Made by a program: the position numbers and the translations under genes. From Alloacidobacterium dinghuense (lineage in GTDB: Bacteria > Acidobacteriota > Terriglobia > Terriglobales > Acidobacteriaceae), in NCBI RefSeq assembly GCF_014274465.1, contig NZ_CP060394.1:1240001-1304000 (forward strand): a stretch of DNA of 64,000 bases. The letters run 5' to 3'. The notes under the pieces were generated by a model that saw only the letters and a list, made by a program, of their open reading frames with translations, was not told the DNA's origin and ran no database searches. How positions within the stretch are numbered: the stretch's first letter is position 1; each line of letters starts with the position of its first letter. Of this stretch, positions 1 to 64,000 are shown piece after piece.

Positions 1-451
1 CCCCGGTTTCGTTGTTGGCCATCATGATGCTGATGAGCTTGGTATTTGCTTGAATCGCCTTACGCAAATCCTTCGTATCGACAACGCCATCGCTTGAAAC
101 CGGCAGAAACGTCACTTCAATGCCGCGATCGCGCAGCTTTTCCGCAGCGTGCAGGACGGCGTGGTGCTCGATCGATGTGGTGATGAGATGATCACCGGGC
201 TGGACGAGGCCGAAGAGGGCGAGGTTGTCGCTTTCCGTTCCGCCTGAGGTGAAGACGATTTCGGCGGCGCGGCAGTTGATGAGGGCGGCGACGGATTCGC
301 GTGCCTGCTCAACTGCGGCGCGGGCCTGCTGACCCTGCTGGTGAATCGAAGACGCATTGCCGAAGTGCTCGATGAAGTACGGGCGCATGGCTTCGAGCAC
401 CTCGGGGACTAGAGGTGTTGTCGCATTGGCATCCATGTATACCCGTCTCAT
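1..451 (-). CDS. Cysteine desulfurase (NifS/IscS family), C-terminus cut by window edge
   Basis: The first 150 residues of a PLP-dependent class V aminotransferase are visible; the gene runs off the left edge. The protein opens MRRVYMDANATTPL, the typical N-terminus of NifS/IscS desulfurases, followed by FGNASSIHQQGQQARAA, the FTSGGTESDN cofactor-binding stretch and MMANNETG near the cut. These enzymes take sulfur from cysteine for Fe-S clusters and thiolated tRNA. The ATG at 451 has an AGGAGA Shine-Dalgarno about 11 bases upstream. The catalytic lysine and active-site cysteine lie beyond the window, so the subgroup (NifS, IscS or SufS) cannot be fixed, although the DANATT start favours NifS/IscS over SufS. 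It is divergent from the DinB-like gene. Confidence 0.93.
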   Translation of the reverse strand, partial: MRRVYMDANATTPLVPEVLEAMRPYFIEHFGNASSIHQQGQQARAAVEQARESVAALINCRAAEIVFTSGGTESDNLALFGLVQPGDHLITTSIEHHAVLHAAEKLRDRGIEVTFLPVSSDGVVDTKDLRKAIQANTKLISIMMANNETG

Positions 452-613
452 TTTTCGTGTTTTCTCCTAAGTACCTATTTTACGACCTTTGGAATCTGAC
501 ACGCAGATGAAACGCTCCGCTGCAATTTCTGGTCGGCTTGACGACGACTTGACGCATGCTGCCACTCGATTCTGCTAGGCTGCTTTCGCAGTAGTTTCAG
601 AGGAGGAAGAGAC

Positions 614-1171
614 GTGAAGATCGTTCGTATGTTTTGCATCGCATTGCTTTGTTGCCTCGCCGTTCCGGCAGTGTTTACTTATGCACAGGCTACCCAAGCT
701 GTTCCGGGAGACACCTATAACCACCTGATGACGATAGTCGAAAAAGAGATTGTCAGCGCGGCGGACGCCATGCCTGCGGATAAGTACAACTTTGCTCCGA
801 CGCAGGGCGAGTTCAAAGGCGTACGCACATTCGCTGGACAAGTAAAACATCTGGCTGAGGCGAACTATGAGTTCTTTGACGGATGGAATGCGCCCGGCAC
901 TCCCGTAAAAGAAGCCGACATCGAGAAGCTGACCAGCAAAGATGACATCATGAAGGCATTGAAAGATTCCTACGCGTATGCCCACGGCGCACTCGGCACC
1001 ATCACTGCAGCGAATGCCTTCACGATTGAAGGATCAGGCGAGCACAAGTGGACGCGGGGCGGAATGGCTGCCTTCTGCATTGCACATTCCGAGGATCACT
1101 ACGGGCAGATGGTCGTTTATTTGCGGATGAACGGGATTGTGCCTCCTGCCAGTCGTCAGGGCGGCATGTAG
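614..1171 (+). CDS. Secreted DinB-like (DinB/YfiT four-helix bundle) protein
   Basis: A 185-residue protein with an N-terminal signal peptide (hydrophobic core around residues 5-20, likely cleavage after FTYAQA) and a DinB-type domain. The family's three-histidine metal site is suggested by QVKHLAEANYEF (around residue 77) and IAHSEDHYGQM (around residue 156). The fold is shared with metal-dependent thiol S-transferases, but the substrate of exported acidobacterial members is not known. The start is GTG at 614, chosen because AGGAGG sits seven bases upstream at 601-606. A hairpin follows the gene and separates it from the convergent citrate synthase. Confidence 0.85.
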   Translation: MKIVRMFCIALLCCLAVPAVFTYAQATQAVPGDTYNHLMTIVEKEIVSAADAMPADKYNFAPTQGEFKGVRTFAGQVKHLAEANYEFFDGWNAPGTPVKEADIEKLTSKDDIMKALKDSYAYAHGALGTITAANAFTIEGSGEHKWTRGGMAAFCIAHSEDHYGQMVVYLRMNGIVPPASRQGGM

Positions 1172-1214
1172 GGCCTTGCTGTCCAGGCATTCGCGCCTTC
1201 GGCGCCAAATCAAA

Positions 1215-1238
1215 AGAGGCGTTCTGACGAACGCCTCT
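1215..1238. terminator. Hairpin between convergent dinB-like and citrate synthase genes
   Basis: A perfect 10-bp inverted repeat (AGAGGCGTTC / GAACGCCTCT) with a TGAC loop lies between two convergent stop codons. The flanks are only moderately T- or A-rich, so it could act on either strand; its termination strength is uncertain. Confidence 0.6.
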
Positions 1239-1256
1239 ACAATATTGCGCGATCAA

Positions 1257-2390
1257 TTACCGCTGTGAGATTGGCACGTATTTTGCCGGGTATTCCGGGC
1301 CGATATATTCGGCGCGCGGGCGGATCAGGCGGTTGTCGTCAAGCTGCTCGATGACGTGCGCGGCCCAGCCGGAAATGCGGCTCACGGCGAAGATCGGCGT
1401 GAACAGATCGAGGTCGACGCCGAGCGTGGTGTAGGTCGAAGCTGAATAGAAGTCGACGTTGGCGTTCAGCTTCTTTTCCGACTTGATGTATTTCTCGATC
1501 TTCTGTGACATGTCGAACCACTTGGTGTTCTTCGCTGAGCTGCCGAGGTCTTCTGACATTTTGCGCAGATGCGTCGCCCGAGGATCTTCAGTGTGGTAAA
1601 CCCGATGGCCGAAGCCGGAAATCTTTTTCTTTTGCGCCAGCAGATTCTTCACGTACTCGACCGGATCGGAGCCGTCCTTTTCGATGGCGAAGAGCATGCG
1701 CATCACCGCTTCGTTGGCGCCGCCGTGCAGTGGACCTTTCAGCGCGCCGATGGCTCCAGTGATGGCCGAATGCACATCTGAGAGCGTGGCGGCAATAACA
1801 CGCGCCGCGAAAGTGGAAGCGTTCAATTCATGATCAGCGTGCAGAATAAGGGCCACATCGAGGGCGCGGGTTGCCGTTTCCGAGGGCTTTTCACCAGTCA
1901 GCATCCAGAGGAAATTGCCGGCATGCGAAAGTGACTTGTCGGCTTCGACGACAGGTTTGTCTTTACGAATGCGATCGAACGCAGCGACGATCATGGCAAT
2001 CTGCGCGGTCAGGTCGAAGCTTTTTCTAACATTCGAATCGTGATCGACTGCCTTTTCGTCCTTGTCGTAAAAGCTTAGAGCAGACACAGCTGTCCGCAGG
2101 ACTTCCATCGGCGTCGCTGTCTTGGGGAATTCTTTGAGGAGCTTGAGAATGTCTGGAGGAAGGTGGCGGGAATCGGAGAGTTTTTTCTTGAAGGCTTCGA
2201 GTTCGGCTGCTGTCGGAAGCTTGCCATGCCAGAGGAGGCAAGTCGTCTCCTCGAACGTGGATTTTTCCGCCAGATCATGGATGTCGATACCGCGGTAGGC
2301 GAGTACCCCGGCCTCTCCATCAATCCAGCAAATGCCAGAATTAGCTGCGACGATCCCTTCAAGACCTTTTGAGGCTACGGCGGTTGACAT
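1257..2390 (-). CDS. gltA: Citrate synthase
   Basis: A 377-residue type II-fold short citrate synthase, which condenses acetyl-CoA and oxaloacetate as the entry step of the TCA cycle. The catalytic residues are visible: H222 in GPLHGGANE, H262 in GFGHRVYHTEDPRA and D313 in NVDFYSAS, with the conserved LHADHELNASTF stretch around 184-195. The length matches the bacterial CitZ/2-methylcitrate synthase-like clade rather than the longer hexameric GltA of enterobacteria, so 2-methylcitrate synthase activity cannot be excluded. No prpB/prpD neighbour is present, which favours the TCA role. The ATG has a GGAGGG Shine-Dalgarno about nine bases upstream. Confidence 0.95.
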   Translation of the reverse strand: MSTAVASKGLEGIVAANSGICWIDGEAGVLAYRGIDIHDLAEKSTFEETTCLLWHGKLPTAAELEAFKKKLSDSRHLPPDILKLLKEFPKTATPMEVLRTAVSALSFYDKDEKAVDHDSNVRKSFDLTAQIAMIVAAFDRIRKDKPVVEADKSLSHAGNFLWMLTGEKPSETATRALDVALILHADHELNASTFAARVIAATLSDVHSAITGAIGALKGPLHGGANEAVMRMLFAIEKDGSDPVEYVKNLLAQKKKISGFGHRVYHTEDPRATHLRKMSEDLGSSAKNTKWFDMSQKIEKYIKSEKKLNANVDFYSASTYTTLGVDLDLFTPIFAVSRISGWAAHVIEQLDDNRLIRPRAEYIGPEYPAKYVPISQR

Positions 2391-2586
2391 ACGATCCCAA
2401 TCCCTCCAGTTTCTATTGCCTGCTTAAGTGAACTCTATTGGATGCGGTCCATTGCGGCCAGGTGCTGATCCAGTTCTGAGTTAGACGTTGTGGAACGCGC
2501 AAGGCGCAAAACAGGCTAACTACTGTTTATAGCAGCGTGGAGATTGGGTTGTCACTCGCAGTCGGCCGCGTCGCGCTACGCCCCTC

Positions 2587-3696
2587 TTAAGGGACGGACG
2601 CCGCGGCAAATCGGTCGCAGCGGAAGGGCGCAAGGTGGACGCTCGGTGGCTCCCCCAGAATCAGGTTGCGCATGATTCTCGCAGTGCCGGGCGCGAGCAG
2701 GATGCCATTGCGGAAGTGTCCGGAGGCGATCCAGCAGCTTCCTTCACCGCATGCATCCATGATCGGCAGCCCATCGGCTGAGCCGGGACGGAGTCCGGCC
2801 CATGTTTCCACAATTTGTGCCTGTCGAATAGGAGGCCAGAGTGCGGCAGCTTGATCGAGCAGAGCCTGAATGGTTGTTTCCTCCACCGATTTATCAAAAC
2901 CCGCGCGTTCGACCGAAGCGCCGATGACAATGCGGCCATCGCCACGCGGAACCAGATAGAGCTCAGGTGTGCGGATGACGCAATCGAGGCGATGAGACGG
3001 AGGCAGTTTTACCGTAACCATCTGGCCTTTGCGAGGCTCAATGGATGGCAGATGGGAGATGGCTCCGGCCCATGCACCGCAGCAGTTGATGAAGTGCGAA
3101 GCAGACCAAGTCGCTTGCGGCGTTCTCACATCGACGACGGATGCCATTGCGCGAACCTCCGTGATCGGAGAATGCTCGATGATTGAGATTCCGGCGGCGA
3201 CAGCCGCCTTCGGTAAAGCGGCGCAAAGGTCGCGAGGGTCAAGGCTGTGCTCTTTCAGCCACAAAAAGCTGCGGCTTTCAGGATCAAGGTCAGGCACGCA
3301 CGCAGCGATTTCAGCAGCAGAAAGCGCATTGCTGAAAATGTGATTTCGTTCCGAGCCTTGCAGCGTTCGGCTGGTGCGCAGCGGAACCTGCAACCTGGAG
3401 AGGCGCTCAATCGTATTCAGATAGTCGGGGTAGAGCGAGATGCTGAGTTCTGAGAGCGGTCTCAGGTCAGCGGGATTCTCGGGATCGAACGCGGCGAGCA
3501 TGCCGGCGGCGGCCCAGGAGGCTTCCGCCATGGCGCATCCACGCTCCAGGACGGTGACGCGCAGGCCCCGCCCGGCTAGTTCAAGTGCGGTGGAAAGGCC
3601 GATGATTCCGCCCCCGGCGATGAGTACATCCGCAGTGCTCACGCATCTATTGTATGGCGGCGAGATAGACAAAAAACGTTTGTCAGCGTCCATCAA
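2587..3696 (-). CDS. thiO: Glycine oxidase ThiO (FAD-dependent amine oxidase)
   Basis: An FAD-dependent DAO-family oxidase with the N-terminal dinucleotide site VLIAGGGIIGLSTALELAGRG, the downstream motif SWAAAGMLAAFDPEN, and the C-terminal FAD contact region WAGLRPGSADGLPI followed by ASGHFRNGILLAPGTA. ThiO makes iminoglycine for the thiazole half of thiamine; no other thi gene is present here, so it stands alone. The ATG at 3696 gives 369 residues, but GTG at 3642 (351 residues, starting VSTADVLIAGGG) fits the family's usual N-terminus better. Neither start has a clear Shine-Dalgarno, so the start is unresolved. It is divergent from the coiled-coil gene at 3745. Confidence 0.88.
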   Translation of the reverse strand: MMDADKRFLSISPPYNRCVSTADVLIAGGGIIGLSTALELAGRGLRVTVLERGCAMAEASWAAAGMLAAFDPENPADLRPLSELSISLYPDYLNTIERLSRLQVPLRTSRTLQGSERNHIFSNALSAAEIAACVPDLDPESRSFLWLKEHSLDPRDLCAALPKAAVAAGISIIEHSPITEVRAMASVVDVRTPQATWSASHFINCCGAWAGAISHLPSIEPRKGQMVTVKLPPSHRLDCVIRTPELYLVPRGDGRIVIGASVERAGFDKSVEETTIQALLDQAAALWPPIRQAQIVETWAGLRPGSADGLPIMDACGEGSCWIASGHFRNGILLAPGTARIMRNLILGEPPSVHLAPFRCDRFAAASVP

Positions 3697-3744
3697 CTTG
3701 GATAGTCTCAGCGCACAGCTGTTTGCAGGAAAGGGAAAAGATCG

Positions 3745-4581
3745 ATGAGCGATGGTACGGAACCTGTTGTAGAGCAGAGGAGCTTTTCAGGAGCGTTTCT
3801 TGGTTTGGTGGTGGCGGCCTTGCTGCTGGGGATTGGAAGCCTGATCTGGAGCTACACTCTCAGCAATCGTTTGATAAAGGCTGAGAATCAGGTGACCCAG
3901 GCACAGTTGCAGAATGACAAGCTGGGGCAAGAACTGGAGCAGACAAACGCGCGGCTTAAGGTTGCCACTGAGACCCTCGGGCAGTCAGTCGGATTGACGC
4001 AGAAGCAGCTTGAGGCGCGTGCGAATGATCTGTTGCGGCGGCAGGAGGCGGATGCGAAGCGGCTTGAGAACGAGCAGGCCGCAGCGCAGAAGCAGATTGG
4101 CGCGGTATCGAGCGACGTTTCCAGCGTAAAAACCGATGTTGGCGGAGTGAAAACCGACGTTGCTCAGACCAAGACCGACCTGCAGAATACTCAGGCGCAA
4201 CTGCAGAGCATGAAGGGCGATTTGGGAGTACAAAGCGGCCTGATTGCGACGAATCATGATGAGCTGGAGATTCTAAAGCACAAGGGCGACCGCAATTACT
4301 ACGAGTTCACATTGCACAAGAACCAGCGGCAGCCAATATCGACCGTTGGCCTTGAATTGAAGAAGGCCGATACAAAGCACAGCAGGTATACGCTTGAGGT
4401 TTATGCCGACGACAAGAAGATCGAGAAAAAGGATCGCGGATTGAATGAGCCGGTGCAGTTCTACACCGGTAAAGACAATTATCTTTACGAACTGGTCGTG
4501 AACAACATCACCAAGGATCAGATCACGGGATACGTTTCCACGCCGAAGTCTGCGCCAGTGCCGGTAAAGCCCGGCGAATAG
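3745..4581 (+). CDS. Membrane-anchored coiled-coil protein of unknown function
   Basis: I do not recognise a named family. The 278 residues have a short cytoplasmic N-terminus, one transmembrane helix (about residues 15-37) and a long coiled coil (about 38-175). The coiled coil includes a heptad-like run in which VKTDV/TKTDL units recur (VSSVKTDVGGVKTDVAQTKTDL). A compact C-terminal domain of about 100 residues looks beta-rich (YYEFTLHKNQRQPIST, RYTLEVYADDKKIEKKD). The layout suggests a periplasmic stalk holding a small sandwich domain away from the inner membrane. A GGAAAGGGAA Shine-Dalgarno precedes the ATG, and a strong terminator follows. Confidence 0.75.
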   Translation: MSDGTEPVVEQRSFSGAFLGLVVAALLLGIGSLIWSYTLSNRLIKAENQVTQAQLQNDKLGQELEQTNARLKVATETLGQSVGLTQKQLEARANDLLRRQEADAKRLENEQAAAQKQIGAVSSDVSSVKTDVGGVKTDVAQTKTDLQNTQAQLQSMKGDLGVQSGLIATNHDELEILKHKGDRNYYEFTLHKNQRQPISTVGLELKKADTKHSRYTLEVYADDKKIEKKDRGLNEPVQFYTGKDNYLYELVVNNITKDQITGYVSTPKSAPVPVKPGE

Positions 4582-4600
4582 CCGAGTTCGTAATTCAAGA

Positions 4601-4625
4601 AGCGGCGCTGGCAAATAGCGCCGCT
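4601..4625 (+). terminator. Rho-independent terminator
   Basis: A perfect 9-bp GC-rich stem (AGCGGCGCT / AGCGCCGCT) with a seven-base loop is followed by TTTTCTATTT. It closes the coiled-coil gene and abuts the stop of the convergent gene at 4629. Confidence 0.9.
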
Positions 4626-4628
4626 TTT

Positions 4629-5201
4629 CTATTTACCGGGCGGTGCAGGCCATGGAAGCACAAGGTCTTTCTGGTTCGTGAACGCAAGCACAGCTTGAAA
4701 GCTGTGACGCGCATCCCATTGGTCTTTCGTCATCGGGTAGTGAAAGATCACGAGACCATGCGCAATTTGTCCCGGTTGCAGGGTGATGTCCCGGAGCAGT
4801 GGCTCCGCCTTGAACGATGCCATCTGCGGATAGGCCACGAAGACACTTTGGAAATCAGTGTTGTTGGCCGCGAGGCAGCGCTCCTGGTCGCCCGTGCTTG
4901 TGGTCAGATTGCTCCACATATCGTGCAGGTAGATTGGGTAGGTGCCCTGATTGCGAACCTGTACTTCTGCAGTGATCAGGAGCTGATCATACGTATCCAT
5001 GCCTCCCTGGACACCCTGAGCGCCAGCGCCAACACGCATTTCCGTGTGGATCGGCGTGATGTCGAGCTTAAGAATCTGCCCAGCGACAACCGGCGGCTTC
5101 TCATCGATATAGACGTAAGCGGCGATCGTGACGACCACAATTACGGTGGCGACGAGCACGATCAGCAGGGAGCGTTTTCCTGAATTTCTTTCTTCATCCA
5201 T
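4629..5201 (-). CDS. Membrane-anchored protein of unknown function
   Basis: A 190-residue protein with a charged N-terminus (MDEERNSGKRS), one transmembrane helix (about residues 11-30) and an exported domain of about 155 residues. That domain looks like an immunoglobulin-type or FxLYD-like beta sandwich: the alternating strands LLITAEVQVRNQGTYPIYL and AHGLVIFHYPMTKDQW resemble domains that evaluate additive interactions in secreted proteins. I do not recognise a specific family and assign no function. It is convergent with the coiled-coil protein and divergent from the TTG-start membrane protein at 5326. Confidence 0.7.
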   Translation of the reverse strand: MDEERNSGKRSLLIVLVATVIVVVTIAAYVYIDEKPPVVAGQILKLDITPIHTEMRVGAGAQGVQGGMDTYDQLLITAEVQVRNQGTYPIYLHDMWSNLTTSTGDQERCLAANNTDFQSVFVAYPQMASFKAEPLLRDITLQPGQIAHGLVIFHYPMTKDQWDARHSFQAVLAFTNQKDLVLPWPAPPGK

Positions 5202-5325
5202 CAGTGCCGCATTTTACACTGCGGAATCAGGATGCGCTGGCGAAGCGCGCCGAGTGGCGGACTCGACATGCTTGGGTCGAGAGGGCATACTGGCTTGCCA
5301 TTGAAGGATTCTAGGGGGAACTACA

Positions 5326-6342
5326 TTGGAACAGGTACTTGGAGTCGCGGTTGGTATCGTTCTGGTTTGCCTGCTGCTCAGCATCATTGCCTCTCATGTA
5401 CGTGAAATGGCGGCGGCTTTCACCGCAAGGCGTGCCATTGTGCTGGAAGAGGCGATTCGCAAAATGGTTGGCGATTCCGGCATCTACGAGAGGTTTGCCA
5501 ATCATCCGCTGATCGAAACGATCTCATTTCAGCCAGCGACATTCCTGGGTTTAGGCTTTACAAAAGCCCCTAAGCCGAGACCCACCTATATCGCCTCTCC
5601 CCTCTTCACGCGGGTTCTGTTGGTTACGCTGGCGGAGATTCATAGCCTGCCATCCACCGACGTGACCGCCGTAGTGGCGAAACTGCCGCCCGATTCCGCT
5701 CTCCGGCAAAAGCTGGGCGCGATCATTCTCGGGATCGAACACGACAGCGCCGCCTGTGTTTCAGCGATCGAGCAGTGGTATGACGGAACAATGGATCGCG
5801 TCAACGGCCTCTACAAACGCCACACGCAGACATGGCTTCTTGCGCTCGGCATGATACTGGCGGTGGCGTTCAATGCGAATCTCTTCCGGATTACCCAGCG
5901 GCTGTGGACTTCAAAAGATGCGCGTGACGCAGTGACGGCAACCGCGCAAATGTACAGCTGCAAGGATGGCCAGCCTTGCGGCCTGCCTGATTATGAGACA
6001 GCGCGCAGTGAGATTCAACGCAGGCTTGGAGATGAGCTTCCGTTGGGATACGACTGGAGGTACGTCCAGAGCTACTGGCGCTCCGGTGCCGATCCGGAAA
6101 ACGCGGGTTTGAGAGCAATCGCCGGTCACTGGATATTTAACCTTGTGGGATGGATACTCACGGCGATTGCCGTATCGCTCGGCGCGCCCTTCTGGTTCGA
6201 TCTCTTGAACAAGCTGGTGAACCTGCGCCTGGCCGGACAAAAGCCTGACAAGGCAACGCCCGTGCCACCAGGCGGACAGATTGTCGCAGCTGCCGCCGTA
6301 ACCGTTCCCTCGCCGCCACAGGGTAGCGCGGCCGGGAATTAG
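5326..6342 (+). CDS. Conserved multi-pass membrane protein of unknown function
   Basis: A 338-residue protein with an N-terminal transmembrane helix (about 3-23), two further membrane segments (about 167-187 and 263-285) and a proline-rich C-terminus. Two stretches look strongly conserved: IEQWYDGTMDRVNGLYKRHTQ before the second helix and SLGAPFWFDLLNKLVNLRLAG after the third. I have the impression of a widespread family with this layout, but cannot name it. The start is TTG at 5326, supported by the AGGGGGAA Shine-Dalgarno at about 5313; no ATG in frame fits the N-terminal helix. Its stop overlaps the stop of convergent polX. Confidence 0.8.
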   Translation: MEQVLGVAVGIVLVCLLLSIIASHVREMAAAFTARRAIVLEEAIRKMVGDSGIYERFANHPLIETISFQPATFLGLGFTKAPKPRPTYIASPLFTRVLLVTLAEIHSLPSTDVTAVVAKLPPDSALRQKLGAIILGIEHDSAACVSAIEQWYDGTMDRVNGLYKRHTQTWLLALGMILAVAFNANLFRITQRLWTSKDARDAVTATAQMYSCKDGQPCGLPDYETARSEIQRRLGDELPLGYDWRYVQSYWRSGADPENAGLRAIAGHWIFNLVGWILTAIAVSLGAPFWFDLLNKLVNLRLAGQKPDKATPVPPGGQIVAAAAVTVPSPPQGSAAGN

Positions 6343-8081
6343 GCCCGCGGCCGCAGCGCCGCGAGAAATTCTTCCGCAGGCAGCGTGTTCAATACATCCT
6401 GCTTCGCGAGCCAGGCGCGGCGCAACTGGCGAACACCGTAGGTCATCTTTTCCATGTGGCTGGTGTGATGCGAATCGGTGTTGATGGAGATCTTGCAGCC
6501 CATCTCCTTTGCCATACGGAGATCGCGGTCACAGAGATCGAGACGATCCGGATACGCATTGTGCTCGACAGCAACGCCCAATTCGGCTGCGCGGCGCAGA
6601 ATCTGCGGAAGGTTCAGCTTGTAGCCTTCGCGCCGCAGTAACAGGCGTCCGGTAGGATGGCCGAGGATGCGCGTGTTGGGATTTTCGATGGCGCGCAGGA
6701 CGCGCTCCGTCATCTGTTCCTCCGGCTGATTGAAGAGCGAGTGAATGCTGGCGATGACGACATCGATCTGGGCAAGCACCTCGTCGGAAAGGTCCAGCTG
6801 CCCATCGCTGAGGATATCCACTTCGATGCCGCCAAAAACGCGGATGCGTCCTTCCATCTCATCATTCACCTGGCAAATCTTCCGCATGTGCTCAAGGGCG
6901 CGCTCATCGTCCAGTCCAAAAGTCATCGCCAGATTTTTCGAGTGGTCGGTGATGGCGATGTATTCATAACCTCGCGCTGCAGCCGCTTCAGCCATTTCGC
7001 GGATCGTATTCTTTCCGTCGGTAGCATCGGTGTGCATGTGGACGTCTCCGCGAATATCGCGCAGCTCCACGAGTGCGGGCAGGCGATGTTGCTCGGCGGC
7101 TTCGATCTCCCCGTTGTTCTCACGCATTTCGGGCGCGATCCAGTCCAGTCCGAGCGCGGCATAAATTTCTTCTTCCGTCGCTCCTGCGACAAATGAGCCA
7201 TCCTCCACGCGCGAGAGGGAGTATTCGCTGAGCGTGTAACCACGCTTGAGCGCGCGCTGGCGAACCGTAACGTTGTGCATTTTGGAGCCAGTGAAATATT
7301 GCAGGGCCGCTCCATAAGAGCCCTCGGGTAGAAGTCGCACATCCACCTGCAAGCCACTGCGCAGGCGGAAACTGACTTTGTTCTGGCCCTTTGCAATCAG
7401 ATCGGCAATCGGCGGATACGCGGCAGTGTACTCGACCGCTGCCTGCACTTTGTCTTCTACACAGGCTGGCCCGGTGGCAAGAATATCGAGATCGCCGACG
7501 GTCTCACGTCCGCGGCGGAGTGAGCCTGCCGGAGTGATCGTCGTAATTCCTTCAAACTGCCGCAAATAAGCGATGAGCTTATCCGCAGCCTCCTCCGCGT
7601 CATCGATGAGAAAGCGCCCGCTGTTCTGCTTGTATTCCTCAATGCCTTTCTTCAGCTTTTCAATTTGTTTTGCGCCCATGCGCGGCAGAGACTCCAGCTT
7701 GCCCGCAGCGATAGCTGCCTCAAGATCAGCGATGGAGGCAATTTGCAAGGCTTCCCAGAAGAGCAAAACCGATTTCGGACCCATCCCCGGCAGCTTGAGC
7801 AGATCCAGCATGGATGGCCTGTATTTTGTGAGCAATTCTTCGCGCAGCGGCATGGTGCCCGTTTTTTCCATCTCCTGAATATTGGTCGCCATACCTTTGC
7901 CAATACCGGGAATCGCGAGAAGCTTCTTGGTATCTTCAGCAATTTCGCTGATTTTAACCGTACTCGATTCAACTGCCTCGGCGGCTCTGCGATAGGAACG
8001 GATGCGGAAGGGATCGCCTGCGCTGATTTCCAGCAGGTCGGCTGTTTCGGAGAGAAGTTGCGCGATCGAACGATTGTCCAT
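6339..8081 (-). CDS. polX: DNA polymerase X with C-terminal PHP domain
   Basis: A 580-residue bacterial family X polymerase acting in gap-filling and base-excision repair. An N-terminal helix-hairpin-helix region (IPGIGKG about 57-63, LPGMGPKS about 97-104) precedes a nucleotidyltransferase core with GSLRRGRETVGDLDIL (D197, D199) and the third carboxylate D247 in LQVDVRLL. The PHP domain keeps RGDVHMHTD (H348, H350), ITDHSKN, GGIEVDIL and NTDSHHTS, which in homologues give 3'-5' exonuclease or AP-site activity. The ATG at 8081 (MDNRSIAQLL) is preferred to the in-frame ATG at 8129, because the extra 16 residues run into the terminator stem of the upstream cold-shock gene. Confidence 0.95.
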   Translation of the reverse strand: MDNRSIAQLLSETADLLEISAGDPFRIRSYRRAAEAVESSTVKISEIAEDTKKLLAIPGIGKGMATNIQEMEKTGTMPLREELLTKYRPSMLDLLKLPGMGPKSVLLFWEALQIASIADLEAAIAAGKLESLPRMGAKQIEKLKKGIEEYKQNSGRFLIDDAEEAADKLIAYLRQFEGITTITPAGSLRRGRETVGDLDILATGPACVEDKVQAAVEYTAAYPPIADLIAKGQNKVSFRLRSGLQVDVRLLPEGSYGAALQYFTGSKMHNVTVRQRALKRGYTLSEYSLSRVEDGSFVAGATEEEIYAALGLDWIAPEMRENNGEIEAAEQHRLPALVELRDIRGDVHMHTDATDGKNTIREMAEAAAARGYEYIAITDHSKNLAMTFGLDDERALEHMRKICQVNDEMEGRIRVFGGIEVDILSDGQLDLSDEVLAQIDVVIASIHSLFNQPEEQMTERVLRAIENPNTRILGHPTGRLLLRREGYKLNLPQILRRAAELGVAVEHNAYPDRLDLCDRDLRMAKEMGCKISINTDSHHTSHMEKMTYGVRQLRRAWLAKQDVLNTLPAEEFLAALRPRA

Positions 8082-8118
8082 CGAGAGACGATTATCTCTC
8101 AGCTCGCAAAAAGTAGAA

Positions 8119-8147
8119 AACCCAGCCACTTCACTGGCGGCTGGGTT
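8119..8147 (-). terminator. Rho-independent terminator of the cold-shock gene
   Basis: A 9-bp stem (AACCCAGCC / GGCTGGGTT) with an 11-base loop. Read on the minus strand it is followed by TTTTCTACTTTTT, directly downstream of the cold-shock gene and just before polX. Confidence 0.8.
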
Positions 8148-8242
8148 GCATTTTACCTTGGCACACTTTCAGTAACACCCTCGTAGAGGCGAATTTTTAA
8201 GAAATGCTGAACTAGCGGAACCTGATCTTGCAGTTTCTTCCG

Positions 8243-8464
8243 TCAGGCAGCTGCTTCGCGGGCGCGGGTGACTTGATCGGCCTGAGGCCCTTTCTGACCC
8301 TGGACAATGTCGAACTCTACATCGTCTCCCTCTTTCAGGCTTTTGTAGCCATCCAGCTGAATCGCACTGTAGTGAACAAACACATCCGGTCCATCATCGC
8401 GACCGATAAAACCATAGCCTTTTGCGTTGTTGAACCACTTCACTTTGCCTTTGTACGTTGCCAC
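8243..8464 (-). CDS. Cold-shock domain protein (CspA family)
   Basis: A 73-residue single cold-shock domain, one OB fold that binds single-stranded RNA and DNA and acts as an RNA chaperone. RNP1 is visible as KGYGFI (residues 15-20) and RNP2 as VFVHY (28-32), after the canonical [12 protein letters not shown] opening. The 130 bases between it and the Nudix gene would hold the long leader typical of csp mRNAs, though I cannot see a specific regulatory fold. A strong terminator lies about 100 bases downstream, so it is probably monocistronic. Confidence 0.95.
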
Positions 8465-8594
8465 GAGCCTTAGACCTTCCTGAAGCAGATTGCGGTTGGG
8501 AACACCAACGTGCTTGCAGATAAAGACGCAATTCGGGGCGCTTTGGTTTTCCTCTTAACTTTAGAAGGATTTGGCTCTACGCGAAATCAGTGAC

Positions 8595-9191
8595 TTAGCG
8601 CTTTCGCCCACGATGACGCGCATACAGTTGGACCGACACGAGAGTCTTGCCGTCGAGAATTTTTCCCGCGTCGATCATGCGGAGCACCTCTGAGAGCGGA
8701 ACGAGAACGACTTCAAGCAGTTCGTCTTCTTCCGGCTCTGCTTCGCCTTCAAGCAATCCCTCGGCTAGAAAAACCTGCATCCACTCGCCGAGAAATCCGG
8801 GGCTGGCGAAGTAGCGCACAAGCTTCGTCCATTTCCTGGCGCGGTAGCCAGTCTCTTCTTTCAGTTCGCGCTTGGCCGCAGCGAGTCGATCTTCGCCCTC
8901 GTCCATTTTCCCCGCCGGAACCTCCCACAAATATTGGCCGGCAGCATGTCGATACTGGCGTTCCATCACAATGAGCGGATCTTTCCTGCTCGAATCGTAG
9001 ACGGCCAGAATCACCACTGAACCATTGTGACGAATGACGTCACGCTGCGTTATCTTCTCTCCGGGCTCGCGCACCTCCTCGCGCACAACGCGGAAAAGCG
9101 GGCCATCGAAGGCTATCCTGGATGAAAGCACTTCTACATCTGCTTTCTTGAAGGTGAGTACTGGTTTTGCTTCCTTTTTTTTTGGCGGCAT
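8595..9191 (-). CDS. Nudix hydrolase, ADP-ribose pyrophosphatase-like
   Basis: A 198-residue Nudix protein. The full Nudix box (G-x5-E-x7-RE-x2-EE-x-G) occupies residues 94-115, within VPAGKMDEGE and AAKRELKEETG. The preceding YRHAAGQYLWEVPAGKMDEG stretch is typical of ADP-ribose or ADP-sugar pyrophosphatases (NudF-like). The substrate is inferred from that similarity only. The N-terminus is lysine-rich (MPPKKKEAKP). It is divergent from the Rossmann/DUF2520 gene with about 50 bases between the start codons. Confidence 0.9.
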   Translation of the reverse strand: MPPKKKEAKPVLTFKKADVEVLSSRIAFDGPLFRVVREEVREPGEKITQRDVIRHNGSVVILAVYDSSRKDPLIVMERQYRHAAGQYLWEVPAGKMDEGEDRLAAAKRELKEETGYRARKWTKLVRYFASPGFLGEWMQVFLAEGLLEGEAEPEEDELLEVVLVPLSEVLRMIDAGKILDGKTLVSVQLYARHRGRKR

Positions 9192-9241
9192 TCAACACCT
9201 TTCTTGCGCGGTTTTCTTTTACCGTATCATCCGATCAACAA

Positions 9242-10123
9242 ATGAAAACGGATGTCACTGTAATCGGCCCGGGGAACTGGGGAAGATCGTTGATTGCCGC
9301 GCTGCGCAGTGCCGGAATTCCGGTGAGCGAAGTGATTACAAGAACGCGGCGAAGCGGGACGACGACCATCGCGGCGGCACAACTGAATGCCCGGATTCTG
9401 TGGCTATGTGTACCCGATGGCGCCATCGCCGAGGTCGCAGCCGCGCTTGTGCAACGCAGGCGTGAACAAGGAAATACGCTACGCGGTCAAGTTGTGGTGC
9501 ATTCGAGTGGTGCTCTGACCGTAGCTCCTTTGAATGCGGCGCGAAAAATCGATGCTGCTGTGGCTTCAGTGCATCCGGTAATGAGCTTTCCCACGCAACG
9601 GATTGTTCCGCTGTGGAATGTCTTGTTTGGGGTGGAAGCACAGCAGCCTGAGGTAAAGCGCAGGCTGTATGCAGTGATTCGCAAAATTGGCGGCAAGCTA
9701 TTTGCGATACGGTCGGCGAAGAAAGTGTTTTATCATGCAGCCGGCACCATGGCATCGCCCTTGTTGGTGAGCGAGCTTTCTGCAGCCATGGCAACGGCAC
9801 GCATGGCTGGGCTATCCGCGAGCGAAGCGCGAAAGTGTGTTGAGGTACTTGCGAAGGCGACGGTGCAGAACGTTTTCGCGCACGGCGAGCAGAATAGTTT
9901 CAGCGGACCATTTGCACGCGGCGATGTGGCTACAATTAGCCTGCATCTTCAGGCACTTGCCAAGCATCCGATTGTGGAGGTTTACCGTTCACTTGCACAA
10001 TATGCGGTTCAGGCTCTGCCGGTTAAGCGCAAGGGTGAGATTCAATTCTTGCTCGAGAACGAAACAGGGATGAAAACTACCGGGCGTGAGACACTTGGCA
10101 ATAGCCGAAGTAGAAAGCAATAA
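9242..10123 (+). CDS. Rossmann-fold / DUF2520 domain protein
   Basis: A 293-residue protein with an N-terminal NADP-type Rossmann motif (TVIGPGNWGRSLIAALRSAG) and a helical C-terminal half of the DUF2520 type (AAGTMASPLLVSELSAAMAT). It resembles the F420-oxidoreductase/6-phosphogluconate dehydrogenase superfamily; the substrate is unknown. The ATG at 9242 is chosen over the longer in-frame start at 9167, which would overlap the divergent Nudix gene. Only two bases separate its stop from bshC, so it is probably co-transcribed and perhaps functionally linked with bacillithiol synthesis. Confidence 0.85.
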   Translation: MKTDVTVIGPGNWGRSLIAALRSAGIPVSEVITRTRRSGTTTIAAAQLNARILWLCVPDGAIAEVAAALVQRRREQGNTLRGQVVVHSSGALTVAPLNAARKIDAAVASVHPVMSFPTQRIVPLWNVLFGVEAQQPEVKRRLYAVIRKIGGKLFAIRSAKKVFYHAAGTMASPLLVSELSAAMATARMAGLSASEARKCVEVLAKATVQNVFAHGEQNSFSGPFARGDVATISLHLQALAKHPIVEVYRSLAQYAVQALPVKRKGEIQFLLENETGMKTTGRETLGNSRSRKQ

Positions 10124-10125
10124 AC

Positions 10126-11772
10126 GTGACCGAAGGGGTTGGAGAACTTCACTGGAGAACGAGCGCCTTGCATACAGACTGTTTTCCGATCACCGTGCTG
10201 CCCCATCTCTCGCGCCTGTTTACTGAATTCGCCGAGAGTCGCACTGCGTTGCCGTATTACCCGCTAAGCCCTTACTCGCAGGAATGGGCCTCGCGGCCTT
10301 CGTCTCTTGACCCAGCGATACGTGTCAGGGTCGCCGATCTGCTCATAGAGCAGAATCGCAGCTTTGGCGCCGGCGAAAAGACATTTGCCAACATCGAACG
10401 CCTGCGGAATGGCGCCAGTGCAGTAGTTACCGGGCAGCAGGTCACTCTTTTTGGCGGCCCGCTCTTCACGTTGTTCAAGACAGCGACAGTGATTCGCAAG
10501 GCGCAGGACGCCACGGCCGCCGGCTATCCGCATGTGCCGATTTTCTGGCTGGCAACCGAAGACCATGATCTCGAAGAAGCGGATCATGTCTTGCTGCCGT
10601 CCCGGCGTGAGCTGCACACGCTGAAACTCGCGCTTGAGAAGGGCGATCAGCATGTTTCTGTCGGAGAGCTGAAACTCGGTGCTGGAGTGCGCGCCGTCCT
10701 CGATCAGGCGATGGAGTTATTGGGCTCCGGACCCTTCCTTGATTTGTTAGAGGAGTGTTACAAGCCTGACGCAACGTTCACGCAGGCGTTTGGAAGGCTG
10801 ATCTCCCGCACATTCGCTGCACATGGATTGATCGTGATCGATGCCTCCAGCCGTGATTTCCATGCGCTGGGCAGCCCCGTGCTCCGGCAGGCGATGGAGC
10901 AGGTCGACGAACTGCACGAGGCACTGATCCGCCGCGATCAGGAATTGTCGCAAGCCGGGTATCATTCTCAGGTTCTGGTGGGCGCGCAGAGCAGTCTCCT
11001 CTTCCTCATCGACGCGGAGACACGAGCCCGGCTGCCGCTGCGACGCAAAAATCATCATGAATGGTCGGCCGGAAAGCGCGCTTATAATACCAATGAGTTA
11101 CTGACCATACTTGAAGTAGAACCTGAACGTTTAAGTCCAAACGCTCTTCTCCGGGCCGTCTTTCAGGATTTCATCCTTCCAACGTCCGCATATATTGGAG
11201 GCCCGGCAGAAGTCGCGTACTTTGCGCAATCGCAAGTGGTCTACGAGAAAATTCTCGGCCGCGTCACGCCGATTCTGCCTCGGCTCAGTGCAACCTTGAT
11301 CGAACCTGCAATTGCCGAGGTTCTGGCGGGTCATGAAGTTGCGCTCAACGAACTACTCTCTACGCGTCCGGAAGAACTGGCTCATCGACTTGGCGCACGC
11401 TTGATGCCGATTGAAGGCAAGAAGAAACTGGCGTTGGCTGGAAATGGGCTTGATGCTGAGTTGACGTCGCTTACTGAGTGGATGCACGCCGTTGACGATG
11501 GACTGGGGCGCTCAGCGGATGTCGCAGCTTCGAAGATGCGCTACCAAATGAACCGGCTCAGACGGATGGCGGCGAATTTTCAGTTGCAGAAAGAAACCAG
11601 TCTTCGGCGGCACGCCGATGCGCTCTATTTGAGTCTCTGTCCGGATAACCACCCGCAGGAGCGAGCGATCGGCGCAGCCTTTTTCCTGTCGCGATACGGC
11701 GATGGTTTGATCGACGCGCTGGTCGAAAATGCGGCGCAGGAGTGTCCGGGGCACAAGGCGCTATATCTTTAA
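10126..11772 (+). CDS. bshC: Bacillithiol biosynthesis cysteine-adding enzyme BshC
   Basis: A 548-residue protein matching BshC in length and landmarks: GASAVVTGQQVTLFGGPLFT near residue 95-115, FWLATEDHDLEEADHV near 140-155 and PTSAYIGGPAEVAYFAQ near 350. BshC adds cysteine to glucosaminyl-malate as the last step of bacillithiol synthesis. The N-terminal domain is Rossmann-like and is followed by a coiled coil. BshA and BshB are not in this window. The start is GTG at 10126, two bases after the upstream stop, consistent with translational coupling. Its stop overlaps that of the convergent VOC gene in a shared TTAA. Confidence 0.93.
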   Translation: MTEGVGELHWRTSALHTDCFPITVLPHLSRLFTEFAESRTALPYYPLSPYSQEWASRPSSLDPAIRVRVADLLIEQNRSFGAGEKTFANIERLRNGASAVVTGQQVTLFGGPLFTLFKTATVIRKAQDATAAGYPHVPIFWLATEDHDLEEADHVLLPSRRELHTLKLALEKGDQHVSVGELKLGAGVRAVLDQAMELLGSGPFLDLLEECYKPDATFTQAFGRLISRTFAAHGLIVIDASSRDFHALGSPVLRQAMEQVDELHEALIRRDQELSQAGYHSQVLVGAQSSLLFLIDAETRARLPLRRKNHHEWSAGKRAYNTNELLTILEVEPERLSPNALLRAVFQDFILPTSAYIGGPAEVAYFAQSQVVYEKILGRVTPILPRLSATLIEPAIAEVLAGHEVALNELLSTRPEELAHRLGARLMPIEGKKKLALAGNGLDAELTSLTEWMHAVDDGLGRSADVAASKMRYQMNRLRRMAANFQLQKETSLRRHADALYLSLCPDNHPQERAIGAAFFLSRYGDGLIDALVENAAQECPGHKALYL

Positions 11773-12119
11773 CTTCTTACGATTGCCACTGGATGCCTAG
11801 GCTGATAGAGCCCAACTTTTCCACCACCAGGAAGCTGCACCGTAGTGATTGAACCCCATCGAGCTTCCTGCATTTCTGAACAAGAGACATTCCTTTCACG
11901 CAGGCTGGCTACCTCAGCTTTCAAGTCGTCACACATGAAGTAAAGCTCGTGCACATTGTTTTCATCGTGCGGATGAATCGCGGCTTCGGCTGGCGGCAGG
12001 GCGAAGATGAGCCAGTTGTGCCCCGCATCCACTGAGTCGAGGTGGAGGATGTCGCGGAAGAAAGCTCGGTCGGCATCCGCATCTTTGCTGTAGACAATGA
12101 CATGGGCTCCGAAAATCAT
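11769..12119 (-). CDS. VOC (glyoxalase/bleomycin-resistance fold) family protein
   Basis: A 116-residue single-domain VOC protein built of two beta-alpha-beta-beta-beta modules: FGAHVIVYSKDADADRAFFR at the N-terminus and VHELYFMCDDLKAEVASL in the middle, ending GGGKVGLYQPRHP. Such proteins bind a metal and act as lyases, dioxygenases or drug-binding proteins; nothing here selects a substrate. The stop codon overlaps that of bshC on the other strand. Confidence 0.85.
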   Translation of the reverse strand: MIFGAHVIVYSKDADADRAFFRDILHLDSVDAGHNWLIFALPPAEAAIHPHDENNVHELYFMCDDLKAEVASLRERNVSCSEMQEARWGSITTVQLPGGGKVGLYQPRHPVAIVRS

Positions 12120-12210
12120 AGGCCCTCCTTTTCTGTGAACGATTATGTTCCAGCGTAGAGGGAATGACTGGCAAAAGCTGTCGCCGCTGGCCTACAATCA
12201 CTTCTTGGCT

Positions 12211-12522
12211 ATGCCGTCGAAGGAACAAGCTCCGTTTGAAGTGGCCTGCCCCGACTGTGGCGCCATGCTCAAGGTCGATCCTGCGACGCGCGCGGTGATC
12301 GCGCACACGCCCGCTCCACGCAAACGCACCTTTGAAGATTTTGAAACTGCGGCGCGCGCCATGCGCGAGCAGGATGAACGCAAGGAGAGCCTCTTCCGCC
12401 AGGCAGTGGATGCGGAGAAGAACAAGAACGATCTTCTGGAAAAAAAGTTTGCTGAGGCCCTAAAAAAGGCCAAAGAAACTCCGGATACCGGGAAGCCTCT
12501 GCGCGATTTCGATTTGGATTGA
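12211..12522 (+). CDS. Small protein with a CPxCG motif and a charged helix
   Basis: A 103-residue protein with an N-terminal CPDCGAMLKVD motif, a half zinc-ribbon-like knuckle with only two cysteines. A highly charged region predicted to be helical follows (REQDERKESLFRQAVDAEKN). I know of no assigned function; two such motifs from a dimer could form a metal site. The ATG at 12211 is preferred over the upstream one at 12145, because the extra 22 residues are not protein-like and lie in the promoter region between divergent genes. A small membrane protein follows 56 bases downstream. Confidence 0.65.
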   Translation: MPSKEQAPFEVACPDCGAMLKVDPATRAVIAHTPAPRKRTFEDFETAARAMREQDERKESLFRQAVDAEKNKNDLLEKKFAEALKKAKETPDTGKPLRDFDLD

Positions 12523-12578
12523 TGCGATCTGCGATCACAAAAGATTTCTGCGCATCACAAGAGATTGAGGAGTAGTGG

Positions 12579-12899
12579 ATGGGCCTGACGAAGCTTTCAC
12601 ACGAGATTCAAGACAGACTTCCCGAAAAATTGCCCCCGTTTTCCTGGCAGCGCGTTGTTGCCGCCAGCTCCCTCGTAGCAGGCGCATGCCTCTTTCTCTC
12701 CGGTCGCCGTAAGGCTGCACTGGCTGTTGTCGCGACGGGTGCGACCGTAGGACTGCTCGAGCATCCGCAGGCGGCGCGCGAGCTTTGGGAGAGTCTTCCT
12801 AGATATTTGCGTAGAGGTCAGGACGTGCTTGTGCGCGTCGAAGATTTCGTTAACGAAGTCGCCAAGCAGGGCAGCAAGCTGCGCGATTCAATCGGTTAG
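12579..12899 (+). CDS. Small membrane protein of unknown function
   Basis: A 106-residue protein with one or two hydrophobic segments (about 24-41 and 45-60) and an amphipathic, charged C-terminus (VRVEDFVNEVAKQGSKLRDS). No recognised family. It follows the CPxCG protein on the same strand and overlaps the stop codon of the convergent SufT-like gene by four bases. Confidence 0.65.
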   Translation: MGLTKLSHEIQDRLPEKLPPFSWQRVVAASSLVAGACLFLSGRRKAALAVVATGATVGLLEHPQAARELWESLPRYLRRGQDVLVRVEDFVNEVAKQGSKLRDSIG

Positions 12900-13228
12900 C
12901 CGATACCCAGTTGTTTGCGGGCTGCTTCGCTGATGCGTTCCGGCCCCCAGGTGGGCTCCCATACCAGGTTCACCTGCGCTTCACCAACTTCCTGTATGCA
13001 CGCGAGCCGGTTGCGAACATTGTCCATGATCATGCCGTGCAGAGGACAGCCGGGCGAGGTCATCGACATGTCCACTTCAACGCGATGTTTGGGAATCATG
13101 CCGGGCGCGTCTGGATCGGGCACGACTGAGACGCGATAAATCAGTCCGAGATCGACAATGTTCACAGGAATTTCAGGATCGTAAACATCGCGCAGCGCTA
13201 CAAGAACATCATTTTCAGTGAGAGGCAT
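12896..13228 (-). CDS. MIP18/DUF59 family Fe-S cluster assembly factor (SufT-like)
   Basis: A 110-residue DUF59 protein. The family signature YDPEIPVNIVDLGLIY (about 16-31), MTSPGCPLHGMIMDN with the conserved cysteine (about 57-71) and a C-terminal WEPTWGPERISEAARKQLG are all present. Related proteins (SufT, PaaD, MIP18) help deliver Fe-S clusters to client proteins. The cysteine desulfurase at the left edge is about 12 kb away, so a shared operon is not implied. It is convergent with, and overlaps, the small membrane protein. Confidence 0.88.
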   Translation of the reverse strand: MPLTENDVLVALRDVYDPEIPVNIVDLGLIYRVSVVPDPDAPGMIPKHRVEVDMSMTSPGCPLHGMIMDNVRNRLACIQEVGEAQVNLVWEPTWGPERISEAARKQLGIG

Positions 13229-13502
13229 TCTCTTTAGTGTACTGAATTAGGAGTTACGCGGCGAAGCGAGCGAGGCACCATGATCTCTTCGACCTCGGCG
13301 TCTTAACTCGCGAAGTTTCTTCCATTTACCTGTAATCGCGAGTTTTTAACAATAAATTGCTGCGACCGATTGGCACCGACCCGCGTCAATTCAATAGGGA
13401 CTGACTTACAGGATGAAGTGGCCGAACCCAGGCTTGCGAGGGTAAACACTCGCCGCATTGTCAGGCAGAACCAAATTTTATTCTGTACGGAGTTCTTCAT
13501 AC

Positions 13503-14093
13503 ATGAATGGATTGACCAAGTACCTCGGAATTACTGCAACTGCTTTGGCGCTGACCATCTTTGCTGGAGCGGAAGACACACCGCGAAGCAGCGCCGCGAA
13601 TTCTGATCAGCTGGTAGCTGCCACTGCTGAGCTGCAGAATGGACTCGATGCGAAGACTGCAAAGCAGGGCGATGCTGTGACGGCAAAATTGTCGAAAACA
13701 GTTAACATTAACGGAACCAGACTGCCGCGCAACGCATTTCTGATTGGGCATATTGATTCGGTGCAGCCTTCTGAAAACAAGGGTGTCTCGAAGGTAGTGC
13801 TCACATTCGATCAGGCAAAGCTCGCGAATGGCCAGCAGGTTGCGGTCAAGGCCACCATCATCGGAGCCTTCCCGTCCGGAACCCTGGTAACACCGATGGA
13901 CCTTAACCCCCAGCTGCAGGTCGATCAGGAGCCATCCAGCTCTCATGGATATGGTTTGACCAGCAATGTTACAGCCTCGAACTCAGGCACGTTCAGCGCG
14001 AACGGTAAAGATGTTCACCTGGACCGCGGAACCGAGCTTCAGTTGGCCGTGGTTGCGGGTGCAGCGTCTGCTTCCTCCTCGACCGGAAACTAA
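13503..14093 (+). CDS. Exported protein of unknown function
   Basis: A 196-residue protein with a signal peptide (MNGLTKYLGITATALALTIF, probable cleavage near AGAEDT). The mature part looks beta-rich with a lipid-binding or TrbI/VirB10-like feel (KQGDAVTAKLSKTVNINGTR, FLIGHIDSVQPSENKGVSKV). Similar short exported proteins are common in acidobacteria but I know of no function. The ATG at 13503 is chosen for the signal peptide; 45 in-frame bases upstream are not needed. A GGAG lies about 12 bases upstream. A strong terminator follows. Confidence 0.75.
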   Translation: MNGLTKYLGITATALALTIFAGAEDTPRSSAANSDQLVAATAELQNGLDAKTAKQGDAVTAKLSKTVNINGTRLPRNAFLIGHIDSVQPSENKGVSKVVLTFDQAKLANGQQVAVKATIIGAFPSGTLVTPMDLNPQLQVDQEPSSSHGYGLTSNVTASNSGTFSANGKDVHLDRGTELQLAVVAGAASASSSTGN

Positions 14094-14114
14094 GTTTAAG
14101 ACTCAGACACAAGT

Positions 14115-14136
14115 GCCCGTGGCGATCGCTGCGGGC
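14115..14136 (+). terminator. Rho-independent terminator
   Basis: Stem GCCCG...CGGGC extended by G-T wobbles and GC pairs to about nine pairs around a GATC loop, followed by TTTTTCTTTT. It ends the exported-protein gene at 13503. Confidence 0.85.
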
Positions 14137-14171
14137 TTTTTCTTTTGTCCTTCGCATGTGATGTGAGAGCT

Positions 14172-15077
14172 TTAGTGGGTACGCTCGACCAGATACCGCG
14201 CGACAGACTTGAGCCCATCCGCTGCGGATCCATAAGGGGCAATTTCAGCAAACGCTTCTGCAATCAGCTTCTCGGCGTGCTTGCGTGAGGCTTCAATGCC
14301 AAACACGGCGGGCCACGTCGCCTTTGCGCTGGCAAGATCCTTGCCGGCCGTTTTGCCAAGTTGCGCGGAATCCTGCGTTACATCGAGCACGTCATCGACA
14401 ATCTGAAAAGCCAGTCCCGCTTTGCGACCAAACTCGGTCAGGCGGTTTACATCTTCTGTTGATGCGCCCGCGTAAATGCCACCTGTGACAACGCTCACAC
14501 GAATGAGTGCTCCCGTCTTGGCTCGATGGATGGCATCGACCGACGCAGCCGTTGGTGATGTTCCTTCGCCTTCCAAGTCCAGCACTTGACCGCCAATCAT
14601 GCCCTCAACTGTGCCGGTGGCCTGAGCAATGAGGCGAATGATTTCAACATTTGCTGGTGCAGGGCAACGCAGATTGGCGAGCACCTCGTATGCGCGTGTC
14701 TGCAGCGCATCGCCTGCGAGAATTGCAATGGCTTCGCCGAAAACCACATGGCAGGTTGGTTTGCCTCGCCGCAAATCATCATTGTCGAGCGCGGGCAGAT
14801 CGTCATGGATCAGCGAGTAGGTGTGCAACATTTCAATTGCTGCGCCGAGTTCTTCAATGCCTTGGGGTAAGTTTCCATCTCCACGAATCATTCGTGCCGC
14901 TTCCATCGCAAGCACGGGGCGCAGGCGCTTGCCGCCGGCAAAGGTGCTATGCCGCATCGCTTTGTGAATGGAAGTGGGAACTTGCGACTCGGGCGGCAGC
15001 AGTCGTTCAAGGGCCGTATCGGTTAATTCCTGGTTCGAAAGGAGCAGGTCTTTTACTTCGGCTTGCATCCCCTTCAT
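14172..15077 (-). CDS. ispA: Polyprenyl (farnesyl-type) diphosphate synthase
   Basis: A 301-residue trans-prenyltransferase that condenses isopentenyl diphosphate with allylic diphosphates. The first aspartate-rich motif is DDLPALDNDD with the following RRGKPTCH; the second is DDVLD in FQIVDDVLDVTQ; GGKRLRPVL is also present. The residues before the first motif (LHTYSLIHDD) suit a short-chain (C15-C20) product, but chain length is an inference. The ATG at 15077 forms an ATGA overlap with the upstream membrane-protein gene. It is the last gene of the six-gene run that starts with the BlaI repressor. Confidence 0.93.
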   Translation of the reverse strand: MKGMQAEVKDLLLSNQELTDTALERLLPPESQVPTSIHKAMRHSTFAGGKRLRPVLAMEAARMIRGDGNLPQGIEELGAAIEMLHTYSLIHDDLPALDNDDLRRGKPTCHVVFGEAIAILAGDALQTRAYEVLANLRCPAPANVEIIRLIAQATGTVEGMIGGQVLDLEGEGTSPTAASVDAIHRAKTGALIRVSVVTGGIYAGASTEDVNRLTEFGRKAGLAFQIVDDVLDVTQDSAQLGKTAGKDLASAKATWPAVFGIEASRKHAEKLIAEAFAEIAPYGSAADGLKSVARYLVERTH

Positions 15078-16819
15078 GATAAATGAAGATTTTGCCCCCT
15101 CTTCGTTTGCGTGAAGACTGCAATCACGATGCAAAGCGCCAGCAGCGAAAGACCACGGCCCACTTTCACATCCCGAGTTGCTGCATAGCGCACGGTTACT
15201 ACGGAGTCTCCGGCGTCCAGCGGAATTGTGAGGAGTCCATCATCGCGATGTGGTCTGGTGGAAATGGACTTGCCGTTTACGTCGACCTGCCACGCGGGAT
15301 AATCCATGAGCTTGAAAACAGCATATGCCGGCCCCTGCAGATGAACTGCAACTTCCTTATTTTCGACCTTCCAGCGGCGAATGCTCAGCTTCGCTGGGAC
15401 CGCATCCACCGCGTTTTCCTTCCATTCAGGGTTCTCCGCAATCGAACTGTCGGCTTCGTCGGAGTCTGCCGTTTTGAGCAAGCGCACGAGCGGAAGATCC
15501 TGCTGGATATCTCCATTGTCCGCGTTCGCGGCTGTGTACTCATCGGTTCCTTCAAAGCCTTCGTTGCCGAATGTCACACGCTGGGCCGCTACGTTATCTT
15601 CGTCGTCGCAGGGCTGCCAGAAGCAGAATGCTGCAGACAAAGTCATCAAGACCGCCACACACAGCATGCTCACCGCGCGAATCAGAATGTGTCTTCGCGT
15701 ACTTGCTTCCAGAAAACTTCCGCGAAGCGCGAGTCCGATCAAAGTTGCCATCACGACGCCTAGTACGAGCAGCCATCGCCAGGGAAATTGCAAAAATTTC
15801 AACTCTGGCGTATCCCGCCAGAGAATGTCACTAAAGGGAAGCAGAAGGATGCAAATGGAGATCAGTGTTGCGATGAGCGGAGCGCGTGGCAGCCCCGGCC
15901 TGCTGGTTCGTCGTGAAAACATGGCTGCGATTCCTGCGGCAAGCAACATGGCAACCGCAATCAACGACGCCGTGTGTAGTACCTGATCGTGGAAAGCTTC
16001 GCCCGTGTGTCCAAAGAGAAAGCTGTCTTCGACACGCATCCCCGGCGCAATGGCGCGCGCAATCTCCACCCAACGCTGTTCATAGGCAGCGGGCACGATA
16101 TAGAAAGAAGCCAGTCCCAGCCCGAGCGCTGCCGCACCGGCAGCTCGCGCAATCAGGATGTACCGTCGGTCACGTATCGACGTGACCAGCACAAGAAGCG
16201 CCAGCAGGTAACAACCCATCACTGCGGAAGGTGCATTCGTAAGCCATAATGCCGCGATGATCAATGAAAGCGGAATCAAACTGGCTCGCTGACGCAATCC
16301 ATACAGCATGAGCAGCGGCAGCAATATCGCGGAAAGTAGTTCACCATAGGCTGCGCGCTCATAAGCCACAAACATCAGGTAGGGATTGAGCAAATACACG
16401 CAGGCGGCAACTGCAGCCGCATCTTCTGCCATCCATTCGCGCGCCATGGTGAAGAAACTCAGCCCGCAACCAATAAACGCGATCAAAGTGAACGCAACCG
16501 GCGTCCACGTCCACGGCAGCACAGCGCCCAACACTGCACCCAGGAGCCACGATAAAGGCGGGTAGAAGACAAAGCGAGGCTCTCCGGCGCCGTAGTTGGC
16601 AGAAGCGTCCCAGTGCGGATATAGCGTGCCCTCACTCCAATGGTGGACAACTTCCATCCAGGACTGCAGATGGAAGTCGAAGTCGTGTCCACACGATGTG
16701 CCGCGCCAGGCCAGCGGCAGCACCGCGATGGCCGCGCAGGCCAATATCAAGGAACGGCGCCGCCTGTTGCGTGTGGCGTTACTCGACAAGCTATGCGGAA
16801 AGCAGAACGAAATCCTCAC
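15074..16819 (-). CDS. Large multi-pass membrane protein (glycosyltransferase-C/PTPS-related type)
   Basis: A 581-residue integral membrane protein with about 11 hydrophobic segments. The first loop has a distinctive CGHDFDFHLQSWMEVVHHW and GTLYPHWDASANYGAGEPRF, the pattern of membrane proteins annotated as 6-pyruvoyl-tetrahydropterin-synthase-related. It resembles GT-C lipid-linked sugar transferases in layout (acidic first loop, exported C-terminal beta domain near residue 500-570). The start is GTG at 16819, where GTGA overlaps the stop of the acylase gene; the longer ATG at 16912 would read through 97 bases of that gene. It is coupled by ATGA to the polyprenyl synthase, so a polyprenyl-linked substrate is a reasonable guess. 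Confidence 0.8.
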   Translation of the reverse strand: MRISFCFPHSLSSNATRNRRRRSLILACAAIAVLPLAWRGTSCGHDFDFHLQSWMEVVHHWSEGTLYPHWDASANYGAGEPRFVFYPPLSWLLGAVLGAVLPWTWTPVAFTLIAFIGCGLSFFTMAREWMAEDAAAVAACVYLLNPYLMFVAYERAAYGELLSAILLPLLMLYGLRQRASLIPLSLIIAALWLTNAPSAVMGCYLLALLVLVTSIRDRRYILIARAAGAAALGLGLASFYIVPAAYEQRWVEIARAIAPGMRVEDSFLFGHTGEAFHDQVLHTASLIAVAMLLAAGIAAMFSRRTSRPGLPRAPLIATLISICILLLPFSDILWRDTPELKFLQFPWRWLLVLGVVMATLIGLALRGSFLEASTRRHILIRAVSMLCVAVLMTLSAAFCFWQPCDDEDNVAAQRVTFGNEGFEGTDEYTAANADNGDIQQDLPLVRLLKTADSDEADSSIAENPEWKENAVDAVPAKLSIRRWKVENKEVAVHLQGPAYAVFKLMDYPAWQVDVNGKSISTRPHRDDGLLTIPLDAGDSVVTVRYAATRDVKVGRGLSLLALCIVIAVFTQTKRGQNLHLS

Positions 16820-19248
16820 GGCAGCAAGCGGAGAGTGTGCGACGTGGATGCAGCAACAGCTGCTTCCGAAAAGGGAAGAGCAAAAGTCGTGCCGTGATAC
16901 CAGTTGGTCCACTGATCGCGATAGTAGGCACTGAGGGGATTGCCCGACTCGCCCATCACGATATTTTCCATGGAACCGTCGATATTGCTCCAGTCCATAG
17001 TGAACCGTTGCGATGGCCCGAAGGTGCGATCCACCTGCTTCACCGTGGTCAGGTCACCCGACTGCGGCTGAGCACCGGTGCCAGTCCAATTCTTGAAGTA
17101 GGGAATCAGGCCATAGAGCGGATGCTCAAGATCGACCGGATACTTATCGCCATAATGCCAATTGCGCAGATCGGCGGGCGCATGGCCTTCATCGATTCCG
17201 CGGCTTACGCAAGCCGCAAGAAAGTCGTCCCAGGTGGCATAGTCTTTCGGCAGCCACTGTGCCGGCGCATGCATCACGATTTCCTCCTGCGCGAATGCGC
17301 TGGCTGCCCACTCGTAAAGCTTCGCGTCGTCGCCTAATTTGGGTTCCAGCAGCATGGGCCAGAACGCATGTTTGGCGGCTGCAACAATCGCAGCAGGAGC
17401 CGAGTCAACGCCGACGACACCATCCCATGAGCGCATCAGGTCCGCTGCCTGACGAAGGCGCGCGTCGGTAATCTTGGCGTGGTCAATCGCGTAGGCAAAG
17501 CGTTGCGCGAACTCCTCATCGAGTTCTGAATAGGTATCAGTTTGCAGCGTGATCATCTCAGCGGGGGTGAGCTTGTCTTTGCCGGAGAGCCATTTCCAGA
17601 TACGCTCATTCCGGTACGGGCTGGCCCACTCCAGCGTGATTTGATATGGATAATTATCTGGAGTGACGCGCGAGTTCGCTGTCGCGAGAATGCCGTTCGC
17701 TGGATCGAACGTGCTGGGCATCTGGTCGAAAGGAATAAAGCCCTGCCACTCATGCTGCGTGTCTGCGATCGGCGTTCCCTTTATTCCTGTTGGCCGATTA
17801 GGAATGTAGCCGATAGCCTGATAGCCGATGTGTCCCTGATCGTCGTCGTAAATGACATTGAGTGTAGGAGCCCACCAGTCGGTTACTGCCTGACGAAAGG
17901 ACTCCCAGTCGGTTGCGCTGTTCAGATCGAAGAGCGGAAGGCGATTCGCCTTCGAATCGTATGCGACCCAGCGCAGCGAAAGCGTGCGCCTCTCGTTCGG
18001 CAGGACCGGATTGAGCACGACCCCGTGATCGCTGCGCTCCACATCGACCGTCACATCGCTTCCGCCGCGTACATGGATCGTCTCTTTCGTGTGCTCAAAG
18101 GCATGCCAGCCGCTCGCGCTCTGATATTCGTTCTGCGCATTCGTCTGCTCGACGTAAATGTCCTGCGTGTCGCCATAGAGAGCCGTGTATCCCCACGCAA
18201 TGTGATTGTTGTGGCCCGCAATGACAAAGGGAACCCCTGCAATCGAAACTCCGGCTACATGAAAGCCGCCGGACTTGAGATCGACTTCATACCAGGTGTT
18301 GGGGATGTTATGACTCAGGTGCATGTCATTCGCGAGAATCGGCTTGCCTGTCGCCGTATGCGCTCCGGAGATCGCCCATTCGTTCGAGCCCGGGTTGCAC
18401 TCGCGGCAAACATCTCTCGACCCCCCGATCACCTCGCGAAGACGCAAAAGATCCTGCAGGGATGTCTGCGACTCATCGAGAGGCACATCGGGAATGCTCT
18501 GCTGGGGTGCGGTCAGATCAGGAGGCGCAACCGTCGGCGGATGATCGCGCCACGATCCGGTCGGATAAAGATCAGCCGAGAGAGTTGGCCCCAGGCGTGA
18601 CTCAATTCTTTCCCGGCTCAATTTGTCCTGCCAATGCTGGTCGAGGATCTGCACCATGTTCAGACCGATGAGAACCGAATCAACCGGCTGCCACGCTTTC
18701 GGCCTGTACCTCAGAAGTCGAAATTCAGCGGGAAGGTGTTCGCGGTGCGAGTCGATAAACGCATTCACTCCGCGCGCATAATCTTCAAAATAGCGGCGGT
18801 CGCGTTCGGGGAGGGTCGCCGTCATGCGTTCCGCCGTGGCGCGCATTTGCAAGACGCGCTGCATGCGGTCGTGTTCCAGAAGATTCTTGCCCAGAAGCTC
18901 GGCGAGTTCGCCCGCAGCCAATCGACGCGCCATATCCATCTGCCAGAGACGGTCTTGCGCAGTGACGTAACCCTGCGCCTCAAACAGATCATCGAGCGTG
19001 GCGGCTTCGATATGCGGAATGCCGTGCTGATCGCGTCGCACGTTCACCGCAACCGAGAGACCCGGCAGGCGCGCCTGTCCGTCGAGCTGCGGAAGCGAGT
19101 CGCGCATGGCATGTTTCAGCCACCATGCTCCGCCAAGCACGCCGACCAGCAACGCGACAATGATGACAAATACGAATCCAACAAAGAAGCGCAGAATCGG
19201 ATGCCGGCGCTTCTCTTCTTTCAGTTGCACAGTTCTGCCGAGAGCCAT
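16816..19248 (-). CDS. Penicillin acylase family N-terminal-nucleophile hydrolase
   Basis: An 810-residue amidohydrolase with an N-terminal membrane segment (about residues 19-44), so the enzyme is probably anchored and periplasmic. It has the alpha-subunit region (NVRRDQHGIPHIEAATLDDL) and a maturation site at G287/S288 in PGSNEWAISG. S288 would be the catalytic N-terminal nucleophile after autocleavage. The beta-subunit landmarks KPILANDMHLSHNIPNTWYE and AGHNNHIAWGYT follow. Family members cleave beta-lactam side chains, acyl-homoserine lactones or other N-acyl amides; the substrate here is unknown. It starts 49 bases after the repeat lipoprotein. Confidence 0.92.
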   Translation of the reverse strand: MALGRTVQLKEEKRRHPILRFFVGFVFVIIVALLVGVLGGAWWLKHAMRDSLPQLDGQARLPGLSVAVNVRRDQHGIPHIEAATLDDLFEAQGYVTAQDRLWQMDMARRLAAGELAELLGKNLLEHDRMQRVLQMRATAERMTATLPERDRRYFEDYARGVNAFIDSHREHLPAEFRLLRYRPKAWQPVDSVLIGLNMVQILDQHWQDKLSRERIESRLGPTLSADLYPTGSWRDHPPTVAPPDLTAPQQSIPDVPLDESQTSLQDLLRLREVIGGSRDVCRECNPGSNEWAISGAHTATGKPILANDMHLSHNIPNTWYEVDLKSGGFHVAGVSIAGVPFVIAGHNNHIAWGYTALYGDTQDIYVEQTNAQNEYQSASGWHAFEHTKETIHVRGGSDVTVDVERSDHGVVLNPVLPNERRTLSLRWVAYDSKANRLPLFDLNSATDWESFRQAVTDWWAPTLNVIYDDDQGHIGYQAIGYIPNRPTGIKGTPIADTQHEWQGFIPFDQMPSTFDPANGILATANSRVTPDNYPYQITLEWASPYRNERIWKWLSGKDKLTPAEMITLQTDTYSELDEEFAQRFAYAIDHAKITDARLRQAADLMRSWDGVVGVDSAPAAIVAAAKHAFWPMLLEPKLGDDAKLYEWAASAFAQEEIVMHAPAQWLPKDYATWDDFLAACVSRGIDEGHAPADLRNWHYGDKYPVDLEHPLYGLIPYFKNWTGTGAQPQSGDLTTVKQVDRTFGPSQRFTMDWSNIDGSMENIVMGESGNPLSAYYRDQWTNWYHGTTFALPFSEAAVAASTSHTLRLLP

Positions 19249-19297
19249 CTCGATGACATTGTCTCATCGGATGCGGTGTCGAGACCAAGCCCGATGG

Positions 19298-20089
19298 TTA
19301 CTCAGCCAGCTTGAATATTCGGATTTGTACGAGTTTTGCGATGGTAAGATTGTTGAGCCCGCGCGCCTGCATGTGCTGGATGAATTCCGGCGTAACCTTG
19401 AAAATGCGCATCTGGATCAGTTCATCAGCATTGGGCTGGTAGCCCATGGCGCGGTACTGTTTCACCTCTTCAGGATTCACTCCGTGAATTCTGAAGGCGA
19501 TCAGCTTCTCCGCCGGAAGGTTCGGAAAGCCGAGGTCGGACATGCTCTTCACATAGGCCGGATCGACCTTGAAGATTCGCAACGCGATGATGTTGTCCGT
19601 TGTGATGCCGGTAACTCCGGCCGATTGCAACGCTTGAATCCACGAAGTCTCAATGTGGAAGAGCGTGTACGCTTCGAGCTTCTCCGAGTCGTAACCGGTG
19701 AAACCCATCTTTGCCATACGCGCAACAAAAGCCGGATCGGGAACGAAAGTAAAGTCGCCATTCAATGTCAGGTCGTGCACGGTGCCTGAGCAGGTGAGCT
19801 TTCCTGCCTCCGATGCGATCACTGCGTCGACATGCGTTCCGTCGTTTTTCAGATCGGCCAGCGTAAAGCCTGTGAAGTTGCTCAGGGGCATGTCGCTGTC
19901 GTTCATGTTGCAGCCATGTTTTCCGCCCTCGCAGGAGTCCCGCTCCAGCTTGAATTGCACGCGGTCGCCTTCAGTGGATGGCGCGATATTGCAGCTTCCA
20001 TGCAGCGGCTGAAGCTGGTCGTCCGCATGCAGTACCGAAGCGCAACCGGCGACGAAAAGGGCGCTGAGAACCACGGAACACGTTCTCAT
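19298..20089 (-). CDS. Lipoprotein with tandem helical repeats shared with the M56 peptidase
   Basis: A 263-residue predicted lipoprotein. The signal peptide ends in a lipobox (LFVAGC, C16). A cysteine-containing N-terminal domain (about 28-115: C33, C53, C60, C100) looks beta-rich. Residues 117-263 are about five repeats of roughly 28 residues of the pattern PxxxxxMxxxGF/Y...LIxxRIFxV. The same repeat makes up the tail of the adjacent M56 peptidase. I do not know a named family. Its ATG overlaps the stop of the M56 gene (ATGA at 20086-20089). Inference: a periplasmic or outer-membrane partner of the sensor. Confidence 0.8.
   Translation of the reverse strand: MRTCSVVLSALFVAGCASVLHADDQLQPLHGSCNIAPSTEGDRVQFKLERDSCEGGKHGCNMNDSDMPLSNFTGFTLADLKNDGTHVDAVIASEAGKLTCSGTVHDLTLNGDFTFVPDPAFVARMAKMGFTGYDSEKLEAYTLFHIETSWIQALQSAGVTGITTDNIIALRIFKVDPAYVKSMSDLGFPNLPAEKLIAFRIHGVNPEEVKQYRAMGYQPNADELIQMRIFKVTPEFIQHMQARGLNNLTIAKLVQIRIFKLAE
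19301..19741 (-). repeat. About five degenerate 28-residue protein repeats in the lipoprotein
   Basis: Successive units include PAYVKSMSDLGFPNLPAEKL, PEEVKQYRAMGYQPNADELI and PEFIQHMQARGLNNLTIAKL, each followed by a short strand-like IRIFKV element. The unit length and consensus match the M56 tail, implying duplication between the two genes. Confidence 0.85.
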
Positions 20090-22224
20090 TGCTGATTCTC
20101 CTTCGCCTGATCGCTGTCATCCAGGATGCCGGAGATACGCAGCTTCACCAGTTTCTGAATCGTAAGTGGCGTAAAGCCGTGGCGCTTGGCCGATGCGATG
20201 AAATCGGCATTGATGTTGAAAATCCGCATCTGTTCCAGTTCTTCGACCGTTGCGTCCGGAAATTGCGCCTTGATGCTCTTTGCATATTCCGGCGTTACGC
20301 CCTGCACGCGCAGCGAGAGCAGCTTCTTTGCAGGAATATTGCTGAAACCCGCTTCCTTCATTCCTGCAACGAATTCAGGAGTGACATTGAAGATGCGATA
20401 CGAGATCAGATCATGAAAGCTCGATGCCTCGATGCCGTCCGCATGCAGCTTGGCGGCGTAATCCGGGCTGACGCCCTGCACTTTGAGCGCGATCAGATCG
20501 TCGACACTCGGCTTCCCGAAGCCAACCTTCGCCATCGCATCCGCATACTCGGGCGTAACGTCCTGCACTTTCATGGCGATGAGCTTATGCAGATCAGCGT
20601 TGTAACCGGCAGCACGCATGCCGGCCATGTAGTCGGGCGTTACATCCTGCACTTTCAACGCAATCAGCTCGTCGACATTCGGCTTTTCCCCGGTGGCCTT
20701 GGCCATCGCATCGGCGTATTCCGGAGTAATGTCCTGCACCTTCATGGCGATGATTTTGTGCAGATCCCCGTTGTAACCGGCCGCCCTCATGCGAGCGATA
20801 TAGTCCGGTGTCACGTCCTGCACTTTCAGCGCGATCAGGTCATCCACGCTGGGCCGTTGTCCGGTTGCCTTTGCCATCTGCTCCGCATACTGCGGAGTAA
20901 TATCCTGCGTCTTCATCGCAATGTACTTGTCCAGGTCCACGTTGTAGCCGGCAGCGCGCATCTGATCGATGTAGTCGGACTTCCCGTTTGACGAGGGCGC
21001 GGGTGTCGCAGATTGATTGAGCTCGAGCGTCGCTCCATCCGGCGACACAAGCACCGCCTTTGCCGCGTGAACGGACGTCGAAGCAGCCGCAGCGACCGAC
21101 GTGTGTATGGCTGGCGCTTTCACCGCAGCGTGCGTACGGACCGTCTTTTGTACCGCGTGGAGGATCGATGCCGACACCTTCGGCGCAGATTTGAAACTGG
21201 CGAAGACCTGCGGCAAAGGGCAGATGAACAGGACTAGCAAAGCCGCCATTCCTGCAAGCGACAAGGGCTTGAGGTCACGGGGCTGCTCTTCGGCATCGCC
21301 AAGAATACGAAGGACGCGTGCGCGCAGGCCCAGGCGCCCCTGATTGCCATCCAGAGCCATGGCGAGATGCAGATGTGTCTTCCGCTGTTCTTCCAGGCGC
21401 AAAAGAGCCGTGGCATACACAGCAGGATCGTGGCACGTTTCAACGGCAATATCGTCGCAGCAGAGTTCGCGCTGTTCGCGCAGACGATGGCTGAGCCACC
21501 ACACAGCCGGATGGAAGAAGAAGAGCGTTTCGATCATCGTCTGCAGAATGTTCCAGAAATAGTCGGCGCGGCGGATGTGCGCCAGCTCATGCGCGAGCAC
21601 CACTTCCAGTTGTTCCGGGCTCAGGCTCGTGAGCGCAGTGACGGGAAGCAGGATCAACGGCCGGATGACGCCGACTGTAAGAGGCCCTGCGATGCGGCTT
21701 GAAAGCCGAAGATCGACGAAGCGCGGGATACCCATCTGCAACCGGATACGGTCGAGTCCGATACGTAAAGTGTGCGGAGCCTTTTGCAGCGCACTGTGGC
21801 GCAGTCGCCGAATGAGCCACCATCCGCCGATCGTCTTGATGGACAGGCAGGCGACGCCAACAAGCCAGAAGAAGTCGAGGTACGGCATCACGTCGCTCGC
21901 CAGCACCTTCGCTGTTGCGCGTGGCGCGGCAGGCATATCGATGACGGCCAGGGGACGGGGAATAATCTGCAGGGAAGGCTTCGCGCCTGAAATGCCGGCA
22001 GCTGGCATCGTTGCTGCCTGACGATAGACCGACTCCTCATAAGCGAGCGTGCCCATCGACGCGACCAGCATGCCGAGCAGCGCAGCGAGCGCAAGAACGT
22101 AGCGCGCCTGGGTGCGTCCCTTTCCCATCCATAGGTCAGCAAGCTTGTAAACGAGCGCTATGGTCGCGGCTTGCCAGCAAAAGTGGATCAGTGTCCAGCC
22201 CAGAGCTTCCCAATGATGTGTCAT
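20086..22224 (-). CDS. M56 family (BlaR1/MecR1-like) membrane metallopeptidase with tandem-repeat C-terminus
   Basis: A 712-residue membrane protein. The N-terminal membrane segments (about 8-27, 42-61, 117-133) surround the zinc-peptidase domain with HELAH at 212-216 and EQRELCCDD near 250-258, typical of M56. A further transmembrane helix near 322-343 exports the C-terminus. In BlaR1 that position holds a penicillin-binding sensor domain; here it is replaced by an alanine/threonine-rich linker and about ten repeats of 28 residues (418-705). The peptidase of BlaR1 inactivates the BlaI repressor. The gene overlaps blaI by ATGA and its own downstream lipoprotein by ATGA. Confidence 0.92.
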   Translation of the reverse strand: MTHHWEALGWTLIHFCWQAATIALVYKLADLWMGKGRTQARYVLALAALLGMLVASMGTLAYEESVYRQAATMPAAGISGAKPSLQIIPRPLAVIDMPAAPRATAKVLASDVMPYLDFFWLVGVACLSIKTIGGWWLIRRLRHSALQKAPHTLRIGLDRIRLQMGIPRFVDLRLSSRIAGPLTVGVIRPLILLPVTALTSLSPEQLEVVLAHELAHIRRADYFWNILQTMIETLFFFHPAVWWLSHRLREQRELCCDDIAVETCHDPAVYATALLRLEEQRKTHLHLAMALDGNQGRLGLRARVLRILGDAEEQPRDLKPLSLAGMAALLVLFICPLPQVFASFKSAPKVSASILHAVQKTVRTHAAVKAPAIHTSVAAAASTSVHAAKAVLVSPDGATLELNQSATPAPSSNGKSDYIDQMRAAGYNVDLDKYIAMKTQDITPQYAEQMAKATGQRPSVDDLIALKVQDVTPDYIARMRAAGYNGDLHKIIAMKVQDITPEYADAMAKATGEKPNVDELIALKVQDVTPDYMAGMRAAGYNADLHKLIAMKVQDVTPEYADAMAKVGFGKPSVDDLIALKVQGVSPDYAAKLHADGIEASSFHDLISYRIFNVTPEFVAGMKEAGFSNIPAKKLLSLRVQGVTPEYAKSIKAQFPDATVEELEQMRIFNINADFIASAKRHGFTPLTIQKLVKLRISGILDDSDQAKENQQ
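20110..20973 (-). repeat. About ten tandem 28-residue repeats in the M56 sensor tail
   Basis: Units alternate between two sub-types, for example PDYIARMRAAGYNGDLHKII and PEYADAMAKATGEKPNVDEL, each ending in an IALKVQDVT-like strand. Six central units are nearly identical in DNA, suggesting recent tandem duplication as 56-residue pairs; the last three or four are more diverged and resemble the lipoprotein repeats. Confidence 0.9.
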
Positions 22225-22613
22225 CGTGTCAGCCTCTTTTGCTCGATCAGATTACGAATCTCTTCCAGCTCCTCGTCGCTTGTCGGTTGCATGGCCAGCG
22301 CGTGCATCGCGAGCTGCGTCGCCGAACCCGAGAAGAGCCGCTCACTCAGATCCCGGAGCAATTGGTTCTGCGTCTCCTCCTGGCTGGCAGCCGCGCGATA
22401 GATATGAGCCTTGGCTGACTCTTCGCGCTCGACCAGGCCCTTTTCTGTCATGATCTGCAGGATCTTGAGTACCGATGTATAGACCACCGTCCGCTGCAAA
22501 TTGACAGCATCGTGCAGCTCACGGACTGTGGCCGGTCCTTTTTCCCAGAGAACGCGGAGCAGTTCCAGTTCAGCTTCAGTTGGCTTCGGTAGAGATTGAC
22601 GCTTGAACTTCAT
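22221..22613 (-). CDS. BlaI/MecI family transcriptional repressor
   Basis: A 130-residue winged-helix repressor. The family opening PTEAELELLRVLWEKGPATV (residues 11-30) is intact, followed by the recognition helix region (LQRTVVYTSVLKILQIMTEK) and GLVEREESAKAHIYRA. BlaI-type proteins bind as dimers to palindromic operators and are removed by their M56 partner. The stop overlaps the M56 start (ATGA), the classical blaI-blaR1 pairing. The promoter just upstream holds two inverted repeats that are likely autoregulatory sites. The -10 box ends only nine bases before the ATG, so the mRNA may be nearly leaderless. Confidence 0.95.
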   Translation of the reverse strand: MKFKRQSLPKPTEAELELLRVLWEKGPATVRELHDAVNLQRTVVYTSVLKILQIMTEKGLVEREESAKAHIYRAAASQEETQNQLLRDLSERLFSGSATQLAMHALAMQPTSDEELEEIRNLIEQKRLTR

Positions 22614-22622
22614 GGTCCCGAA

Positions 22623-22663
22623 TCTATACGAAGTGTTTCGTAGTTGTCAACGAAAATCTTCGT
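22623..22663 (-). promoter_or_regulatory. Promoter with two BlaI-type operator palindromes
   Basis: On the minus strand a consensus -35 TTGACA (22650-22645) is followed by a 16-base spacer and TATAGA (22628-22623) as -10. The spacer and -10 contain the inverted repeat TACGAA-n4-TTCGTA (22627-22642), and a second copy ACGAA-n4-TTCGT covers 22650-22663 over the -35. The half sites are the same. This is the expected arrangement for repression by the adjacent BlaI-type protein; binding is inferred. Confidence 0.75.
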
Positions 22664-22690
22664 AGGGAGATAAACCTTTGAAAATACAGG

Positions 22691-23548
22691 CTAAGCCGAT
22701 GCGATGCGGCGAATCAGGTCGGCCTGCTCGTTCGTATTTTCCGCGCCAATGGTGAAGGCGTCGAGCACGCCGCTGTGCAGCGCGTAGCGAATGGCTTCAT
22801 CCTGACGCGAGCGCATGGCCCCTTGTCCGAGAATTTTCATGCCGACAATGCCTTTGCCCTGTGCGCGCATCTGCTTAATAACGTCGATCACGACGGCGGG
22901 TTGCGCGTCCATGTGTGCGCCGATGGGGTTGAGCCGCACCAGATCGATCTCCACCCACGGCGAAGCGGCAGCCGCGCGCAACGCTTCAATGGAATGACAG
23001 GAAACACCATGCGAGCGGATGATGCCCTTCTCCTTGGCCTCGGAGAAAACGTCCATCACGCCCCGATATCGGGTCGTCCAATCGTCTTCTGTGACGCAGT
23101 GAATCAAGGCGATGTCAATGTAGTCCGTCTTCAGCTCTTTCAAGTACCGGTAGAGATCGGCCTGCGCCCGTTTCGGGTCGCGGTCATCACACTTCGTCAT
23201 CACCACGACCTTGTCGCGGGAGACATGCTTGAGCGCCTCGGCAACATCGGGATGGCTGCCATAGGAATCGGCCGTATCGAAGAAGAGCAGGCCGTTATCG
23301 TAGCCGTTCATCAACAAGTGAGGGAGCGCATTGGTTCGGGTTTGATTGGAAGAGCCACCGAACCCGATGGTTCCTGTGCCCATGGCAAGCCGGCTCGTGC
23401 GGATTCCGGTCTTTCCCAACACAACCGTGTCGGTAGCGCTGAATTTCGCATTTGTCGATGGCGTATCGACAGCGCCAAATGCTGGCGGCTTCAAGTAAGC
23501 AGCGCCGAGTCCAACAGCTGCACCCGTGAGGAATTCTCTGCGATTCAT
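22691..23548 (-). CDS. Tat-exported aldo/keto reductase
   Basis: A 285-residue NAD(P)-dependent aldo/keto reductase. The N-terminus MNRREFLTGAAVGLGAAYL is a twin-arginine signal, so the enzyme probably folds in the cytoplasm with its cofactor and is exported. The catalytic tetrad is present: D91 and Y96 in DTADSYG, K119 in VVVMTKCDD and H150 in IDIALIHC. The substrate is unknown. The ATG at 23548 is supported by a GAGGAG Shine-Dalgarno and the Tat motif; upstream in-frame sequence to 23635 is not part of the protein. It lies just upstream of the BlaI promoter on the same strand. Confidence 0.9.
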   Translation of the reverse strand: MNRREFLTGAAVGLGAAYLKPPAFGAVDTPSTNAKFSATDTVVLGKTGIRTSRLAMGTGTIGFGGSSNQTRTNALPHLLMNGYDNGLLFFDTADSYGSHPDVAEALKHVSRDKVVVMTKCDDRDPKRAQADLYRYLKELKTDYIDIALIHCVTEDDWTTRYRGVMDVFSEAKEKGIIRSHGVSCHSIEALRAAAASPWVEIDLVRLNPIGAHMDAQPAVVIDVIKQMRAQGKGIVGMKILGQGAMRSRQDEAIRYALHSGVLDAFTIGAENTNEQADLIRRIASA

Positions 23549-23639
23549 TGCAATCTCCTCTCGCCTTGCCCAATTTTCTGAAATTCTACTCTTCCTTGGA
23601 CGACGCTCACCCATGAGAAGCACGTCTTTACCCAAAATT

Positions 23640-24590
23640 TCAAGATTCTGTGGCTGAGGGAACTTGTTTACGGAACGGCGATACTGTCCGACGACCCCAC
23701 CACAGCCACATCAGCAAAGCGATCACGAGAATCAGTGGAACAACCAGAAGACTACCTTCCGGGCCGGTTGCGCCGCCAGTCCAGAGCAACGGCCCGGTCG
23801 GATGCTCAGAAAATAAGTGTCCGGCCGCGACCATCCCGCTGTCGGAAGTGCCGTAAAAGTAAGTTTCTCCCCAGTCCCAGGCGGCATGGAAGCCGATAGC
23901 CCACCATAGCGAGCCGGTGTACCAGAGGCTGAGGCAGAAAACGAGCCCGATCGCCGCCGCGGCAAAGAGTCCAACCGGAGACTCGCCGGGATTGCTGCCG
24001 TGAATGGCGCCAAAAGTAGTTGAGAGAATCAGCGCGCCCCACCAGAATCCAAGACCCCGGGTGAGGGTGTATTGCAGGTATCCACGGAGAAGCGATTCTT
24101 CGAAGATTCCCACAAATACAAACGCGACAGCCCACTCCATGGCATATTTCCAGGCAAGCGGACCACCTAACGGTGTCCCATCGAAGGCGAGTAGATGCGA
24201 TTTCCATAGCGCCGCAACCAGAACGGAGATGGCCGCGAAGCCCCAAAGAAGTCCTGAAAGAAAACGAATGAGCCGGGCCTTCCCCGCATATCCGTAAACC
24301 GCAACCGGGCGCCGTTCAATCCTAGACATGATGAACGTCGTCAGCATAACCAGGCAGACCTGGACCATTTCCTGAATCAGCGCGACGTGAGCCGGCTGCG
24401 GGGCACCCTGCTCTACGCGGAAATGAATAAAGGTAAAGATGGGAAGGGCCGCAATGAATTCGAGCGCGAGGAAAATGGCGATGAAGATCAGCGCACTCCA
24501 TCCCGCCCGTATTCCATGAGCACCGATGAAAATCGAGGGTGAATCGCGTTCTGGTTCTGCTGTAACTATCTGGGTGAGTTCTTCCGCCAT
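23640..24590 (-). CDS. CPBP family intramembrane glutamic endopeptidase (CAAX protease-like)
   Basis: A 316-residue protein with about eight membrane segments. The family motifs are in order: EESLLRGYLQ (EExxxR), then FGAIHGSNPGES with the conserved histidine, and HAAWDWGETYF near the C-terminus. Bacterial members cleave within or next to membranes, often in peptide maturation or self-immunity, but the substrate here is unknown. The N-terminus faces outward from a short soluble segment containing PERDSPSIFIGAHG. No bacteriocin genes are adjacent. Confidence 0.92.
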   Translation of the reverse strand: MAEELTQIVTAEPERDSPSIFIGAHGIRAGWSALIFIAIFLALEFIAALPIFTFIHFRVEQGAPQPAHVALIQEMVQVCLVMLTTFIMSRIERRPVAVYGYAGKARLIRFLSGLLWGFAAISVLVAALWKSHLLAFDGTPLGGPLAWKYAMEWAVAFVFVGIFEESLLRGYLQYTLTRGLGFWWGALILSTTFGAIHGSNPGESPVGLFAAAAIGLVFCLSLWYTGSLWWAIGFHAAWDWGETYFYGTSDSGMVAAGHLFSEHPTGPLLWTGGATGPEGSLLVVPLILVIALLMWLWWGRRTVSPFRKQVPSATES

Positions 24591-24787
24591 GCAATCCCTG
24601 GGTGTTGGCCTGTGGTACGCGAATCACAGTCGCGTAGTTCAAAACCTATTGTTCCAGATCTGGATTAACTGAGATTTTTGCCCGTGGGGTTAAGTCTGGA
24701 CGGCCGAGTCCCTTGACATGGAAGGCAGTCCCGGCAATCCTAAGAGATTCCTACGCCGTTTGATTCTTATTTTGGAGCACCCAGATC

Positions 24788-25777
24788 TTGAAGGTACGTG
24801 TTTTCTATCACGACAAGTGTTTTGATGGAGCCTGCTCGGCTTCGCTTTTCGCTCGCTTTCACCGCGAGTGCATCGTCCGCGACGCCGAATATAGCTACCA
24901 CGGGCTTGTGCATCGCGCGGGTGCTCTGTTCAACGTGGCTGATTTCATCGGGGACGAGAACGCCATTGTCGACTTCAAATATTCCGCGTCGCCCAAAATC
25001 ACGTGGTGGTTCGATCATCATCTGAGCGCCTTCCTCACGCCGGAAGACCATCAGGATTATTTACAGGGCATGGCCAATGGCAAGTACCCCAATCGCCGAT
25101 TCTATGACCCTGATTACACCTCATGCACAAGCTTTTTGGCGCATATCGCCGAGACGAAGTTCGGCTTTGATGCTGCGCCTGTTGCTGAGCTGGTGAAATG
25201 GGCTGATATCGTTGACGGCGCACTCTACAAGAGTCCACAAGTGGCGGTGGAGATGGCCGAGCCGGCGATGAAGTTGACACTTATCATCGAATCGACGCAG
25301 GATTCCGCCTTTGTTCCGCGCTTGATTCCGCTTCTCACCGAAATGTCGCTGGCGGAGGTCTTGGAGCAGCCATTCGTTGCCGAATTATTGCCGCCACTTC
25401 TTGATCGGCATCAGGAGGCGCTGAAACTCATACGTGAACGGTCCGAGTCGCAAGATGGGACGATTTACTTCGACATCTCCGATCATCAGCTTGAGGGATA
25501 CAACAAATTCATTCCGTACTACCTTCATCCTGAGGCGACGTATTCTATCGGTCTCTCAAAGTCGAGCTTCCGCACGAAGGTTGCCGTGGGCTCCAACCCC
25601 TGGACGAAAGCCAAGCCGGAAGAGATGGTCAACCTGGCCACGATTTGCGAGCGCTATGGAGGCGGAGGCCATGCGCGCGTCGGCGCTATCAGCTTTCCGC
25701 CGGACAAGAGCGATGTCGCGCGCAAGGCGGCGGCTGAGATTGTCGCCGACTTGCGCGCGCATAACCCGGGCAAGTGA
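24788..25777 (+). CDS. DHH superfamily phosphoesterase
   Basis: A 329-residue DHH/DHHA1 protein. Metal-binding aspartates appear in FYHDKCFDGACSA (D9, D13), the DHH motif is WWFDHHLS (D76-H78), and the DHHA1 domain ends in the glycine-rich YGGGGHARVGAISF. Relatives hydrolyse short oligonucleotides, cyclic dinucleotide products or pAp, or act as RecJ-like exonucleases; the shortness here favours the first group. The start is TTG at 24788, giving the usual MKVRVFYHDKC N-terminus; no nearer ATG fits. The GH130-like gene starts three bases after its stop. Confidence 0.85.
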   Translation: MKVRVFYHDKCFDGACSASLFARFHRECIVRDAEYSYHGLVHRAGALFNVADFIGDENAIVDFKYSASPKITWWFDHHLSAFLTPEDHQDYLQGMANGKYPNRRFYDPDYTSCTSFLAHIAETKFGFDAAPVAELVKWADIVDGALYKSPQVAVEMAEPAMKLTLIIESTQDSAFVPRLIPLLTEMSLAEVLEQPFVAELLPPLLDRHQEALKLIRERSESQDGTIYFDISDHQLEGYNKFIPYYLHPEATYSIGLSKSSFRTKVAVGSNPWTKAKPEEMVNLATICERYGGGGHARVGAISFPPDKSDVARKAAAEIVADLRAHNPGK

Positions 25778-25780
25778 TCG

Positions 25781-26890
25781 ATGGTTGCGCGATCTGGAAC
25801 GTGGGCGCTCGCTGCGATCCTTTGCACAATCAGCGCAGGTGCTTTTGGACAGAGCTGGGTCATTGGGCCATTTCTGCGGCCTGCCAGCGGCAATCCAGTG
25901 ATTACTCCGAATCCCGCCTCAAGCTTCGACGATCCCATACGCCACGCAGCTGTGCACTGGGAAGCTCTTCACACCTTCAATCCAGCAGCTGTTGTTCGCG
26001 ACGGTAAAGTCTACGTCCTCTATCGTGCAGAGGACGATTCGGGCGAGATGCAGATCGGTATGCACACTTCGCGTCTCGGACTGGCCGAGAGCAGCGACGG
26101 TATTCACTTCACGCGCAGCGCGACACCGGTCTTCTATCCGGCAGAAGACACGCAGAAGGATCGTGAATGGCCGGGAGGTGTGGAAGACCCGCGCATCGTC
26201 GAATCAGAAGATGGGACTTATGTCCTAACCTACACGCAATGGAACCGAAGGACCTACTCGGTTGGGATTGCAACATCTCGCGACCTGTTGCACTGGACGA
26301 AATTCGGGCCGGCCTTTGGCAACGCTGCGCATGGCAGATATGCGAATCTGAAGTACAAATCTGCCGGAATTGTTACCGAGGTTCACAAAGATCGCCTCGT
26401 TGCTGCGCGCATTCACGGCAAGTACTGGATGTATTGGGGTGAAGGGGCCATTCACCTGGCCACGTCGACCGATCTGATCCTTTGGACGCCAGTGGAGAAT
26501 GCACACGGCCAGCCCATCGAACTTTTGCGCCCGCGCGCAGGACACTTCGACAGCACCTTTCCTGAAACCGGACCTCCGCCTGTCCTGACGAAGGCCGGAA
26601 TTGTGGTCGTTTATAACGGCAAGAATGCCGTTGAAGGCGGCGATGCGGCGATTGGACCAAATGCTTACGCCGCAGGCGAGGCGCTGTTCTCGGCGTCTGA
26701 TCCAAGACGCTTGCTGGCGCAGACAGACGCGCCGGTTCTGAAACCTGAGCTGCCTTACGAGAGAACAGGGCAGTACGCGGCCGGTACTACGTTTGCGGAG
26801 GGGATGGTCTTCTTCCACAAACAATGGTTTCTGTATTATGGCTGTGCAGACTCATTCGTGGCTGTGGCCATTGCTCGTTTCAACAAGTAA
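25781..26890 (+). CDS. Secreted glycoside hydrolase family 130-like protein
   Basis: A 369-residue protein with a signal peptide (cleavage near GAFGQ, residue 23) and a five-bladed beta-propeller resembling GH130 mannoside phosphorylases/hydrolases. Landmarks are FNPAAVVRDGKVYVLYRAED (about 67-86), the GGVEDPRIVE motif with the probable catalytic aspartate (about 131-140), and KSAGIVTEV. Because it is exported, hydrolysis is more plausible than phosphorolysis. Blades recur as GIATSRDLLHWTKF and HLATSTDLILWTPV. It is closely coupled to the DHH gene, though the two functions are not obviously related. Confidence 0.85.
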   Translation: MVARSGTWALAAILCTISAGAFGQSWVIGPFLRPASGNPVITPNPASSFDDPIRHAAVHWEALHTFNPAAVVRDGKVYVLYRAEDDSGEMQIGMHTSRLGLAESSDGIHFTRSATPVFYPAEDTQKDREWPGGVEDPRIVESEDGTYVLTYTQWNRRTYSVGIATSRDLLHWTKFGPAFGNAAHGRYANLKYKSAGIVTEVHKDRLVAARIHGKYWMYWGEGAIHLATSTDLILWTPVENAHGQPIELLRPRAGHFDSTFPETGPPPVLTKAGIVVVYNGKNAVEGGDAAIGPNAYAAGEALFSASDPRRLLAQTDAPVLKPELPYERTGQYAAGTTFAEGMVFFHKQWFLYYGCADSFVAVAIARFNK

Positions 26891-26936
26891 TTCATCCAAT
26901 TCAATTTAACTTCTATCCAACGTGCAGGAGGGGTCT

Positions 26937-27563
26937 ATGCATGTAGTTTTATTTGGCACTACCGGAATGATCGGCAGTCGTGTGTTGGCGGAGTTGCTTT
27001 CACGTGGACACATAGTGACGGCAGTGGCACGCGACGTTTCGCGCGTTTCGAATGAGCCCAACGTAAAGGCCGTGAGGGGTGATGTGTTGAACTCCGCAGA
27101 AGTAGCGGAGATCGCAAAAGGCTCCGATGCGGTGATCAGTTCTTATAGTCCCGGAACGAACACGGAACTCATTGTTGACGCAACCAGGTCCCTCATTGCC
27201 GGGCTGGACCGGGCTCGAGTGAAACGCTTCATTGAAGTTGGTGGTGCGGGCAGTCTGTTTGTTGCGCCGAATGTGCGGCTTATCGATGCTCCGAATTTCC
27301 CCGATGAGTATAAAGCGATTGCTATTGCTCACGCAGACGCGCTTGAAGTGCTGCGAAAATCCGATCTGGATTGGACCTACTTCAGTCCGGCGGCGTTCAT
27401 TCAGCCGGGCGAACGGACCGGCAAGTTTCGTTTAGCTGGTGACACGCTTGTGGCGGATGACAAAGGCAACAGCCGGATTTCTGCCGAAGACTATGCCATT
27501 GCGTTAGTCGACGAGTTGGAAAATCCCAAGCACATTCGGCAGCGCTTCACCATCGGATACTGA
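26937..27563 (+). CDS. NAD(P)-binding atypical SDR (NmrA-like) protein
   Basis: A 208-residue atypical short-chain dehydrogenase-like protein. The nucleotide site is VLFGTTGMIGSRVLAELLSRG, with the second conserved region SDAVISSYSP and a probable active-site-proximal segment RFIEVGGAGSL. The canonical YxxxK is not clear, as is common in this subgroup, so it may be a sensor or flavin/quinone-interacting reductase. The ATG at 26937 has AGGAGGGG immediately upstream. Confidence 0.85.
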   Translation: MHVVLFGTTGMIGSRVLAELLSRGHIVTAVARDVSRVSNEPNVKAVRGDVLNSAEVAEIAKGSDAVISSYSPGTNTELIVDATRSLIAGLDRARVKRFIEVGGAGSLFVAPNVRLIDAPNFPDEYKAIAIAHADALEVLRKSDLDWTYFSPAAFIQPGERTGKFRLAGDTLVADDKGNSRISAEDYAIALVDELENPKHIRQRFTIGY

Positions 27564-27587
27564 TTCGTTCGTAAAGCCCATGGTCTG

Positions 27588-28397
27588 CTACTTGCCGGCA
27601 GCTGTTGGGGCTTTGCGGCTGGGCCAATCGGGTGTACGTTTTTCAAGGAAGGCCCGCACACCTTCCTTGAAGTCTTCTGTCACGCGGGCTTCGGCGTTTG
27701 CTGCAATGGCGGCTTCGATCTCGGCATCGAGATGATGGTTGGCGTAGTAGTTGAGCAACCGCTTGGTGGCGTGCATTGCTTCTGGGCTGTTTCGCAGCAG
27801 ATCTCGCGCCAGTTTTCGCGCCTCGGGTATTAAGTCCTGCTCACCCACAATGCGGGTCACAAGTCCGAGTTCATGCGCCTCTTCTGCCTTGATCAATCGT
27901 CCGGTCAGCAGCAGGTCGCGTGTGCGCTTGTCGCCAATCTGGCGTAGGAGAAATGAAGAAACGATGGCAGGGATGAAGCCAATTTTTACTTCTGTGTAGC
28001 CAAATTTCGCTTCAGGGACGGAGAGCGTGAAGTCGCAGATCGTGGCCAGGCCCATGCCTCCGGCGATGGCCGCGCCGTTCACGGCGGCAATGGTGGGTTT
28101 CTGCACATTGTGCAACGTGCGCATCACCCGGGCTATGTTTTCCGAATCGGCCCGATGCTCGTCGCGTGTCTTGGCCGTCATCGTCTCAAGGTTGTCGAGA
28201 TCGAGACCGGCGCAGAATGCTGATCCGGCTCCGGTAAGAATGATTACGCCATGATGTGAGTCCGATGCCCCTTCGAGCGCCTCAGTCAGCTCGTGAATCA
28301 TCTGCGGATTCAGCGCGTTCCGCCGCTCCGGGCGGTTCAAGGTGATTGTCAGTACGCCTTCTTCAGCGTGCGTACGCAAAGTTTGATGATGGCCCAT
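27588..28397 (-). CDS. Enoyl-CoA hydratase/isomerase family protein (possible methylglutaconyl-CoA hydratase)
   Basis: A 269-residue crotonase-fold protein. The oxyanion-hole regions are SAFCAGLDLDNL (about 61-72) and AAVNGAAIAGGMGLATICDF (about 106-125); FGYTEVKIGFIPAIVSSFL follows with the catalytic glutamate region. The gene lies 50 bases downstream of HMG-CoA lyase on the same strand, which suggests a leucine-degradation role such as methylglutaconyl-CoA hydratase. This is context-based; other hydratase roles remain open. Confidence 0.9.
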   Translation of the reverse strand: MGHHQTLRTHAEEGVLTITLNRPERRNALNPQMIHELTEALEGASDSHHGVIILTGAGSAFCAGLDLDNLETMTAKTRDEHRADSENIARVMRTLHNVQKPTIAAVNGAAIAGGMGLATICDFTLSVPEAKFGYTEVKIGFIPAIVSSFLLRQIGDKRTRDLLLTGRLIKAEEAHELGLVTRIVGEQDLIPEARKLARDLLRNSPEAMHATKRLLNYYANHHLDAEIEAAIAANAEARVTEDFKEGVRAFLEKRTPDWPSRKAPTAAGK

Positions 28398-28447
28398 CGT
28401 TCGTTCCTCGGAAACAAAGCAGTGTACACGCGAGAGTGGTGCGCAAT

Positions 28448-29320
28448 CTATTGCCGAGTAGGGCCGAACTTTCCAGCGATGCCGTGGCTTGCGGCAAGGA
28501 GTCCGTCTAACGGCTGCAGAGCAGGTAGTTCCGCTCCATGACGTTCGAGTTCAGCTACAGCCATCTCGGTGGCGATGTTACCGACCAGCGCATCCTGGGC
28601 AAAAGGGCAGCCACCGAGTCCGCCGATGGCCATGTCGAAGCGTCGGCAACCTGCACGATATGCCGCGCTTACTTTCGCCGCTACCTCTTCCGGGCGCGCA
28701 TGCAAATGCACGCCGATTTCGAGAGTGTCGCTGGCCGAGAGCACAGCGCTGACCAGCCGCGTCACTTCGTCTGGAGTTGCCAGGCCCACGGTATCGGCGA
28801 GGGAGATTTGCTCAATACCCATGTCGGCTAACAAGTCGCAGGCGGCAATGACTTCGTCGATGCTCCAGTTGTCCCCGTAGGGATTGCCGAAGGCCATCGA
28901 TATGTAGGCAACGACCCCAAGGCCTGCCTTGAAAGCAGCCTGACCGATCGTTTCCAGCGCATCGAGCGACTCTTCCGGCGTCTGACCCTGATTCCGTTTG
29001 AGGAATTCGGGCGAGATGGAGTACGGAAAGCCTAGGGTGCGGACTGCTTCCGTTGCAATGGCGCGTTGCGCGCCCTTTTCGTTTACGACGATGCCGATGA
29101 TTTCGACATCATCGGGCGGATCGAGATATTCGAGCACCTGCTCGGAGTCGGCCATCTGTGGCACGGCTTTGGGCGAGACGAATGAGACCGCGTCAATATG
29201 TTTAAACCCCGCGGCAACGAGTGTGCGCAGGTAGTCGGCTTTGACTTCGGCAGGAATGCTCTTCGGCAGACCTTGCCATGCGTCGCGGGGGCATTCGATC
29301 AGTTTGACTGCTTCGCTCAT
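28448..29320 (-). CDS. Hydroxymethylglutaryl-CoA lyase family protein
   Basis: A 290-residue TIM-barrel protein of the HMGL-like family, which cleaves HMG-CoA to acetyl-CoA and acetoacetate. It has the N-terminal ECPRDAWQGL (a variation of the RDGLQ motif with R-D kept), DAVSFVSPKAVPQMAD, the ISLADTVGLATPDEV stretch and the C-terminal GGLGGCPFAQDALVGNIATE signature with its active-site cysteine. The ATG at 29320 is the family N-terminus; in-frame extension to 29554 overlaps the upstream membrane gene. Its partner is the hydratase-family gene downstream. Confidence 0.9.
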   Translation of the reverse strand: MSEAVKLIECPRDAWQGLPKSIPAEVKADYLRTLVAAGFKHIDAVSFVSPKAVPQMADSEQVLEYLDPPDDVEIIGIVVNEKGAQRAIATEAVRTLGFPYSISPEFLKRNQGQTPEESLDALETIGQAAFKAGLGVVAYISMAFGNPYGDNWSIDEVIAACDLLADMGIEQISLADTVGLATPDEVTRLVSAVLSASDTLEIGVHLHARPEEVAAKVSAAYRAGCRRFDMAIGGLGGCPFAQDALVGNIATEMAVAELERHGAELPALQPLDGLLAASHGIAGKFGPTRQ

Positions 29321-29343
29321 CGGAACTACCCAATCTACAGAAT

Positions 29344-29730
29344 CTACAGATGCGCGAGCGCGACGACAATGGCGACTGCTCCAAAATGTGCGGCTGCGGC
29401 TGCGATGATGGCGGGCAGCATACCTTTTGCTCGCAGAACCAGGGCCATCAGTAATCCATAAAGCGGGAACTGCAGATACATCATTGCCTGCGAGAGCGTT
29501 CCGGCGATATCTGTGGGAAACGCCAGCATCGGGTTCTGCACGAGCTGCACCCACGGATACAGCATCCGCAGGGCATCAGGGCCGGCGAGCGCCATCACGC
29601 CTGCCGCACGGACGGTCAAGGGCGTGACGAGAATTCCGAGCAGCAACGGCCACCATGTGATCCAACCACGTGCTGCGGCTTTCTTCTTTTTACGCGTGGT
29701 CGGCTTACGTTGCGTGGCGGTCGGGCTCAT
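29344..29730 (-). CDS. Small multi-pass membrane protein of unknown function
   Basis: A 128-residue protein with a basic cytoplasmic N-terminus (RKPTTRKKKKAAARG) and about three membrane segments (roughly 23-50, 78-98 and 103-127). No recognised family. It lies 23 bases upstream of the HMG-CoA lyase start on the same strand and may be co-transcribed. It is divergent from the M28 peptidase. Confidence 0.65.
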   Translation of the reverse strand: MSPTATQRKPTTRKKKKAAARGWITWWPLLLGILVTPLTVRAAGVMALAGPDALRMLYPWVQLVQNPMLAFPTDIAGTLSQAMMYLQFPLYGLLMALVLRAKGMLPAIIAAAAAHFGAVAIVVALAHL

Positions 29731-29823
29731 GATTCGAGCATAGCGTTTCGGGTCATGTGCAAAGGTGGAAACTCATCTGCATGAACCAGAAAGCGCACGG
29801 GTTTTTGCGTGATACGATTCGCT

Positions 29824-31272
29824 ATGCTTAGAAAATCTCTCCTGTTTGCCGCCTCTGCGGCGTTGTGTGCTTCGCTCCCTGCTCAATCTATACAAGATCG
29901 CTTGCAGCGGCTGATGAATACCTCAAACGGCGTATGGACCGAGGATCAGATTGCCACGATGGCGAAGCTGCGCGATGCGGCGATGCAGGATACGTATGCG
30001 TTGACCGAGCTGCGGCACCTGACGGACAACATCGGGCCGCGTTTGAGCGGCTCTCCGCAGGCACAGAAGGCCGTGGATTACGTTGCGGCGGAGATGCGTT
30101 CTCTCGGAGCAGAGGTCCAGTTGGAGAAGACATCGGTTCCGCACTGGGTGCGCGGCGCGGAGGCGGGCGAGCTGGTTTCCTGGCCGGGAATGGCTGAGGG
30201 AACCAAGCAGAAAATTGTGCTGACCGCTCTCGGCGGAAGCGTGGCGACGAATGCGGACGGGTTGGTTGCGGATGTGGTTGTGGCCGACTCCTTTGAAGCG
30301 GTGAAAAAGCTGCCTGAAGGCGCGGTTAAGGGCAAAATTCTGCTGTTCAATCACCCTTTCGATAAGCGGCTTGCGGCGCAGGGCGATGGGTTGAATGCTT
30401 ACGGGCAATCTGTTGTTTACCGGGGCGCCGGGCCTTCGGTCGCCGCGTCTCTTGGCGCGGTTGCGGTGCTGGTGCGCTCTGTTGGAGGCGCAGACTACAG
30501 GCTGCCACATACCGGGGCTACGGTGTACGCCGACGGCCTCGAGAAGATTCCGGCGGCGGCGGTGACGGCGGAGGATGCTGACCTGCTGGCCAATCTTACG
30601 CAGCAGGGGCCGGTGAAGATGCGGTTGGTGCTGACTCCGCAACGGTTGCCGAATGCGGAGAGCTACAACGTCATCGCCGACTGGAAAGGCACCGAGCATC
30701 CGGAGCAGGTGGTCATCGTCTCAGGACATCTTGACTCCTGGGATCTTGGTACTGGGGCGATCGATGATGGGGCCGGCATCGTCGTCTCCATGCAGGCGAT
30801 ACACCTGCTGCAAAAACTGGGCGTTCATCCCAAGCGAACGGTTCGCTTCATCGCGTGGATGGATGAAGAGCAAGGCGGCTCAGGCGCCCAGACGTATGCG
30901 CAGGAGCATGCTTCACAGTTGAGCAACCACATTGGGGCGATTGAGTCCGATCTGGGCGCGGGCCATCCGATCGGCATCATGGCGGCAGGCAAACCTGAGC
31001 TTGTGGATTGGCTGCGTCCGGTAGGGCATGTGCTGGCTCCGATTGGGGCCGCTGTGGTTGCGCCGAGTCCTGAGGCTGGAGAAGACATCGGCTTTCTTCA
31101 AGGGGTGCCGCAGTTTGCTCCGAACCAGGACAGCCGGTCCTACTTCAACTATCACCACACGGCCGCGGATACCTTCGACAAAGTCAATCCGCAGGAGTTG
31201 AGCGAGAATGCGGCGGTGGTGGCGGTTCTCGCATATGCGCTGGCGGATTCGGGGAGTCCGGCTCCGCGATAG
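29824..31272 (+). CDS. Exported M28 family metallopeptidase with PA domain
   Basis: A 482-residue secreted aminopeptidase/carboxypeptidase of the M28 type. A signal peptide (MLRKSLLFAASAALCASLPAQ) precedes a PA-type insert (about 130-255) and the dinuclear zinc peptidase core. The ligand and catalytic motifs are VSGHLDSWDLGTGAIDDGAG, WMDEEQGG, GAIESDLGAG and the late YFNYHHTAADTFDKVNPQEL. The ATG at 29824 is chosen over the GTG at 29809 to give a clean signal peptide. Family members degrade extracellular peptides. Confidence 0.93.
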   Translation: MLRKSLLFAASAALCASLPAQSIQDRLQRLMNTSNGVWTEDQIATMAKLRDAAMQDTYALTELRHLTDNIGPRLSGSPQAQKAVDYVAAEMRSLGAEVQLEKTSVPHWVRGAEAGELVSWPGMAEGTKQKIVLTALGGSVATNADGLVADVVVADSFEAVKKLPEGAVKGKILLFNHPFDKRLAAQGDGLNAYGQSVVYRGAGPSVAASLGAVAVLVRSVGGADYRLPHTGATVYADGLEKIPAAAVTAEDADLLANLTQQGPVKMRLVLTPQRLPNAESYNVIADWKGTEHPEQVVIVSGHLDSWDLGTGAIDDGAGIVVSMQAIHLLQKLGVHPKRTVRFIAWMDEEQGGSGAQTYAQEHASQLSNHIGAIESDLGAGHPIGIMAAGKPELVDWLRPVGHVLAPIGAAVVAPSPEAGEDIGFLQGVPQFAPNQDSRSYFNYHHTAADTFDKVNPQELSENAAVVAVLAYALADSGSPAPR

Positions 31273-31334
31273 GTGCTCGTAATCCTCGGGGGTGTACGCT
31301 AAATTATTGAATTTAAAGCCTCCGTTTCATATTG

Positions 31335-31367
31335 GCCGCAAGTATTTGAATCTTCTAGACTTGCGGC
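31335..31367. repeat. Intergenic inverted repeat
   Basis: A perfect 9-bp inverted repeat (GCCGCAAGT / ACTTGCGGC, extendable by two AT pairs past one mismatch) with a 15-base AT-rich loop, in the 277-base AT-rich gap between the M28 gene and the PqqD-domain gene. No T-run follows, so it may be a regulator-binding or RNA element rather than a terminator. Confidence 0.5.
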
Positions 31368-31475
31368 TAAGTATTTTGGAATCAATATGCCTTTCGGATC
31401 TCTCAGGTTACTATTCCATGCCAGTAACAGGCGTCCTGGTTACCATAAAGTACTCTATAGACTAGGTTTGCACTG

Positions 31476-31483
31476 TATACAAT
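31476..31483 (+). promoter_or_regulatory. Possible promoter -10 region for the PqqD-domain gene
   Basis: TATACAAT about 67 bases before the ATG is the best -10-like match in an AT-rich stretch. No convincing -35 is seen 16-18 bases upstream. Weak call. Confidence 0.3.
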
Positions 31484-31549
31484 TGTGTTAGCGAGTGATG
31501 TTTGCGAATTGACTCTCCCCCGCTGAAATTGCTGAAAGAGAGGAGTCAA

Positions 31550-32020
31550 ATGCAAGTTGAGCGCACGAATGCCAACGCTTTGGTTGTAAGTAGCCTTCCT
31601 GACGGGTCAAGAGTTATTGTTGATTCCCAAAACAACAGAGTTCTGGCCCTAAACGCAACAGCCGGCGCAGCCTGGGACGCATGCAGCGAGCCGACTACAC
31701 TCTCCGTGCTCACCGAACAAATGCGATCTTCGCTTGGCACGGAGATAACAGAAGAAGTCGCTGAAGAATCGATTCTGCAATTGCAAGAGCAGAATCTGCT
31801 TAATTCTTCGACATCGCATCCAAGCCGACGCCGGTTTATTGCGGCATTGGGCACGGTTGCCTTGCCGCTGGTTATTTCATTGACTACCGCGGAGCAACGA
31901 GGCTATGCGGAATTTGCACGGTCCGGGGCACCATGTCCAAAACCTGTACGACACGAGAAGCTTCCTATTCAACATAGCCCTGCGCGGCCTGTAAAAGGAC
32001 CTTTCCGGTTTTTCGAATAG
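31550..32020 (+). CDS. PqqD-domain protein with twin-arginine-like hydrophobic tail
   Basis: A 156-residue protein. Residues about 5-85 resemble PqqD/RRE-like peptide-binding domains: a beta hairpin (SRVIVDSQNNRVLALNATAG), then AAWDACSEP and helical TLSVLTEQM. A TSHPSRRRFIAALGTVALPL segment follows, which looks like a Tat or membrane-targeting signal but sits in the middle of the chain. The tail is short, basic and proline-rich with a single cysteine (GAPCPKPVRHEKLP). PqqD domains normally present a ribosomal peptide to a radical SAM or other enzyme, but none is nearby. The ATG at 31550 has AGGAG five bases upstream. A strong terminator follows, so it is monocistronic. Confidence 0.8.
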   Translation: MQVERTNANALVVSSLPDGSRVIVDSQNNRVLALNATAGAAWDACSEPTTLSVLTEQMRSSLGTEITEEVAEESILQLQEQNLLNSSTSHPSRRRFIAALGTVALPLVISLTTAEQRGYAEFARSGAPCPKPVRHEKLPIQHSPARPVKGPFRFFE

Positions 32021-32090
32021 TCAGGATTTCGTGAATTGGAAAAGTCGAGACTAGCGATTCTGGAATTTTCCAGATATCGCCTTTAATGAA

Positions 32091-32118
32091 AAAGGCCCGT
32101 CGCCAAAGACGGGCCTTT
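32091..32118 (+). terminator. Rho-independent terminator
   Basis: A perfect 11-bp stem (AAAGGCCCGTC / GACGGGCCTTT) with a six-base loop, followed by CTTTT. It closes the PqqD-domain gene. Confidence 0.92.
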
Positions 32119-32243
32119 CTTTTAATGTTCTATTTCTATTATAGCTGGCTCAATCAGGAAACACGCCAATTCTGCGCTGCTTTTTGAGCTTTGAAATGTG
32201 TGGGTTATAAGATTTCTTGCTGATCATCCCCTTGACAAAGGAG

Positions 32244-32339
32244 AAGCAGGGAAAAGCCCCGGGCTGAAGCCCCTATTGCTGGGATGGTAACGCGGGGCTG
32301 AAAGCCCCGCTCTTTCACCGCCGTCCTGCTTCGCAGGAC
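32244..32339. repeat. Cluster of palindromic repeats (GGGGCTGAAAGCCCC type)
   Basis: A non-coding stretch with stacked hairpins: CCCGGGCTGAAGCCCC, a perfect GCGGGGCT-GAA-AGCCCCGC (32292-32310) and GTCCTGC-TTC-GCAGGAC (32323-32339). The GGGCTGAAGCCC core recurs at 33156. Together with the remnant gene next to it this makes up the low-coding region 32.02-33.36 kb; the rest of that region shows no supported gene. Confidence 0.7.
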
Positions 32340-32486
32340 AAGCGGTCCAACTCCAACCTCCGTCAAAGGGATCACCATTGATTTCTGCTGCTCCGGAGCC
32401 TGACATCTTTTTGGGGATGGAGACATGGCTCGGTCCTTGGCTGACTTCACTGCCTTGTCGCTGAGAGGAATGCCCCGTTCCGAGGA

Positions 32487-32966
32487 TTAGCTGCCGTCGG
32501 GGTAGCCGCCGCGATGGAGGACTACGGGGATAGTGCGGGAGTGCTTTGGGGCGCGGAATTGAGGCTCGCCAGCCTTCGGGGTAGGTTTCGAGTCCGCGAA
32601 AGAGCGGCGATTTTTCGGCGGTGGAGTGATAAGCCATGCTGACTGAGGCGGTTTTGCGCGCTTGTCGTCTGGATGGGGTGCGAGATGGATGTATCCCCAG
32701 CGCCGCATGCCATCGAGATTGGTGGGGGTGCGCGCGAGTTGTTCCATCTCTGCGACGGTTACGCCCTCTTCGCTGACATATTGCATGCAGTTGCACCACA
32801 TGACCATGGAGACGAGCCAGGGTTTGGGGAATGGTCCAGGGGTTAAGCCGTGGTTTGTAGTGGAGTGCGGGAGCTGGTGCTCGGATTCGTTGTCGAACTC
32901 GATGGTGAAGGCTACCAGCGCGTGTGACAGCAGGGTGGGCAGGGGCAGGCTGTCCATGACTGACAT
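32487..32966 (-). pseudogene. 3'-truncated remnant of a MarR-like regulator-type gene
   Basis: The first roughly 118 codons read like a conserved protein: LPLPTLLSHALVAFTIEFDN, PWLVSMVMWCNCMQYVSEEG, and a winged-helix-like VTVAEMEQLARTPTNLDGMR followed by RWGYIHLAPHPDD. I recall full-length relatives of about 300 residues in actinobacteria and acidobacteria. Here the frame continues after KPPQSAWLITPPPKN (about 32612) into unrelated low-complexity sequence (RSFADSKPTPKAGEPQFRAP) and stops at 32487. The expected dimer or sensor C-terminus is missing. I call it a remnant; a short functional product cannot be ruled out. Confidence 0.6.
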
Positions 32967-33114
32967 TATCAGCTGTGATGATGGTGACGATGTGAAATGC
33001 CGTGGGGCATGGGATAGTAGCTGGTTTGTGGGGGCCGCGAATAAGGTTGCGCGTCGTTGGCACGGCGCGCATCGAGAGTGATCCGCTGCGGTCTTCGACC
33101 TGCGCCGATTAGCC

Positions 33115-33205
33115 TACGGCAGTAAGGTACGCCGTCTCGCGACGGCAATCTTATTCAGAGGGCTGAAGCCCTCTGGTTCTACCTTGAGGTGCTTTTGCAC
33201 CTCTT
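33115..33205. repeat. Palindromic repeat cluster (AGAGGGCTGAAGCCCTCT type)
   Basis: Contains CGCCGTCTCGCGACGGC, a perfect 9-bp palindrome CAGAGGGCT-GA-AGCCCTCTG (33156-33175) and the hairpin GAGGTGC-TTTT-GCACCTC (33186-33203) followed by TTTCTG, which could also act as a terminator. The 390 bases between the regulator remnant and the glycosidase gene contain only such repeats. Confidence 0.7.
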
Positions 33206-33236
33206 TCTGTTTTGTTGATGAAGAGATTTGTGGCCT

Positions 33237-33337
33237 CCCACCCTTTCGCAAACTGCGCAAAAGGATGGGGCACCCGGCAGCCGCGGTTTGATTGAGGAAG
33301 ACCCCATCACCCTCATTTCAACAGGTGGGGCACCCCG
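33237..33337. repeat. Dispersed CCCACCC...GGGGCACCC repeat, copy 1
   Basis: CCCACCCTTTCGC and GCAAAAGGATGGGGCACCC form an imperfect hairpin, followed by a second GGTGGGGCACCCCG unit. Similar copies occur at 42327 and 44244, both inside a coding sequence. Confidence 0.75.
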
Positions 33338-33357
33338 TTCTTTGGTTAATCGAGAAT

Positions 33358-35568
33358 CTAGGCAACGGTGATTGCGGCTATTTCGTAGTCTTCGACGCGG
33401 GGGATGGTGAAGCGCAGGGCTTCGTTTTCGATGTGGAAGGGTATGGTTTGTTCGGCTTTCAAGAGTTCTACGGATTTTGCTTTTACTCCTGCGGGAAGCT
33501 TCATGCTTATGGTCTGCGGGCCTAGTGGGTAGGTTGATTGCATCCAGCCGTGGTGCGCGTTCGGGTTGGTGTAGTTGAGCAGATGGATGGCGTAGCCGGG
33601 TGCGGTTTCCCATGCGAAGATTTCGATGAAGCCGTCGCCTTCGACGTGAACGATGCTTTCGTCGCGGGTGATCCAGCGGATGGTGTTGTGCATGAGGCGA
33701 AGGAGATCGCCGTGGCCGGTGAGCCAGAAGGTGCGCTCGATATCTCCGGGAAACCAGGCGATGCGGCTTGTGCCGGTTTCGCGCAGGACTACGGCCGGTT
33801 CGTCGGTGTGGTTGGGAGATGGGTAGGCGAGTTCCGGCGGATATTGCACGAAGCCGGGGACGACGGTGAGGACGGGTTCGGGCACAGGCTTGAGCGGCAC
33901 GCGGTTCTGCGCGCCGGGCAGCCAGTTGGTGCTGGCGAAGCCTTCGAGGATGGCGTGCGCGCGCTCGATGCGGGCGTAGTAGGCGTTGCCGTTGGTTCCG
34001 ATGATGTCGCCTGCTTTGCTGATGCCGAAGAGATCGGCGAGGGCGAAGTCGGAGCGCGGTTGCAGGTTTTCGTCGTAGAGGCTGGTTTCGAAGCTGGCCA
34101 TGATGGATCCGCCGGAGTGGACGTAGTCGCGAATCTGCTGGCACTGGCGGTCGCTGAGCATGGCGATGTTGGGGAGCAGCAGCGCGCGGTATTTGCTGAG
34201 CCGTTCGGGTTCGAGCTGATTTTCATGTACGAAGTCGAAGGCGTAGCGTCCGCGCAGCAGTGTTTCGTAGATGCCGTGTGTGGTTTCACGCATGTAGTAG
34301 CGTGAGTGTGCGGCGGCGGGGCCTTTGTAGAGCAGTTGTGTGCTCTGGCCTATGACCACGCCGATGTTGGCGATGGAGCGGCGTGTGGTGAGATGCGCGT
34401 CGTGCTTTGCGGTCCACTGGAAGTATTCGGCGCCGACTTTTTGCCAGCGGCGGTCTTCGCAGAATCCTGCTTCAGAACCGATGAAGTGGAAGTAAGGAAC
34501 CATGCCGCTGGCGAGGGTTTCGTTGAGCCACATGTCTGCTTCGGCGGGGTTCTTGGATGCGTTGCGCCAGCGCACACTGCCGGTGGAGTATCCGGCGGTG
34601 ACGTTGGCGGCAAACTTTCCGTTCTGGACGGCGTTGCAGACGCGGCCCTGGAGGCTGCATCCCCAGACGGCGGGGTCGTCGGAGGTGCGGCCCTGGTTGT
34701 CGGCCTGGAACCATGCGGCGATTTTGCCGAGGCGGTCGAGGTCGGGTCCGGCGTGGACGTTGCCGCCGAGGTTGGCGAAGAAGAAGCTTTCGGAGTTTTT
34801 CTCTTTCGCGATGGCGTCGTATTTTTGCCAGAGATCGACGAGGCGGTCATTGAAGGCATGCCAGTAGGCAGTGGTGTCATGCGGCGGCAGCTTGCTGCAG
34901 ATGGCGCAATGGCATTCGGGGAGGCTGCCGATGGGCGGCCATCCGTTTGTGTAGAAGCAGTCGACGATGTAGAGCGAGTTGATTTCGCGCATGATGGCGG
35001 GCACGTAGTCGTCCATGTACGTGGAGAACATGCAGGTCTTGAAAAGGTGCGGCTCTTCGGTGTTGAACTGAACGGAGCCGTCCTTATTGCGCATGGCCCA
35101 TTCGGGGTGCGCGGCGAGCGCGTCCCCCCAGTTGAGATCGGGACTCATGCGGGCGACGACCCGCATGTCGCGTTTCTTTGCCGCGGCGACGCACTCGCCG
35201 AAGAAGTCGCGATTGTTGAGGAATTTTCCGTGGCGGTGGAATGGGACTTTGGATGGATAGAAAGCGAGAATGCCGGTGACGCTGATGAAGACGATGCCGG
35301 CCCCGGCGGAGTGCCAGTAGTTGGCCCACTCTTCGATGTTCATCACGGCGGGATCGTGCTCGGTCATGTTGCTTTGGCCGACGCGGCGGATCTTTTTCTG
35401 CCAGGGTTCGGTGGCGGGATCGGGTGGAGTGAGGCGCGGTGGCAGAGTGACGAGATTCGGCACGGATGTTGCTTCGCTGGTTGTTTGCGCGGGGAGGTTG
35501 ATGTCGAGGGCGGCCACGAGCGGGAGCGCGGCTGCTCCGGTCTTTAAGAAGGCGCGGCGATTGAGCAT
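33358..35568 (-). CDS. Tat-exported glycosidase-like protein (hypothetical glycoside hydrolase 6/GH42-like)
   Basis: A 736-residue protein with a twin-arginine signal (MLNRRAFLKTGAAALPLVAA). A TIM-barrel-like N-terminal half (about 60-400: SPDLNWGDALAAHPEWAMRN, FYTNGWPPIG, CHCAICSKLPPHD, ADMWLNETLASGMVPYFHFI) is followed by a beta-galactosidase trimerisation-like domain (about 430-600: YRALLLPNIAMLSDRQCQQI) and C-terminal beta domains. This order matches putative GHL6-type enzymes of plant-polysaccharide degraders; no enzyme activity is established. The ATG at 35568 has AGGAA upstream and the Tat motif; the longer in-frame start at 35700 is not supported. Confidence 0.82.
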   Translation of the reverse strand: MLNRRAFLKTGAAALPLVAALDINLPAQTTSEATSVPNLVTLPPRLTPPDPATEPWQKKIRRVGQSNMTEHDPAVMNIEEWANYWHSAGAGIVFISVTGILAFYPSKVPFHRHGKFLNNRDFFGECVAAAKKRDMRVVARMSPDLNWGDALAAHPEWAMRNKDGSVQFNTEEPHLFKTCMFSTYMDDYVPAIMREINSLYIVDCFYTNGWPPIGSLPECHCAICSKLPPHDTTAYWHAFNDRLVDLWQKYDAIAKEKNSESFFFANLGGNVHAGPDLDRLGKIAAWFQADNQGRTSDDPAVWGCSLQGRVCNAVQNGKFAANVTAGYSTGSVRWRNASKNPAEADMWLNETLASGMVPYFHFIGSEAGFCEDRRWQKVGAEYFQWTAKHDAHLTTRRSIANIGVVIGQSTQLLYKGPAAAHSRYYMRETTHGIYETLLRGRYAFDFVHENQLEPERLSKYRALLLPNIAMLSDRQCQQIRDYVHSGGSIMASFETSLYDENLQPRSDFALADLFGISKAGDIIGTNGNAYYARIERAHAILEGFASTNWLPGAQNRVPLKPVPEPVLTVVPGFVQYPPELAYPSPNHTDEPAVVLRETGTSRIAWFPGDIERTFWLTGHGDLLRLMHNTIRWITRDESIVHVEGDGFIEIFAWETAPGYAIHLLNYTNPNAHHGWMQSTYPLGPQTISMKLPAGVKAKSVELLKAEQTIPFHIENEALRFTIPRVEDYEIAAITVA

Positions 35569-35642
35569 CAGCGAATTCCTTTTTTCGTCTGCGGAGAAAG
35601 TGTAACGGCGGGGCTGGTCGGGAACGAAACCGAATGCGGACT

Positions 35643-36083
35643 TCAGCGACGTGTTCGGTGAGCGAAGATCCGTCTTTTGCGCAGCTCCCAGGATGCGCAT
35701 GCGAGGAGTGTCCAGACGGCGCTGGCTGTGGCGATTACCATGATTGGATTGTGCGCGGGCAGCATGCGCCAGACTACGAGCGCGAATCCGAAGAGACCGA
35801 TGCAGCCGAGGGCGGCTCCCGCAGAGTCGATGCTGGCGGCCATGCGGCCGCGGTTGGCGCCGTTGTGGCCAATTGCGGCTTTGCGGCGTTTCTCGTGGGT
35901 TGCAATGAGAGTCGCACTGGCGGGGAAGATAGCGGGGAAGGCGAGAAAGAGGCCGCCAATGGCGGGTCCGAAGCGGGTGGCGATGAGTCCGGCTGCGGCG
36001 GTGACCAGTCCACCGAAGAGAAATCGCATGAAGTACTCGTGAGGCTTGGTATCTCTGAGCGCGGAGAATTTGATGTCAACCAT
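35643..36083 (-). CDS. DUF3147-type membrane protein (second of pair)
   Basis: A 146-residue protein with four membrane segments: LFGGLVTAAAGLIATRFGPA, IGGLFLAFPAIFPASATLIA, GAALGCIGLFGFALVVW and IMVIATASAVWTLLAC. The short family pattern matches DUF3147; the function is unknown. It begins one base after the stop of the companion DUF3147 gene, so the two are translationally linked and may form a hetero-oligomer in the inner membrane. Confidence 0.8.
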   Translation of the reverse strand: MVDIKFSALRDTKPHEYFMRFLFGGLVTAAAGLIATRFGPAIGGLFLAFPAIFPASATLIATHEKRRKAAIGHNGANRGRMAASIDSAGAALGCIGLFGFALVVWRMLPAHNPIMVIATASAVWTLLACASWELRKRRIFAHRTRR

Positions 36084-36084
36084 T

Positions 36085-36432
36085 TCACACGCTCCCGCCA
36101 ATGAATGCCCATAAGCCGATAGAGACTGCAAACCAGAAGGGCATCAATGTCAGTGTGGTCAGGAGTGTGTTGGGTCTGAACCGGCGCAAAACCCAACTGG
36201 TGAGGGCCGCATAAACAAAGAAGGCAACAGCACCGAACAGCATCGATCTGGCTTCGAATGCGGTGTAAGGTTTGCCGTGTTCGTGAATGGAAAGGCCCAG
36301 CGTGGCAAGGGCAATGGAAGGCGCGGCTCCGAACAATCCGGCGAAGCTCTTGGGACGAAGAACATCACCCAGCGTCGCGAAGAAGCTCACTACAAATCCG
36401 CCGATGAGGAAACGAAGGAGTAGAGTGCTCAT
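36085..36432 (-). CDS. DUF3147-type membrane protein (first of pair)
   Basis: A 115-residue protein with four membrane segments. The LLRFLIGGFVVSFFATLGDV opening and the KSFAGLFGAAPSIALATLGL stretch match DUF3147, a family of unknown function. It shares its FGAAPSIALA / GLFLAFPAIF element with the companion downstream gene, suggesting a tandem duplication that has diverged. Confidence 0.8.
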   Translation of the reverse strand: MSTLLLRFLIGGFVVSFFATLGDVLRPKSFAGLFGAAPSIALATLGLSIHEHGKPYTAFEARSMLFGAVAFFVYAALTSWVLRRFRPNTLLTTLTLMPFWFAVSIGLWAFIGGSV

Positions 36433-36536
36433 TCAGGTTTGGCGGGACTCCTTGATTCAAGTGGAGCTGCTCCAGTTGCTGTTTCGTAGCAGCAACTCAT
36501 TTTGAAGCTATTGCGGGAGGAATCGTTGTCCCTGCA

Positions 36537-36908
36537 TCAGGCCGGCTTGGGTGCGCTCTGGTGGAAGCCGAGGATGTTTCCTTCTGTGTCCTTGAATGCG
36601 GAGATCCAGCCCATGCCCTGACCGATTTCCTGTTTGGGCAAAATGATGGCGCCGCCTGCGGCTTCGACCTTCTTGCAGGCGTCGTCGATGGAATCGACAC
36701 TGATGTAGTTCATGAAGGGCTGGCCGGGACTGTGGCGCTGCATCAGACCTCCGTTGATGCCGATCTCCCCGTCTTTCCGGGTCTCGACGAAGAAGTAGTT
36801 CATGTTCCAGGGATCGCTGATCTTCCAGCCAAAGGCTTCTTCGTAGAACTTTTTCGCGCGCTGGACGTCGTCAGCAGGGATTTCGAAATGGGCGATTGGG
36901 TTTGGCAT
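36537..36908 (-). CDS. VOC family protein
   Basis: A 123-residue VOC protein of the kind often annotated glyoxalase-like: PIAHFEIPADDVQRAKKFYE at the start, YISVDSIDDACKKVEAAGG in the middle and ISAFKDTEGNILGFHQS at the end. H7 and the late glutamate (DTEGN) are in the usual metal-ligand positions. No substrate can be assigned. Confidence 0.88.
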   Translation of the reverse strand: MPNPIAHFEIPADDVQRAKKFYEEAFGWKISDPWNMNYFFVETRKDGEIGINGGLMQRHSPGQPFMNYISVDSIDDACKKVEAAGGAIILPKQEIGQGMGWISAFKDTEGNILGFHQSAPKPA

Positions 36909-36976
36909 GGCGGGAGGATGATAAACGACGAAGGTGTGAGTGGTCGAAGGAATTGTGATGGGTGGATTGGCTTGCG

Positions 36977-37768
36977 TTACCTGGACTGAATGACCTGGAA
37001 GCGTACAGAGTAGCCGATGCCGATTGAGTAGTCAGGGGTTGCGGCCGAGAGGCCAAAGGTCCAATGGAAGTCGAGCTGCTGATGCGGCGAAAGCTTATAG
37101 GATGTGCCGAAATCAATGAAATGCTGCGGGCCGCCACGCTGGGGGAATGAGCCGGAGTATTCGAGGTAAGCATCCCATGGCAGTTTTAGCTGGCGGGCGA
37201 AGTACACACTGGACTGGCCGGTGAGATTTCGCTGTGCCCCTTCGGTTGGCCACATGAGGGAGAACATTCCGGCGATTGTCCAATTTTTACTGAGCCCGCG
37301 AGACCAGGGAAGCTGGACAGTTGGATCATAGCCGTGGCTCGATATGAGGTTGGCTCCGGTGGGAAAGGCTACGGACGGGATGAGCGAGACATCGAAGCCG
37401 TGAAGTGGCCCGAGTTGCTGTTTGAAGCCGAGGCTCAAATCACCGAACCCGCTAGTGAATCCGGATGGCGTGTCGTCGTTGTTGAAGTAGTTCGGAACGG
37501 CGAAGCGCAGCTCGGTCTTCTGTGCGATTCCAAAACGTATGGAGGTTTCGGGGAAATCAAAGGTGTGCTGGCCCGCGTTGCTGGTGGCTGCAAATCCATT
37601 CTCAAACTGCAGGCTTCCGCAGGGTACAACAATGCTTGAGCTGGTGATTTGCGGACGGTCTGTGGCAATCGTGCTTTGCGCATTCGAGCCGCATTTCTGA
37701 GACTGCGCGTGGAGCGCGCATGTTCCTGCCAACAATGAGAGAAAGAACGCAGAGGCAGTCCGCGTCAT
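36977..37768 (-). CDS. Outer-membrane beta-barrel protein (MetA-pathway phenol degradation/transporter family)
   Basis: A 263-residue exported protein with a signal peptide (ASAFFLSLLAGTCALHAQ) and a chain of amphipathic strands. The opening TIATDRPQITSSSIVVPCGS, FPETSIRFGIAQKTELRFAV and FGDLSLGFKQQLGP matches the family annotated as transporter or phenol MetA degradation protein. It ends in YSVRFQVIQSR, without the classical terminal aromatic. The cargo is unknown. ATG 37768 gives the better signal peptide than 37780. Confidence 0.85.
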   Translation of the reverse strand: MTRTASAFFLSLLAGTCALHAQSQKCGSNAQSTIATDRPQITSSSIVVPCGSLQFENGFAATSNAGQHTFDFPETSIRFGIAQKTELRFAVPNYFNNDDTPSGFTSGFGDLSLGFKQQLGPLHGFDVSLIPSVAFPTGANLISSHGYDPTVQLPWSRGLSKNWTIAGMFSLMWPTEGAQRNLTGQSSVYFARQLKLPWDAYLEYSGSFPQRGGPQHFIDFGTSYKLSPHQQLDFHWTFGLSAATPDYSIGIGYSVRFQVIQSR

Positions 37769-37905
37769 GCACAGGATCATATCCCAGCAGATTAGGTGAT
37801 CTCAGCTTGCTGCATCAGCACAACGCGTTGAGGCCTGCAGAAGCGCTGTCGATTAAAGGCGCCACTATATAATCGGATGCACCCCTTTCATCGAGGACCT
37901 ATTGC

Positions 37906-38844
37906 ATGACGGCAACGATCTCCATTTGTATCCCGTGCTACAAATCGGAGCGTTACATTCGAACAACGATTGAATCGGCATTGGCACAGACTGTGCCCGC
38001 TGACGAGATTTTGATTTCGGACGATAACTCGCCGGATCGAAGTTACGAAATCGTGAAGGAGTATGAAGGGATTTCTGGGGTTCGCATTATTCGCCCGCCG
38101 CAACGCTTCAGCCTTGGAGAGCATTACCGTTTTCTTCTGGAAGAGGCCAAGGGAGATTACATCTGTTTTCTTTCTTCCGATGATGCGCTCATGCCGTCGT
38201 TTGTAGAGACGATGCGGGCAGGGCTTGAAGACAATGTCGCAATGATTGCGGGTGCGAGTCTTGAATGCGATGAGAAACTTGTTCCAAAGCGAGCACGAGG
38301 CATTGCGTTGCCGACGAATACGCTGCATGCGCCTGAAGGCTTTCAGTTCTTTATGGGAGGGAATGCCTATACGATCAGCGTTGCTCTGCTTTCCCGCCAA
38401 ATGCTGTTAGAGACGCCTGCGTTGCCCAGAGAAGCCGACCTGGCAACCGACTGGTATTGGGCCCTGATGCTGGGAACGAAGGGGAAAACCAAGTTCGTGC
38501 GCAAGCCGCTGGGGTACTATCGCGTGCACGGTTTAAACGCCGGCCACAGCAATCCCAATAACTGGCGCAAGGCTACGGCGGCGATGCTGGCCTTTGCGAA
38601 GAAGAATTTGGGTCCGGAGCTGGGAGGAAAACTGGATCGGCGCATCGCCGGGATACAGAATGAAATCGCGGCCACGGAAAGAGGCGAGGGTGAAGCTGTT
38701 TCTTCGGTTCCGTTAAAGGTGAGGCTGAAGGAATTCACGCGGAGACTGATGGCTCTGAATTATCGTTCTCTGCCGAAGGTTATAGTGAAAGCTGAAGCCG
38801 GAGTTGGCATGGCTCTGGCAGAAGCGCGGACGCAGACGAAGTAG
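37906..38844 (+). CDS. Glycosyltransferase family 2
   Basis: A 312-residue GT-A-fold enzyme. The N-terminus SICIPCYKSERYIRTTIESA and ADEILISDDNSPDRS are typical nucleotide-sugar binding elements; the DxD-like motif is in CFLSSDDALMPSF (about 85-97). A C-terminal helical part without clear membrane segments follows the LGYYRVHGLNAGHSN region. It lies about 170 bases upstream of a polysaccharide flippase on the same strand, so it probably contributes to a surface glycan. Donor and acceptor are unknown. Confidence 0.92.
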   Translation: MTATISICIPCYKSERYIRTTIESALAQTVPADEILISDDNSPDRSYEIVKEYEGISGVRIIRPPQRFSLGEHYRFLLEEAKGDYICFLSSDDALMPSFVETMRAGLEDNVAMIAGASLECDEKLVPKRARGIALPTNTLHAPEGFQFFMGGNAYTISVALLSRQMLLETPALPREADLATDWYWALMLGTKGKTKFVRKPLGYYRVHGLNAGHSNPNNWRKATAAMLAFAKKNLGPELGGKLDRRIAGIQNEIAATERGEGEAVSSVPLKVRLKEFTRRLMALNYRSLPKVIVKAEAGVGMALAEARTQTK

Positions 38845-39015
38845 TTGCAACCCCGAGGTTACTGATTCATTTTGAGCATCGAGAACAAGCTGATTGCTCT
38901 GATTCGTTCTCCGGATCTGGATCGATCCTGAATCCTATGAAAGTTGTAGTGGTGAATTGGAAGCGGTGATGAGATCTCTTGAAACATTGCGAGCTTGCGT
39001 GGCGAGGATGGCCGC

Positions 39016-40383
39016 ATGAGTTCGACGAAGAGAAGGCTCGTCGCGTCGTTCATGGCGAATATCTTTGGCCGATTGAGCACTACGATCATCCAGATCGTTT
39101 CTGTGCCGATTTATTTGAGCCATTGGGGTGCGCACCTTTATGGTGAATGGCTCCTTCTGAGCACGATCCCAACGTACTTCAGCCTGAGCGATATTGGACT
39201 GGGAAGCGTCGCCGGGAACGAAATGACCATGCTGGCGGCAGCCGGCAAACTGGATGAAGCGCTGGAGGTTTTCCAAAGCGTGTGGATTGTTACCACGACA
39301 TGCTCTTCGATTGCGGGGCTGCTGCTCTTTGGACTTATCTGGTTTATTCCACTGGATCGATGGCTGCACATACAGCAACTTAGTGTGGTTGACGTGCGCA
39401 TCGTCATACTTTTCCTCGGCCTGTCGACTCTGCTGACCATGCAGGAGACGCTGTTCCAGGCTTGCTTTCGATGCGTTGGACGCTATGCTTACGGCACGAG
39501 CATGAAAACGACATTCACCCTGTCGAGCTTCATGCTGATTCTGGTTCCCGTGATGCTGGGGTTCTCTGCGCGGTGGGTGGCTTTCACATACATGCTGGTC
39601 AATGCGGTGGGAACCCTGGTGTTATGGTTTCTGCTGCGCCGCGAAATTAAGTGGATTAAATTCGGCGTCAAATATGCGCGGCGAAGCGCAGTCAAGCGGT
39701 TGGTTTCACCTGCCGTTGCCATGCTGAGCGTTCCTTTTGCCAACTCCCTCAACCTGCAGGGAATTTTGATTGTCATTGGAAGCATCCTTGGACCGACGGC
39801 TGTGGTGACATTCAGCACAGCGAGGACGATTTCGCGTAGCGCCTATCAGGTGATGCAGTTGGTGAATAACTCGGTGTGGCCGGAAGTGTCGGCTGCTTTT
39901 GGCGCCAGGAATATGGAACTGGCGAGGAAGCTGCATCGACACGCATGCCAGCTCAGCATCTTTCTGTGCTGCTGCGTAACGCTTACGGTTGCTGTGTTTG
40001 GCAAGTATGTGTGGAAGCTGTGGACGATTGGGAAGGTACCCACCGATCCGGTTCTGCTGAACATCATGCTCGCCCAATTGGTGGTTTCATCGTTGTGGTT
40101 TACGAGTTCGGTGATTCCGATCTCGATTAACAAGCACCAAACGATGGCTCGGGTGCTTGTTGTGTCCTCTGTGGTGTCGCTATTGCTTGCGGCGGGGCTG
40201 ATGAAGGTGCCTGCCCTGGAACTGCGCGGAGCGGCCCTGGGGTTGGTGATCGGAGACGCGATCAATGCGTTCTATATTCTCCGCATCAGCCTGCGCTTGC
40301 TTGACGATCATCTTGGGGATTTTGTTCGCAGCATGTTTACTCTTCCGCGGCTTCGGATGTCACGGTCCAAAGTGGCTGCATAG
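39016..40383 (+). CDS. Polysaccharide/O-antigen flippase-like membrane protein (MATE/MOP superfamily)
   Basis: A 455-residue protein with about 12-14 membrane segments of the Wzx/PST type: VASFMANIFGRLSTTIIQIV, SVPIYLSHWGAHLYGEWLLL and LSDIGLGSVAGNEM at the start, and FSTARTISRSAYQVMQLVNN in the middle. Such proteins flip lipid-linked glycans across the inner membrane. ATG 39016 is preferred over the TTG at 38995 because of a GAGG just upstream. It stands next to the GT2 gene; no polymerase or ligase is present, so the rest of the pathway lies elsewhere. Confidence 0.88.
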   Translation: MSSTKRRLVASFMANIFGRLSTTIIQIVSVPIYLSHWGAHLYGEWLLLSTIPTYFSLSDIGLGSVAGNEMTMLAAAGKLDEALEVFQSVWIVTTTCSSIAGLLLFGLIWFIPLDRWLHIQQLSVVDVRIVILFLGLSTLLTMQETLFQACFRCVGRYAYGTSMKTTFTLSSFMLILVPVMLGFSARWVAFTYMLVNAVGTLVLWFLLRREIKWIKFGVKYARRSAVKRLVSPAVAMLSVPFANSLNLQGILIVIGSILGPTAVVTFSTARTISRSAYQVMQLVNNSVWPEVSAAFGARNMELARKLHRHACQLSIFLCCCVTLTVAVFGKYVWKLWTIGKVPTDPVLLNIMLAQLVVSSLWFTSSVIPISINKHQTMARVLVVSSVVSLLLAAGLMKVPALELRGAALGLVIGDAINAFYILRISLRLLDDHLGDFVRSMFTLPRLRMSRSKVAA

Positions 40384-40387
40384 GCAG

Positions 40388-40768
40388 TTAGCTCTGTGCA
40401 TTTTGAACGCGTAGCTTCACGATTTTCTTGATCAGCGCGATTGGCAGCGGCTTGTTGATTGGGAATTGAATCGTACCTTTGGATATTGTGAAGGCTTCTA
40501 GTTCATCTTTGAATGTTTCGATGACGGACGCAGTCGGGAACAAGCTGCAGTGATTGGCAAATGCCGCGTACCACACCAGCACCGTCTTGTGCTTGAACGC
40601 AGGGATGCCGTAGCTGATAACCTCGGTGGACTCACGCGGGACGACAGATCGAATCGCCGCGCGCATCTTTTCCAAAACAGTACGGGCGGGTTCGGGAGTA
40701 ATGGCGAAATAATCATCCACGGTCTTAGGGGACGGGTTGCTTTGCGTGCTGGATTCCTTCTTTTTCAC
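40388..40768 (-). CDS. DUF1801 (YdhG-like) protein
   Basis: A 126-residue protein of the YdhG/DUF1801 family: TVDDYFAITPEPARTVLEKM at the start, then EVISYGIPAFKHKTVLVWYA and TIQFPINKPLPIALIKKIVK at the end. Family members are related in fold to frataxin and some are annotated as iron chaperones; the role is not settled. Its stop lies five bases from that of the convergent flippase gene. Confidence 0.88.
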   Translation of the reverse strand: MKKKESSTQSNPSPKTVDDYFAITPEPARTVLEKMRAAIRSVVPRESTEVISYGIPAFKHKTVLVWYAAFANHCSLFPTASVIETFKDELEAFTISKGTIQFPINKPLPIALIKKIVKLRVQNAQS

Positions 40769-40837
40769 CCGGGCTATGCTACAAGAACCGTTAGTTTCGA
40801 GTCCATTGCGGCTTTGTAATCGGATTTCTCTTTCGTG

Positions 40838-41233
40838 TTAGTTCTCTATGGGACGACCGAAACACAGGACGTATCCGTTGTTATCGGCGATCTCGAAGGC
40901 TCTCAATCCGTCACTTGTGTTGGCTAGTTCTCGATGGATGGAAACGTCTCTGGACAGGAACTCGGCATAGAGCGCGTCGGGATCGCTGGTGTTGATATAA
41001 GCGTCCCAGCGAGCCCATTCGTGGCGCGAACGATTCGGCTGGGGACGGATCTCGGGCGTGATGGCCTTGAAACTGATCATTATTTGGTCGCGTCCGACAA
41101 AGGCCCAGTAGTCGTCGCATTGGCTGTCCCCGCCTCCTTTATAGAGGAGGTTGAATCCCAGTTTGGATTGGTAGAAGTCGAGGGTTTTGCTCAAATCGTC
41201 AACGATGAAGAAGGGAGTAATGCTGTTCAGCAT
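40838..41233 (-). CDS. VOC family protein (bleomycin-resistance-like)
   Basis: A 131-residue VOC protein: ITPFFIVDDLSKTLDFYQSK at the start, WDAYINTSDPDALYAEFLSR in the middle and FEIADNNGYVLCFGRPIEN at the end. The order matches dimeric antibiotic-binding or glyoxalase-like members. The third VOC gene in this window; sequences differ enough that they are not recent copies. Confidence 0.87.
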   Translation of the reverse strand: MLNSITPFFIVDDLSKTLDFYQSKLGFNLLYKGGGDSQCDDYWAFVGRDQIMISFKAITPEIRPQPNRSRHEWARWDAYINTSDPDALYAEFLSRDVSIHRELANTSDGLRAFEIADNNGYVLCFGRPIEN

Positions 41234-41294
41234 GACGAGAGGCTCCGGAAGCGACTATATCGCATCTTCTGCGTCGCCTCCAGCGCGACAGTAT

Positions 41295-41663
41295 TTATGG
41301 ATGGGCGTGACTGATTCCCATTGACTGGGCGATGGAATGGAGCTGCTTGTCGCGCGACCAGAGGATTGTGCCGGGCGTGATCAACGCTGCGGCGATCAGG
41401 TGAGCGTCTACGAAGCCGAGTCCTTTGCGAAAGAGTTTGCGGAATTCAATCATGGCGCGGACTTCGTCGGTTTGCGCGATCCTTACCTTTGGAAGCAGTT
41501 CCAGATCGGCAAGGGTTTTGCGCCGGTCGGGCAGGCTGCCGAGGGCAAGTTCGGTGACAACGAATGGATGAGTCGCGATGTTGTTCTGGAGCAGTTGGTG
41601 TTGGAGTTCGGCGTCTCGTTTGCGAAAGTGGTCGACCCAGATGGACGTATCGGCCAGGATCAT
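41295..41663 (-). CDS. vapC: VapC-type PIN-domain toxin
   Basis: A 122-residue PIN nuclease. The acidic quartet is visible: D5 in MILADTSIWVDHF, E38 in VVTELALGSL, D86 in LGFVDAHLIAAAL and D105 in LWSRDKQL. VapC toxins cut tRNA or rRNA and are neutralised by the cognate VapB. The ATG overlaps the vapB stop (ATGA), typical of this toxin-antitoxin layout. All catalytic residues are kept, so the toxin looks intact. Confidence 0.93.
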   Translation of the reverse strand: MILADTSIWVDHFRKRDAELQHQLLQNNIATHPFVVTELALGSLPDRRKTLADLELLPKVRIAQTDEVRAMIEFRKLFRKGLGFVDAHLIAAALITPGTILWSRDKQLHSIAQSMGISHAHP

Positions 41664-41857
41664 CCTGTTTTTGTCTTTCTGCGTGGGATGTGAGCCATTT
41701 TCGGGGCTGCGCCGCCCAGGTCGGCTAACCTGCGCGCTGCTTCCCGTTCAAGAAGAGCTTTGAGCGCCTCGCGTAATAAGGCGCTATTTTCCTTCAGGCC
41801 GGTATATTCCTGCGCTTTCTTGATGAGTTCGTCGTCCAAGGCTACGGTGGTTCGCAT
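41660..41857 (-). CDS. vapB: VapB-type antitoxin
   Basis: A 65-residue ribbon-helix-helix antitoxin: MRTTVALDDELIKKAQEYTG forms the DNA-binding strand and first helix, followed by ENSALLREALKALLERE, and a basic C-terminus (RRKTKTG) that would contact the toxin. The 3' end overlaps vapC by four bases. VapB-VapC pairs of this type autoregulate their own promoter; the 150-base gap upstream holds repeat copy A1. Confidence 0.92.
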   Translation of the reverse strand: MRTTVALDDELIKKAQEYTGLKENSALLREALKALLEREAARRLADLGGAAPKMAHIPRRKTKTG

Positions 41858-41936
41858 GTGGTTTGCTCCGGCATCGATTTTAGCATTATTTGATGCGCAT
41901 TTCTTGCGCGACTCTGCATTCCGGGGGTTAGCGAAG

Positions 41937-41970
41937 AAAAGCAGATCCTTCGCTGCGCTCAGGATGACAA
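41937..41970. repeat. Dispersed repeat A, copy 1 (GATCCTTCGCTGCGCTCAGG type)
   Basis: AAAAGCAGATCCTTCGCT followed by GCGCTCAGGATGACAA, in the gap between vapB and the VWFA gene. The core pattern recurs at 44386, 57641, 60724 (shorter) and 63392. Confidence 0.85.
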
Positions 41971-42008
41971 ATCTGAAAGCTGGTCAGTTCGCAACAAATG
42001 GTATTGGG

Positions 42009-44447
42009 CTATCGACCAGAGGTTGATGCTCCTGTTGTGGTCACCGGCGTGGTCGGTGTTGCAGGAGTTCCTTCGCGGATGAGTAGGGCCATTCTTGGGA
42101 AGGTGAAGCTGCCTCCGGCGTCGTCGATTACGTTGACTTGGCAGGTGTAGAGGCCGGGTTTCAGGTCTGCAAGTGGGACGTCGAACTGGAAGGCTATGGC
42201 GTCGCGTGTGGGCACGTTGAGTTGTGTGGCCTGGACGAGTGGGGTTTCGTAGACCTTTAATCCATTGTTTAGAAACTCAATGCTGGTGAAGACGCGGACC
42301 GGGGTTGCTGCCGTGTCCTTACCTTTCCCACCCTTTTGCTTCGCAAAAGAATGGGGCACCCCAGGTTGTGCCTGGGTTGAGTTCGATCCCAGGTCCTCTC
42401 CGCGGACCTGGGGCACCCCGGCCTGATCTGTAACTGTGGTGGTTGCTTTCGCCGGGTTGTAGATCTCGTAGAGGAAATAGAGGTGCTGGTTCTGGCGGAA
42501 GACGTGCGGGAGGTTGGGGACGACTTCCTGGCCGTCACGAATCAGAGGATTGTTGAGCGGGTTATCGGTCTTCTTGCCGGCGGGGATGCGCTGGCTGGCG
42601 AGGACGACGGAGCTGAGCTTGACGGGCGCTTTACGCAGGTCGGGCACGTTGATGTCGGTCTCGAAGGAGCCCATGCGTCCGGTTTCGTTTTCGCGCACGA
42701 CGAACTTGAGATGGAACTTTCCCGCCGGGAGGGTGAAGCTGGTCGAGTACTGGATGTTGCGCTGGCGCACCTGCTGCGACTGGTCGATGGCGAGCTTTAC
42801 GGTATCGCGCGCGTTGCCGATGATGCGGCCGACGGAGTCTTTGACTTCGCCGATGACGTCGAGCGTGGCCTTGTCGCGGTCGCCGCCCTTGACGAAGGGG
42901 ATCTGCGAGCCGGGGACGAGGATAGAGATGGGGACGGAGTAGTGGATGTCGTCGATGCGGAAGTAGAGCGCTTGCAGGTAGACGGAGACGTCGGTTGCCG
43001 GGAGGTCAGTGGCTAGCTCGTCTTCAAGCTGGCGCTCGCGGTCTTCCTTGGTCGAGTGCTTGTAGTCGGCGGGGGCGTAGTAGCCGGGGCGGTACTCGAG
43101 CTTCAGGTCGGAGCGGTTGATCTTGATGGTGAGGCGGCGGTAGGAACCGTCGCGGCGCGTGTCAGACGAGCGGAAGCCGATGACGTAGTAGGCCGACATG
43201 TCCTGCTGCATGCGCTGGAAGGCGGGGGCGAAGTCGTTGGAGTCGAAGAAGGCCTTGCCGCCTGTGTCGGATGAGAGGTTGGCCATGACTTCCTGCGAGT
43301 TGAAGTTGGCATCGAGGTTGTTCTGGAGCGCGCCGCCGTTGTAGGCGCTGTTGCCGCGGATGCTTCCGGTGGATGCGTCGCCTAGCGGAGAGATGGCTTG
43401 CAGGCCGCGCGCGTCGACGCTATAGATGGACATGTTGGAGCGCACGGCGGAGTTGATGGCGGCGTGGAGCGAGGCCTGGTTCTCGATGCCGTCGCGGGAG
43501 ATGCCTCCGGAGAAGTAGAGCAGCGCTTTTTTCTGGTTGATGTAGTTCAGAGACTTTGCGATGGTGGCGATGGCGAAGAGCTCGCGGTCGGTGTTGATGT
43601 CGTTGTACTCGCTCTCGTCGGCGGTGTAGGCAGTGGTGTCTTCGACCTGGTTGGTGGTGCTGGTGGAACCGGGGGCGAATCCCTGGGTCTGGTCGCCGGA
43701 GTAGCTGTTGACGGCGTTGAGGAGGAGCTGCTTGTTCTGGGTGAAGTCCTGATCGAGAGAGAGTGAGCTATCGAGCGAGACGACGGAGACGACGTCGGCG
43801 GCCTGCATTTGTTTGTTGATGTAATTGCGGGCGGCGTCCTGCGCGCGCTCGACATCTTCGGGCTGCATGGAGGTGATGTCAAAGAAGAGGACGACGAGGC
43901 GGTGGTCGCGGAGGGCGTCGCCGGTGATGACGGGCGATTTGCCGAGGAGGATGGAGTTGCCGGCTTTGCCGCTGATGGTGGCTTCGTTGAGCGCGGCGGC
44001 TTCGTCTACGCTTTCGAAATCGAAACTGGTGATCTGCTGCGGCTTGCCGTTTTCAGTGATGGTGAAGTCGCTTTGCTTGAGTCCTTTTACTACCTGGCCG
44101 GTTTTCTTGTCTCGGACGACTATGTTGGTTAGGACTATGTCGCTGTTTACTTTCAGGGTGAAGGATTGGTTTTGTTGGTCTTGCTGATTTTGGGCTTGGA
44201 GGTTGGGGGTTAGGAGTAGTGCCAGGGCAAGTGTCGCTAAAAACCCCACCCTGACTTTGTCAGGATGGGGCACCCGGTGCTTGCATGATCCCAGGTCTTT
44301 TTCCCACCCCAACACGCGAGAACCGCGCGTGTTAGGGGCCCCGGTTTCGCAGACCTGGGGCACCCGTGCTGTGCTGGTGCCAGCGAAAAGCAGATCCTTC
44401 CCCATTCGCCGACTCAGGGTCAGGATGACATCGATTTTCTTGATCAT
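42009..44447 (-). CDS. VWFA-related exported protein with repeat-derived in-frame segments
   Basis: An 812-codon frame. The core (about 88-400) is the acidobacterial VWFA-related domain: SDIVLTNIVVRDKKTGQVVK, KQSDFTITENGKPQQI, then the VWA Rossmann core with FFDITSMQPEDVERAQDAAR in place of a classical DxSxS. The C-terminal half is beta-rich. The ATG at 44447 has AGGAG eight bases upstream overlapping the TonB-gene stop, but codons 6-66 read through dispersed repeats A2 and B3 before a signal peptide (FLATLALALLLTPNLQAQ, 69-86). GTG at 44249 would give a clean signal peptide but lacks a Shine-Dalgarno. A second repeat segment falls at codons about 676-708 (GVPQVRGEDLG, GVPHSFAKQKGG). Confidence 0.87.
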   Translation of the reverse strand: MIKKIDVILTLSRRMGKDLLFAGTSTARVPQVCETGAPNTRGSRVLGWEKDLGSCKHRVPHPDKVRVGFLATLALALLLTPNLQAQNQQDQQNQSFTLKVNSDIVLTNIVVRDKKTGQVVKGLKQSDFTITENGKPQQITSFDFESVDEAAALNEATISGKAGNSILLGKSPVITGDALRDHRLVVLFFDITSMQPEDVERAQDAARNYINKQMQAADVVSVVSLDSSLSLDQDFTQNKQLLLNAVNSYSGDQTQGFAPGSTSTTNQVEDTTAYTADESEYNDINTDRELFAIATIAKSLNYINQKKALLYFSGGISRDGIENQASLHAAINSAVRSNMSIYSVDARGLQAISPLGDASTGSIRGNSAYNGGALQNNLDANFNSQEVMANLSSDTGGKAFFDSNDFAPAFQRMQQDMSAYYVIGFRSSDTRRDGSYRRLTIKINRSDLKLEYRPGYYAPADYKHSTKEDRERQLEDELATDLPATDVSVYLQALYFRIDDIHYSVPISILVPGSQIPFVKGGDRDKATLDVIGEVKDSVGRIIGNARDTVKLAIDQSQQVRQRNIQYSTSFTLPAGKFHLKFVVRENETGRMGSFETDINVPDLRKAPVKLSSVVLASQRIPAGKKTDNPLNNPLIRDGQEVVPNLPHVFRQNQHLYFLYEIYNPAKATTTVTDQAGVPQVRGEDLGSNSTQAQPGVPHSFAKQKGGKGKDTAATPVRVFTSIEFLNNGLKVYETPLVQATQLNVPTRDAIAFQFDVPLADLKPGLYTCQVNVIDDAGGSFTFPRMALLIREGTPATPTTPVTTTGASTSGR
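42327..42420. repeat. Dispersed CCCACCC...GGGGCACCC repeat, copy 2, inside the VWFA gene
   Basis: CCCACCCTTTTGC-TTC-GCAAAAGAATGGGGCACCCC forms a hairpin, followed by a second unit CCCAGGTCC...GGACCTGGGGCACCCCG. The element lies in frame in the VWFA coding sequence. Confidence 0.85.
44244..44366. repeat. Dispersed CCCACCC...GGGGCACCC repeat, copy 3, near the VWFA start
   Basis: CCCACCCTGAC-TTT-GTCAGGATGGGGCACCC is a near-perfect hairpin, followed by CCCAGGTC...GACCTGGGGCACCC enclosing an ACACGCG...CGCGTGT palindrome. It lies between the ATG and the signal-peptide codons of the VWFA gene. Confidence 0.85.
44386..44430. repeat. Dispersed repeat A, copy 2
   Basis: GAAAAGCAGATCCTTC and GGGTCAGGATGACA flank a variable middle. 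It overlaps codons 6-21 of the VWFA frame, adjacent to a CCCACCC-type copy. Confidence 0.8.
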
Positions 44448-44458
44448 CTCTCTGTCTC

Positions 44459-47400
44459 CTAGAAGCGGTAGCGGGCTAAGAAAGTGAATTGACGCATGTT
44501 GGCGGCTGAGGTGACTTGTCCGTAGGTGGCGGAGCCTACGGTGGTGTCGACGCCTGCGTATTGCACCGTGTTGAAGACGTTGTTCGAGGTGGCGCGGACT
44601 TCCAGCGAGCGCATGTCTCCGAAGCGGACGCTTTTCGATAGTGATGCGTTGAAGGAGACGGTGCCGGGGCCGGGGATGGAGTAGCGCGTGGCGGTTCCGT
44701 AGGTGCTGACGGGCTGCGTGAAGGCGTCACGGTTGAACCAGTTGCGGATGGTGCCTCCGCCTTCGGTGAGGGATGCTCCGGGGACCCGGTCGGGGCGCAG
44801 GGAGCCAGCGCTGCCACGGGCGACGTCGTCGATATTGGCCTGGTAATGCGGGGTGAGCGGTTCGCCGGTGGCGAAGTCGAAGGTGCCGGACATGGAGATG
44901 TTGGCGAGCGCGTGGGAGAGCCAGCTTCCGTTGGTGAGCATGTGCGTGTCGGGGCCGAAGGGAAGCTCGTAGACGAAGTCGCCTTTGATTTGTTGGCGGA
45001 CGTCGAAGCTGGAGTTGGATTCTTCGGCGAGGATGTCCTGCCAGTTCTGCGCTACAACGCCGCCGACGCCGCCGACGGAACTGGCGTTATCGATGGAGTG
45101 CGAATAGGTGTAAGTTGCGCCGAGGGCGATGCCGTGCTGCATGCGCTTGCGCAGGCGCACGGCGAGGGCGTTGAAATTGGAGAAGGCGATGGAGTCTTCC
45201 CAGTCGTAGAAGACGCCGCTAAGCGATTCGGTTGCGGTGCGGCCGGGTGCGCTGACGACGTCGAGGCGCGTGCCTTTGGAGCCGTTATAGCCGACGTTGA
45301 GGACGATGCCGAGAGGTAAGGTTCGCTGGATATCCAAGTTCCAGACCTGCACGTAGGGCAGGCGGTAGCGCTTGTTCACGGCGTAATTTCCGGTGTCTTG
45401 CGGAGCGGGGAAGCCGTTGGCCAGCGTGATATCGGCGCCGGTTGTGGATTCGTTGGTCTGCACATCGGCGAAGGGCGGCTGGAAGGCGAAGTCCTGTACG
45501 AACTTTGCATATTGGCCGTTGGCGAAGTTGATGCCGTATCCGGCGCGGATGACGGTGTCTTTTATGGCGCGCCATGCGATGCCGATGCGCGGGGAGAAGT
45601 CGTTGCGTTCGGGGTTGATGAGTGAGCTTGGGTATTTACCTGAGAAGGGGCCTACCTGATTCGGCTGGACGGGGACGACGGTAGTGAAATCGTTGCCGAC
45701 GTCGAGGTTGACGAGGCGGTCGTCTTTTTCTGAGTAGGGTGAGAAGTATTCATAGCGCAGTCCGGCATTGACTGTGAAGTTCGGAAGAGCCTGCCAGCTG
45801 TCCTGCGCGAAGAGATCGTAGACGTTCTCGCGGAGATAGGCTTTCTGGTACGGCGCCTGCAGTGCACTCTGTTGTGGGAAGCCGAGGAGCAGGTCGGCGA
45901 GATCGGAGCCGGTGGTTGAGACGCCGGGCGTAGTGTTGGTGGGTGAACCGGGCTGGCGGGTGAAGAGTCCGGTGAAGTAGAAGCTGCCGGTGGAGTTGGC
46001 CTGGCCGATCATGTCGAGGTGGACGCGGCGGAAATCGCCACCGAATTTGAAGTTGTTCTTGTGGTGAATCCAGGAGCTGGACTCGGTGATGGAGATGGTC
46101 TGGTTGACGTGCAGATTCGGCTGCTGCTCGTTGAGTCCGGTGAACTGGGTGAGCGTGACGCTGGGCAGGCCGAAGTTGAGTGGGCTGGTCGCGCCGTTGA
46201 AGACGTTGATGCCGAGCTGGCTGGCTACGTCGGTTGTGTTGGTGAAGTAGTTGAGCAGCTGCGTGTCGCTCCGGTTCCAGCCTGCTGTGAGGTTGTTGGT
46301 GAGCTTGTTCTTGCCGATGGTGTAGCCGGCTTGCAGGGAGTATTGGTGCGTCTGCTGCTTGCCGCCGAGATCGGGGAAGATACTCAGCTCGTCAGCCGCG
46401 TTGTGGCTGTAGTTGAAATTGAAGTTGATGGTCTGGCGCAACGTGTTGCTGCCCTGACCCATGACCTGGCGGATCATGCCGATCATCGGCGAGCCGCCCG
46501 CGCTGGAGCCGAAGTTGTGGACGAAGCGGACTCCGACATTTGTGGTGTTGGTCTGCGCGGTCGATATGCGCTGGTAGTTCTGGAATGCTCCGGGCAGGTT
46601 TTGTTGCGGGACGTAGTTAAGTAGTTGGGTTGCCTGCGGCGAAATGCAGGACGCGGGGATGCGGTTGCCGACGAAGGGCTGTCCCGGTACGTTGCCATTG
46701 GCGGTGCAGGTTACTCCTCCAGGCGTGCTGGATGCCGGAGGATTGTAGATGGTGACGGGCTGGCCGCTTTGCGTGGTGAGTGCTGAAAGATCACCGGCAC
46801 GTTCGGCAGCTGTGGGCACGGTTCCGTATTGGTTGAAGGGCGACGAAGTGTAGTTGCCGGCGAGTGTGAAGAACAGGAAATCTTTCGTGTCTTTGGTGAG
46901 AATCTTTGGAATGTAGGGCGCGCCGACGAAGGTCAGGCCAAAGTGGTTTGACTGATAGGCGGGCTGGTTCAGCTCCGCTCCGCGAATGGAAAACGGCTCG
47001 GCGTTGAGCGCGGAGTTGCCGCCATTCCAGAAGAAGGCTCCGTGGGGCTGATTCGGTTTGAAGTTGCGGAAGTTGCCGCGTCCGCCGAATCCTCCTCTGC
47101 CGCCGCCACCACCAAACCCTCCGGGGCCGCCGAATGCGCTGTCTTGTCCACCTCCGCGACTGCTTCTACCCGGTGTCTGCGACAGCGACTGATTGAATTC
47201 GTTGTCTTCCATGTTCTGGCGCATCTGGTTGAAGTCGATGCCGGCGAATGGGTTTGTCGTTCCGCTTTGTCCACTTACGGCGACCGATTCGCTGGAGAAG
47301 TCGGAGTTATTGGCGAGCGTTGGGAGTTGCGCGTCGGAGCTGCCGCCGCCTCCTGAGCCGGCTTGTATGAGATCGCTCGCTCCGCTGAGCATGCTGAGAT

Positions 47401-47857
47401 TCAACGCTCCGTTCCCGGCGTATTGGCGGAGGTTTTGAATGAGCTGCGCGGTCTGTTCCGAGCCTTCCTGCTGAGTGGCACGCGATGCGAGAGTGAGTGC
47501 GAAGTCCGCCTGCTGATCGTGGGAGGTGGCGTTGAGCAGGGCCTCTTTTGTGGTGGCGGCGAAGGCGGCGAAGTCTGTTTTCAAAACATAGCGGCCGTTC
47601 TGCGGAATTGTGAGCGAGTAGGCTCCGGCGGCGTCGGTGACAGTGCTGTATTTCTTACCCGTCAGCGTGTTGGTAGCGGTGATGCTCACGCCGGGCAGAG
47701 GCGTGGCGCCGGATTTCACGGCGCCGTGAATCGTTCCGCCTGTTTGCGCGGACGACGCGGGAGGCGCTGCTGGTGCGGGCGTGACCGCTGGGGGAGTCTG
47801 TGCCAGAGATGTCGCCGAGATGGCTAGCAACAGGCTGATGGTCAGCAATCGGAGCAC
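44459..47857 (-). CDS. TonB-dependent-receptor-like outer-membrane protein with carboxypeptidase-regulatory domain
   Basis: A protein of about 1,132 residues of the acidobacterial Oar-like type. A signal peptide (RLLTISLLLAISATSLAQ) and a proline/alanine linker precede a carboxypeptidase-regulatory Ig-like domain (GGTIHGAVKSGATPLPGVSI). A glycine-rich segment (GGPGGFGGGGGRGGFGGRG) and a long beta-barrel follow, ending in the aromatic FTFLARYRF. A proper TonB box is not obvious. The substrate is unknown. The start is ambiguous: GTG 47857 has GAGG upstream; TTG 47875 or 47872 are alternatives. It sits between the DUF5666 gene (19 bases) and the VWFA gene (11 bases). Confidence 0.9.
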   Translation of the reverse strand: MLRLLTISLLLAISATSLAQTPPAVTPAPAAPPASSAQTGGTIHGAVKSGATPLPGVSITATNTLTGKKYSTVTDAAGAYSLTIPQNGRYVLKTDFAAFAATTKEALLNATSHDQQADFALTLASRATQQEGSEQTAQLIQNLRQYAGNGALNLSMLSGASDLIQAGSGGGGSSDAQLPTLANNSDFSSESVAVSGQSGTTNPFAGIDFNQMRQNMEDNEFNQSLSQTPGRSSRGGGQDSAFGGPGGFGGGGGRGGFGGRGNFRNFKPNQPHGAFFWNGGNSALNAEPFSIRGAELNQPAYQSNHFGLTFVGAPYIPKILTKDTKDFLFFTLAGNYTSSPFNQYGTVPTAAERAGDLSALTTQSGQPVTIYNPPASSTPGGVTCTANGNVPGQPFVGNRIPASCISPQATQLLNYVPQQNLPGAFQNYQRISTAQTNTTNVGVRFVHNFGSSAGGSPMIGMIRQVMGQGSNTLRQTINFNFNYSHNAADELSIFPDLGGKQQTHQYSLQAGYTIGKNKLTNNLTAGWNRSDTQLLNYFTNTTDVASQLGINVFNGATSPLNFGLPSVTLTQFTGLNEQQPNLHVNQTISITESSSWIHHKNNFKFGGDFRRVHLDMIGQANSTGSFYFTGLFTRQPGSPTNTTPGVSTTGSDLADLLLGFPQQSALQAPYQKAYLRENVYDLFAQDSWQALPNFTVNAGLRYEYFSPYSEKDDRLVNLDVGNDFTTVVPVQPNQVGPFSGKYPSSLINPERNDFSPRIGIAWRAIKDTVIRAGYGINFANGQYAKFVQDFAFQPPFADVQTNESTTGADITLANGFPAPQDTGNYAVNKRYRLPYVQVWNLDIQRTLPLGIVLNVGYNGSKGTRLDVVSAPGRTATESLSGVFYDWEDSIAFSNFNALAVRLRKRMQHGIALGATYTYSHSIDNASSVGGVGGVVAQNWQDILAEESNSSFDVRQQIKGDFVYELPFGPDTHMLTNGSWLSHALANISMSGTFDFATGEPLTPHYQANIDDVARGSAGSLRPDRVPGASLTEGGGTIRNWFNRDAFTQPVSTYGTATRYSIPGPGTVSFNASLSKSVRFGDMRSLEVRATSNNVFNTVQYAGVDTTVGSATYGQVTSAANMRQFTFLARYRF

Positions 47858-47876
47858 GAGTGGAATCCTCAACAAT

Positions 47877-48593
47877 CTACTGCGGCTGCTGCGGTGAAGC
47901 CGCTGCTGCGCTGCCAGCGTTGGGGCCGGCACCACCCGGGCCGCGACGCGGATCGACGACGGAAAGCTGGGTCGCGACGAAGTTGCCGTCCTTGAGTGCT
48001 CCGCGTGATGTGACGGCGTCACCCACCTTAATATCTGCGAGCGTGATGCTCTCGCGGTGTTTCTGGAATGAAGTGTTCTCGTCGACGGTAATGGTTTGGG
48101 CTTTCTTGTCGGGGCGCTCGATGGTGAGGGTGAGCTCGTTGATCGCCGTGATTTTGCCCGCAGTCCATGTCTTGCCGAAGTCGGCCTGCATCTGCTTCAT
48201 GCGCGCCACCTGTTCCGCGTCGAGTACGGCGAGAAATACAGCGCCGACGGTGTGGGCTTTGTCGTCTACTTCGCCGCCGGTCATGACGACATCGCCGACT
48301 TTGATCTCGGTGGCCTTGATGGGCTGGCGATCTTTCATGACACGAGTGTTGGGGCCGGTCGCGACATTGTAGGTAGTTCCGTCCTCGGCCTTGACGGTGA
48401 ACTGGCTGCCGGTGATGGCGGTGACAGTACCGTGTACGGCGGAGCCCATGCCCATGAAACCGCCGCGCTGGCCGCCGCCCTGGCGTTCGTGCTCCGGACT
48501 GGATTGCGCGTCTGGCTGTTGGGCGAAGAGCGGCGCGAGCGCCATCGAAGTGAGAAGCAGAAGCAATGGAAGGCGAGGATGAGCTACTTTCAT
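47877..48593 (-). CDS. Exported DUF5666 domain protein
   Basis: A 238-residue exported protein (signal peptide LLLLLTSMALAPLFAQ) with two OB-like DUF5666 modules: VHGTVTAITGSQFTVKAEDG and WTAGKITAINELTLTIERPD, each with a GDVV/GDAV turn (EIKVGDVVMTGG, DIKVGDAVTSRG). Low-complexity glycine-rich linkers lie at both ends. The function is unknown; it is the first gene of the run leading to the TonB-type receptor. Confidence 0.85.
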   Translation of the reverse strand: MKVAHPRLPLLLLLTSMALAPLFAQQPDAQSSPEHERQGGGQRGGFMGMGSAVHGTVTAITGSQFTVKAEDGTTYNVATGPNTRVMKDRQPIKATEIKVGDVVMTGGEVDDKAHTVGAVFLAVLDAEQVARMKQMQADFGKTWTAGKITAINELTLTIERPDKKAQTITVDENTSFQKHRESITLADIKVGDAVTSRGALKDGNFVATQLSVVDPRRGPGGAGPNAGSAAAASPQQPQ

Positions 48594-48777
48594 AGGTTAC
48601 TTATACCCTTTTGACTCGGTTATAGGCCGTGTCGCACGCACTGGGCAATTTGACTGCCTGATAGACGTAAAAATATGAGCCGGAGTCTCAGCGGGCGGCA
48701 TCAGGAGATACGTCTATAGGGACTTTTTGTTCATGGATTTGGCGTACGAATTACGACATTGCGGTAAACTTCCGGAA

Positions 48778-49488
48778 ATGTCGCATCATCAAGATTCTGC
48801 TCATACTGAAGCGCATTTCGGATCAAGCGAGGTGGTCCGCGATGTGGTGATTGGCATGTCGGATGGCCTGACCGTTCCGTTTGCGCTGGCGGCTGGTTTG
48901 TCGGGTGTTGGGGCCTCGACGCATGTGGTGGTGATTGCAGGCCTGGCGGAGATTGCCGCCGGTTCGATTGCCATGGGTCTGGGCGGGTATCTGGCTTCGC
49001 GGGGCGACTCGGAGCATTACGCGAGCGAACGCAGGCGCGAAGAGATGGAAGTGGTCGAACGGACGCGCGATGAGGAAGAAGAGATCTACGACATCTTTGA
49101 GGAATATGGCGTCACGCGGGCTGAGAGCGATCCAGTGCTGCAGGCGCTCAAGCGCAATCCAAAGGCATGGGTGGATTTCATGATGCGGTTTGAGCTGGGA
49201 CTGGAGGAGCCGGAGGTGCATCGGGCGCGACAGAGCGCGGCTACGATTGCGATTTCCTATATCGTTGGCGGGCTGGTGCCGCTCGTGCCGTATATGGTTC
49301 TTGATGACAACGTGCGGGCGCTGGCGGCTTCTGTAGCGATTACGCTGGTCGCTCTTGCGGTTTTCGGCGCGGTGAAGGGCAGGTTTACCGGAGCGGGTGT
49401 ATGGCGCAGTGGCCTGCAGACGGTTTCGATTGGTGGGCTGGCTGCCGCAGCGGCGTATGCGCTGGCTCGGCTGTTTCATTCTCACTGA
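48778..49488 (+). CDS. VIT1/CCC1-family transporter
   Basis: A 236-residue protein with about five membrane segments. The first (VVRDVVIGMSDGLTVPFALA) and the AGLAEIAAGSIAMGLGGYLA segment are typical of vacuolar iron/manganese transporter relatives; between them and the next helices is a cytoplasmic helical hairpin rich in glutamates (EEEEIYDIFEEYGV) that in VIT1 binds metals. The bacterial direction and metal are unproven. ATG 48778 gives the family N-terminus MSHHQDSAHTEAHFG; the longer in-frame start at 48727 is less likely. Confidence 0.88.
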   Translation: MSHHQDSAHTEAHFGSSEVVRDVVIGMSDGLTVPFALAAGLSGVGASTHVVVIAGLAEIAAGSIAMGLGGYLASRGDSEHYASERRREEMEVVERTRDEEEEIYDIFEEYGVTRAESDPVLQALKRNPKAWVDFMMRFELGLEEPEVHRARQSAATIAISYIVGGLVPLVPYMVLDDNVRALAASVAITLVALAVFGAVKGRFTGAGVWRSGLQTVSIGGLAAAAAYALARLFHSH

Positions 49489-49597
49489 GAGTGCGGATTG
49501 CTGAAGCGCACTTTGCTCAGCTGGGACCAATGTTAACCTTGCGGGCAACACGCCGCTGCAAATGCTCTCTAAATGTAGAGAAGGAGCGAGGATACCG

Positions 49598-50863
49598 ATG
49601 AGTTCACTGGCGACCCCGGCCGTGGCAAGCTCTCTGGCTCAACAATTTTGTAATGTGCGGCGACAGACCGAACTGCTCTGTGCGCCGCTTACTGCCGAGG
49701 ACATGATGGTGCAGTCGTGCGCCGAGGCGAGCCCCGCCAAGTGGCACCTGGCGCATACGACGTGGTTCTTCGAAACGTTTATTTTGCGGGAATTGGATCC
49801 CGACTACAGGCCTTTCCATCCTGACTTTCTCTGGCTTTTTAACAGCTACTACAACGCCGTGTCGGAACAGCCAGAGAAGAAACTGCGCGCCTCGTTCTCG
49901 CGGCCGGGCGTGCAGGAAATTCACGCGTATCGGGAATACGTAGACAAGGCTCTGCACAAGTGGCTCAAGACCGGCGCGCCGCAAGCGGTGGAGCACCGGA
50001 CTGTCCTCGGAATACACCACGAACAGCAGCATCAGGAATTGCTGCTGACCGATATTAAGCACGCGTTCTGGACGAATCCACTGCGGCCGGCCTATCTGGT
50101 GTTGCCATTTGAGAATCTTGGCGACGCGGCAGCAGAGGTGGAATGGCGGGAATACGTGGGCGGTCTGGCGGAGATTGGCCATGGGAGTGACGGTTTCTGC
50201 TTCGACAACGAATTGCCGCGGCATCGGGTCTATCTGGAGCCTTTTGCTCTCGCCTCGCGGCTTGTGACGTGCGCGGAGTACCTGGACTTCATCGAAGATG
50301 GTGGCTATCGGCGGCCCGAGTTATGGCTCGCGGAGGGATGGCAGGCGGTGCAGGGCGAGGCATGGAGCGCGCCACTTTACTGGAATCGGGACAAGGAATC
50401 GAAAGCGTGGAGCGTCTTTACGCTGAGAGGAGAGATTTCGCTCAACGACATAGAGCAGACGACTGTATGCCACGTGAGCTACTACGAGGCGGATGCTTAT
50501 GCACGGTGGGCAGGAAAACGGCTTCCCACTGAAACGGAATGGGAGGTTGCTGCATCTGATGGCGTTGTGAGTGGAAATCTGTTGGAAGACGGCGTGCTGC
50601 ATACGACGGTTGCGTCTGGGACCGGCAGGCAACAGATGTTCGGTGACGCGTGGGAGTGGACGGCGAGCGCTTACCTGGGATATCCGGGGTTTCATGCATT
50701 GCCCGGAGCGCTGGGTGAGTACAACGGGAAATTCATGTCAAACCAGATGGTGTTGCGCGGCGGTTCCTGCGTAACGCCGCGCACACATATTCGCGCGAGC
50801 TACCGGAACTTCTTTTCTCCGGCGACGCGCTGGCAGTTTTCAGGCATTCGCTTAGCAAGATAG
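49598..50863 (+). CDS. egtB: Ergothioneine biosynthesis protein EgtB (sulfoxide synthase)
   Basis: A 421-residue EgtB. The N-terminal DinB_2 domain carries the iron ligands: one histidine in KWHLAHTTWFFE and HxxxH in GIHHEQQHQELLLTDIKH. The C-terminal FGE-sulfatase domain follows (YYEADAYARWAGKRLPTETE, QMFGDAWEWTASAYLGYPGF, VLRGGSCVTPRTHIR). EgtB joins sulfur from a thiol donor to trimethylhistidine. ATG 49598 is preceded by AGGAG. Next to egtD, it completes the central pair of the pathway; the C-S lyase EgtE and other genes are not in the window. Confidence 0.95.
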   Translation: MSSLATPAVASSLAQQFCNVRRQTELLCAPLTAEDMMVQSCAEASPAKWHLAHTTWFFETFILRELDPDYRPFHPDFLWLFNSYYNAVSEQPEKKLRASFSRPGVQEIHAYREYVDKALHKWLKTGAPQAVEHRTVLGIHHEQQHQELLLTDIKHAFWTNPLRPAYLVLPFENLGDAAAEVEWREYVGGLAEIGHGSDGFCFDNELPRHRVYLEPFALASRLVTCAEYLDFIEDGGYRRPELWLAEGWQAVQGEAWSAPLYWNRDKESKAWSVFTLRGEISLNDIEQTTVCHVSYYEADAYARWAGKRLPTETEWEVAASDGVVSGNLLEDGVLHTTVASGTGRQQMFGDAWEWTASAYLGYPGFHALPGALGEYNGKFMSNQMVLRGGSCVTPRTHIRASYRNFFSPATRWQFSGIRLAR

Positions 50864-50882
50864 TTTCCCAGGAGCTCGACCA

Positions 50883-51863
50883 ATGCATGTTCTCTCTGCT
50901 TGCCCAAATTTGCCGGAGGCTGCACATACCCCGCTTGGTTCTGAAGTGTATCGGGGGCTGACGGCTCGACCGAAAACGCTGAGCCCGTGGCTGTTCTATG
51001 ACGCCCGGGGGTCGGAACTCTTCGAGCAGATTACAGAGTTGCCGGAATACTATCCGACGCGTACAGAGAGATCCATTCTAAGCGCACATGCGGATCAGAT
51101 TGTTGCCGCCGCCGCCGGTTGCGAAGAGCTGACGATGATCGAGCTGGGCGCGGGCACGGCGACGAAGACGGGATTGCTGCTGAAGGCGGCGGTGCGGCGC
51201 CAGTCCGAGGTAACGTATCACGCGATTGACGTCTCGGGCACGGCTCTGGATGAGGCGAAGAGGCGGATTGAGGCGGAACTGGAGGGTGTGGCGGTCGTTC
51301 CGCGCGTGGGCGATTACACCCAGGGACTGGGGCAGATCAATGCCGATGGGCAGCGGCGCATGGTGTTGTATATCGGGTCGAGCATCGGGAACTTTGAGCC
51401 TGAAGACGCAGTGCAGCTGTTGCGCGATATTCGTAAAGAGCTGAGGGCGGGCGAGAAGTTGCTGCTGGGCGTGGATATGGTGAAGGATCGCGAGATCCTT
51501 TTGAAGGCTTACGATGATGCCGCTCACGTAACTGCGGCCTTCAACAAGAATGCGCTGGAGCGGATCAATAGCGAGCTGGACGCGGATTTCAATTTGAATC
51601 TGTTTCGTCATCGAGCGCGGTGGAATGAAGAGTGTTCGCGCATCGAGATGCACTTGGAGAGCTTGATTGCGCAGAGCGTCTCGATTCCTGCGCTGGAGCT
51701 TGAGGTGAAGCTGCAAAGGGGCGAGACGATTCACACCGAAAACAGTTACAAGTTCCGCGATGAGGGCGTGATCGGGCTACTGGAGCGCGCGGACTTTCAT
51801 CTCAGCGATCACTGGACAGATGAGCGCGAATGGTTTGGCGTCTATCTGGCCACTGCGTGGTAG
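50883..51863 (+). CDS. egtD: L-histidine N-alpha-methyltransferase EgtD
   Basis: A 326-residue SAM-dependent methyltransferase that makes hercynine from histidine. The family opening RPKTLSPWLFYDARGSELFE and ITELPEYYPTRTERSIL are intact; the SAM-binding motif is MIELGAGTATKTGLLL, followed by YIGSSIGNFEPEDAVQLLRD and LLGVDMVKD. It follows egtB by 19 bases and is almost certainly co-transcribed with it. Its stop abuts that of the convergent mechanosensitive channel gene. Confidence 0.96.
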   Translation: MHVLSACPNLPEAAHTPLGSEVYRGLTARPKTLSPWLFYDARGSELFEQITELPEYYPTRTERSILSAHADQIVAAAAGCEELTMIELGAGTATKTGLLLKAAVRRQSEVTYHAIDVSGTALDEAKRRIEAELEGVAVVPRVGDYTQGLGQINADGQRRMVLYIGSSIGNFEPEDAVQLLRDIRKELRAGEKLLLGVDMVKDREILLKAYDDAAHVTAAFNKNALERINSELDADFNLNLFRHRARWNEECSRIEMHLESLIAQSVSIPALELEVKLQRGETIHTENSYKFRDEGVIGLLERADFHLSDHWTDEREWFGVYLATAW

Positions 51864-52985
51864 TCAGGATTGAGGCTGCGTTGAGGGGAATGAGTTCCCG
51901 CTTTCCGGCTGCGATATGGCACTGAAACGAGTGCGCGGGAAGGCGTCCGGGTAGTTTTTCTGGATGAAGTCGATCATCTTTTCGCGCACGATGCAGCGAA
52001 GGTCAAATGTCTGGCCGGAATTGCGCGCGCTCATCAGGCAACGGATTTCCATGGTGTGTTCGGAGAGATTGGTGACCTGTAGCGCGTTGATGCGGCGATC
52101 CCACTGCGTAGACGATTCGAGGATGCGCGTGAATTCCTGACGCAGGGCCTCGACGGGGATCGAATAATCCACGTAGAGGAATGACGTGCCGATCAGATCG
52201 GAACTATTCCGGGTCCAGTTCTCGAATGAATTCTCAATGAAATAGCTGAGCGGGACGATCAGTTTTCTTTGGTCCCAGACGGCGATCACCACGTATCCGG
52301 TGGTGATTTCTTCGACTCTCCCAAACTGACCCTGCACAACGACAACGTCGTCGATACGGATTGGCTCAGTGAACGCAATCTGAAGTCCGGCGAGCAGATT
52401 CGAGGCGGTGGATTTTGCGGCTGTGGCGAGAACGAGGCTGGCCAGTCCGGCAGACGCGAGCAATCCCGCGCCGTAGTGCCAGATTTTGGAGTCATGGAAG
52501 AGTGAGAGGATCAGGCCGGCGTCGATCAAGAGCAGCAGGAAAATTGAGATACGCCGCATGAACTGCATCTGCGTGCGTACGCGCCGTGCTCTGAGATTGT
52601 CGCTGGCTCCGACATCATAGCGGCGCAGCAGAAGATCTTCGACCATATAGACGGCGGAGATCATGAACCAGCCGAGGGCAAGGAACCACAAGATGCCAAG
52701 TGCTTTGTGCGCCAGGTCCGTGTAGTTGGGTGGGATGGGAATCCACGGGAGCGAAAAGCCGATGGCGGTGAGGATGACGATCCAGCGCGCGGGGCGCCGC
52801 AATCTCTGGGTTGCGGTGGCAAAGAGCGGCCGCTCCGCCTGATATTTTGGCCGGAAGCGCGCCAGCAGACGAAAGAAGATGTCGTGCGCGAAGAAGCTTA
52901 ACAGGATGGCGAGACAGAGGAGGGTGATACCGATTGCCCAGTCCCGCCGGTGGGCAGAAAGCGTATTGTAAATCGTCAAAAGCAT
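51864..52985 (-). CDS. MscS family mechanosensitive ion channel
   Basis: A 373-residue small-conductance channel with four to five membrane segments. The pore-lining region includes ASAGLASLVLATAAKSTASN, followed by the MscS beta domain IRIDDVVVVQGQFGRVEEIT and TGYVVIAVWDQRKLIVPLSY. The cytoplasmic C-terminus ends in a serine-rich tail. It protects against hypo-osmotic shock. It is convergent with egtD (stops abut) and 52 bases downstream of moaC. Confidence 0.9.
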   Translation of the reverse strand: MLLTIYNTLSAHRRDWAIGITLLCLAILLSFFAHDIFFRLLARFRPKYQAERPLFATATQRLRRPARWIVILTAIGFSLPWIPIPPNYTDLAHKALGILWFLALGWFMISAVYMVEDLLLRRYDVGASDNLRARRVRTQMQFMRRISIFLLLLIDAGLILSLFHDSKIWHYGAGLLASAGLASLVLATAAKSTASNLLAGLQIAFTEPIRIDDVVVVQGQFGRVEEITTGYVVIAVWDQRKLIVPLSYFIENSFENWTRNSSDLIGTSFLYVDYSIPVEALRQEFTRILESSTQWDRRINALQVTNLSEHTMEIRCLMSARNSGQTFDLRCIVREKMIDFIQKNYPDAFPRTRFSAISQPESGNSFPSTQPQS

Positions 52986-53037
52986 AATGTGTTGGTCTGT
53001 TTCTTCGAGAGATAGTCGAAAACGCAGGTTTCTTGAG

Positions 53038-53505
53038 TCAGCCTACGCGTTGATAGTCGCCGCTTTTGCCGCCGGATTTGCGCTCAAGACGAACTTCGCG
53101 GATGGTGATGCCTTTGTCGAGCGCTTTGCACATGTCGTAGATGGTGAGCGCAGCGACAGAGGCGGCGGTGAGGGCTTCCATTTCAACGCCGGTGGGACCA
53201 GTGGTTGCTGCGACGCAGCGAATGGCGATGCCATCGGTTGTGATCTGGGTTGTTACATCGACAAAGCTAAGCGGTAAAGGATGGCACATGGGAATCAACT
53301 CTGAGGTTCGCTTGGCTGCCTGAATGCCTGCGAAGCGGGCGACCTCGAGCGGATTGCCCTTCGGATTTTTTGGCAACGCTGCGAGCACTTCTGCGGAAAG
53401 CGCGACAAAGGCCGAGGCTTCGGCTTCACGACGCGTAGAGGTTTTGGCGCTCACGTCGACCATGGTTGCTTCGCCTGCTTCGTTGAAGTGTGAGAGCTTG
53501 CTCAT
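53038..53505 (-). CDS. moaC: Cyclic pyranopterin monophosphate synthase MoaC
   Basis: A 155-residue enzyme of molybdenum-cofactor synthesis (step 1, with MoaA). The signature [20 protein letters not shown] and [20 protein letters not shown] are complete, followed by [18 protein letters not shown]. It starts nine bases after the moeA stop. MoaA, MoaD and MoaE are not in the window. Confidence 0.97.
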
Positions 53506-53514
53506 GAAAATAGC

Positions 53515-54738
53515 CTAAACCAGCAGCACGGAGACGCGATCCTGGGCGGTGAGTTGTTCTGCGTCCGGTGGGATGACGACGAAGCCGTTTGCTGCCGCGG
53601 TGCTGGCGAGGTCGCCAGATCCCTGCCAGGGAATGATAGTCGCTTGCGGTGAATTGATTTTGAAATCGATGCTTGCAGGCAGGAAGCGGGTGAGTCTCGG
53701 TTTGGTGCGGAAATTGTGGGTGAGGTGCGCGAGGGCGAAACGCGGACCTCCGGCGGTTTCTCCGCTGAGCGCGGCGATAAGCGGTTGTGCGAAGAGCAGG
53801 AATGTGACCATCGTGGAGACGGGATTGCCGGGAAGCCCGAAGAAATATTGTTGTGGCAGCTTGCCGAAGACTACAGGGTGGCCGGGCTGGATCTTCACAC
53901 CAGTAAAGATAAATTTCGCGCCGAGCGCGCGCAAAGCCTGTTCGACGAAATCGTATTTCCCCATCGAGACGCCGCCTGAAAGCAGGAGCAGATCGCAGCC
54001 GGATGCACTGCCGATGGAGGATTCAATTTCATCCTGGCTATCGCCGGCAACCGGAAGAATGAAGGGCTGGGCGCCTGCAAGGGTAGCCTGCGCTGCCAAT
54101 GAGTAACTGTTTGAGTTACGAATTTGATGAGTGAGCGGAGCGTGATCGATAGGTACGAGCTCGTCTCCGGTGGCGAGAATAGCGACGCGCGGGCGGGTAC
54201 AAACAGGTAGGTTTGCGTAACCGCATGCGGCGGCGGCTGCGATGTGCGAGGCTGCGAGCCGGGTTCCGGCATCGACGATGATGCTCCCTGCTTGAGCTTC
54301 TGCGCCGGATGGAACGATGTTTTCTCCGGCTCCCAGAATGCGGCCCTGTTCGACAAACAGCACGTCTTCTCTCACCTTGGTGTGTTCGACCATGACGACG
54401 CAGTCGGCTCCTGCCGGAACGGGAGCGCCGGTCATGATTTCAATCGCTTCGCCCGTTGCTAGCGGCGCAGCCTTCCACACGTCGCCTGCTCTCAGCTGGC
54501 CGATGACGCGGAGTGGCATTGCCGCCGCGATGTCGGCAGCGCGGCATGCGAATCCGTCGCGCGTGGAACGCGGGAACGGCGGCTGGTTACGATCGGCGAG
54601 AATCGGCTCAGCGAGGACGCGATGAAGCGCAGCAAGGAGTGGGAGACTCTCTGCGGTAGGCTTCTGGCCGAGCAGGATGCTTGCGTGATCTTGGACGACG
54701 GCGGCGGCTTCCGCGTAAGTCAGGATGAGTTCGGGCAC
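53515..54738 (-). CDS. moeA: Molybdopterin molybdenumtransferase MoeA
   Basis: A 407-residue MoeA inserting molybdenum into adenylylated molybdopterin. The N-terminal PPFPRSTRDGFACRAADIAA, EIMTGAPVPAGADCVVMVEH, VAILATGDELVP and LLLLSGGVSMGKYDFVEQAL are in the usual order, with QYFFGLPGNPVSTMVTFLL near residue 300. It is the first gene of a moeA-moaC pair on the minus strand. The C-terminal domain IV is complete. Confidence 0.96.
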   Translation of the reverse strand: MPELILTYAEAAAVVQDHASILLGQKPTAESLPLLAALHRVLAEPILADRNQPPFPRSTRDGFACRAADIAAAMPLRVIGQLRAGDVWKAAPLATGEAIEIMTGAPVPAGADCVVMVEHTKVREDVLFVEQGRILGAGENIVPSGAEAQAGSIIVDAGTRLAASHIAAAAACGYANLPVCTRPRVAILATGDELVPIDHAPLTHQIRNSNSYSLAAQATLAGAQPFILPVAGDSQDEIESSIGSASGCDLLLLSGGVSMGKYDFVEQALRALGAKFIFTGVKIQPGHPVVFGKLPQQYFFGLPGNPVSTMVTFLLFAQPLIAALSGETAGGPRFALAHLTHNFRTKPRLTRFLPASIDFKINSPQATIIPWQGSGDLASTAAANGFVVIPPDAEQLTAQDRVSVLLV

Positions 54739-54762
54739 ACTGAAATTCTAGCCAAAGAAGAA

Positions 54763-54788
54763 GAGCGCCGCTGATGGCAACGGCGCTC
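54763..54788 (-). terminator. Rho-independent terminator of the TPR-protein gene
   Basis: An 8-bp stem (GAGCGCCG / CGGCGCTC) with a ten-base loop. On the minus strand it is followed by TTCTTCTTT, between the TPR gene and moeA. Confidence 0.78.
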
Positions 54789-54810
54789 GTGGTTGGAATG
54801 GGGACGCAGG

Positions 54811-55917
54811 CTAGCTCTTTTTACCTGCCTTGTAGGTGCTCTTGATGGTCTCGCCTGACTCCTGAAGCACGCTTTTCACTTCCGGAGCGAACTGGCCGTC
54901 GGGGGCGAGTTCGAGGTATTTTTGATACGCATCGGCGCAGCCAGGAGGCAGGACGATTTTGCCGGTCTTTTGATCCACCGTTGCTTTGTTGATGAGCGCC
55001 TTGCCCTTCAGGTAGTAGGGGATCGGCTTGTTCGGATCGGCCGCGATGGCTTTGTCTGCTGCGGTCACGGTTCCATCAACCTGTCCGGCGCGGTCCATGA
55101 TGATGGCTTCATTGGTGTAGTACATGGCGGCCTGGGTCGGGTTGATCTTGGCCGCACTGTCGTATGCAGCCTGGGCATCTGGCGCCTTTCCTTCATTGGC
55201 GAGGACTTCGCCCAGAGCATTGTTGGCGCCGGCTTCGATTTCCGGATTGGGTTTCTTGCTTTGGCTGTCCAATTCGACGGCCTTCTTAAGCGAGGTCTCG
55301 GCATCGCTGTTCTTCTTCTGGCCAGCCTGGGCTACACCAAGTTCGAGCCAAAGGACGGCGGCATCCGGTTTGGCTTGCGTGTCTCGCTGCATCAACTGCT
55401 CGGCTTCGGCGAAATTCTTGTTCTTGTTGTCGTCGCGCGCCTTGATGAGATCGGCGTTGAGGTTCTTGATGACAGCATTTTCCTTCATCGCCGTAGCATT
55501 CTTTGTCTTCAACTCTTCGAGAGCCTTGCGCTGGTCAGGGGTGAGCTTTGACAGGTATTCCTGCCGGGTCATGTCGAAGTCCTGCGCGGTGTCACCGCCA
55601 GCAGTGATTTTTACCTCGGGGAATTGGTCAAGGACCTTGTCGGCTGGGGTGTCAGGGCGGCGCAGTGAAAGCGTGTACGTTCCGGGGGCGATATTGTCGC
55701 CCTTGTAGTCGCCGCTGGCGTCGGAATTGAAGGTGTATTTCGCGGTTTTGCCGCCGTCGGTGGACAAGGTGACGATACCGTCAGCGACCGCAACTCCCGC
55801 GGGGTCCTGAATATGGCCGTGGATCTTTCCGGTCGGCTCCTGGGCGAATGCGGGGGTAAGCAGCGCTGATACGAACGCTGCGATTGCGAGCGTCATCCAG
55901 AGCTTTGTCTTTCTCAT
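54811..55917 (-). CDS. Exported Cna-B/carboxypeptidase-regulatory plus TPR protein
   Basis: A 368-residue exported protein with a signal peptide (LAIAAFVSALLTPAFAQ). An N-terminal Ig-like carboxypeptidase-regulatory domain (GKIHGHIQDPAGVAVADGIV; GTYTLSL) is followed by a charged linker (TPDQRKALEELKTKNATAM) and about four TPR-like helical repeats (AEAEQLMQRDTQAKPDAAVL, AAVAYDSAAKINPTQAAMYY-like units). Proteins of this layout are common in acidobacteria, with no assigned role. AAGGAGAAG precedes the ATG; a terminator follows. Confidence 0.82.
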   Translation of the reverse strand: MRKTKLWMTLAIAAFVSALLTPAFAQEPTGKIHGHIQDPAGVAVADGIVTLSTDGGKTAKYTFNSDASGDYKGDNIAPGTYTLSLRRPDTPADKVLDQFPEVKITAGGDTAQDFDMTRQEYLSKLTPDQRKALEELKTKNATAMKENAVIKNLNADLIKARDDNKNKNFAEAEQLMQRDTQAKPDAAVLWLELGVAQAGQKKNSDAETSLKKAVELDSQSKKPNPEIEAGANNALGEVLANEGKAPDAQAAYDSAAKINPTQAAMYYTNEAIIMDRAGQVDGTVTAADKAIAADPNKPIPYYLKGKALINKATVDQKTGKIVLPPGCADAYQKYLELAPDGQFAPEVKSVLQESGETIKSTYKAGKKS

Positions 55918-56028
55918 GTTCTTCTCCTTGAAGGAGCGCTGCGGGAAGTGCCCGGTTCGCGGTCCTTTTGTTCAAATTGTTCCAAAATCTCTGACTATGC
56001 CAGAACCTGCTCCGGTGATGCCAGCCTT

Positions 56029-56724
56029 CTAACTGCGATGCGCGGCGTATGGGATGCGGTCTTCCGATCCGGCTTCTGCAAATGCGCGGAGGCGGAGGAC
56101 GCAGCTCTCACATACACCGCAGGCGAATTCCTCACCTGAGTAGCATGACCACGTTAAATCCAATGGTGCGCCGAGTTCAAGGCCAAGGGACACGATCTCC
56201 TTCTTTCGCATATGGATGAGTGGCGTGAGAACTTTGATGTCTGCGTTTTTCGTTCCGGTGCGGATAAGTTGCTGAAACGCCTCGTAGTAGGCGGGGCGGC
56301 AATCGGGGTAACCGGAGCTGTCCTGCTCGACGGCGCCGATGAAGATTTTTTTCGCGCCGAGGACTTCGGCCCAGCTTACCGCCGCAGACAGGAAATGCGC
56401 GTTGCGGAAGGGGACGTAGGTTACCGGGATTTCCGCGCCGATCTGGCTGTTTTCTGCGACTTCCGGCACAGCGATGCTGGTATCGGTGAGGGCGGAGCCT
56501 CCGATGCGGCGGAAGAGATCGATTTTCAGATGCAGGAAGTCCTTGAATCCAAGCTCGTTAGCGACGGCGCGAGCTGAGACGAGCTCTTTGGCTTCGGTTC
56601 GTTGGCCGTAGCTGAAGTGGAGGGCGTAGGCGTCGTAATCGCGGGTGGCGAGGGCGGCGCAGACGCAGGAGTCCATGCCTCCGGAGAGGCTTACTACGGC
56701 TTTTGTGAGGGTGGGCATCTTCAC
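56029..56724 (-). CDS. queC: 7-cyano-7-deazaguanine synthase QueC
   Basis: A 231-residue enzyme converting carboxydeazaguanine to preQ0 for queuosine. The PP-loop SGGMDS (14-19), the AYALHFSYGQRTEAKELVSA stretch, VPFRNAHFLSAAVSWAEVLG and the zinc-binding cysteine cluster CYSGEEFACGVCESC near the end are all present. The window has no queD/E. ATG 56724 lies four bases after the stop of a startless upstream ORF. Confidence 0.95.
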   Translation of the reverse strand: MKMPTLTKAVVSLSGGMDSCVCAALATRDYDAYALHFSYGQRTEAKELVSARAVANELGFKDFLHLKIDLFRRIGGSALTDTSIAVPEVAENSQIGAEIPVTYVPFRNAHFLSAAVSWAEVLGAKKIFIGAVEQDSSGYPDCRPAYYEAFQQLIRTGTKNADIKVLTPLIHMRKKEIVSLGLELGAPLDLTWSCYSGEEFACGVCESCVLRLRAFAEAGSEDRIPYAAHRS

Positions 56725-56727
56725 GTC

Positions 56728-56997
56728 TTATGGTAACGCGGATGTGAAGGCGATTTCGTACTTGCAACCTTTCGAGAAGCCATAGACATCCTGCTTACGT
56801 GAGAAGACACCGTCAGGATCGTAGCCGAACTTTTTGAAGCTCTGTGCTCTTAGTAACCATGTGAATGGCGGAAACTCATCACATAAGGCATCTGCTATCG
56901 GGTGCACAGCAACCAACCCAGCGCTTTGTGTGAAATGATGACATTCTTTGGCAGCGTGAAGAGTTGTCTTTTTTGATATGTAGGGAAATTTACCCGA
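56728..56997 (-). pseudogene. 5'-truncated gene remnant (open frame without ATG)
   Basis: An 89-codon open frame (stop codon at 57000-56998 to stop at 56728) with protein-like composition: TTLHAAKECHHFTQSAGLVA, DALCDEFPPFTWLLRAQSFK, YGFSKGCKYEIAFTSALP. It has no ATG; the only usual start, TTG at 56916, would drop the HHFTQSAG part, which reads as continuous coding. I infer a gene that has lost its 5' end. The parent family is not recognised. Confidence 0.4.
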
Positions 56998-57060
56998 CTA
57001 AATGTGGTGGATGGACCAGGAGTTGTTGCTACCGAATCTACTAGGTCTGACCCCGCCTGC

Positions 57061-57384
57061 CTATAGATAAGCGGCTATAGCGGGTCCATTCGGTCGGCTA
57101 TCAAGCGTTATGAGACGGGTTTTAGCCATATCACGAATATGGGCTGAATATCGATGATACTTCTGCTTAGCACCATCCGGCTTTACTCTGTTGCAATCCG
57201 ACCAGAACAAGATTGCACTTTCCGGCCACCGCACGAAATCTTCCAAGTGATTTGCTATTTCCTGCAGGATGGACCGAACCGGGGTCACGTCGACTTGTGA
57301 GAGTTCCCGTAAGTACCAGTTTGGAAGATTTTCTAAATTGCAGGGTTCAAGTAAACGGTTTGGAGAATTCAAATTGTAGGGCAT
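57061..57384 (-). CDS. Small protein of unknown function, overlapping the HicB-like gene
   Basis: A 107-residue protein (PNWYLRELSQVDVTPVRSIL, FVRWPESAILFWSDCNRVKP, AHIRDMAKTRLITLDSRPNG), well-ordered in composition but of no family I recognise. It overlaps the 3' end of the HicB-like gene by 16 bases, the position where a HicA toxin usually precedes or follows, but there is no HicA-like dsRBD signature. The local base composition is more AT-rich than the surrounding genes. Confidence 0.5.
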   Translation of the reverse strand: MPYNLNSPNRLLEPCNLENLPNWYLRELSQVDVTPVRSILQEIANHLEDFVRWPESAILFWSDCNRVKPDGAKQKYHRYSAHIRDMAKTRLITLDSRPNGPAIAAYL

Positions 57385-57632
57385 TTTAGAAGGAACGCTT
57401 GAGTCTTTAGGAAATAATGAGAGGGTATTTGACTATCGAAATAAAAGCCCTCTACAGCTTCTTTAATGTTCAACCGTAGGTCCTCCCACGTGTCACCCTG
57501 TGTGAAGATGCTTTCGCCCAACGCTACGGCGACGTAGACACCATCGGGTTCCTGCGTTATTTCGAAGACGAGTTGCTGTATGGATTCAATGTAGCGAAGG
57601 TTGAGCGTCAACTCAACAAGAGACCTTGCCAT
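57369..57632 (-). CDS. HicB-like protein (orphan antitoxin fold, altered C-terminus)
   Basis: An 87-residue frame. Residues about 18-66 match the HicB-like/DUF family often annotated next to HicA: QQLVFEITQEPDGVYVAVAL, GESIFTQGDTWEDLRLNIKE, AVEGFYFD. The usual C-terminal IRLHFVRDEVLA-like stretch is replaced by SHYFLKTQAFLLKCPTI, so the end may be mutated or newly acquired. The first 17 residues are poorly matched. It lies nine bases from dispersed repeat A3. Confidence 0.6.
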   Translation of the reverse strand: MARSLVELTLNLRYIESIQQLVFEITQEPDGVYVAVALGESIFTQGDTWEDLRLNIKEAVEGFYFDSQIPSHYFLKTQAFLLKCPTI

Positions 57633-57640
57633 ACCACCAG

Positions 57641-57672
57641 AAAAGCAGATCCTTCGCTTTGCTCAGGATGAC
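57641..57672. repeat. Dispersed repeat A, copy 3, overlapping the trmFO stop
   Basis: AAAAGCAGATCCTTCGCTTT followed by GCTCAGGATGACAGCGC. The last codons and stop of trmFO (on the minus strand) lie within this element. Confidence 0.85.
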
Positions 57673-59006
57673 AGCGCAGTGGCAATGGCGGCTGATTGCC
57701 ACCAGCGTTCGAAAGCAGCCAATGATCGCTCACATTGCAGGCGATGGCGTTCTTTTTTATCGCGGATTTTCTTGCGTAGCTCTTCTTCGAGCGGGACTAA
57801 AAGATCGAATGTGATGTTGGCGGGTTGGAAGTGCTTTGCTTCCGCTTGGGTGATGTAGTTTACCAGCGAACCCAGGGCTGTTTCGCGGGGGACGGGTGTG
57901 GTGCTTGCGCCTTGTACGGCGGTTGCGGCATAGAGTCCGGCGAGCAGGCCGGTGGCGATGGATTCGGTGTAGCCTTCGATGCCGGAGACTTGTCCGGCGA
58001 AGTAGATGCTGGGGTGGTCGCGGAGGCTCAGGGTTTCCGTTAGAACGCGCGGTGCGTTGATGTAGGTGTTGCGGTGGATCTGGCCGTAGCGCAGGAACTT
58101 TGCGTTTTCGAGGCCGGGGATGAGGCGCAGGACGCGGGCTTGTTCGCCGAATTTTAGGTGGTTCTGGAAGCCGACTAAGTTGTAGGAATCGGCGCGCAGG
58201 TTTTCGCAGCGCAGCTGCACGACGGCGTAGGGTGTCTTGCCAGTGCGCGGATCGCGCAGGCCGACGGGCTTCATGCAGCCGAAGCGCAGGGTGTCGTAGC
58301 CGCGTCGGGCCAGCTCTTCGATGGGCAGGCAGCCTTCGAAGTAGCAGAGCTTCTCCCATTCTTTTTCCTGCACGGTTTCGGCGGTGGTGAGCGCGTTGTA
58401 GAAGGCGTCGTACTCTTCTTTTGTGAAGGGGCAGTTGATGTAGTCGGCGGTGCCTTTGTCCCAGCGCGCGGCGAAGTAGACGCGGTCCATGTTGATGGAG
58501 TCGGCTTCGACGATGGGGCTGATGGAGTCGTAGAAGGCGAGATGGTCGCTGCCGGTGAGGCGAGCAATTTCGCTGGAGAGCGCTGATGATGTGAGCGGGC
58601 CGCTGGCGATGATGGTGATGCCGTCGTTGGGATCGAGCTGCGTGACTTCTTCGCGGTGGACGGTGATGCGCGGTTCGCGCTCGATGGCCTCGTTGATGCG
58701 GTGCGAGAACTCGGCGCGGTCGACGGCGAGGGCGTGTCCAGCGGGGACTGCGCTCGCATCGGCGCAGGCCAGGAGTGGTGATCCGGCGCGGCGCATTTCC
58801 TGCTTCAAGAGCCACGGAGCCGTGTTTTCGCTCTCGGATTTGAGCGAGTTGGAGCAGACGAGTTCACCGAAGTCGGCGGTCTGGTGCGCAGGCGTGGAGC
58901 GCACGGGTCGCATCTCGTAGAGGTCTACGTCTACTCCTGCTCGCGCTGCGACGAGTGCAGCTTCGGGGCCGGCGAGTCCGCCGCCTATGACACGGATGCG
59001 GCTCAC
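57663..59006 (-). CDS. trmFO: Folate-dependent tRNA (uracil-54-C5)-methyltransferase TrmFO
   Basis: A 447-residue FAD- and methylene-THF-dependent enzyme that makes ribothymidine-54 in tRNA. The N-terminal nucleotide site RIRVIGGGLAGPEAALVAAR, the ELVCSNSLKSESENTAPWLL motif, DSISPIVEADSINMDRVYFA and YFEGCLPIEELARRGYDTLR match the family. The start is GTG at 59006, where GTGA overlaps the upstream GNAT stop; the longer in-frame ATG reads through that gene. The last residues (ATALSS) and the stop are encoded by a copy of dispersed repeat A. Confidence 0.95.
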   Translation of the reverse strand: MSRIRVIGGGLAGPEAALVAARAGVDVDLYEMRPVRSTPAHQTADFGELVCSNSLKSESENTAPWLLKQEMRRAGSPLLACADASAVPAGHALAVDRAEFSHRINEAIEREPRITVHREEVTQLDPNDGITIIASGPLTSSALSSEIARLTGSDHLAFYDSISPIVEADSINMDRVYFAARWDKGTADYINCPFTKEEYDAFYNALTTAETVQEKEWEKLCYFEGCLPIEELARRGYDTLRFGCMKPVGLRDPRTGKTPYAVVQLRCENLRADSYNLVGFQNHLKFGEQARVLRLIPGLENAKFLRYGQIHRNTYINAPRVLTETLSLRDHPSIYFAGQVSGIEGYTESIATGLLAGLYAATAVQGASTTPVPRETALGSLVNYITQAEAKHFQPANITFDLLVPLEEELRKKIRDKKERHRLQCERSLAAFERWWQSAAIATALSS

Positions 59007-59491
59007 GCCGATACCTCGCCAGGACTTGCCAGGGCTTGCAGCGCGTCGCCAGTGACGCGCATGATGCGCCACTCGTGCAGCATATGGGCGCCAATCGAGT
59101 GATAGAAGTCGATGGCGGGCTGGTTCCAGTCAAGCACTTCCCATTGCAGCTTCGCGCAGCCTTTTTCTACCGCAATGGCAGCCACGCGGCTGAGGAGCGC
59201 TTTGCCGATGCCGCGTCCTCGAAACTGCGGGCGGACGAACAAATCTTCGAGGTGCAGGCCGCGTCCGCGCCAGGTGGAGTAGACGGGAAAGAACAGCGCT
59301 GACCCGGCGGCCACGGAGTCCTCTTCTGCTATGAGGCATTCGTAGCAGGGGCTGGGGCCGAAGCCGTCGCGCAGCAGCTGTTCCTCGGTGATCTTGACCG
59401 ATTGCGGCTCACGCTCGAATTCGGCCAGTTCGCGGATGAGGGCGTGCATGAGCGGGATATCGGCTGGCGTGGCGTGGCGGATGGTGGTCAT
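59003..59491 (-). CDS. GNAT family N-acetyltransferase
   Basis: A 162-residue GNAT enzyme resembling diamine acetyltransferases. It has the opening IRHATPADIPLMHALIRELA, the acceptor-facing VYSTWRGRGLHLEDLFVRPQ, the acetyl-CoA binding pattern FRGRGIGKALLSRVAAIAVE (R/Q-x-x-G-x-G/A) and LQWEVLDWNQPAIDFYHSIG. Its 3' end is translationally coupled to trmFO by a GTGA overlap, which is unlikely to reflect a shared pathway. Confidence 0.9.
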   Translation of the reverse strand: MTTIRHATPADIPLMHALIRELAEFEREPQSVKITEEQLLRDGFGPSPCYECLIAEEDSVAAGSALFFPVYSTWRGRGLHLEDLFVRPQFRGRGIGKALLSRVAAIAVEKGCAKLQWEVLDWNQPAIDFYHSIGAHMLHEWRIMRVTGDALQALASPGEVSA

Positions 59492-59565
59492 GGGCTTGTT
59501 CTATTTTACGGTGATTGGATTGTCGTTGCAGTGCAGAGTGCGATTGCCGTAACCTCAGGGCACGC

Positions 59566-60714
59566 ATGACGAAACTTTCTCCCGCTGATGCTCTTGGGCC
59601 TGCTTTCCGGCGAGTACGCGAAGTGATGTTTGCGCCGTTCCGGTTGGGATTCTTTCTGAAGATTGCTCTGGTTGCTGCGCTGACGCAGCCGGGCTTTTAT
59701 TCCGTAATCATTTCGTATCCGATGCAGGGCGTACAGGCTGGAGCTGGCGCTGCGATCCGGCATCGTACGCCGATGAGTTTTGCAGGTACCGGAGCAAGTG
59801 AGTTCGGGTTTATCGCGCCGAGTGCAGCTGTCGGGTTTGTTGTGCTGGCGATCGTCTTTGGGATTGGGTTGGTGTTTTGGATATTGTCGACGTATCTCTT
59901 CTGCCGCCTCCGCTTTACGCTTTTTGATCTGGTCGTCTACCGGCGGGGAAGAGTGCGCGGGGCGTGGGCCAAGTATGGACGGAAGACGTGGTGCTATTTC
60001 GGCGTGGTGCTGCTGGCTTCGCTGGTGTGTCTGATTCTGCTGGCTGTGACGGCTGGACCATTCTTGATTCGTATGATGAAAGAAGCGGCACGGATTGGAG
60101 GCCACGGGCCGAATCCAAATGCGAACCCTTGGCCCATGCTGGCGCCGATGCTTCCGTTCATCGGCATCTGTCTCCTGATTGGGCTGGTTTGGATGGTGGT
60201 GGATGCGGTATTGCAGGATTTCGTGCTGCCTCCGATTGCCATAGAAGATGCGCCGATTGAAGGTGCGTTCGGCAGGTTTCTGTCGCTGCTGCGGGAGGAT
60301 TTCGGATCCGTGGCGGTTTACCTGCTGCTGCGATTCATTATTGCATTGGGTATCAGCTGGGCGCTGATGATCGGCGTCTTCATGATTCTTGGTGTTGGCG
60401 GCATGGCGGGGCTGGCTGTGGGCTTTGGGCTGTATCGCGCGATGTGGAGCGGCGGGATTGGCCTGCGAGTTGTTTTCATTGCGATTGTCGCAGCGATAGC
60501 GCTGGTGCTGATCGCCATCTATCTCGTGGCGATAGTCGCTGTCTACGGGACGGTTGCAGTCTTTAAGGAATCTTACGCCGCGTATTTCTTTGGGTCGCGT
60601 TATTCAGCGCTCGGTGACTTGTTGGAGCCACCACCACCGGATCTGGTTGCGGTGAGAGTTGAGCCACCTTTGCCTCCGCTGCCTCCTCTGAGCGAGCCAC
60701 CTCCAGTCTGGTGA
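59566..60714 (+). CDS. Six-pass membrane protein with proline-rich tail
   Basis: A 382-residue membrane protein with about six transmembrane helices (including FLKIALVAALTQPGFYSV, VGFVVLAIVFGIGLVFWILS, MLAPMLPFIGICLLIGLVWM), somewhat like the DUF4013 or glycerophosphodiesterase membrane-domain families of ABC-independent exporters; I am not sure of the family. The cytoplasmic C-terminus is proline-rich (EPPPPDLVAVRVEPPLPPLP). ATG 59566 is chosen for the family-like MTKLSPADALGPAFRRV. Confidence 0.75.
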   Translation: MTKLSPADALGPAFRRVREVMFAPFRLGFFLKIALVAALTQPGFYSVIISYPMQGVQAGAGAAIRHRTPMSFAGTGASEFGFIAPSAAVGFVVLAIVFGIGLVFWILSTYLFCRLRFTLFDLVVYRRGRVRGAWAKYGRKTWCYFGVVLLASLVCLILLAVTAGPFLIRMMKEAARIGGHGPNPNANPWPMLAPMLPFIGICLLIGLVWMVVDAVLQDFVLPPIAIEDAPIEGAFGRFLSLLREDFGSVAVYLLLRFIIALGISWALMIGVFMILGVGGMAGLAVGFGLYRAMWSGGIGLRVVFIAIVAAIALVLIAIYLVAIVAVYGTVAVFKESYAAYFFGSRYSALGDLLEPPPPDLVAVRVEPPLPPLPPLSEPPPVW

Positions 60715-60723
60715 GAAGGACTC

Positions 60724-60750
60724 GCCCCTTCGACTTCGCTCAGGGCAGGC
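60724..60750. repeat. Dispersed repeat A, variant copy 4
   Basis: CCCCTTCGACTTCGCTCAGG and GCAGGC match the inner part of repeat A (CCTTCG...GCTCAGG). It lies right after the six-pass protein gene; the 243-base gap to the permease gene has no other feature I can support. Confidence 0.65.
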
Positions 60751-60957
60751 CAGGCACTCGCGTGTTCGGCGCCACTCTTGCTTTTCTCACAGGCGCTGGG
60801 AGTTTTGCCCGGAAACGAACAGGCTCGTCCGGATTCGGACAGGCTATGTCTTGTATGACCCCGTGAAAATGGCTCCATCTGATTCATTTTAAACCGGATA
60901 CATACTTATCCGAATTGGAACATGATGTGCGGACAGTCTTTATGGTGAGGTGTCCGC

Positions 60958-63378
60958 ATGAGTTTCTTAGAAGATTTGCGTTTTGCGCTGCGGCAATTGA
61001 GCAAGGCTCCTGGCTTTGCGCTGACTGCGATTGTGACACTTGCACTCGGCATTGGAGCGAACACGGCTATCTTCAGTGTGATCCACGCGGTGTTGATGCA
61101 TCCCTCAGGCGTGGATGCTCCCGAGCGCGTGGGCGTGATGCGCACGAAGTATGCCAACCTCGGGCTCGATTTTCCGGATCTGTCGGTGCCTGACTTTGCC
61201 GATGCGGCTTCGCTGAAGAATCAGGTACAGGCTGCGGCGCTGCAGCGCGGAGACAGCTACAACATTCTGCGCGATGGCCGGACCGAGCATCTGGACGGGT
61301 CGCAGGTCACATGGCAATGGTTCAACGTTTTTGGCGCCCGGCCGATTCTGGGGCGGACCTTTACCGCAGAGGAGGATCAGAAAGGCGCGAACAATGTTGC
61401 CGTGCTCAGCTATGGCGCGTGGCAAAAGGTTTTCGGCGGCGACCGCAATGTGGTTGGCCAGACGGTGATGCTGAATGAGAAGCCCTATCGAGTGATTGGC
61501 GTGATGCGCAGCGATTTTGACTGGCCGCGCGGTAAGGAAGTGTGGACGCCGATGGGGTTGGAGCCGAAAGAGTACAACCTCGACAATCGCTTCAATGAAG
61601 GCTCGGTGGGAGTGGTGCGATTGCAGCCGGGTGTGAGCTTTGCGCAGTTTAATGCTGGCCTGGCAGCGAAGTCGCATGAAGAGTATGTGCGTGAGGGCTC
61701 GAAAGGATTCGCCACCCGATCGAATTGGGGCATGACCTCGACCCCTGTGACGGAATTTGCCGCGGGACCGCTGCGCAAGCCGCTTTATGTTTTGTTCGGG
61801 GTGGTAGCGCTGGTTCTGTTGATTGCTTCGGCGAATGTGGCCGGACTCTTTCTGGCGCGGGCGTCAGCGCGAACAAAGGAGTTTGCGATTCGTACGGCTC
61901 TCGGCGCCAATGCATGGCGGCTGGTGCGTCAGATGCTCACGGAGACGGCGGTGCTTGCCGGATTAGCGACATTGATCGGGATTGCGATTGGTCCCGTGTT
62001 TGGAAAGATGCTGTTGTGGCTGGTGCCGCAGAGCCTGGGCGAAGGCTACGTTGTGAAGTTGTCCTTTGGCGTGCTCGCCTTCACGGCAGGAGCGGGACTG
62101 TTGACGTCGTTGATCGCCGGCATTGGTCCTTCGGTGAAGATGGTGCGCTCGCAGAAGAGATTAGAGCTACATGACGGCGGAAGAAGTTCAACTGCCTCTG
62201 TTGATAAACAGCGGTTGCGCAGCGTTTTTGTGATTGGCGAAGTGGCAATGGCATTTGTGCTGCTCGCAGGCACTGGACTGTTTCTAGCGAGCCTGAAACA
62301 GATGCAACAGATTGATCCTGGATTCAATCCGCATGGCGTGTTGACGGGCGTGGTTATTTTTTCAGGCGAGGGATATAAGAACAACGTCCAGCGGCAGGAA
62401 AGTTTTGTGAATGCGGCGCTCGATAATTTGAAGGCGCAGCCGGGCGTGAAATCCGCAGCGGCGACCACTTCTCTGCCTTTCAGCAATCAGGATGGGGCCA
62501 GCTCGTTCTCCATCGAGGGGCGGGCTCTCGGCCCGAACGATCCGGGACCGCACAGTCAGCTGAGTTTCGCTACGGCTGACTACATCAAAACGATGCAGGT
62601 CCCGCTGCTTGCGGGTCGTTGGATCAGCACGGAAGACCGCTCGAATACACAGCCGGTAGTGGTGATCGACCAGAAACTGGCAAAGAAATACTGGCCTGGC
62701 CAGAATCCGATTGGTCAGCATTTGCGTGACAATGGAGTCGCGACAGTGGTTGGTGTGGTGGGCGATGTTCGTCCCGACTCGCTTGAGGAAGACGTAAGCG
62801 ACGGCATGCGCTACTATCCTTACTCGCAGTCGGCGAACGGGATCGCCAGTTTTGCGGCGCGCACGGATGGCGACCCGCTCACACTGGTATCGGCTTTGAA
62901 CCGTGCGATTGCCGCTGTCGATCCGGGACAGACGGCATTCAATGTTGGCACGCTGGCATCGCGAGTCGACGCTTCGTTGGCATCAAGAAGGCTGATTGTG
63001 TGGCTGCTGACAGCGTTTGCCGGGCTGGCACTCGTACTGGCGCTGGTGGGCATCTATGGCCTGATCAGTTATGTAACTGAGCAACGTACAAATGAGATTG
63101 GCATTCGTATGGCGTTGGGCGCGCAACGAGGGCAGGTTGTTGGTTTAGTGATGAGAAGCGCGGTTGCGTGGGTTGTCATCGGCCTTGTCATCGGTATTGC
63201 GATGTCGTTCCTTGCCGCTTCTGCTTTAAAGCAGGTGTTCACATCGTTCGGTGGAGGCGTGCTTTCGTCGCTGGTTGTGCCCATGGCTGCGCTGCTTGCG
63301 ATTGGCGGGCTGGCAGGGCTCATTCCGGCGCGGCGGGCTGCGTCGATCGATCCGGCAAAGACGTTGCGTAGCGAATAG
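60958..63378 (+). CDS. ADOP-type ABC transporter permease (MacB/FtsX fold, duplicated)
   Basis: An 806-residue permease of the acidobacterial duplicated orphan permease (ADOP) type. The N-terminus FLEDLRFALRQLSKAPGFAL and [20 protein letters not shown] is diagnostic. A MacB periplasmic-core domain (about 55-270), an FtsX permease domain (about 275-395, AFALIASANVAGLFLARASA-like), a second core and a second FtsX domain near the C-terminus (ALVGIYGLISYVTEQRTNEI) follow. No ATPase is adjacent, which is usual for ADOPs. Relatives export toxins, lipoproteins or peptides or act as mechanotransmitters; the role is unknown. Confidence 0.93.
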   Translation: MSFLEDLRFALRQLSKAPGFALTAIVTLALGIGANTAIFSVIHAVLMHPSGVDAPERVGVMRTKYANLGLDFPDLSVPDFADAASLKNQVQAAALQRGDSYNILRDGRTEHLDGSQVTWQWFNVFGARPILGRTFTAEEDQKGANNVAVLSYGAWQKVFGGDRNVVGQTVMLNEKPYRVIGVMRSDFDWPRGKEVWTPMGLEPKEYNLDNRFNEGSVGVVRLQPGVSFAQFNAGLAAKSHEEYVREGSKGFATRSNWGMTSTPVTEFAAGPLRKPLYVLFGVVALVLLIASANVAGLFLARASARTKEFAIRTALGANAWRLVRQMLTETAVLAGLATLIGIAIGPVFGKMLLWLVPQSLGEGYVVKLSFGVLAFTAGAGLLTSLIAGIGPSVKMVRSQKRLELHDGGRSSTASVDKQRLRSVFVIGEVAMAFVLLAGTGLFLASLKQMQQIDPGFNPHGVLTGVVIFSGEGYKNNVQRQESFVNAALDNLKAQPGVKSAAATTSLPFSNQDGASSFSIEGRALGPNDPGPHSQLSFATADYIKTMQVPLLAGRWISTEDRSNTQPVVVIDQKLAKKYWPGQNPIGQHLRDNGVATVVGVVGDVRPDSLEEDVSDGMRYYPYSQSANGIASFAARTDGDPLTLVSALNRAIAAVDPGQTAFNVGTLASRVDASLASRRLIVWLLTAFAGLALVLALVGIYGLISYVTEQRTNEIGIRMALGAQRGQVVGLVMRSAVAWVVIGLVIGIAMSFLAASALKQVFTSFGGGVLSSLVVPMAALLAIGGLAGLIPARRAASIDPAKTLRSE

Positions 63379-63391
63379 CTAGACTCTGAGT

Positions 63392-63424
63392 AAAACAGGT
63401 CCTTCGCTCCGCTCAGGATGACAA
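63392..63424. repeat. Dispersed repeat A, copy 5
   Basis: AAAACAGGTCCTTCGCTCC followed by GCTCAGGATGACAACTC, between the two ADOP genes. Confidence 0.8.
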
Positions 63425-63481
63425 CTCTTATTATGTGGTAGGTCGCCGAACGGTGTAATCGGTTGGTTCTTAGGAGAATTC

Positions 63482-64000
63482 ATGCAGGCAATTCTGGAAG
63501 ACATTCGCTATGCATTACGGCAGTTTCGTAAAGTCCCGGGATTTACCGCGACTGCGATTTTGACATTGGCGCTTGGTATTGGGGCGACGACTGCAATCTT
63601 CACTCTTGTGCATGCGGTCCTGTTGAAGTCGCTGCCGGTGGTGGATCCGAATGAATTGTGGCGGGTTGGCGATAACGAAAACTGCTGCATCAACGGTGGC
63701 ATGGAGGATAACTGGTCGCTGTTTTCTTATGACCAGTACAAGATGTTTCGCGACAACAATCCTGAGTTTCGGCAGATGGCTGCTTTTCAATCGGGTGCGA
63801 ACCAGATCAGTGTGCGGCGCCAGGGCAGCGATCATCCAGCAGAGAGCTTTATCAGCCAGCTCATTTCCGGCAATGCCTTTGAGACCTTCGGCATCAATGC
63901 GTACGCGGGGCGGCTGCTGCAGCCTGCTGACGATCAGAAGGGCGCGCCTCCGGTTGTGGTGATGAGCTTTCGCACCTGGCAGCAGAAGTTTGGGCAGGAT
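63482..64000 (+). CDS. Second ADOP-type permease, C-terminus cut by window edge
   Basis: The first 173 residues of a second ADOP-type permease: [20 protein letters not shown] and [20 protein letters not shown], then the start of a MacB-like periplasmic domain ([20 protein letters not shown]). The ATG at 63482 has AGGAG about five bases upstream. It lies in tandem with the first ADOP gene but differs markedly in the periplasmic part, so the two are likely not functionally identical. The remaining roughly 600 residues lie beyond the window. Confidence 0.93.

Follow-up and report, generated by a model that had tools for sequence, protein, structure and literature searches.

The BlaR1-BlaI system is known mainly through antibiotic resistance. 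In BlaR1, the sensor domain is extracellular and the protease faces the cytosol, and the cleavage pair of S. aureus BlaI is Asn101-Phe102, both as described in PMC9834060. In B. licheniformis, wall fragments act on BlaI itself as a second input, according to PMC3305447. The locus described here resembles BlaR1-BlaI and MecR1-MecI in pairing a repressor of the BlaI family with a membrane zinc protease of the M56 type and in having palindromic operators at the promoter. It differs from them in an additional repeat-protein gene and in that no beta-lactamase or PBP gene lies in the run. Acidobacteria also have units in which adjacent BlaI and M56 genes are followed by a gene for a Do/DegP-type protease (TIGR02037), one at 2.569 Mb of the same genome and one in the relative G049. 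The G049 unit shares the tandem operator found here, but its M56 protein lacks the repeat tail, and the unit at 2.569 Mb has no such dyads nearby.

The window, that is, the whole stretch analysed, comprises 64,000 nucleotides (bases 1,240,001-1,304,000) of the 6.27-Mb, one-contig genome of Alloacidobacterium dinghuense. Six ORFs follow one another on its minus strand, encoding a 130-aa BlaI/MecI-family repressor (22221..22613), an M56 (BlaR1-type) membrane zinc protease with a repeat tail (20086..22224), a 263-aa secreted repeat protein, REP (19298..20089), an 810-aa penicillin-amidase-family N-acyl hydrolase (16816..19248), a 581-aa GT-C/YfhO-like polytopic membrane protein (15074..16819), and a 301-aa short-chain (farnesyl-type) polyprenyl diphosphate synthase (14172..15077). 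The starts of the last two genes were placed later than in the longest ORF, to fit the overlaps. The ORF coordinates confirmed the gene order, strand, four overlapping junctions, and single 49-base gap of the original prediction, and Pfam and NCBIfam profiles agreed with its names for the BlaI, M56, acylase, GT-C-like, and synthase genes (PF03965, PF05569, PF01804, PF10131/PF09586, and PF00348, respectively). Its span of 14172-22663 covers the gene run, but the upper end falls within the promoter; the first base of blaI is 22613. With a probability of about 0.68, we read the run as two juxtaposed units: a self-regulated blaI-M56-rep envelope sensor, and an older acylase-GT-C-FPP synthase cassette with its own promoter.

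The repressor matched PF03965 (Penicillinase_R) over residues 12-125 (E 3.1e-25; 89.2 bits against a cut-off of 22.6), and its PDB matches were 2g9w, MecI (1okr), and BlaI (1sd4). Upstream of its gene, a tandem operator/promoter (22621..22664, minus strand) contains dyad 1, TACGAAGATTTTCGTT (22664-22649), and dyad 2, TACGAAACACTTCGTA (22642-22627). Between them lies the −35 element TTGACA (22650-22645), which overlaps the end of dyad 1, and a −10-like TATAGA/TAGATT is found at 22628-22621. This pattern, in which two ACGAA-N4-TTCGT dyads flank a TTGAC −35, occurred exactly in 7 of the 61 genomes compared (that of the window plus 60 relatives), and with one mismatch in G034. Across the class it was present in 79 of 399 genomes, and the reversed-pattern control gave 0 among the matches listed. 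An ORF whose start lay no more than 400 bases away matched BlaI at 67 of the 71 tandem sites checked (30 + 39 + 2 loci, taken from the matches listed), and the exact operator was kept in all 52 named loci with BlaI among the best 80 of 112 REP relatives. With this palindromic operator, the blaI promoter is very likely bound by BlaI and self-regulated, and the proposed regulator/sensor pair of BlaI and M56 is supported. The genome of the window has two further BlaI genes, neither of which had such dyads nearby. Single dyads, with one mismatch allowed, hardly exceeded the control (15 against 10), so that single sites are weak evidence.

The M56 protein matched PF05569 (E 2.2e-34) and carries the zinc motif HELAH at residues 212-216 with Glu253. 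The protease residues H212, E213, H216, and E253 were invariant in all 35 M56 members, and the sequence places the protein among the M56 (BlaR1-type) peptidases, with predicted activity. The HEXXH...E motif has the same 41-residue spacing as in BlaR1, where His201-Glu242 is the pair corresponding to His212-Glu253. In Foldseek searches with the AF2 model (pLDDT 80.6), the membrane/protease part matched BlaR1 8exq (E 1.4e-5, rmsd 13) and 8exr_A (TM 0.60 on the target, E 1.9e-3), and in predicted fold this part is BlaR1-like. The C-terminal tail (about residues 417-705) is predicted to consist of about ten 28-29-residue alpha-hairpin repeats. As the pTM was 0.47, the predicted placement of the tail relative to the membrane part is unreliable; by analogy with the BlaR1 topology given in PMC9834060, the tail should lie outside the cytoplasm.

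Unlike BlaR1 and MecR1, the protein has this repeat tail and no beta-lactam-binding sensor domain that we could find. No Pfam match to a penicillin-binding domain was obtained at E 0.01, either in the window M56 or among the families listed for the 35 members, and the NCBIfam model blaR1_generic scored 91 of 400 bits, over residues 118-342 only. We therefore reject beta-lactam sensing, and acyl-homoserine-lactone sensing has no support either.

REP has a hydrophobic N-terminus, a small beta domain (about residues 29-117), and five helix-pair repeats (119-258), and its AF2 model (pLDDT 90.2) shows a beta domain and five helix pairs. The repeats are homologous to the M56 tail: the M56 query matched the rep gene at E 8e-22, a similarity that, by sequence comparison, is far beyond chance, and the same repeat recurs in relatives. 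The repeat protein of the original prediction thus stands; its designation as a lipoprotein is doubtful, because the lipobox-like Cys does not keep its position in the G001 and G003 orthologs. At E 0.01, neither Pfam nor NCBIfam gave a match for window REP, Foldseek gave its model no match at E 0.001 or better, and none of the solved structures matched it convincingly. The TALE-like repeat protein BurrH (4cj9) showed 6% identity and a Z score in the tool's range for arrangements common to repeat proteins. Other members of the REP family matched differing, unrelated-looking Pfam families; LYTB, for instance, was matched by 18 of 37 members, at E 2.8e-6 at best.

Tail repeats and REP occurred together. 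Among 71 units with enough sequence, 39 had both, 4 the tail only, 1 REP only, and 27 neither; a REP neighbour was thus present in 39 of 43 units with the tail versus 1 of 28 without. As the named loci came from a REP query, these counts are biased, and we therefore also give the units found through the operator only, where REP accompanied the tail in 10 of 10 cases and was found in 0 of 25 without it. The units are related to each other, and a Fisher significance is not a fair probability. One 'tail only' entry, L208, really has REP, and correcting it gives 40 of 43; the seeming fusion of the M56 and rep genes in this locus was dismissed as an assembly artefact, the two genes being joined by a run of N. 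The 25 of 35 operator-found units with neither tail nor REP indicate that the tandem operator is not confined to the REP module.

A scan of a species-genome collection with the REP alignment returned 112 relatives, and the 80 best were retained. These mostly carried labels of Acidobacteria or its subgroups, with singletons from Gemmatimonadetes, Rhodothermia, and Sphingomonas. BlaI was present in 52 of them and M56 in 57, and in all 52 BlaI-bearing loci the three genes shared a strand, in the order blaI, M56, rep. The remaining 28 fell below the BlaI threshold; nine of these were inspected, and several others were short contigs. In seven of the nine (L227, L234, L253, L263, L266, L275, and L272), a REP-like gene had no HExxH protein adjoining, so REP is not solely a partner of M56. 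L245 (Rhodothermia) had a BlaI-like gene, an HExxH protein, and REP, and L231 an HExxH protein whose end is repeat-like. A next gene was available for 40 rep units; in 26 of them it lay on the opposite strand, and co-directional followers recurred in at most two units, one such pair being the acylase of L196 and L197 (apparently the same two relatives as G001 and G003). The module therefore usually ends at rep. One family of convergent genes after rep recurred in six units.

On this comparative evidence, blaI-M56-rep is a self-contained module found in many Acidobacteriota. We found no published account of it in the open-licence PMC literature, which does not prove that there is none. Many genomes of one major soil phylum carry the BlaI-M56 core; its receptor there lacks any recognisable domain for beta-lactam binding, and its operator is defined and highly specific. 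The operator, the candidate regulon, and the partner protein offer a handle on what BlaI-M56 pairs without beta-lactamases sense. An ordinary-looking juxtaposition of genes thus leads to a less ordinary sensor module of many acidobacteria, for which we propose a mechanism involving the tail and REP.

From the promoter anatomy, BlaI dimers on the two dyads would bracket the −35, abut the −10, and keep the promoter shut. Outside the cytoplasm, the M56 repeat tail may pair or compete with secreted REP, as their homology and co-occurrence suggest. An external change, such as one in REP availability or in the state of the wall or outer membrane, would then turn on the cytosol-facing zinc protease and lead to BlaI inactivation, as modelled on BlaR1. 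The operon would rise, and its products BlaI and REP would reset it. In an alignment to MecI, window BlaI has His-Ala where S. aureus BlaI has its Asn-Phe cleavage pair, and the inactivation step may therefore differ here from the staphylococcal type. A wall-fragment input on BlaI, as described for B. licheniformis, may act here too.

REP could instead be an effector: once BlaI is removed, this periplasmic protein would be induced and give protection against stress, its repeats forming a shared ligand-binding unit (for peptidoglycan or lipid, for example) also present in the receptor. We regard this as less likely than not. The rep gene closes the self-regulated module, its product carries an added beta domain, and free-standing REP-like genes exist. 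The link between tail repeats and REP fits a receptor-partner pair equally well, however, and the sequence does not separate the two ideas.

A wider proposal is more tentative: the module may be a widespread acidobacterial envelope alarm, in which a receptor (the M56 tail) and its secreted partner REP consist of one and the same alpha-hairpin repeat, and the repressor-protease switch reads how the two proteins touch in the envelope rather than a drug. BlaI would also act in trans, through the tandem operator, on an ADOP/MacB-like permease and secreted orphans, and in this genus the alarm would have been placed before the acylase/isoprenoid cassette, giving read-through control.

The second of the two units begins with the acylase, which matched PF01804 over its whole length (E 4e-192). 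PDB beta chains aligned from residue 288, so that Ser288 corresponds to the first residue of the beta chain, and the best PDB match was the D-succinylase 7eby; the N-terminus is a hydrophobic anchor. The enzyme thus shares the whole-length family match and the serine at the beta-chain start with penicillin amidases such as 7eby, penicillin G acylase, and PvdQ. It differs from PvdQ in falling below the equivalog cut-off (44.2 bits against 950 in NCBIfam), and identity as an AHL acylase of the PvdQ type was rejected. The GT-C-like protein matched PF10131 (PTPS_related) and PF09586 (YfhO-like), and the synthase, a PF00348 member, passed the farnesyl-diphosphate-synthase cut-off NF045485 (324.3 against 275 bits).

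Acylase relatives were present in 55 of the 61 genomes. The acylase, GT-C, and synthase genes were adjacent in G020 and G022, both without a match to the M56 query, and apparently also in contig-end fragments of G005, where the M56 query had no match, and G023, where it matched in the protease part only. GT-C adjoined the synthase in G034 and the acylase adjoined the synthase in G036; in several other genera, a few kilobases with intervening genes separated acylase and synthase. The cassette exists elsewhere without the sensor module, and we read it as the older unit. The gene upstream of the window's blaI belongs to a cluster of CPBP-type protease genes, another member of which lay one gene from the acylase in G015; in this one genome, the arrangement fits insertion of the module between protease gene and acylase. 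Judged by eye, the acylase neighbours in other genera were not MEP genes, and a dedicated isoprenoid (MEP) locus was discarded as a candidate; by eye they included homocysteine methyltransferase/MTHFR-type, Fur-like, PIG-L-like, and beta-propeller-like proteins.

The gap between rep and the acylase gene measures 49 bases in the window (19297-19249), 46 in G001, and 49 in G003. On the minus strand it holds TTGGTC (19288-19283) and an extended −10, TGAGACAAT (19266-19258), 9 nt before the acylase ATG, which delimit a putative acylase promoter (19258..19288). TTGGT and CCGATGAGACAATGTC were invariant in G000, G001, and G003. GAGACAAT also preceded the acylase of G020, G022, and G032, where this type of BlaI-M56 pair was not seen next door. 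Of 28 acylase orthologs, 18 had the hexamer [TG]A[CG]AAT ending 4-24 bases ahead of the ATG, compared with 10 of 791 windows further upstream; the motif was defined after viewing the sequences, so that a binomial value would not serve as a test. These 28 came from 30 loci, leaving out L076 (without the N-terminus) and L072. Start codons were uncertain in G022, G026, and G036, and G022 was scored as a miss despite GAGACAAT close upstream. The same hexamer preceded 2 of 89 M56, 2 of 40 REP, and 1 of 69 BlaI starts. In the window it preceded 2 of 38 ORFs of at least 200 aa, those of the acylase and REP, the latter copy lying in the coding end of M56. The strict motif was absent in the other 10 of the 28 orthologs, and the −35 of the putative promoter is weak, with a 19-base spacer. 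On sequence grounds, the conserved gap element is best read as the acylase's own, putative promoter, from which the acylase-GT-C-FPP synthase cassette would start. A neat six-gene run can thus be two units, the junction keeping an apparent promoter of the downstream gene.

The original prediction had joined all six genes in one operon, with BlaI and M56 controlling an N-acyl hydrolase and isoprenoid supply as an envelope-stress or acyl-signal regulon; for this genus, we consider that unlikely. The genes do lie on one strand with overlaps, the 46-49-base gap is kept in three species, and a sigma-70 consensus scan of the gap reported neither promoter nor terminator. The gap nevertheless carries the conserved promoter-like element of the acylase, found also at acylases without BlaI nearby. 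Conservation of the order was upheld within the genus only: among the 61 genomes, near-full-length M56 and REP relatives were followed by the acylase in G000, G001, and G003, all of the window's genus, where the run keeps its order, and this arrangement was not found in the 57 genomes outside it. (A contig end interrupts the synthase gene in G001.) Both outcomes that the original prediction had named as refuting it, a promoter or terminator in the gap and a lack of conservation in relatives, were thus largely borne out by the sequence. A fourth genome of the genus, G002, is 59% complete, and none of REP, acylase, GT-C, and synthase had a match in it. Distant M56/REP pairs in G031, G034, and G035 had no acylase within the surrounding 18-19 kb, and L196 and L197 were the only acylase-bearing loci among the best 80 of 112. 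Acylase was not seen in 50 of the 52 BlaI-bearing loci, of which 8 of the 52 span less than 3 kb past REP (4 of those less than 500 bases). The M56 protein also lacks a detectable penicillin-binding domain. We therefore do not retain the single regulon and return to the two-unit reading. The scan showed no terminator in the gap, so transcripts from the BlaI promoter may read through into the acylase, and with the sensor module having come directly upstream of the cassette in this one genus, BlaI-controlled transcripts would add that at most.

It is very improbable that the dyads serve another regulator, such as a PadR-like protein of ADOP permease genes, rather than BlaI: two exact single dyads of the window's genome (894,319 and 4,728,141) do precede ADOP or ADOP-like permeases, and the G003 tandem site does lie between a PadR-like gene (judged by eye) and an ADOP gene, but blaI follows the tandem site in the 67/71 and 52/52 cases given above, and only one of the four non-blaI sites precedes an ADOP gene. 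Those four were the sites before a 314-aa secreted orphan (window's genome, 3,283,826), the ADOP permease (G003, contig 36), and a 332-aa gene (G332), and an unclear site in G096. The tandem-site ADOP of G003, the ADOP behind one of the exact single dyads of the window's genome together with its ADOP neighbour, and the G049 ADOP near BlaI-M56-HtrA shared 43-47% identity across genomes, compared with about 27-32% between the same ADOPs and the other ADOP-like permeases compared; for three of these permeases, the ADOP assignment is by TIGR03434.

A tandem BlaI-type operator was also found away from blaI in the genome to which the window belongs, at 3,283,826-3,283,862 (L165:7827-7863), where it precedes an unlinked gene (L165:8075-9019) encoding a secreted 314-aa protein. 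This protein had no match in Pfam or NCBIfam; the genome holds two paralogs of it, and a search of the 60 relatives gave a single weak match. On contig 36 of G003, a relative from the same genus, an ADOP-family permease gene lies behind a tandem operator (L191:7489-10177), clustered with genes that appeared PadR-like by eye. In G332, a genome of the same class, the tandem operator near position 93,420 of locus L337 precedes a gene for a 332-aa, seemingly secreted product, making this gene a candidate for another trans target of BlaI.

Two BlaI-M56 units are followed by a gene for a DegP/HtrA-type protease, one in the window's own genome at about 2.569 Mb (L170:4250-7654) and one in the relative G049 (L193:6116-12024). 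This arrangement suggests that envelope quality control is the job of some acidobacterial BlaI-M56 pairs. Upstream of blaI, the window carries a CPBP (Rce1-like) membrane protease gene (23640-24590), and in the relative G015 the acylase gene has a member of the same cluster close by, without BlaI.

At seven loci (L227, L234, L253, L263, L266, L272, and L275), several of them labelled Pyrinomonadaceae or gp4, a REP-like gene has no neighbouring M56 gene. These genes must either have a role other than that beside M56 or depend on a receptor encoded elsewhere. Loci L306, L311, L312, and similar units encode a short M56 (about 425 aa) without the tail, carry the same tandem operator, and adjoin convergent sulfate-assimilation-like genes, judged CysN/CysD-like by eye.
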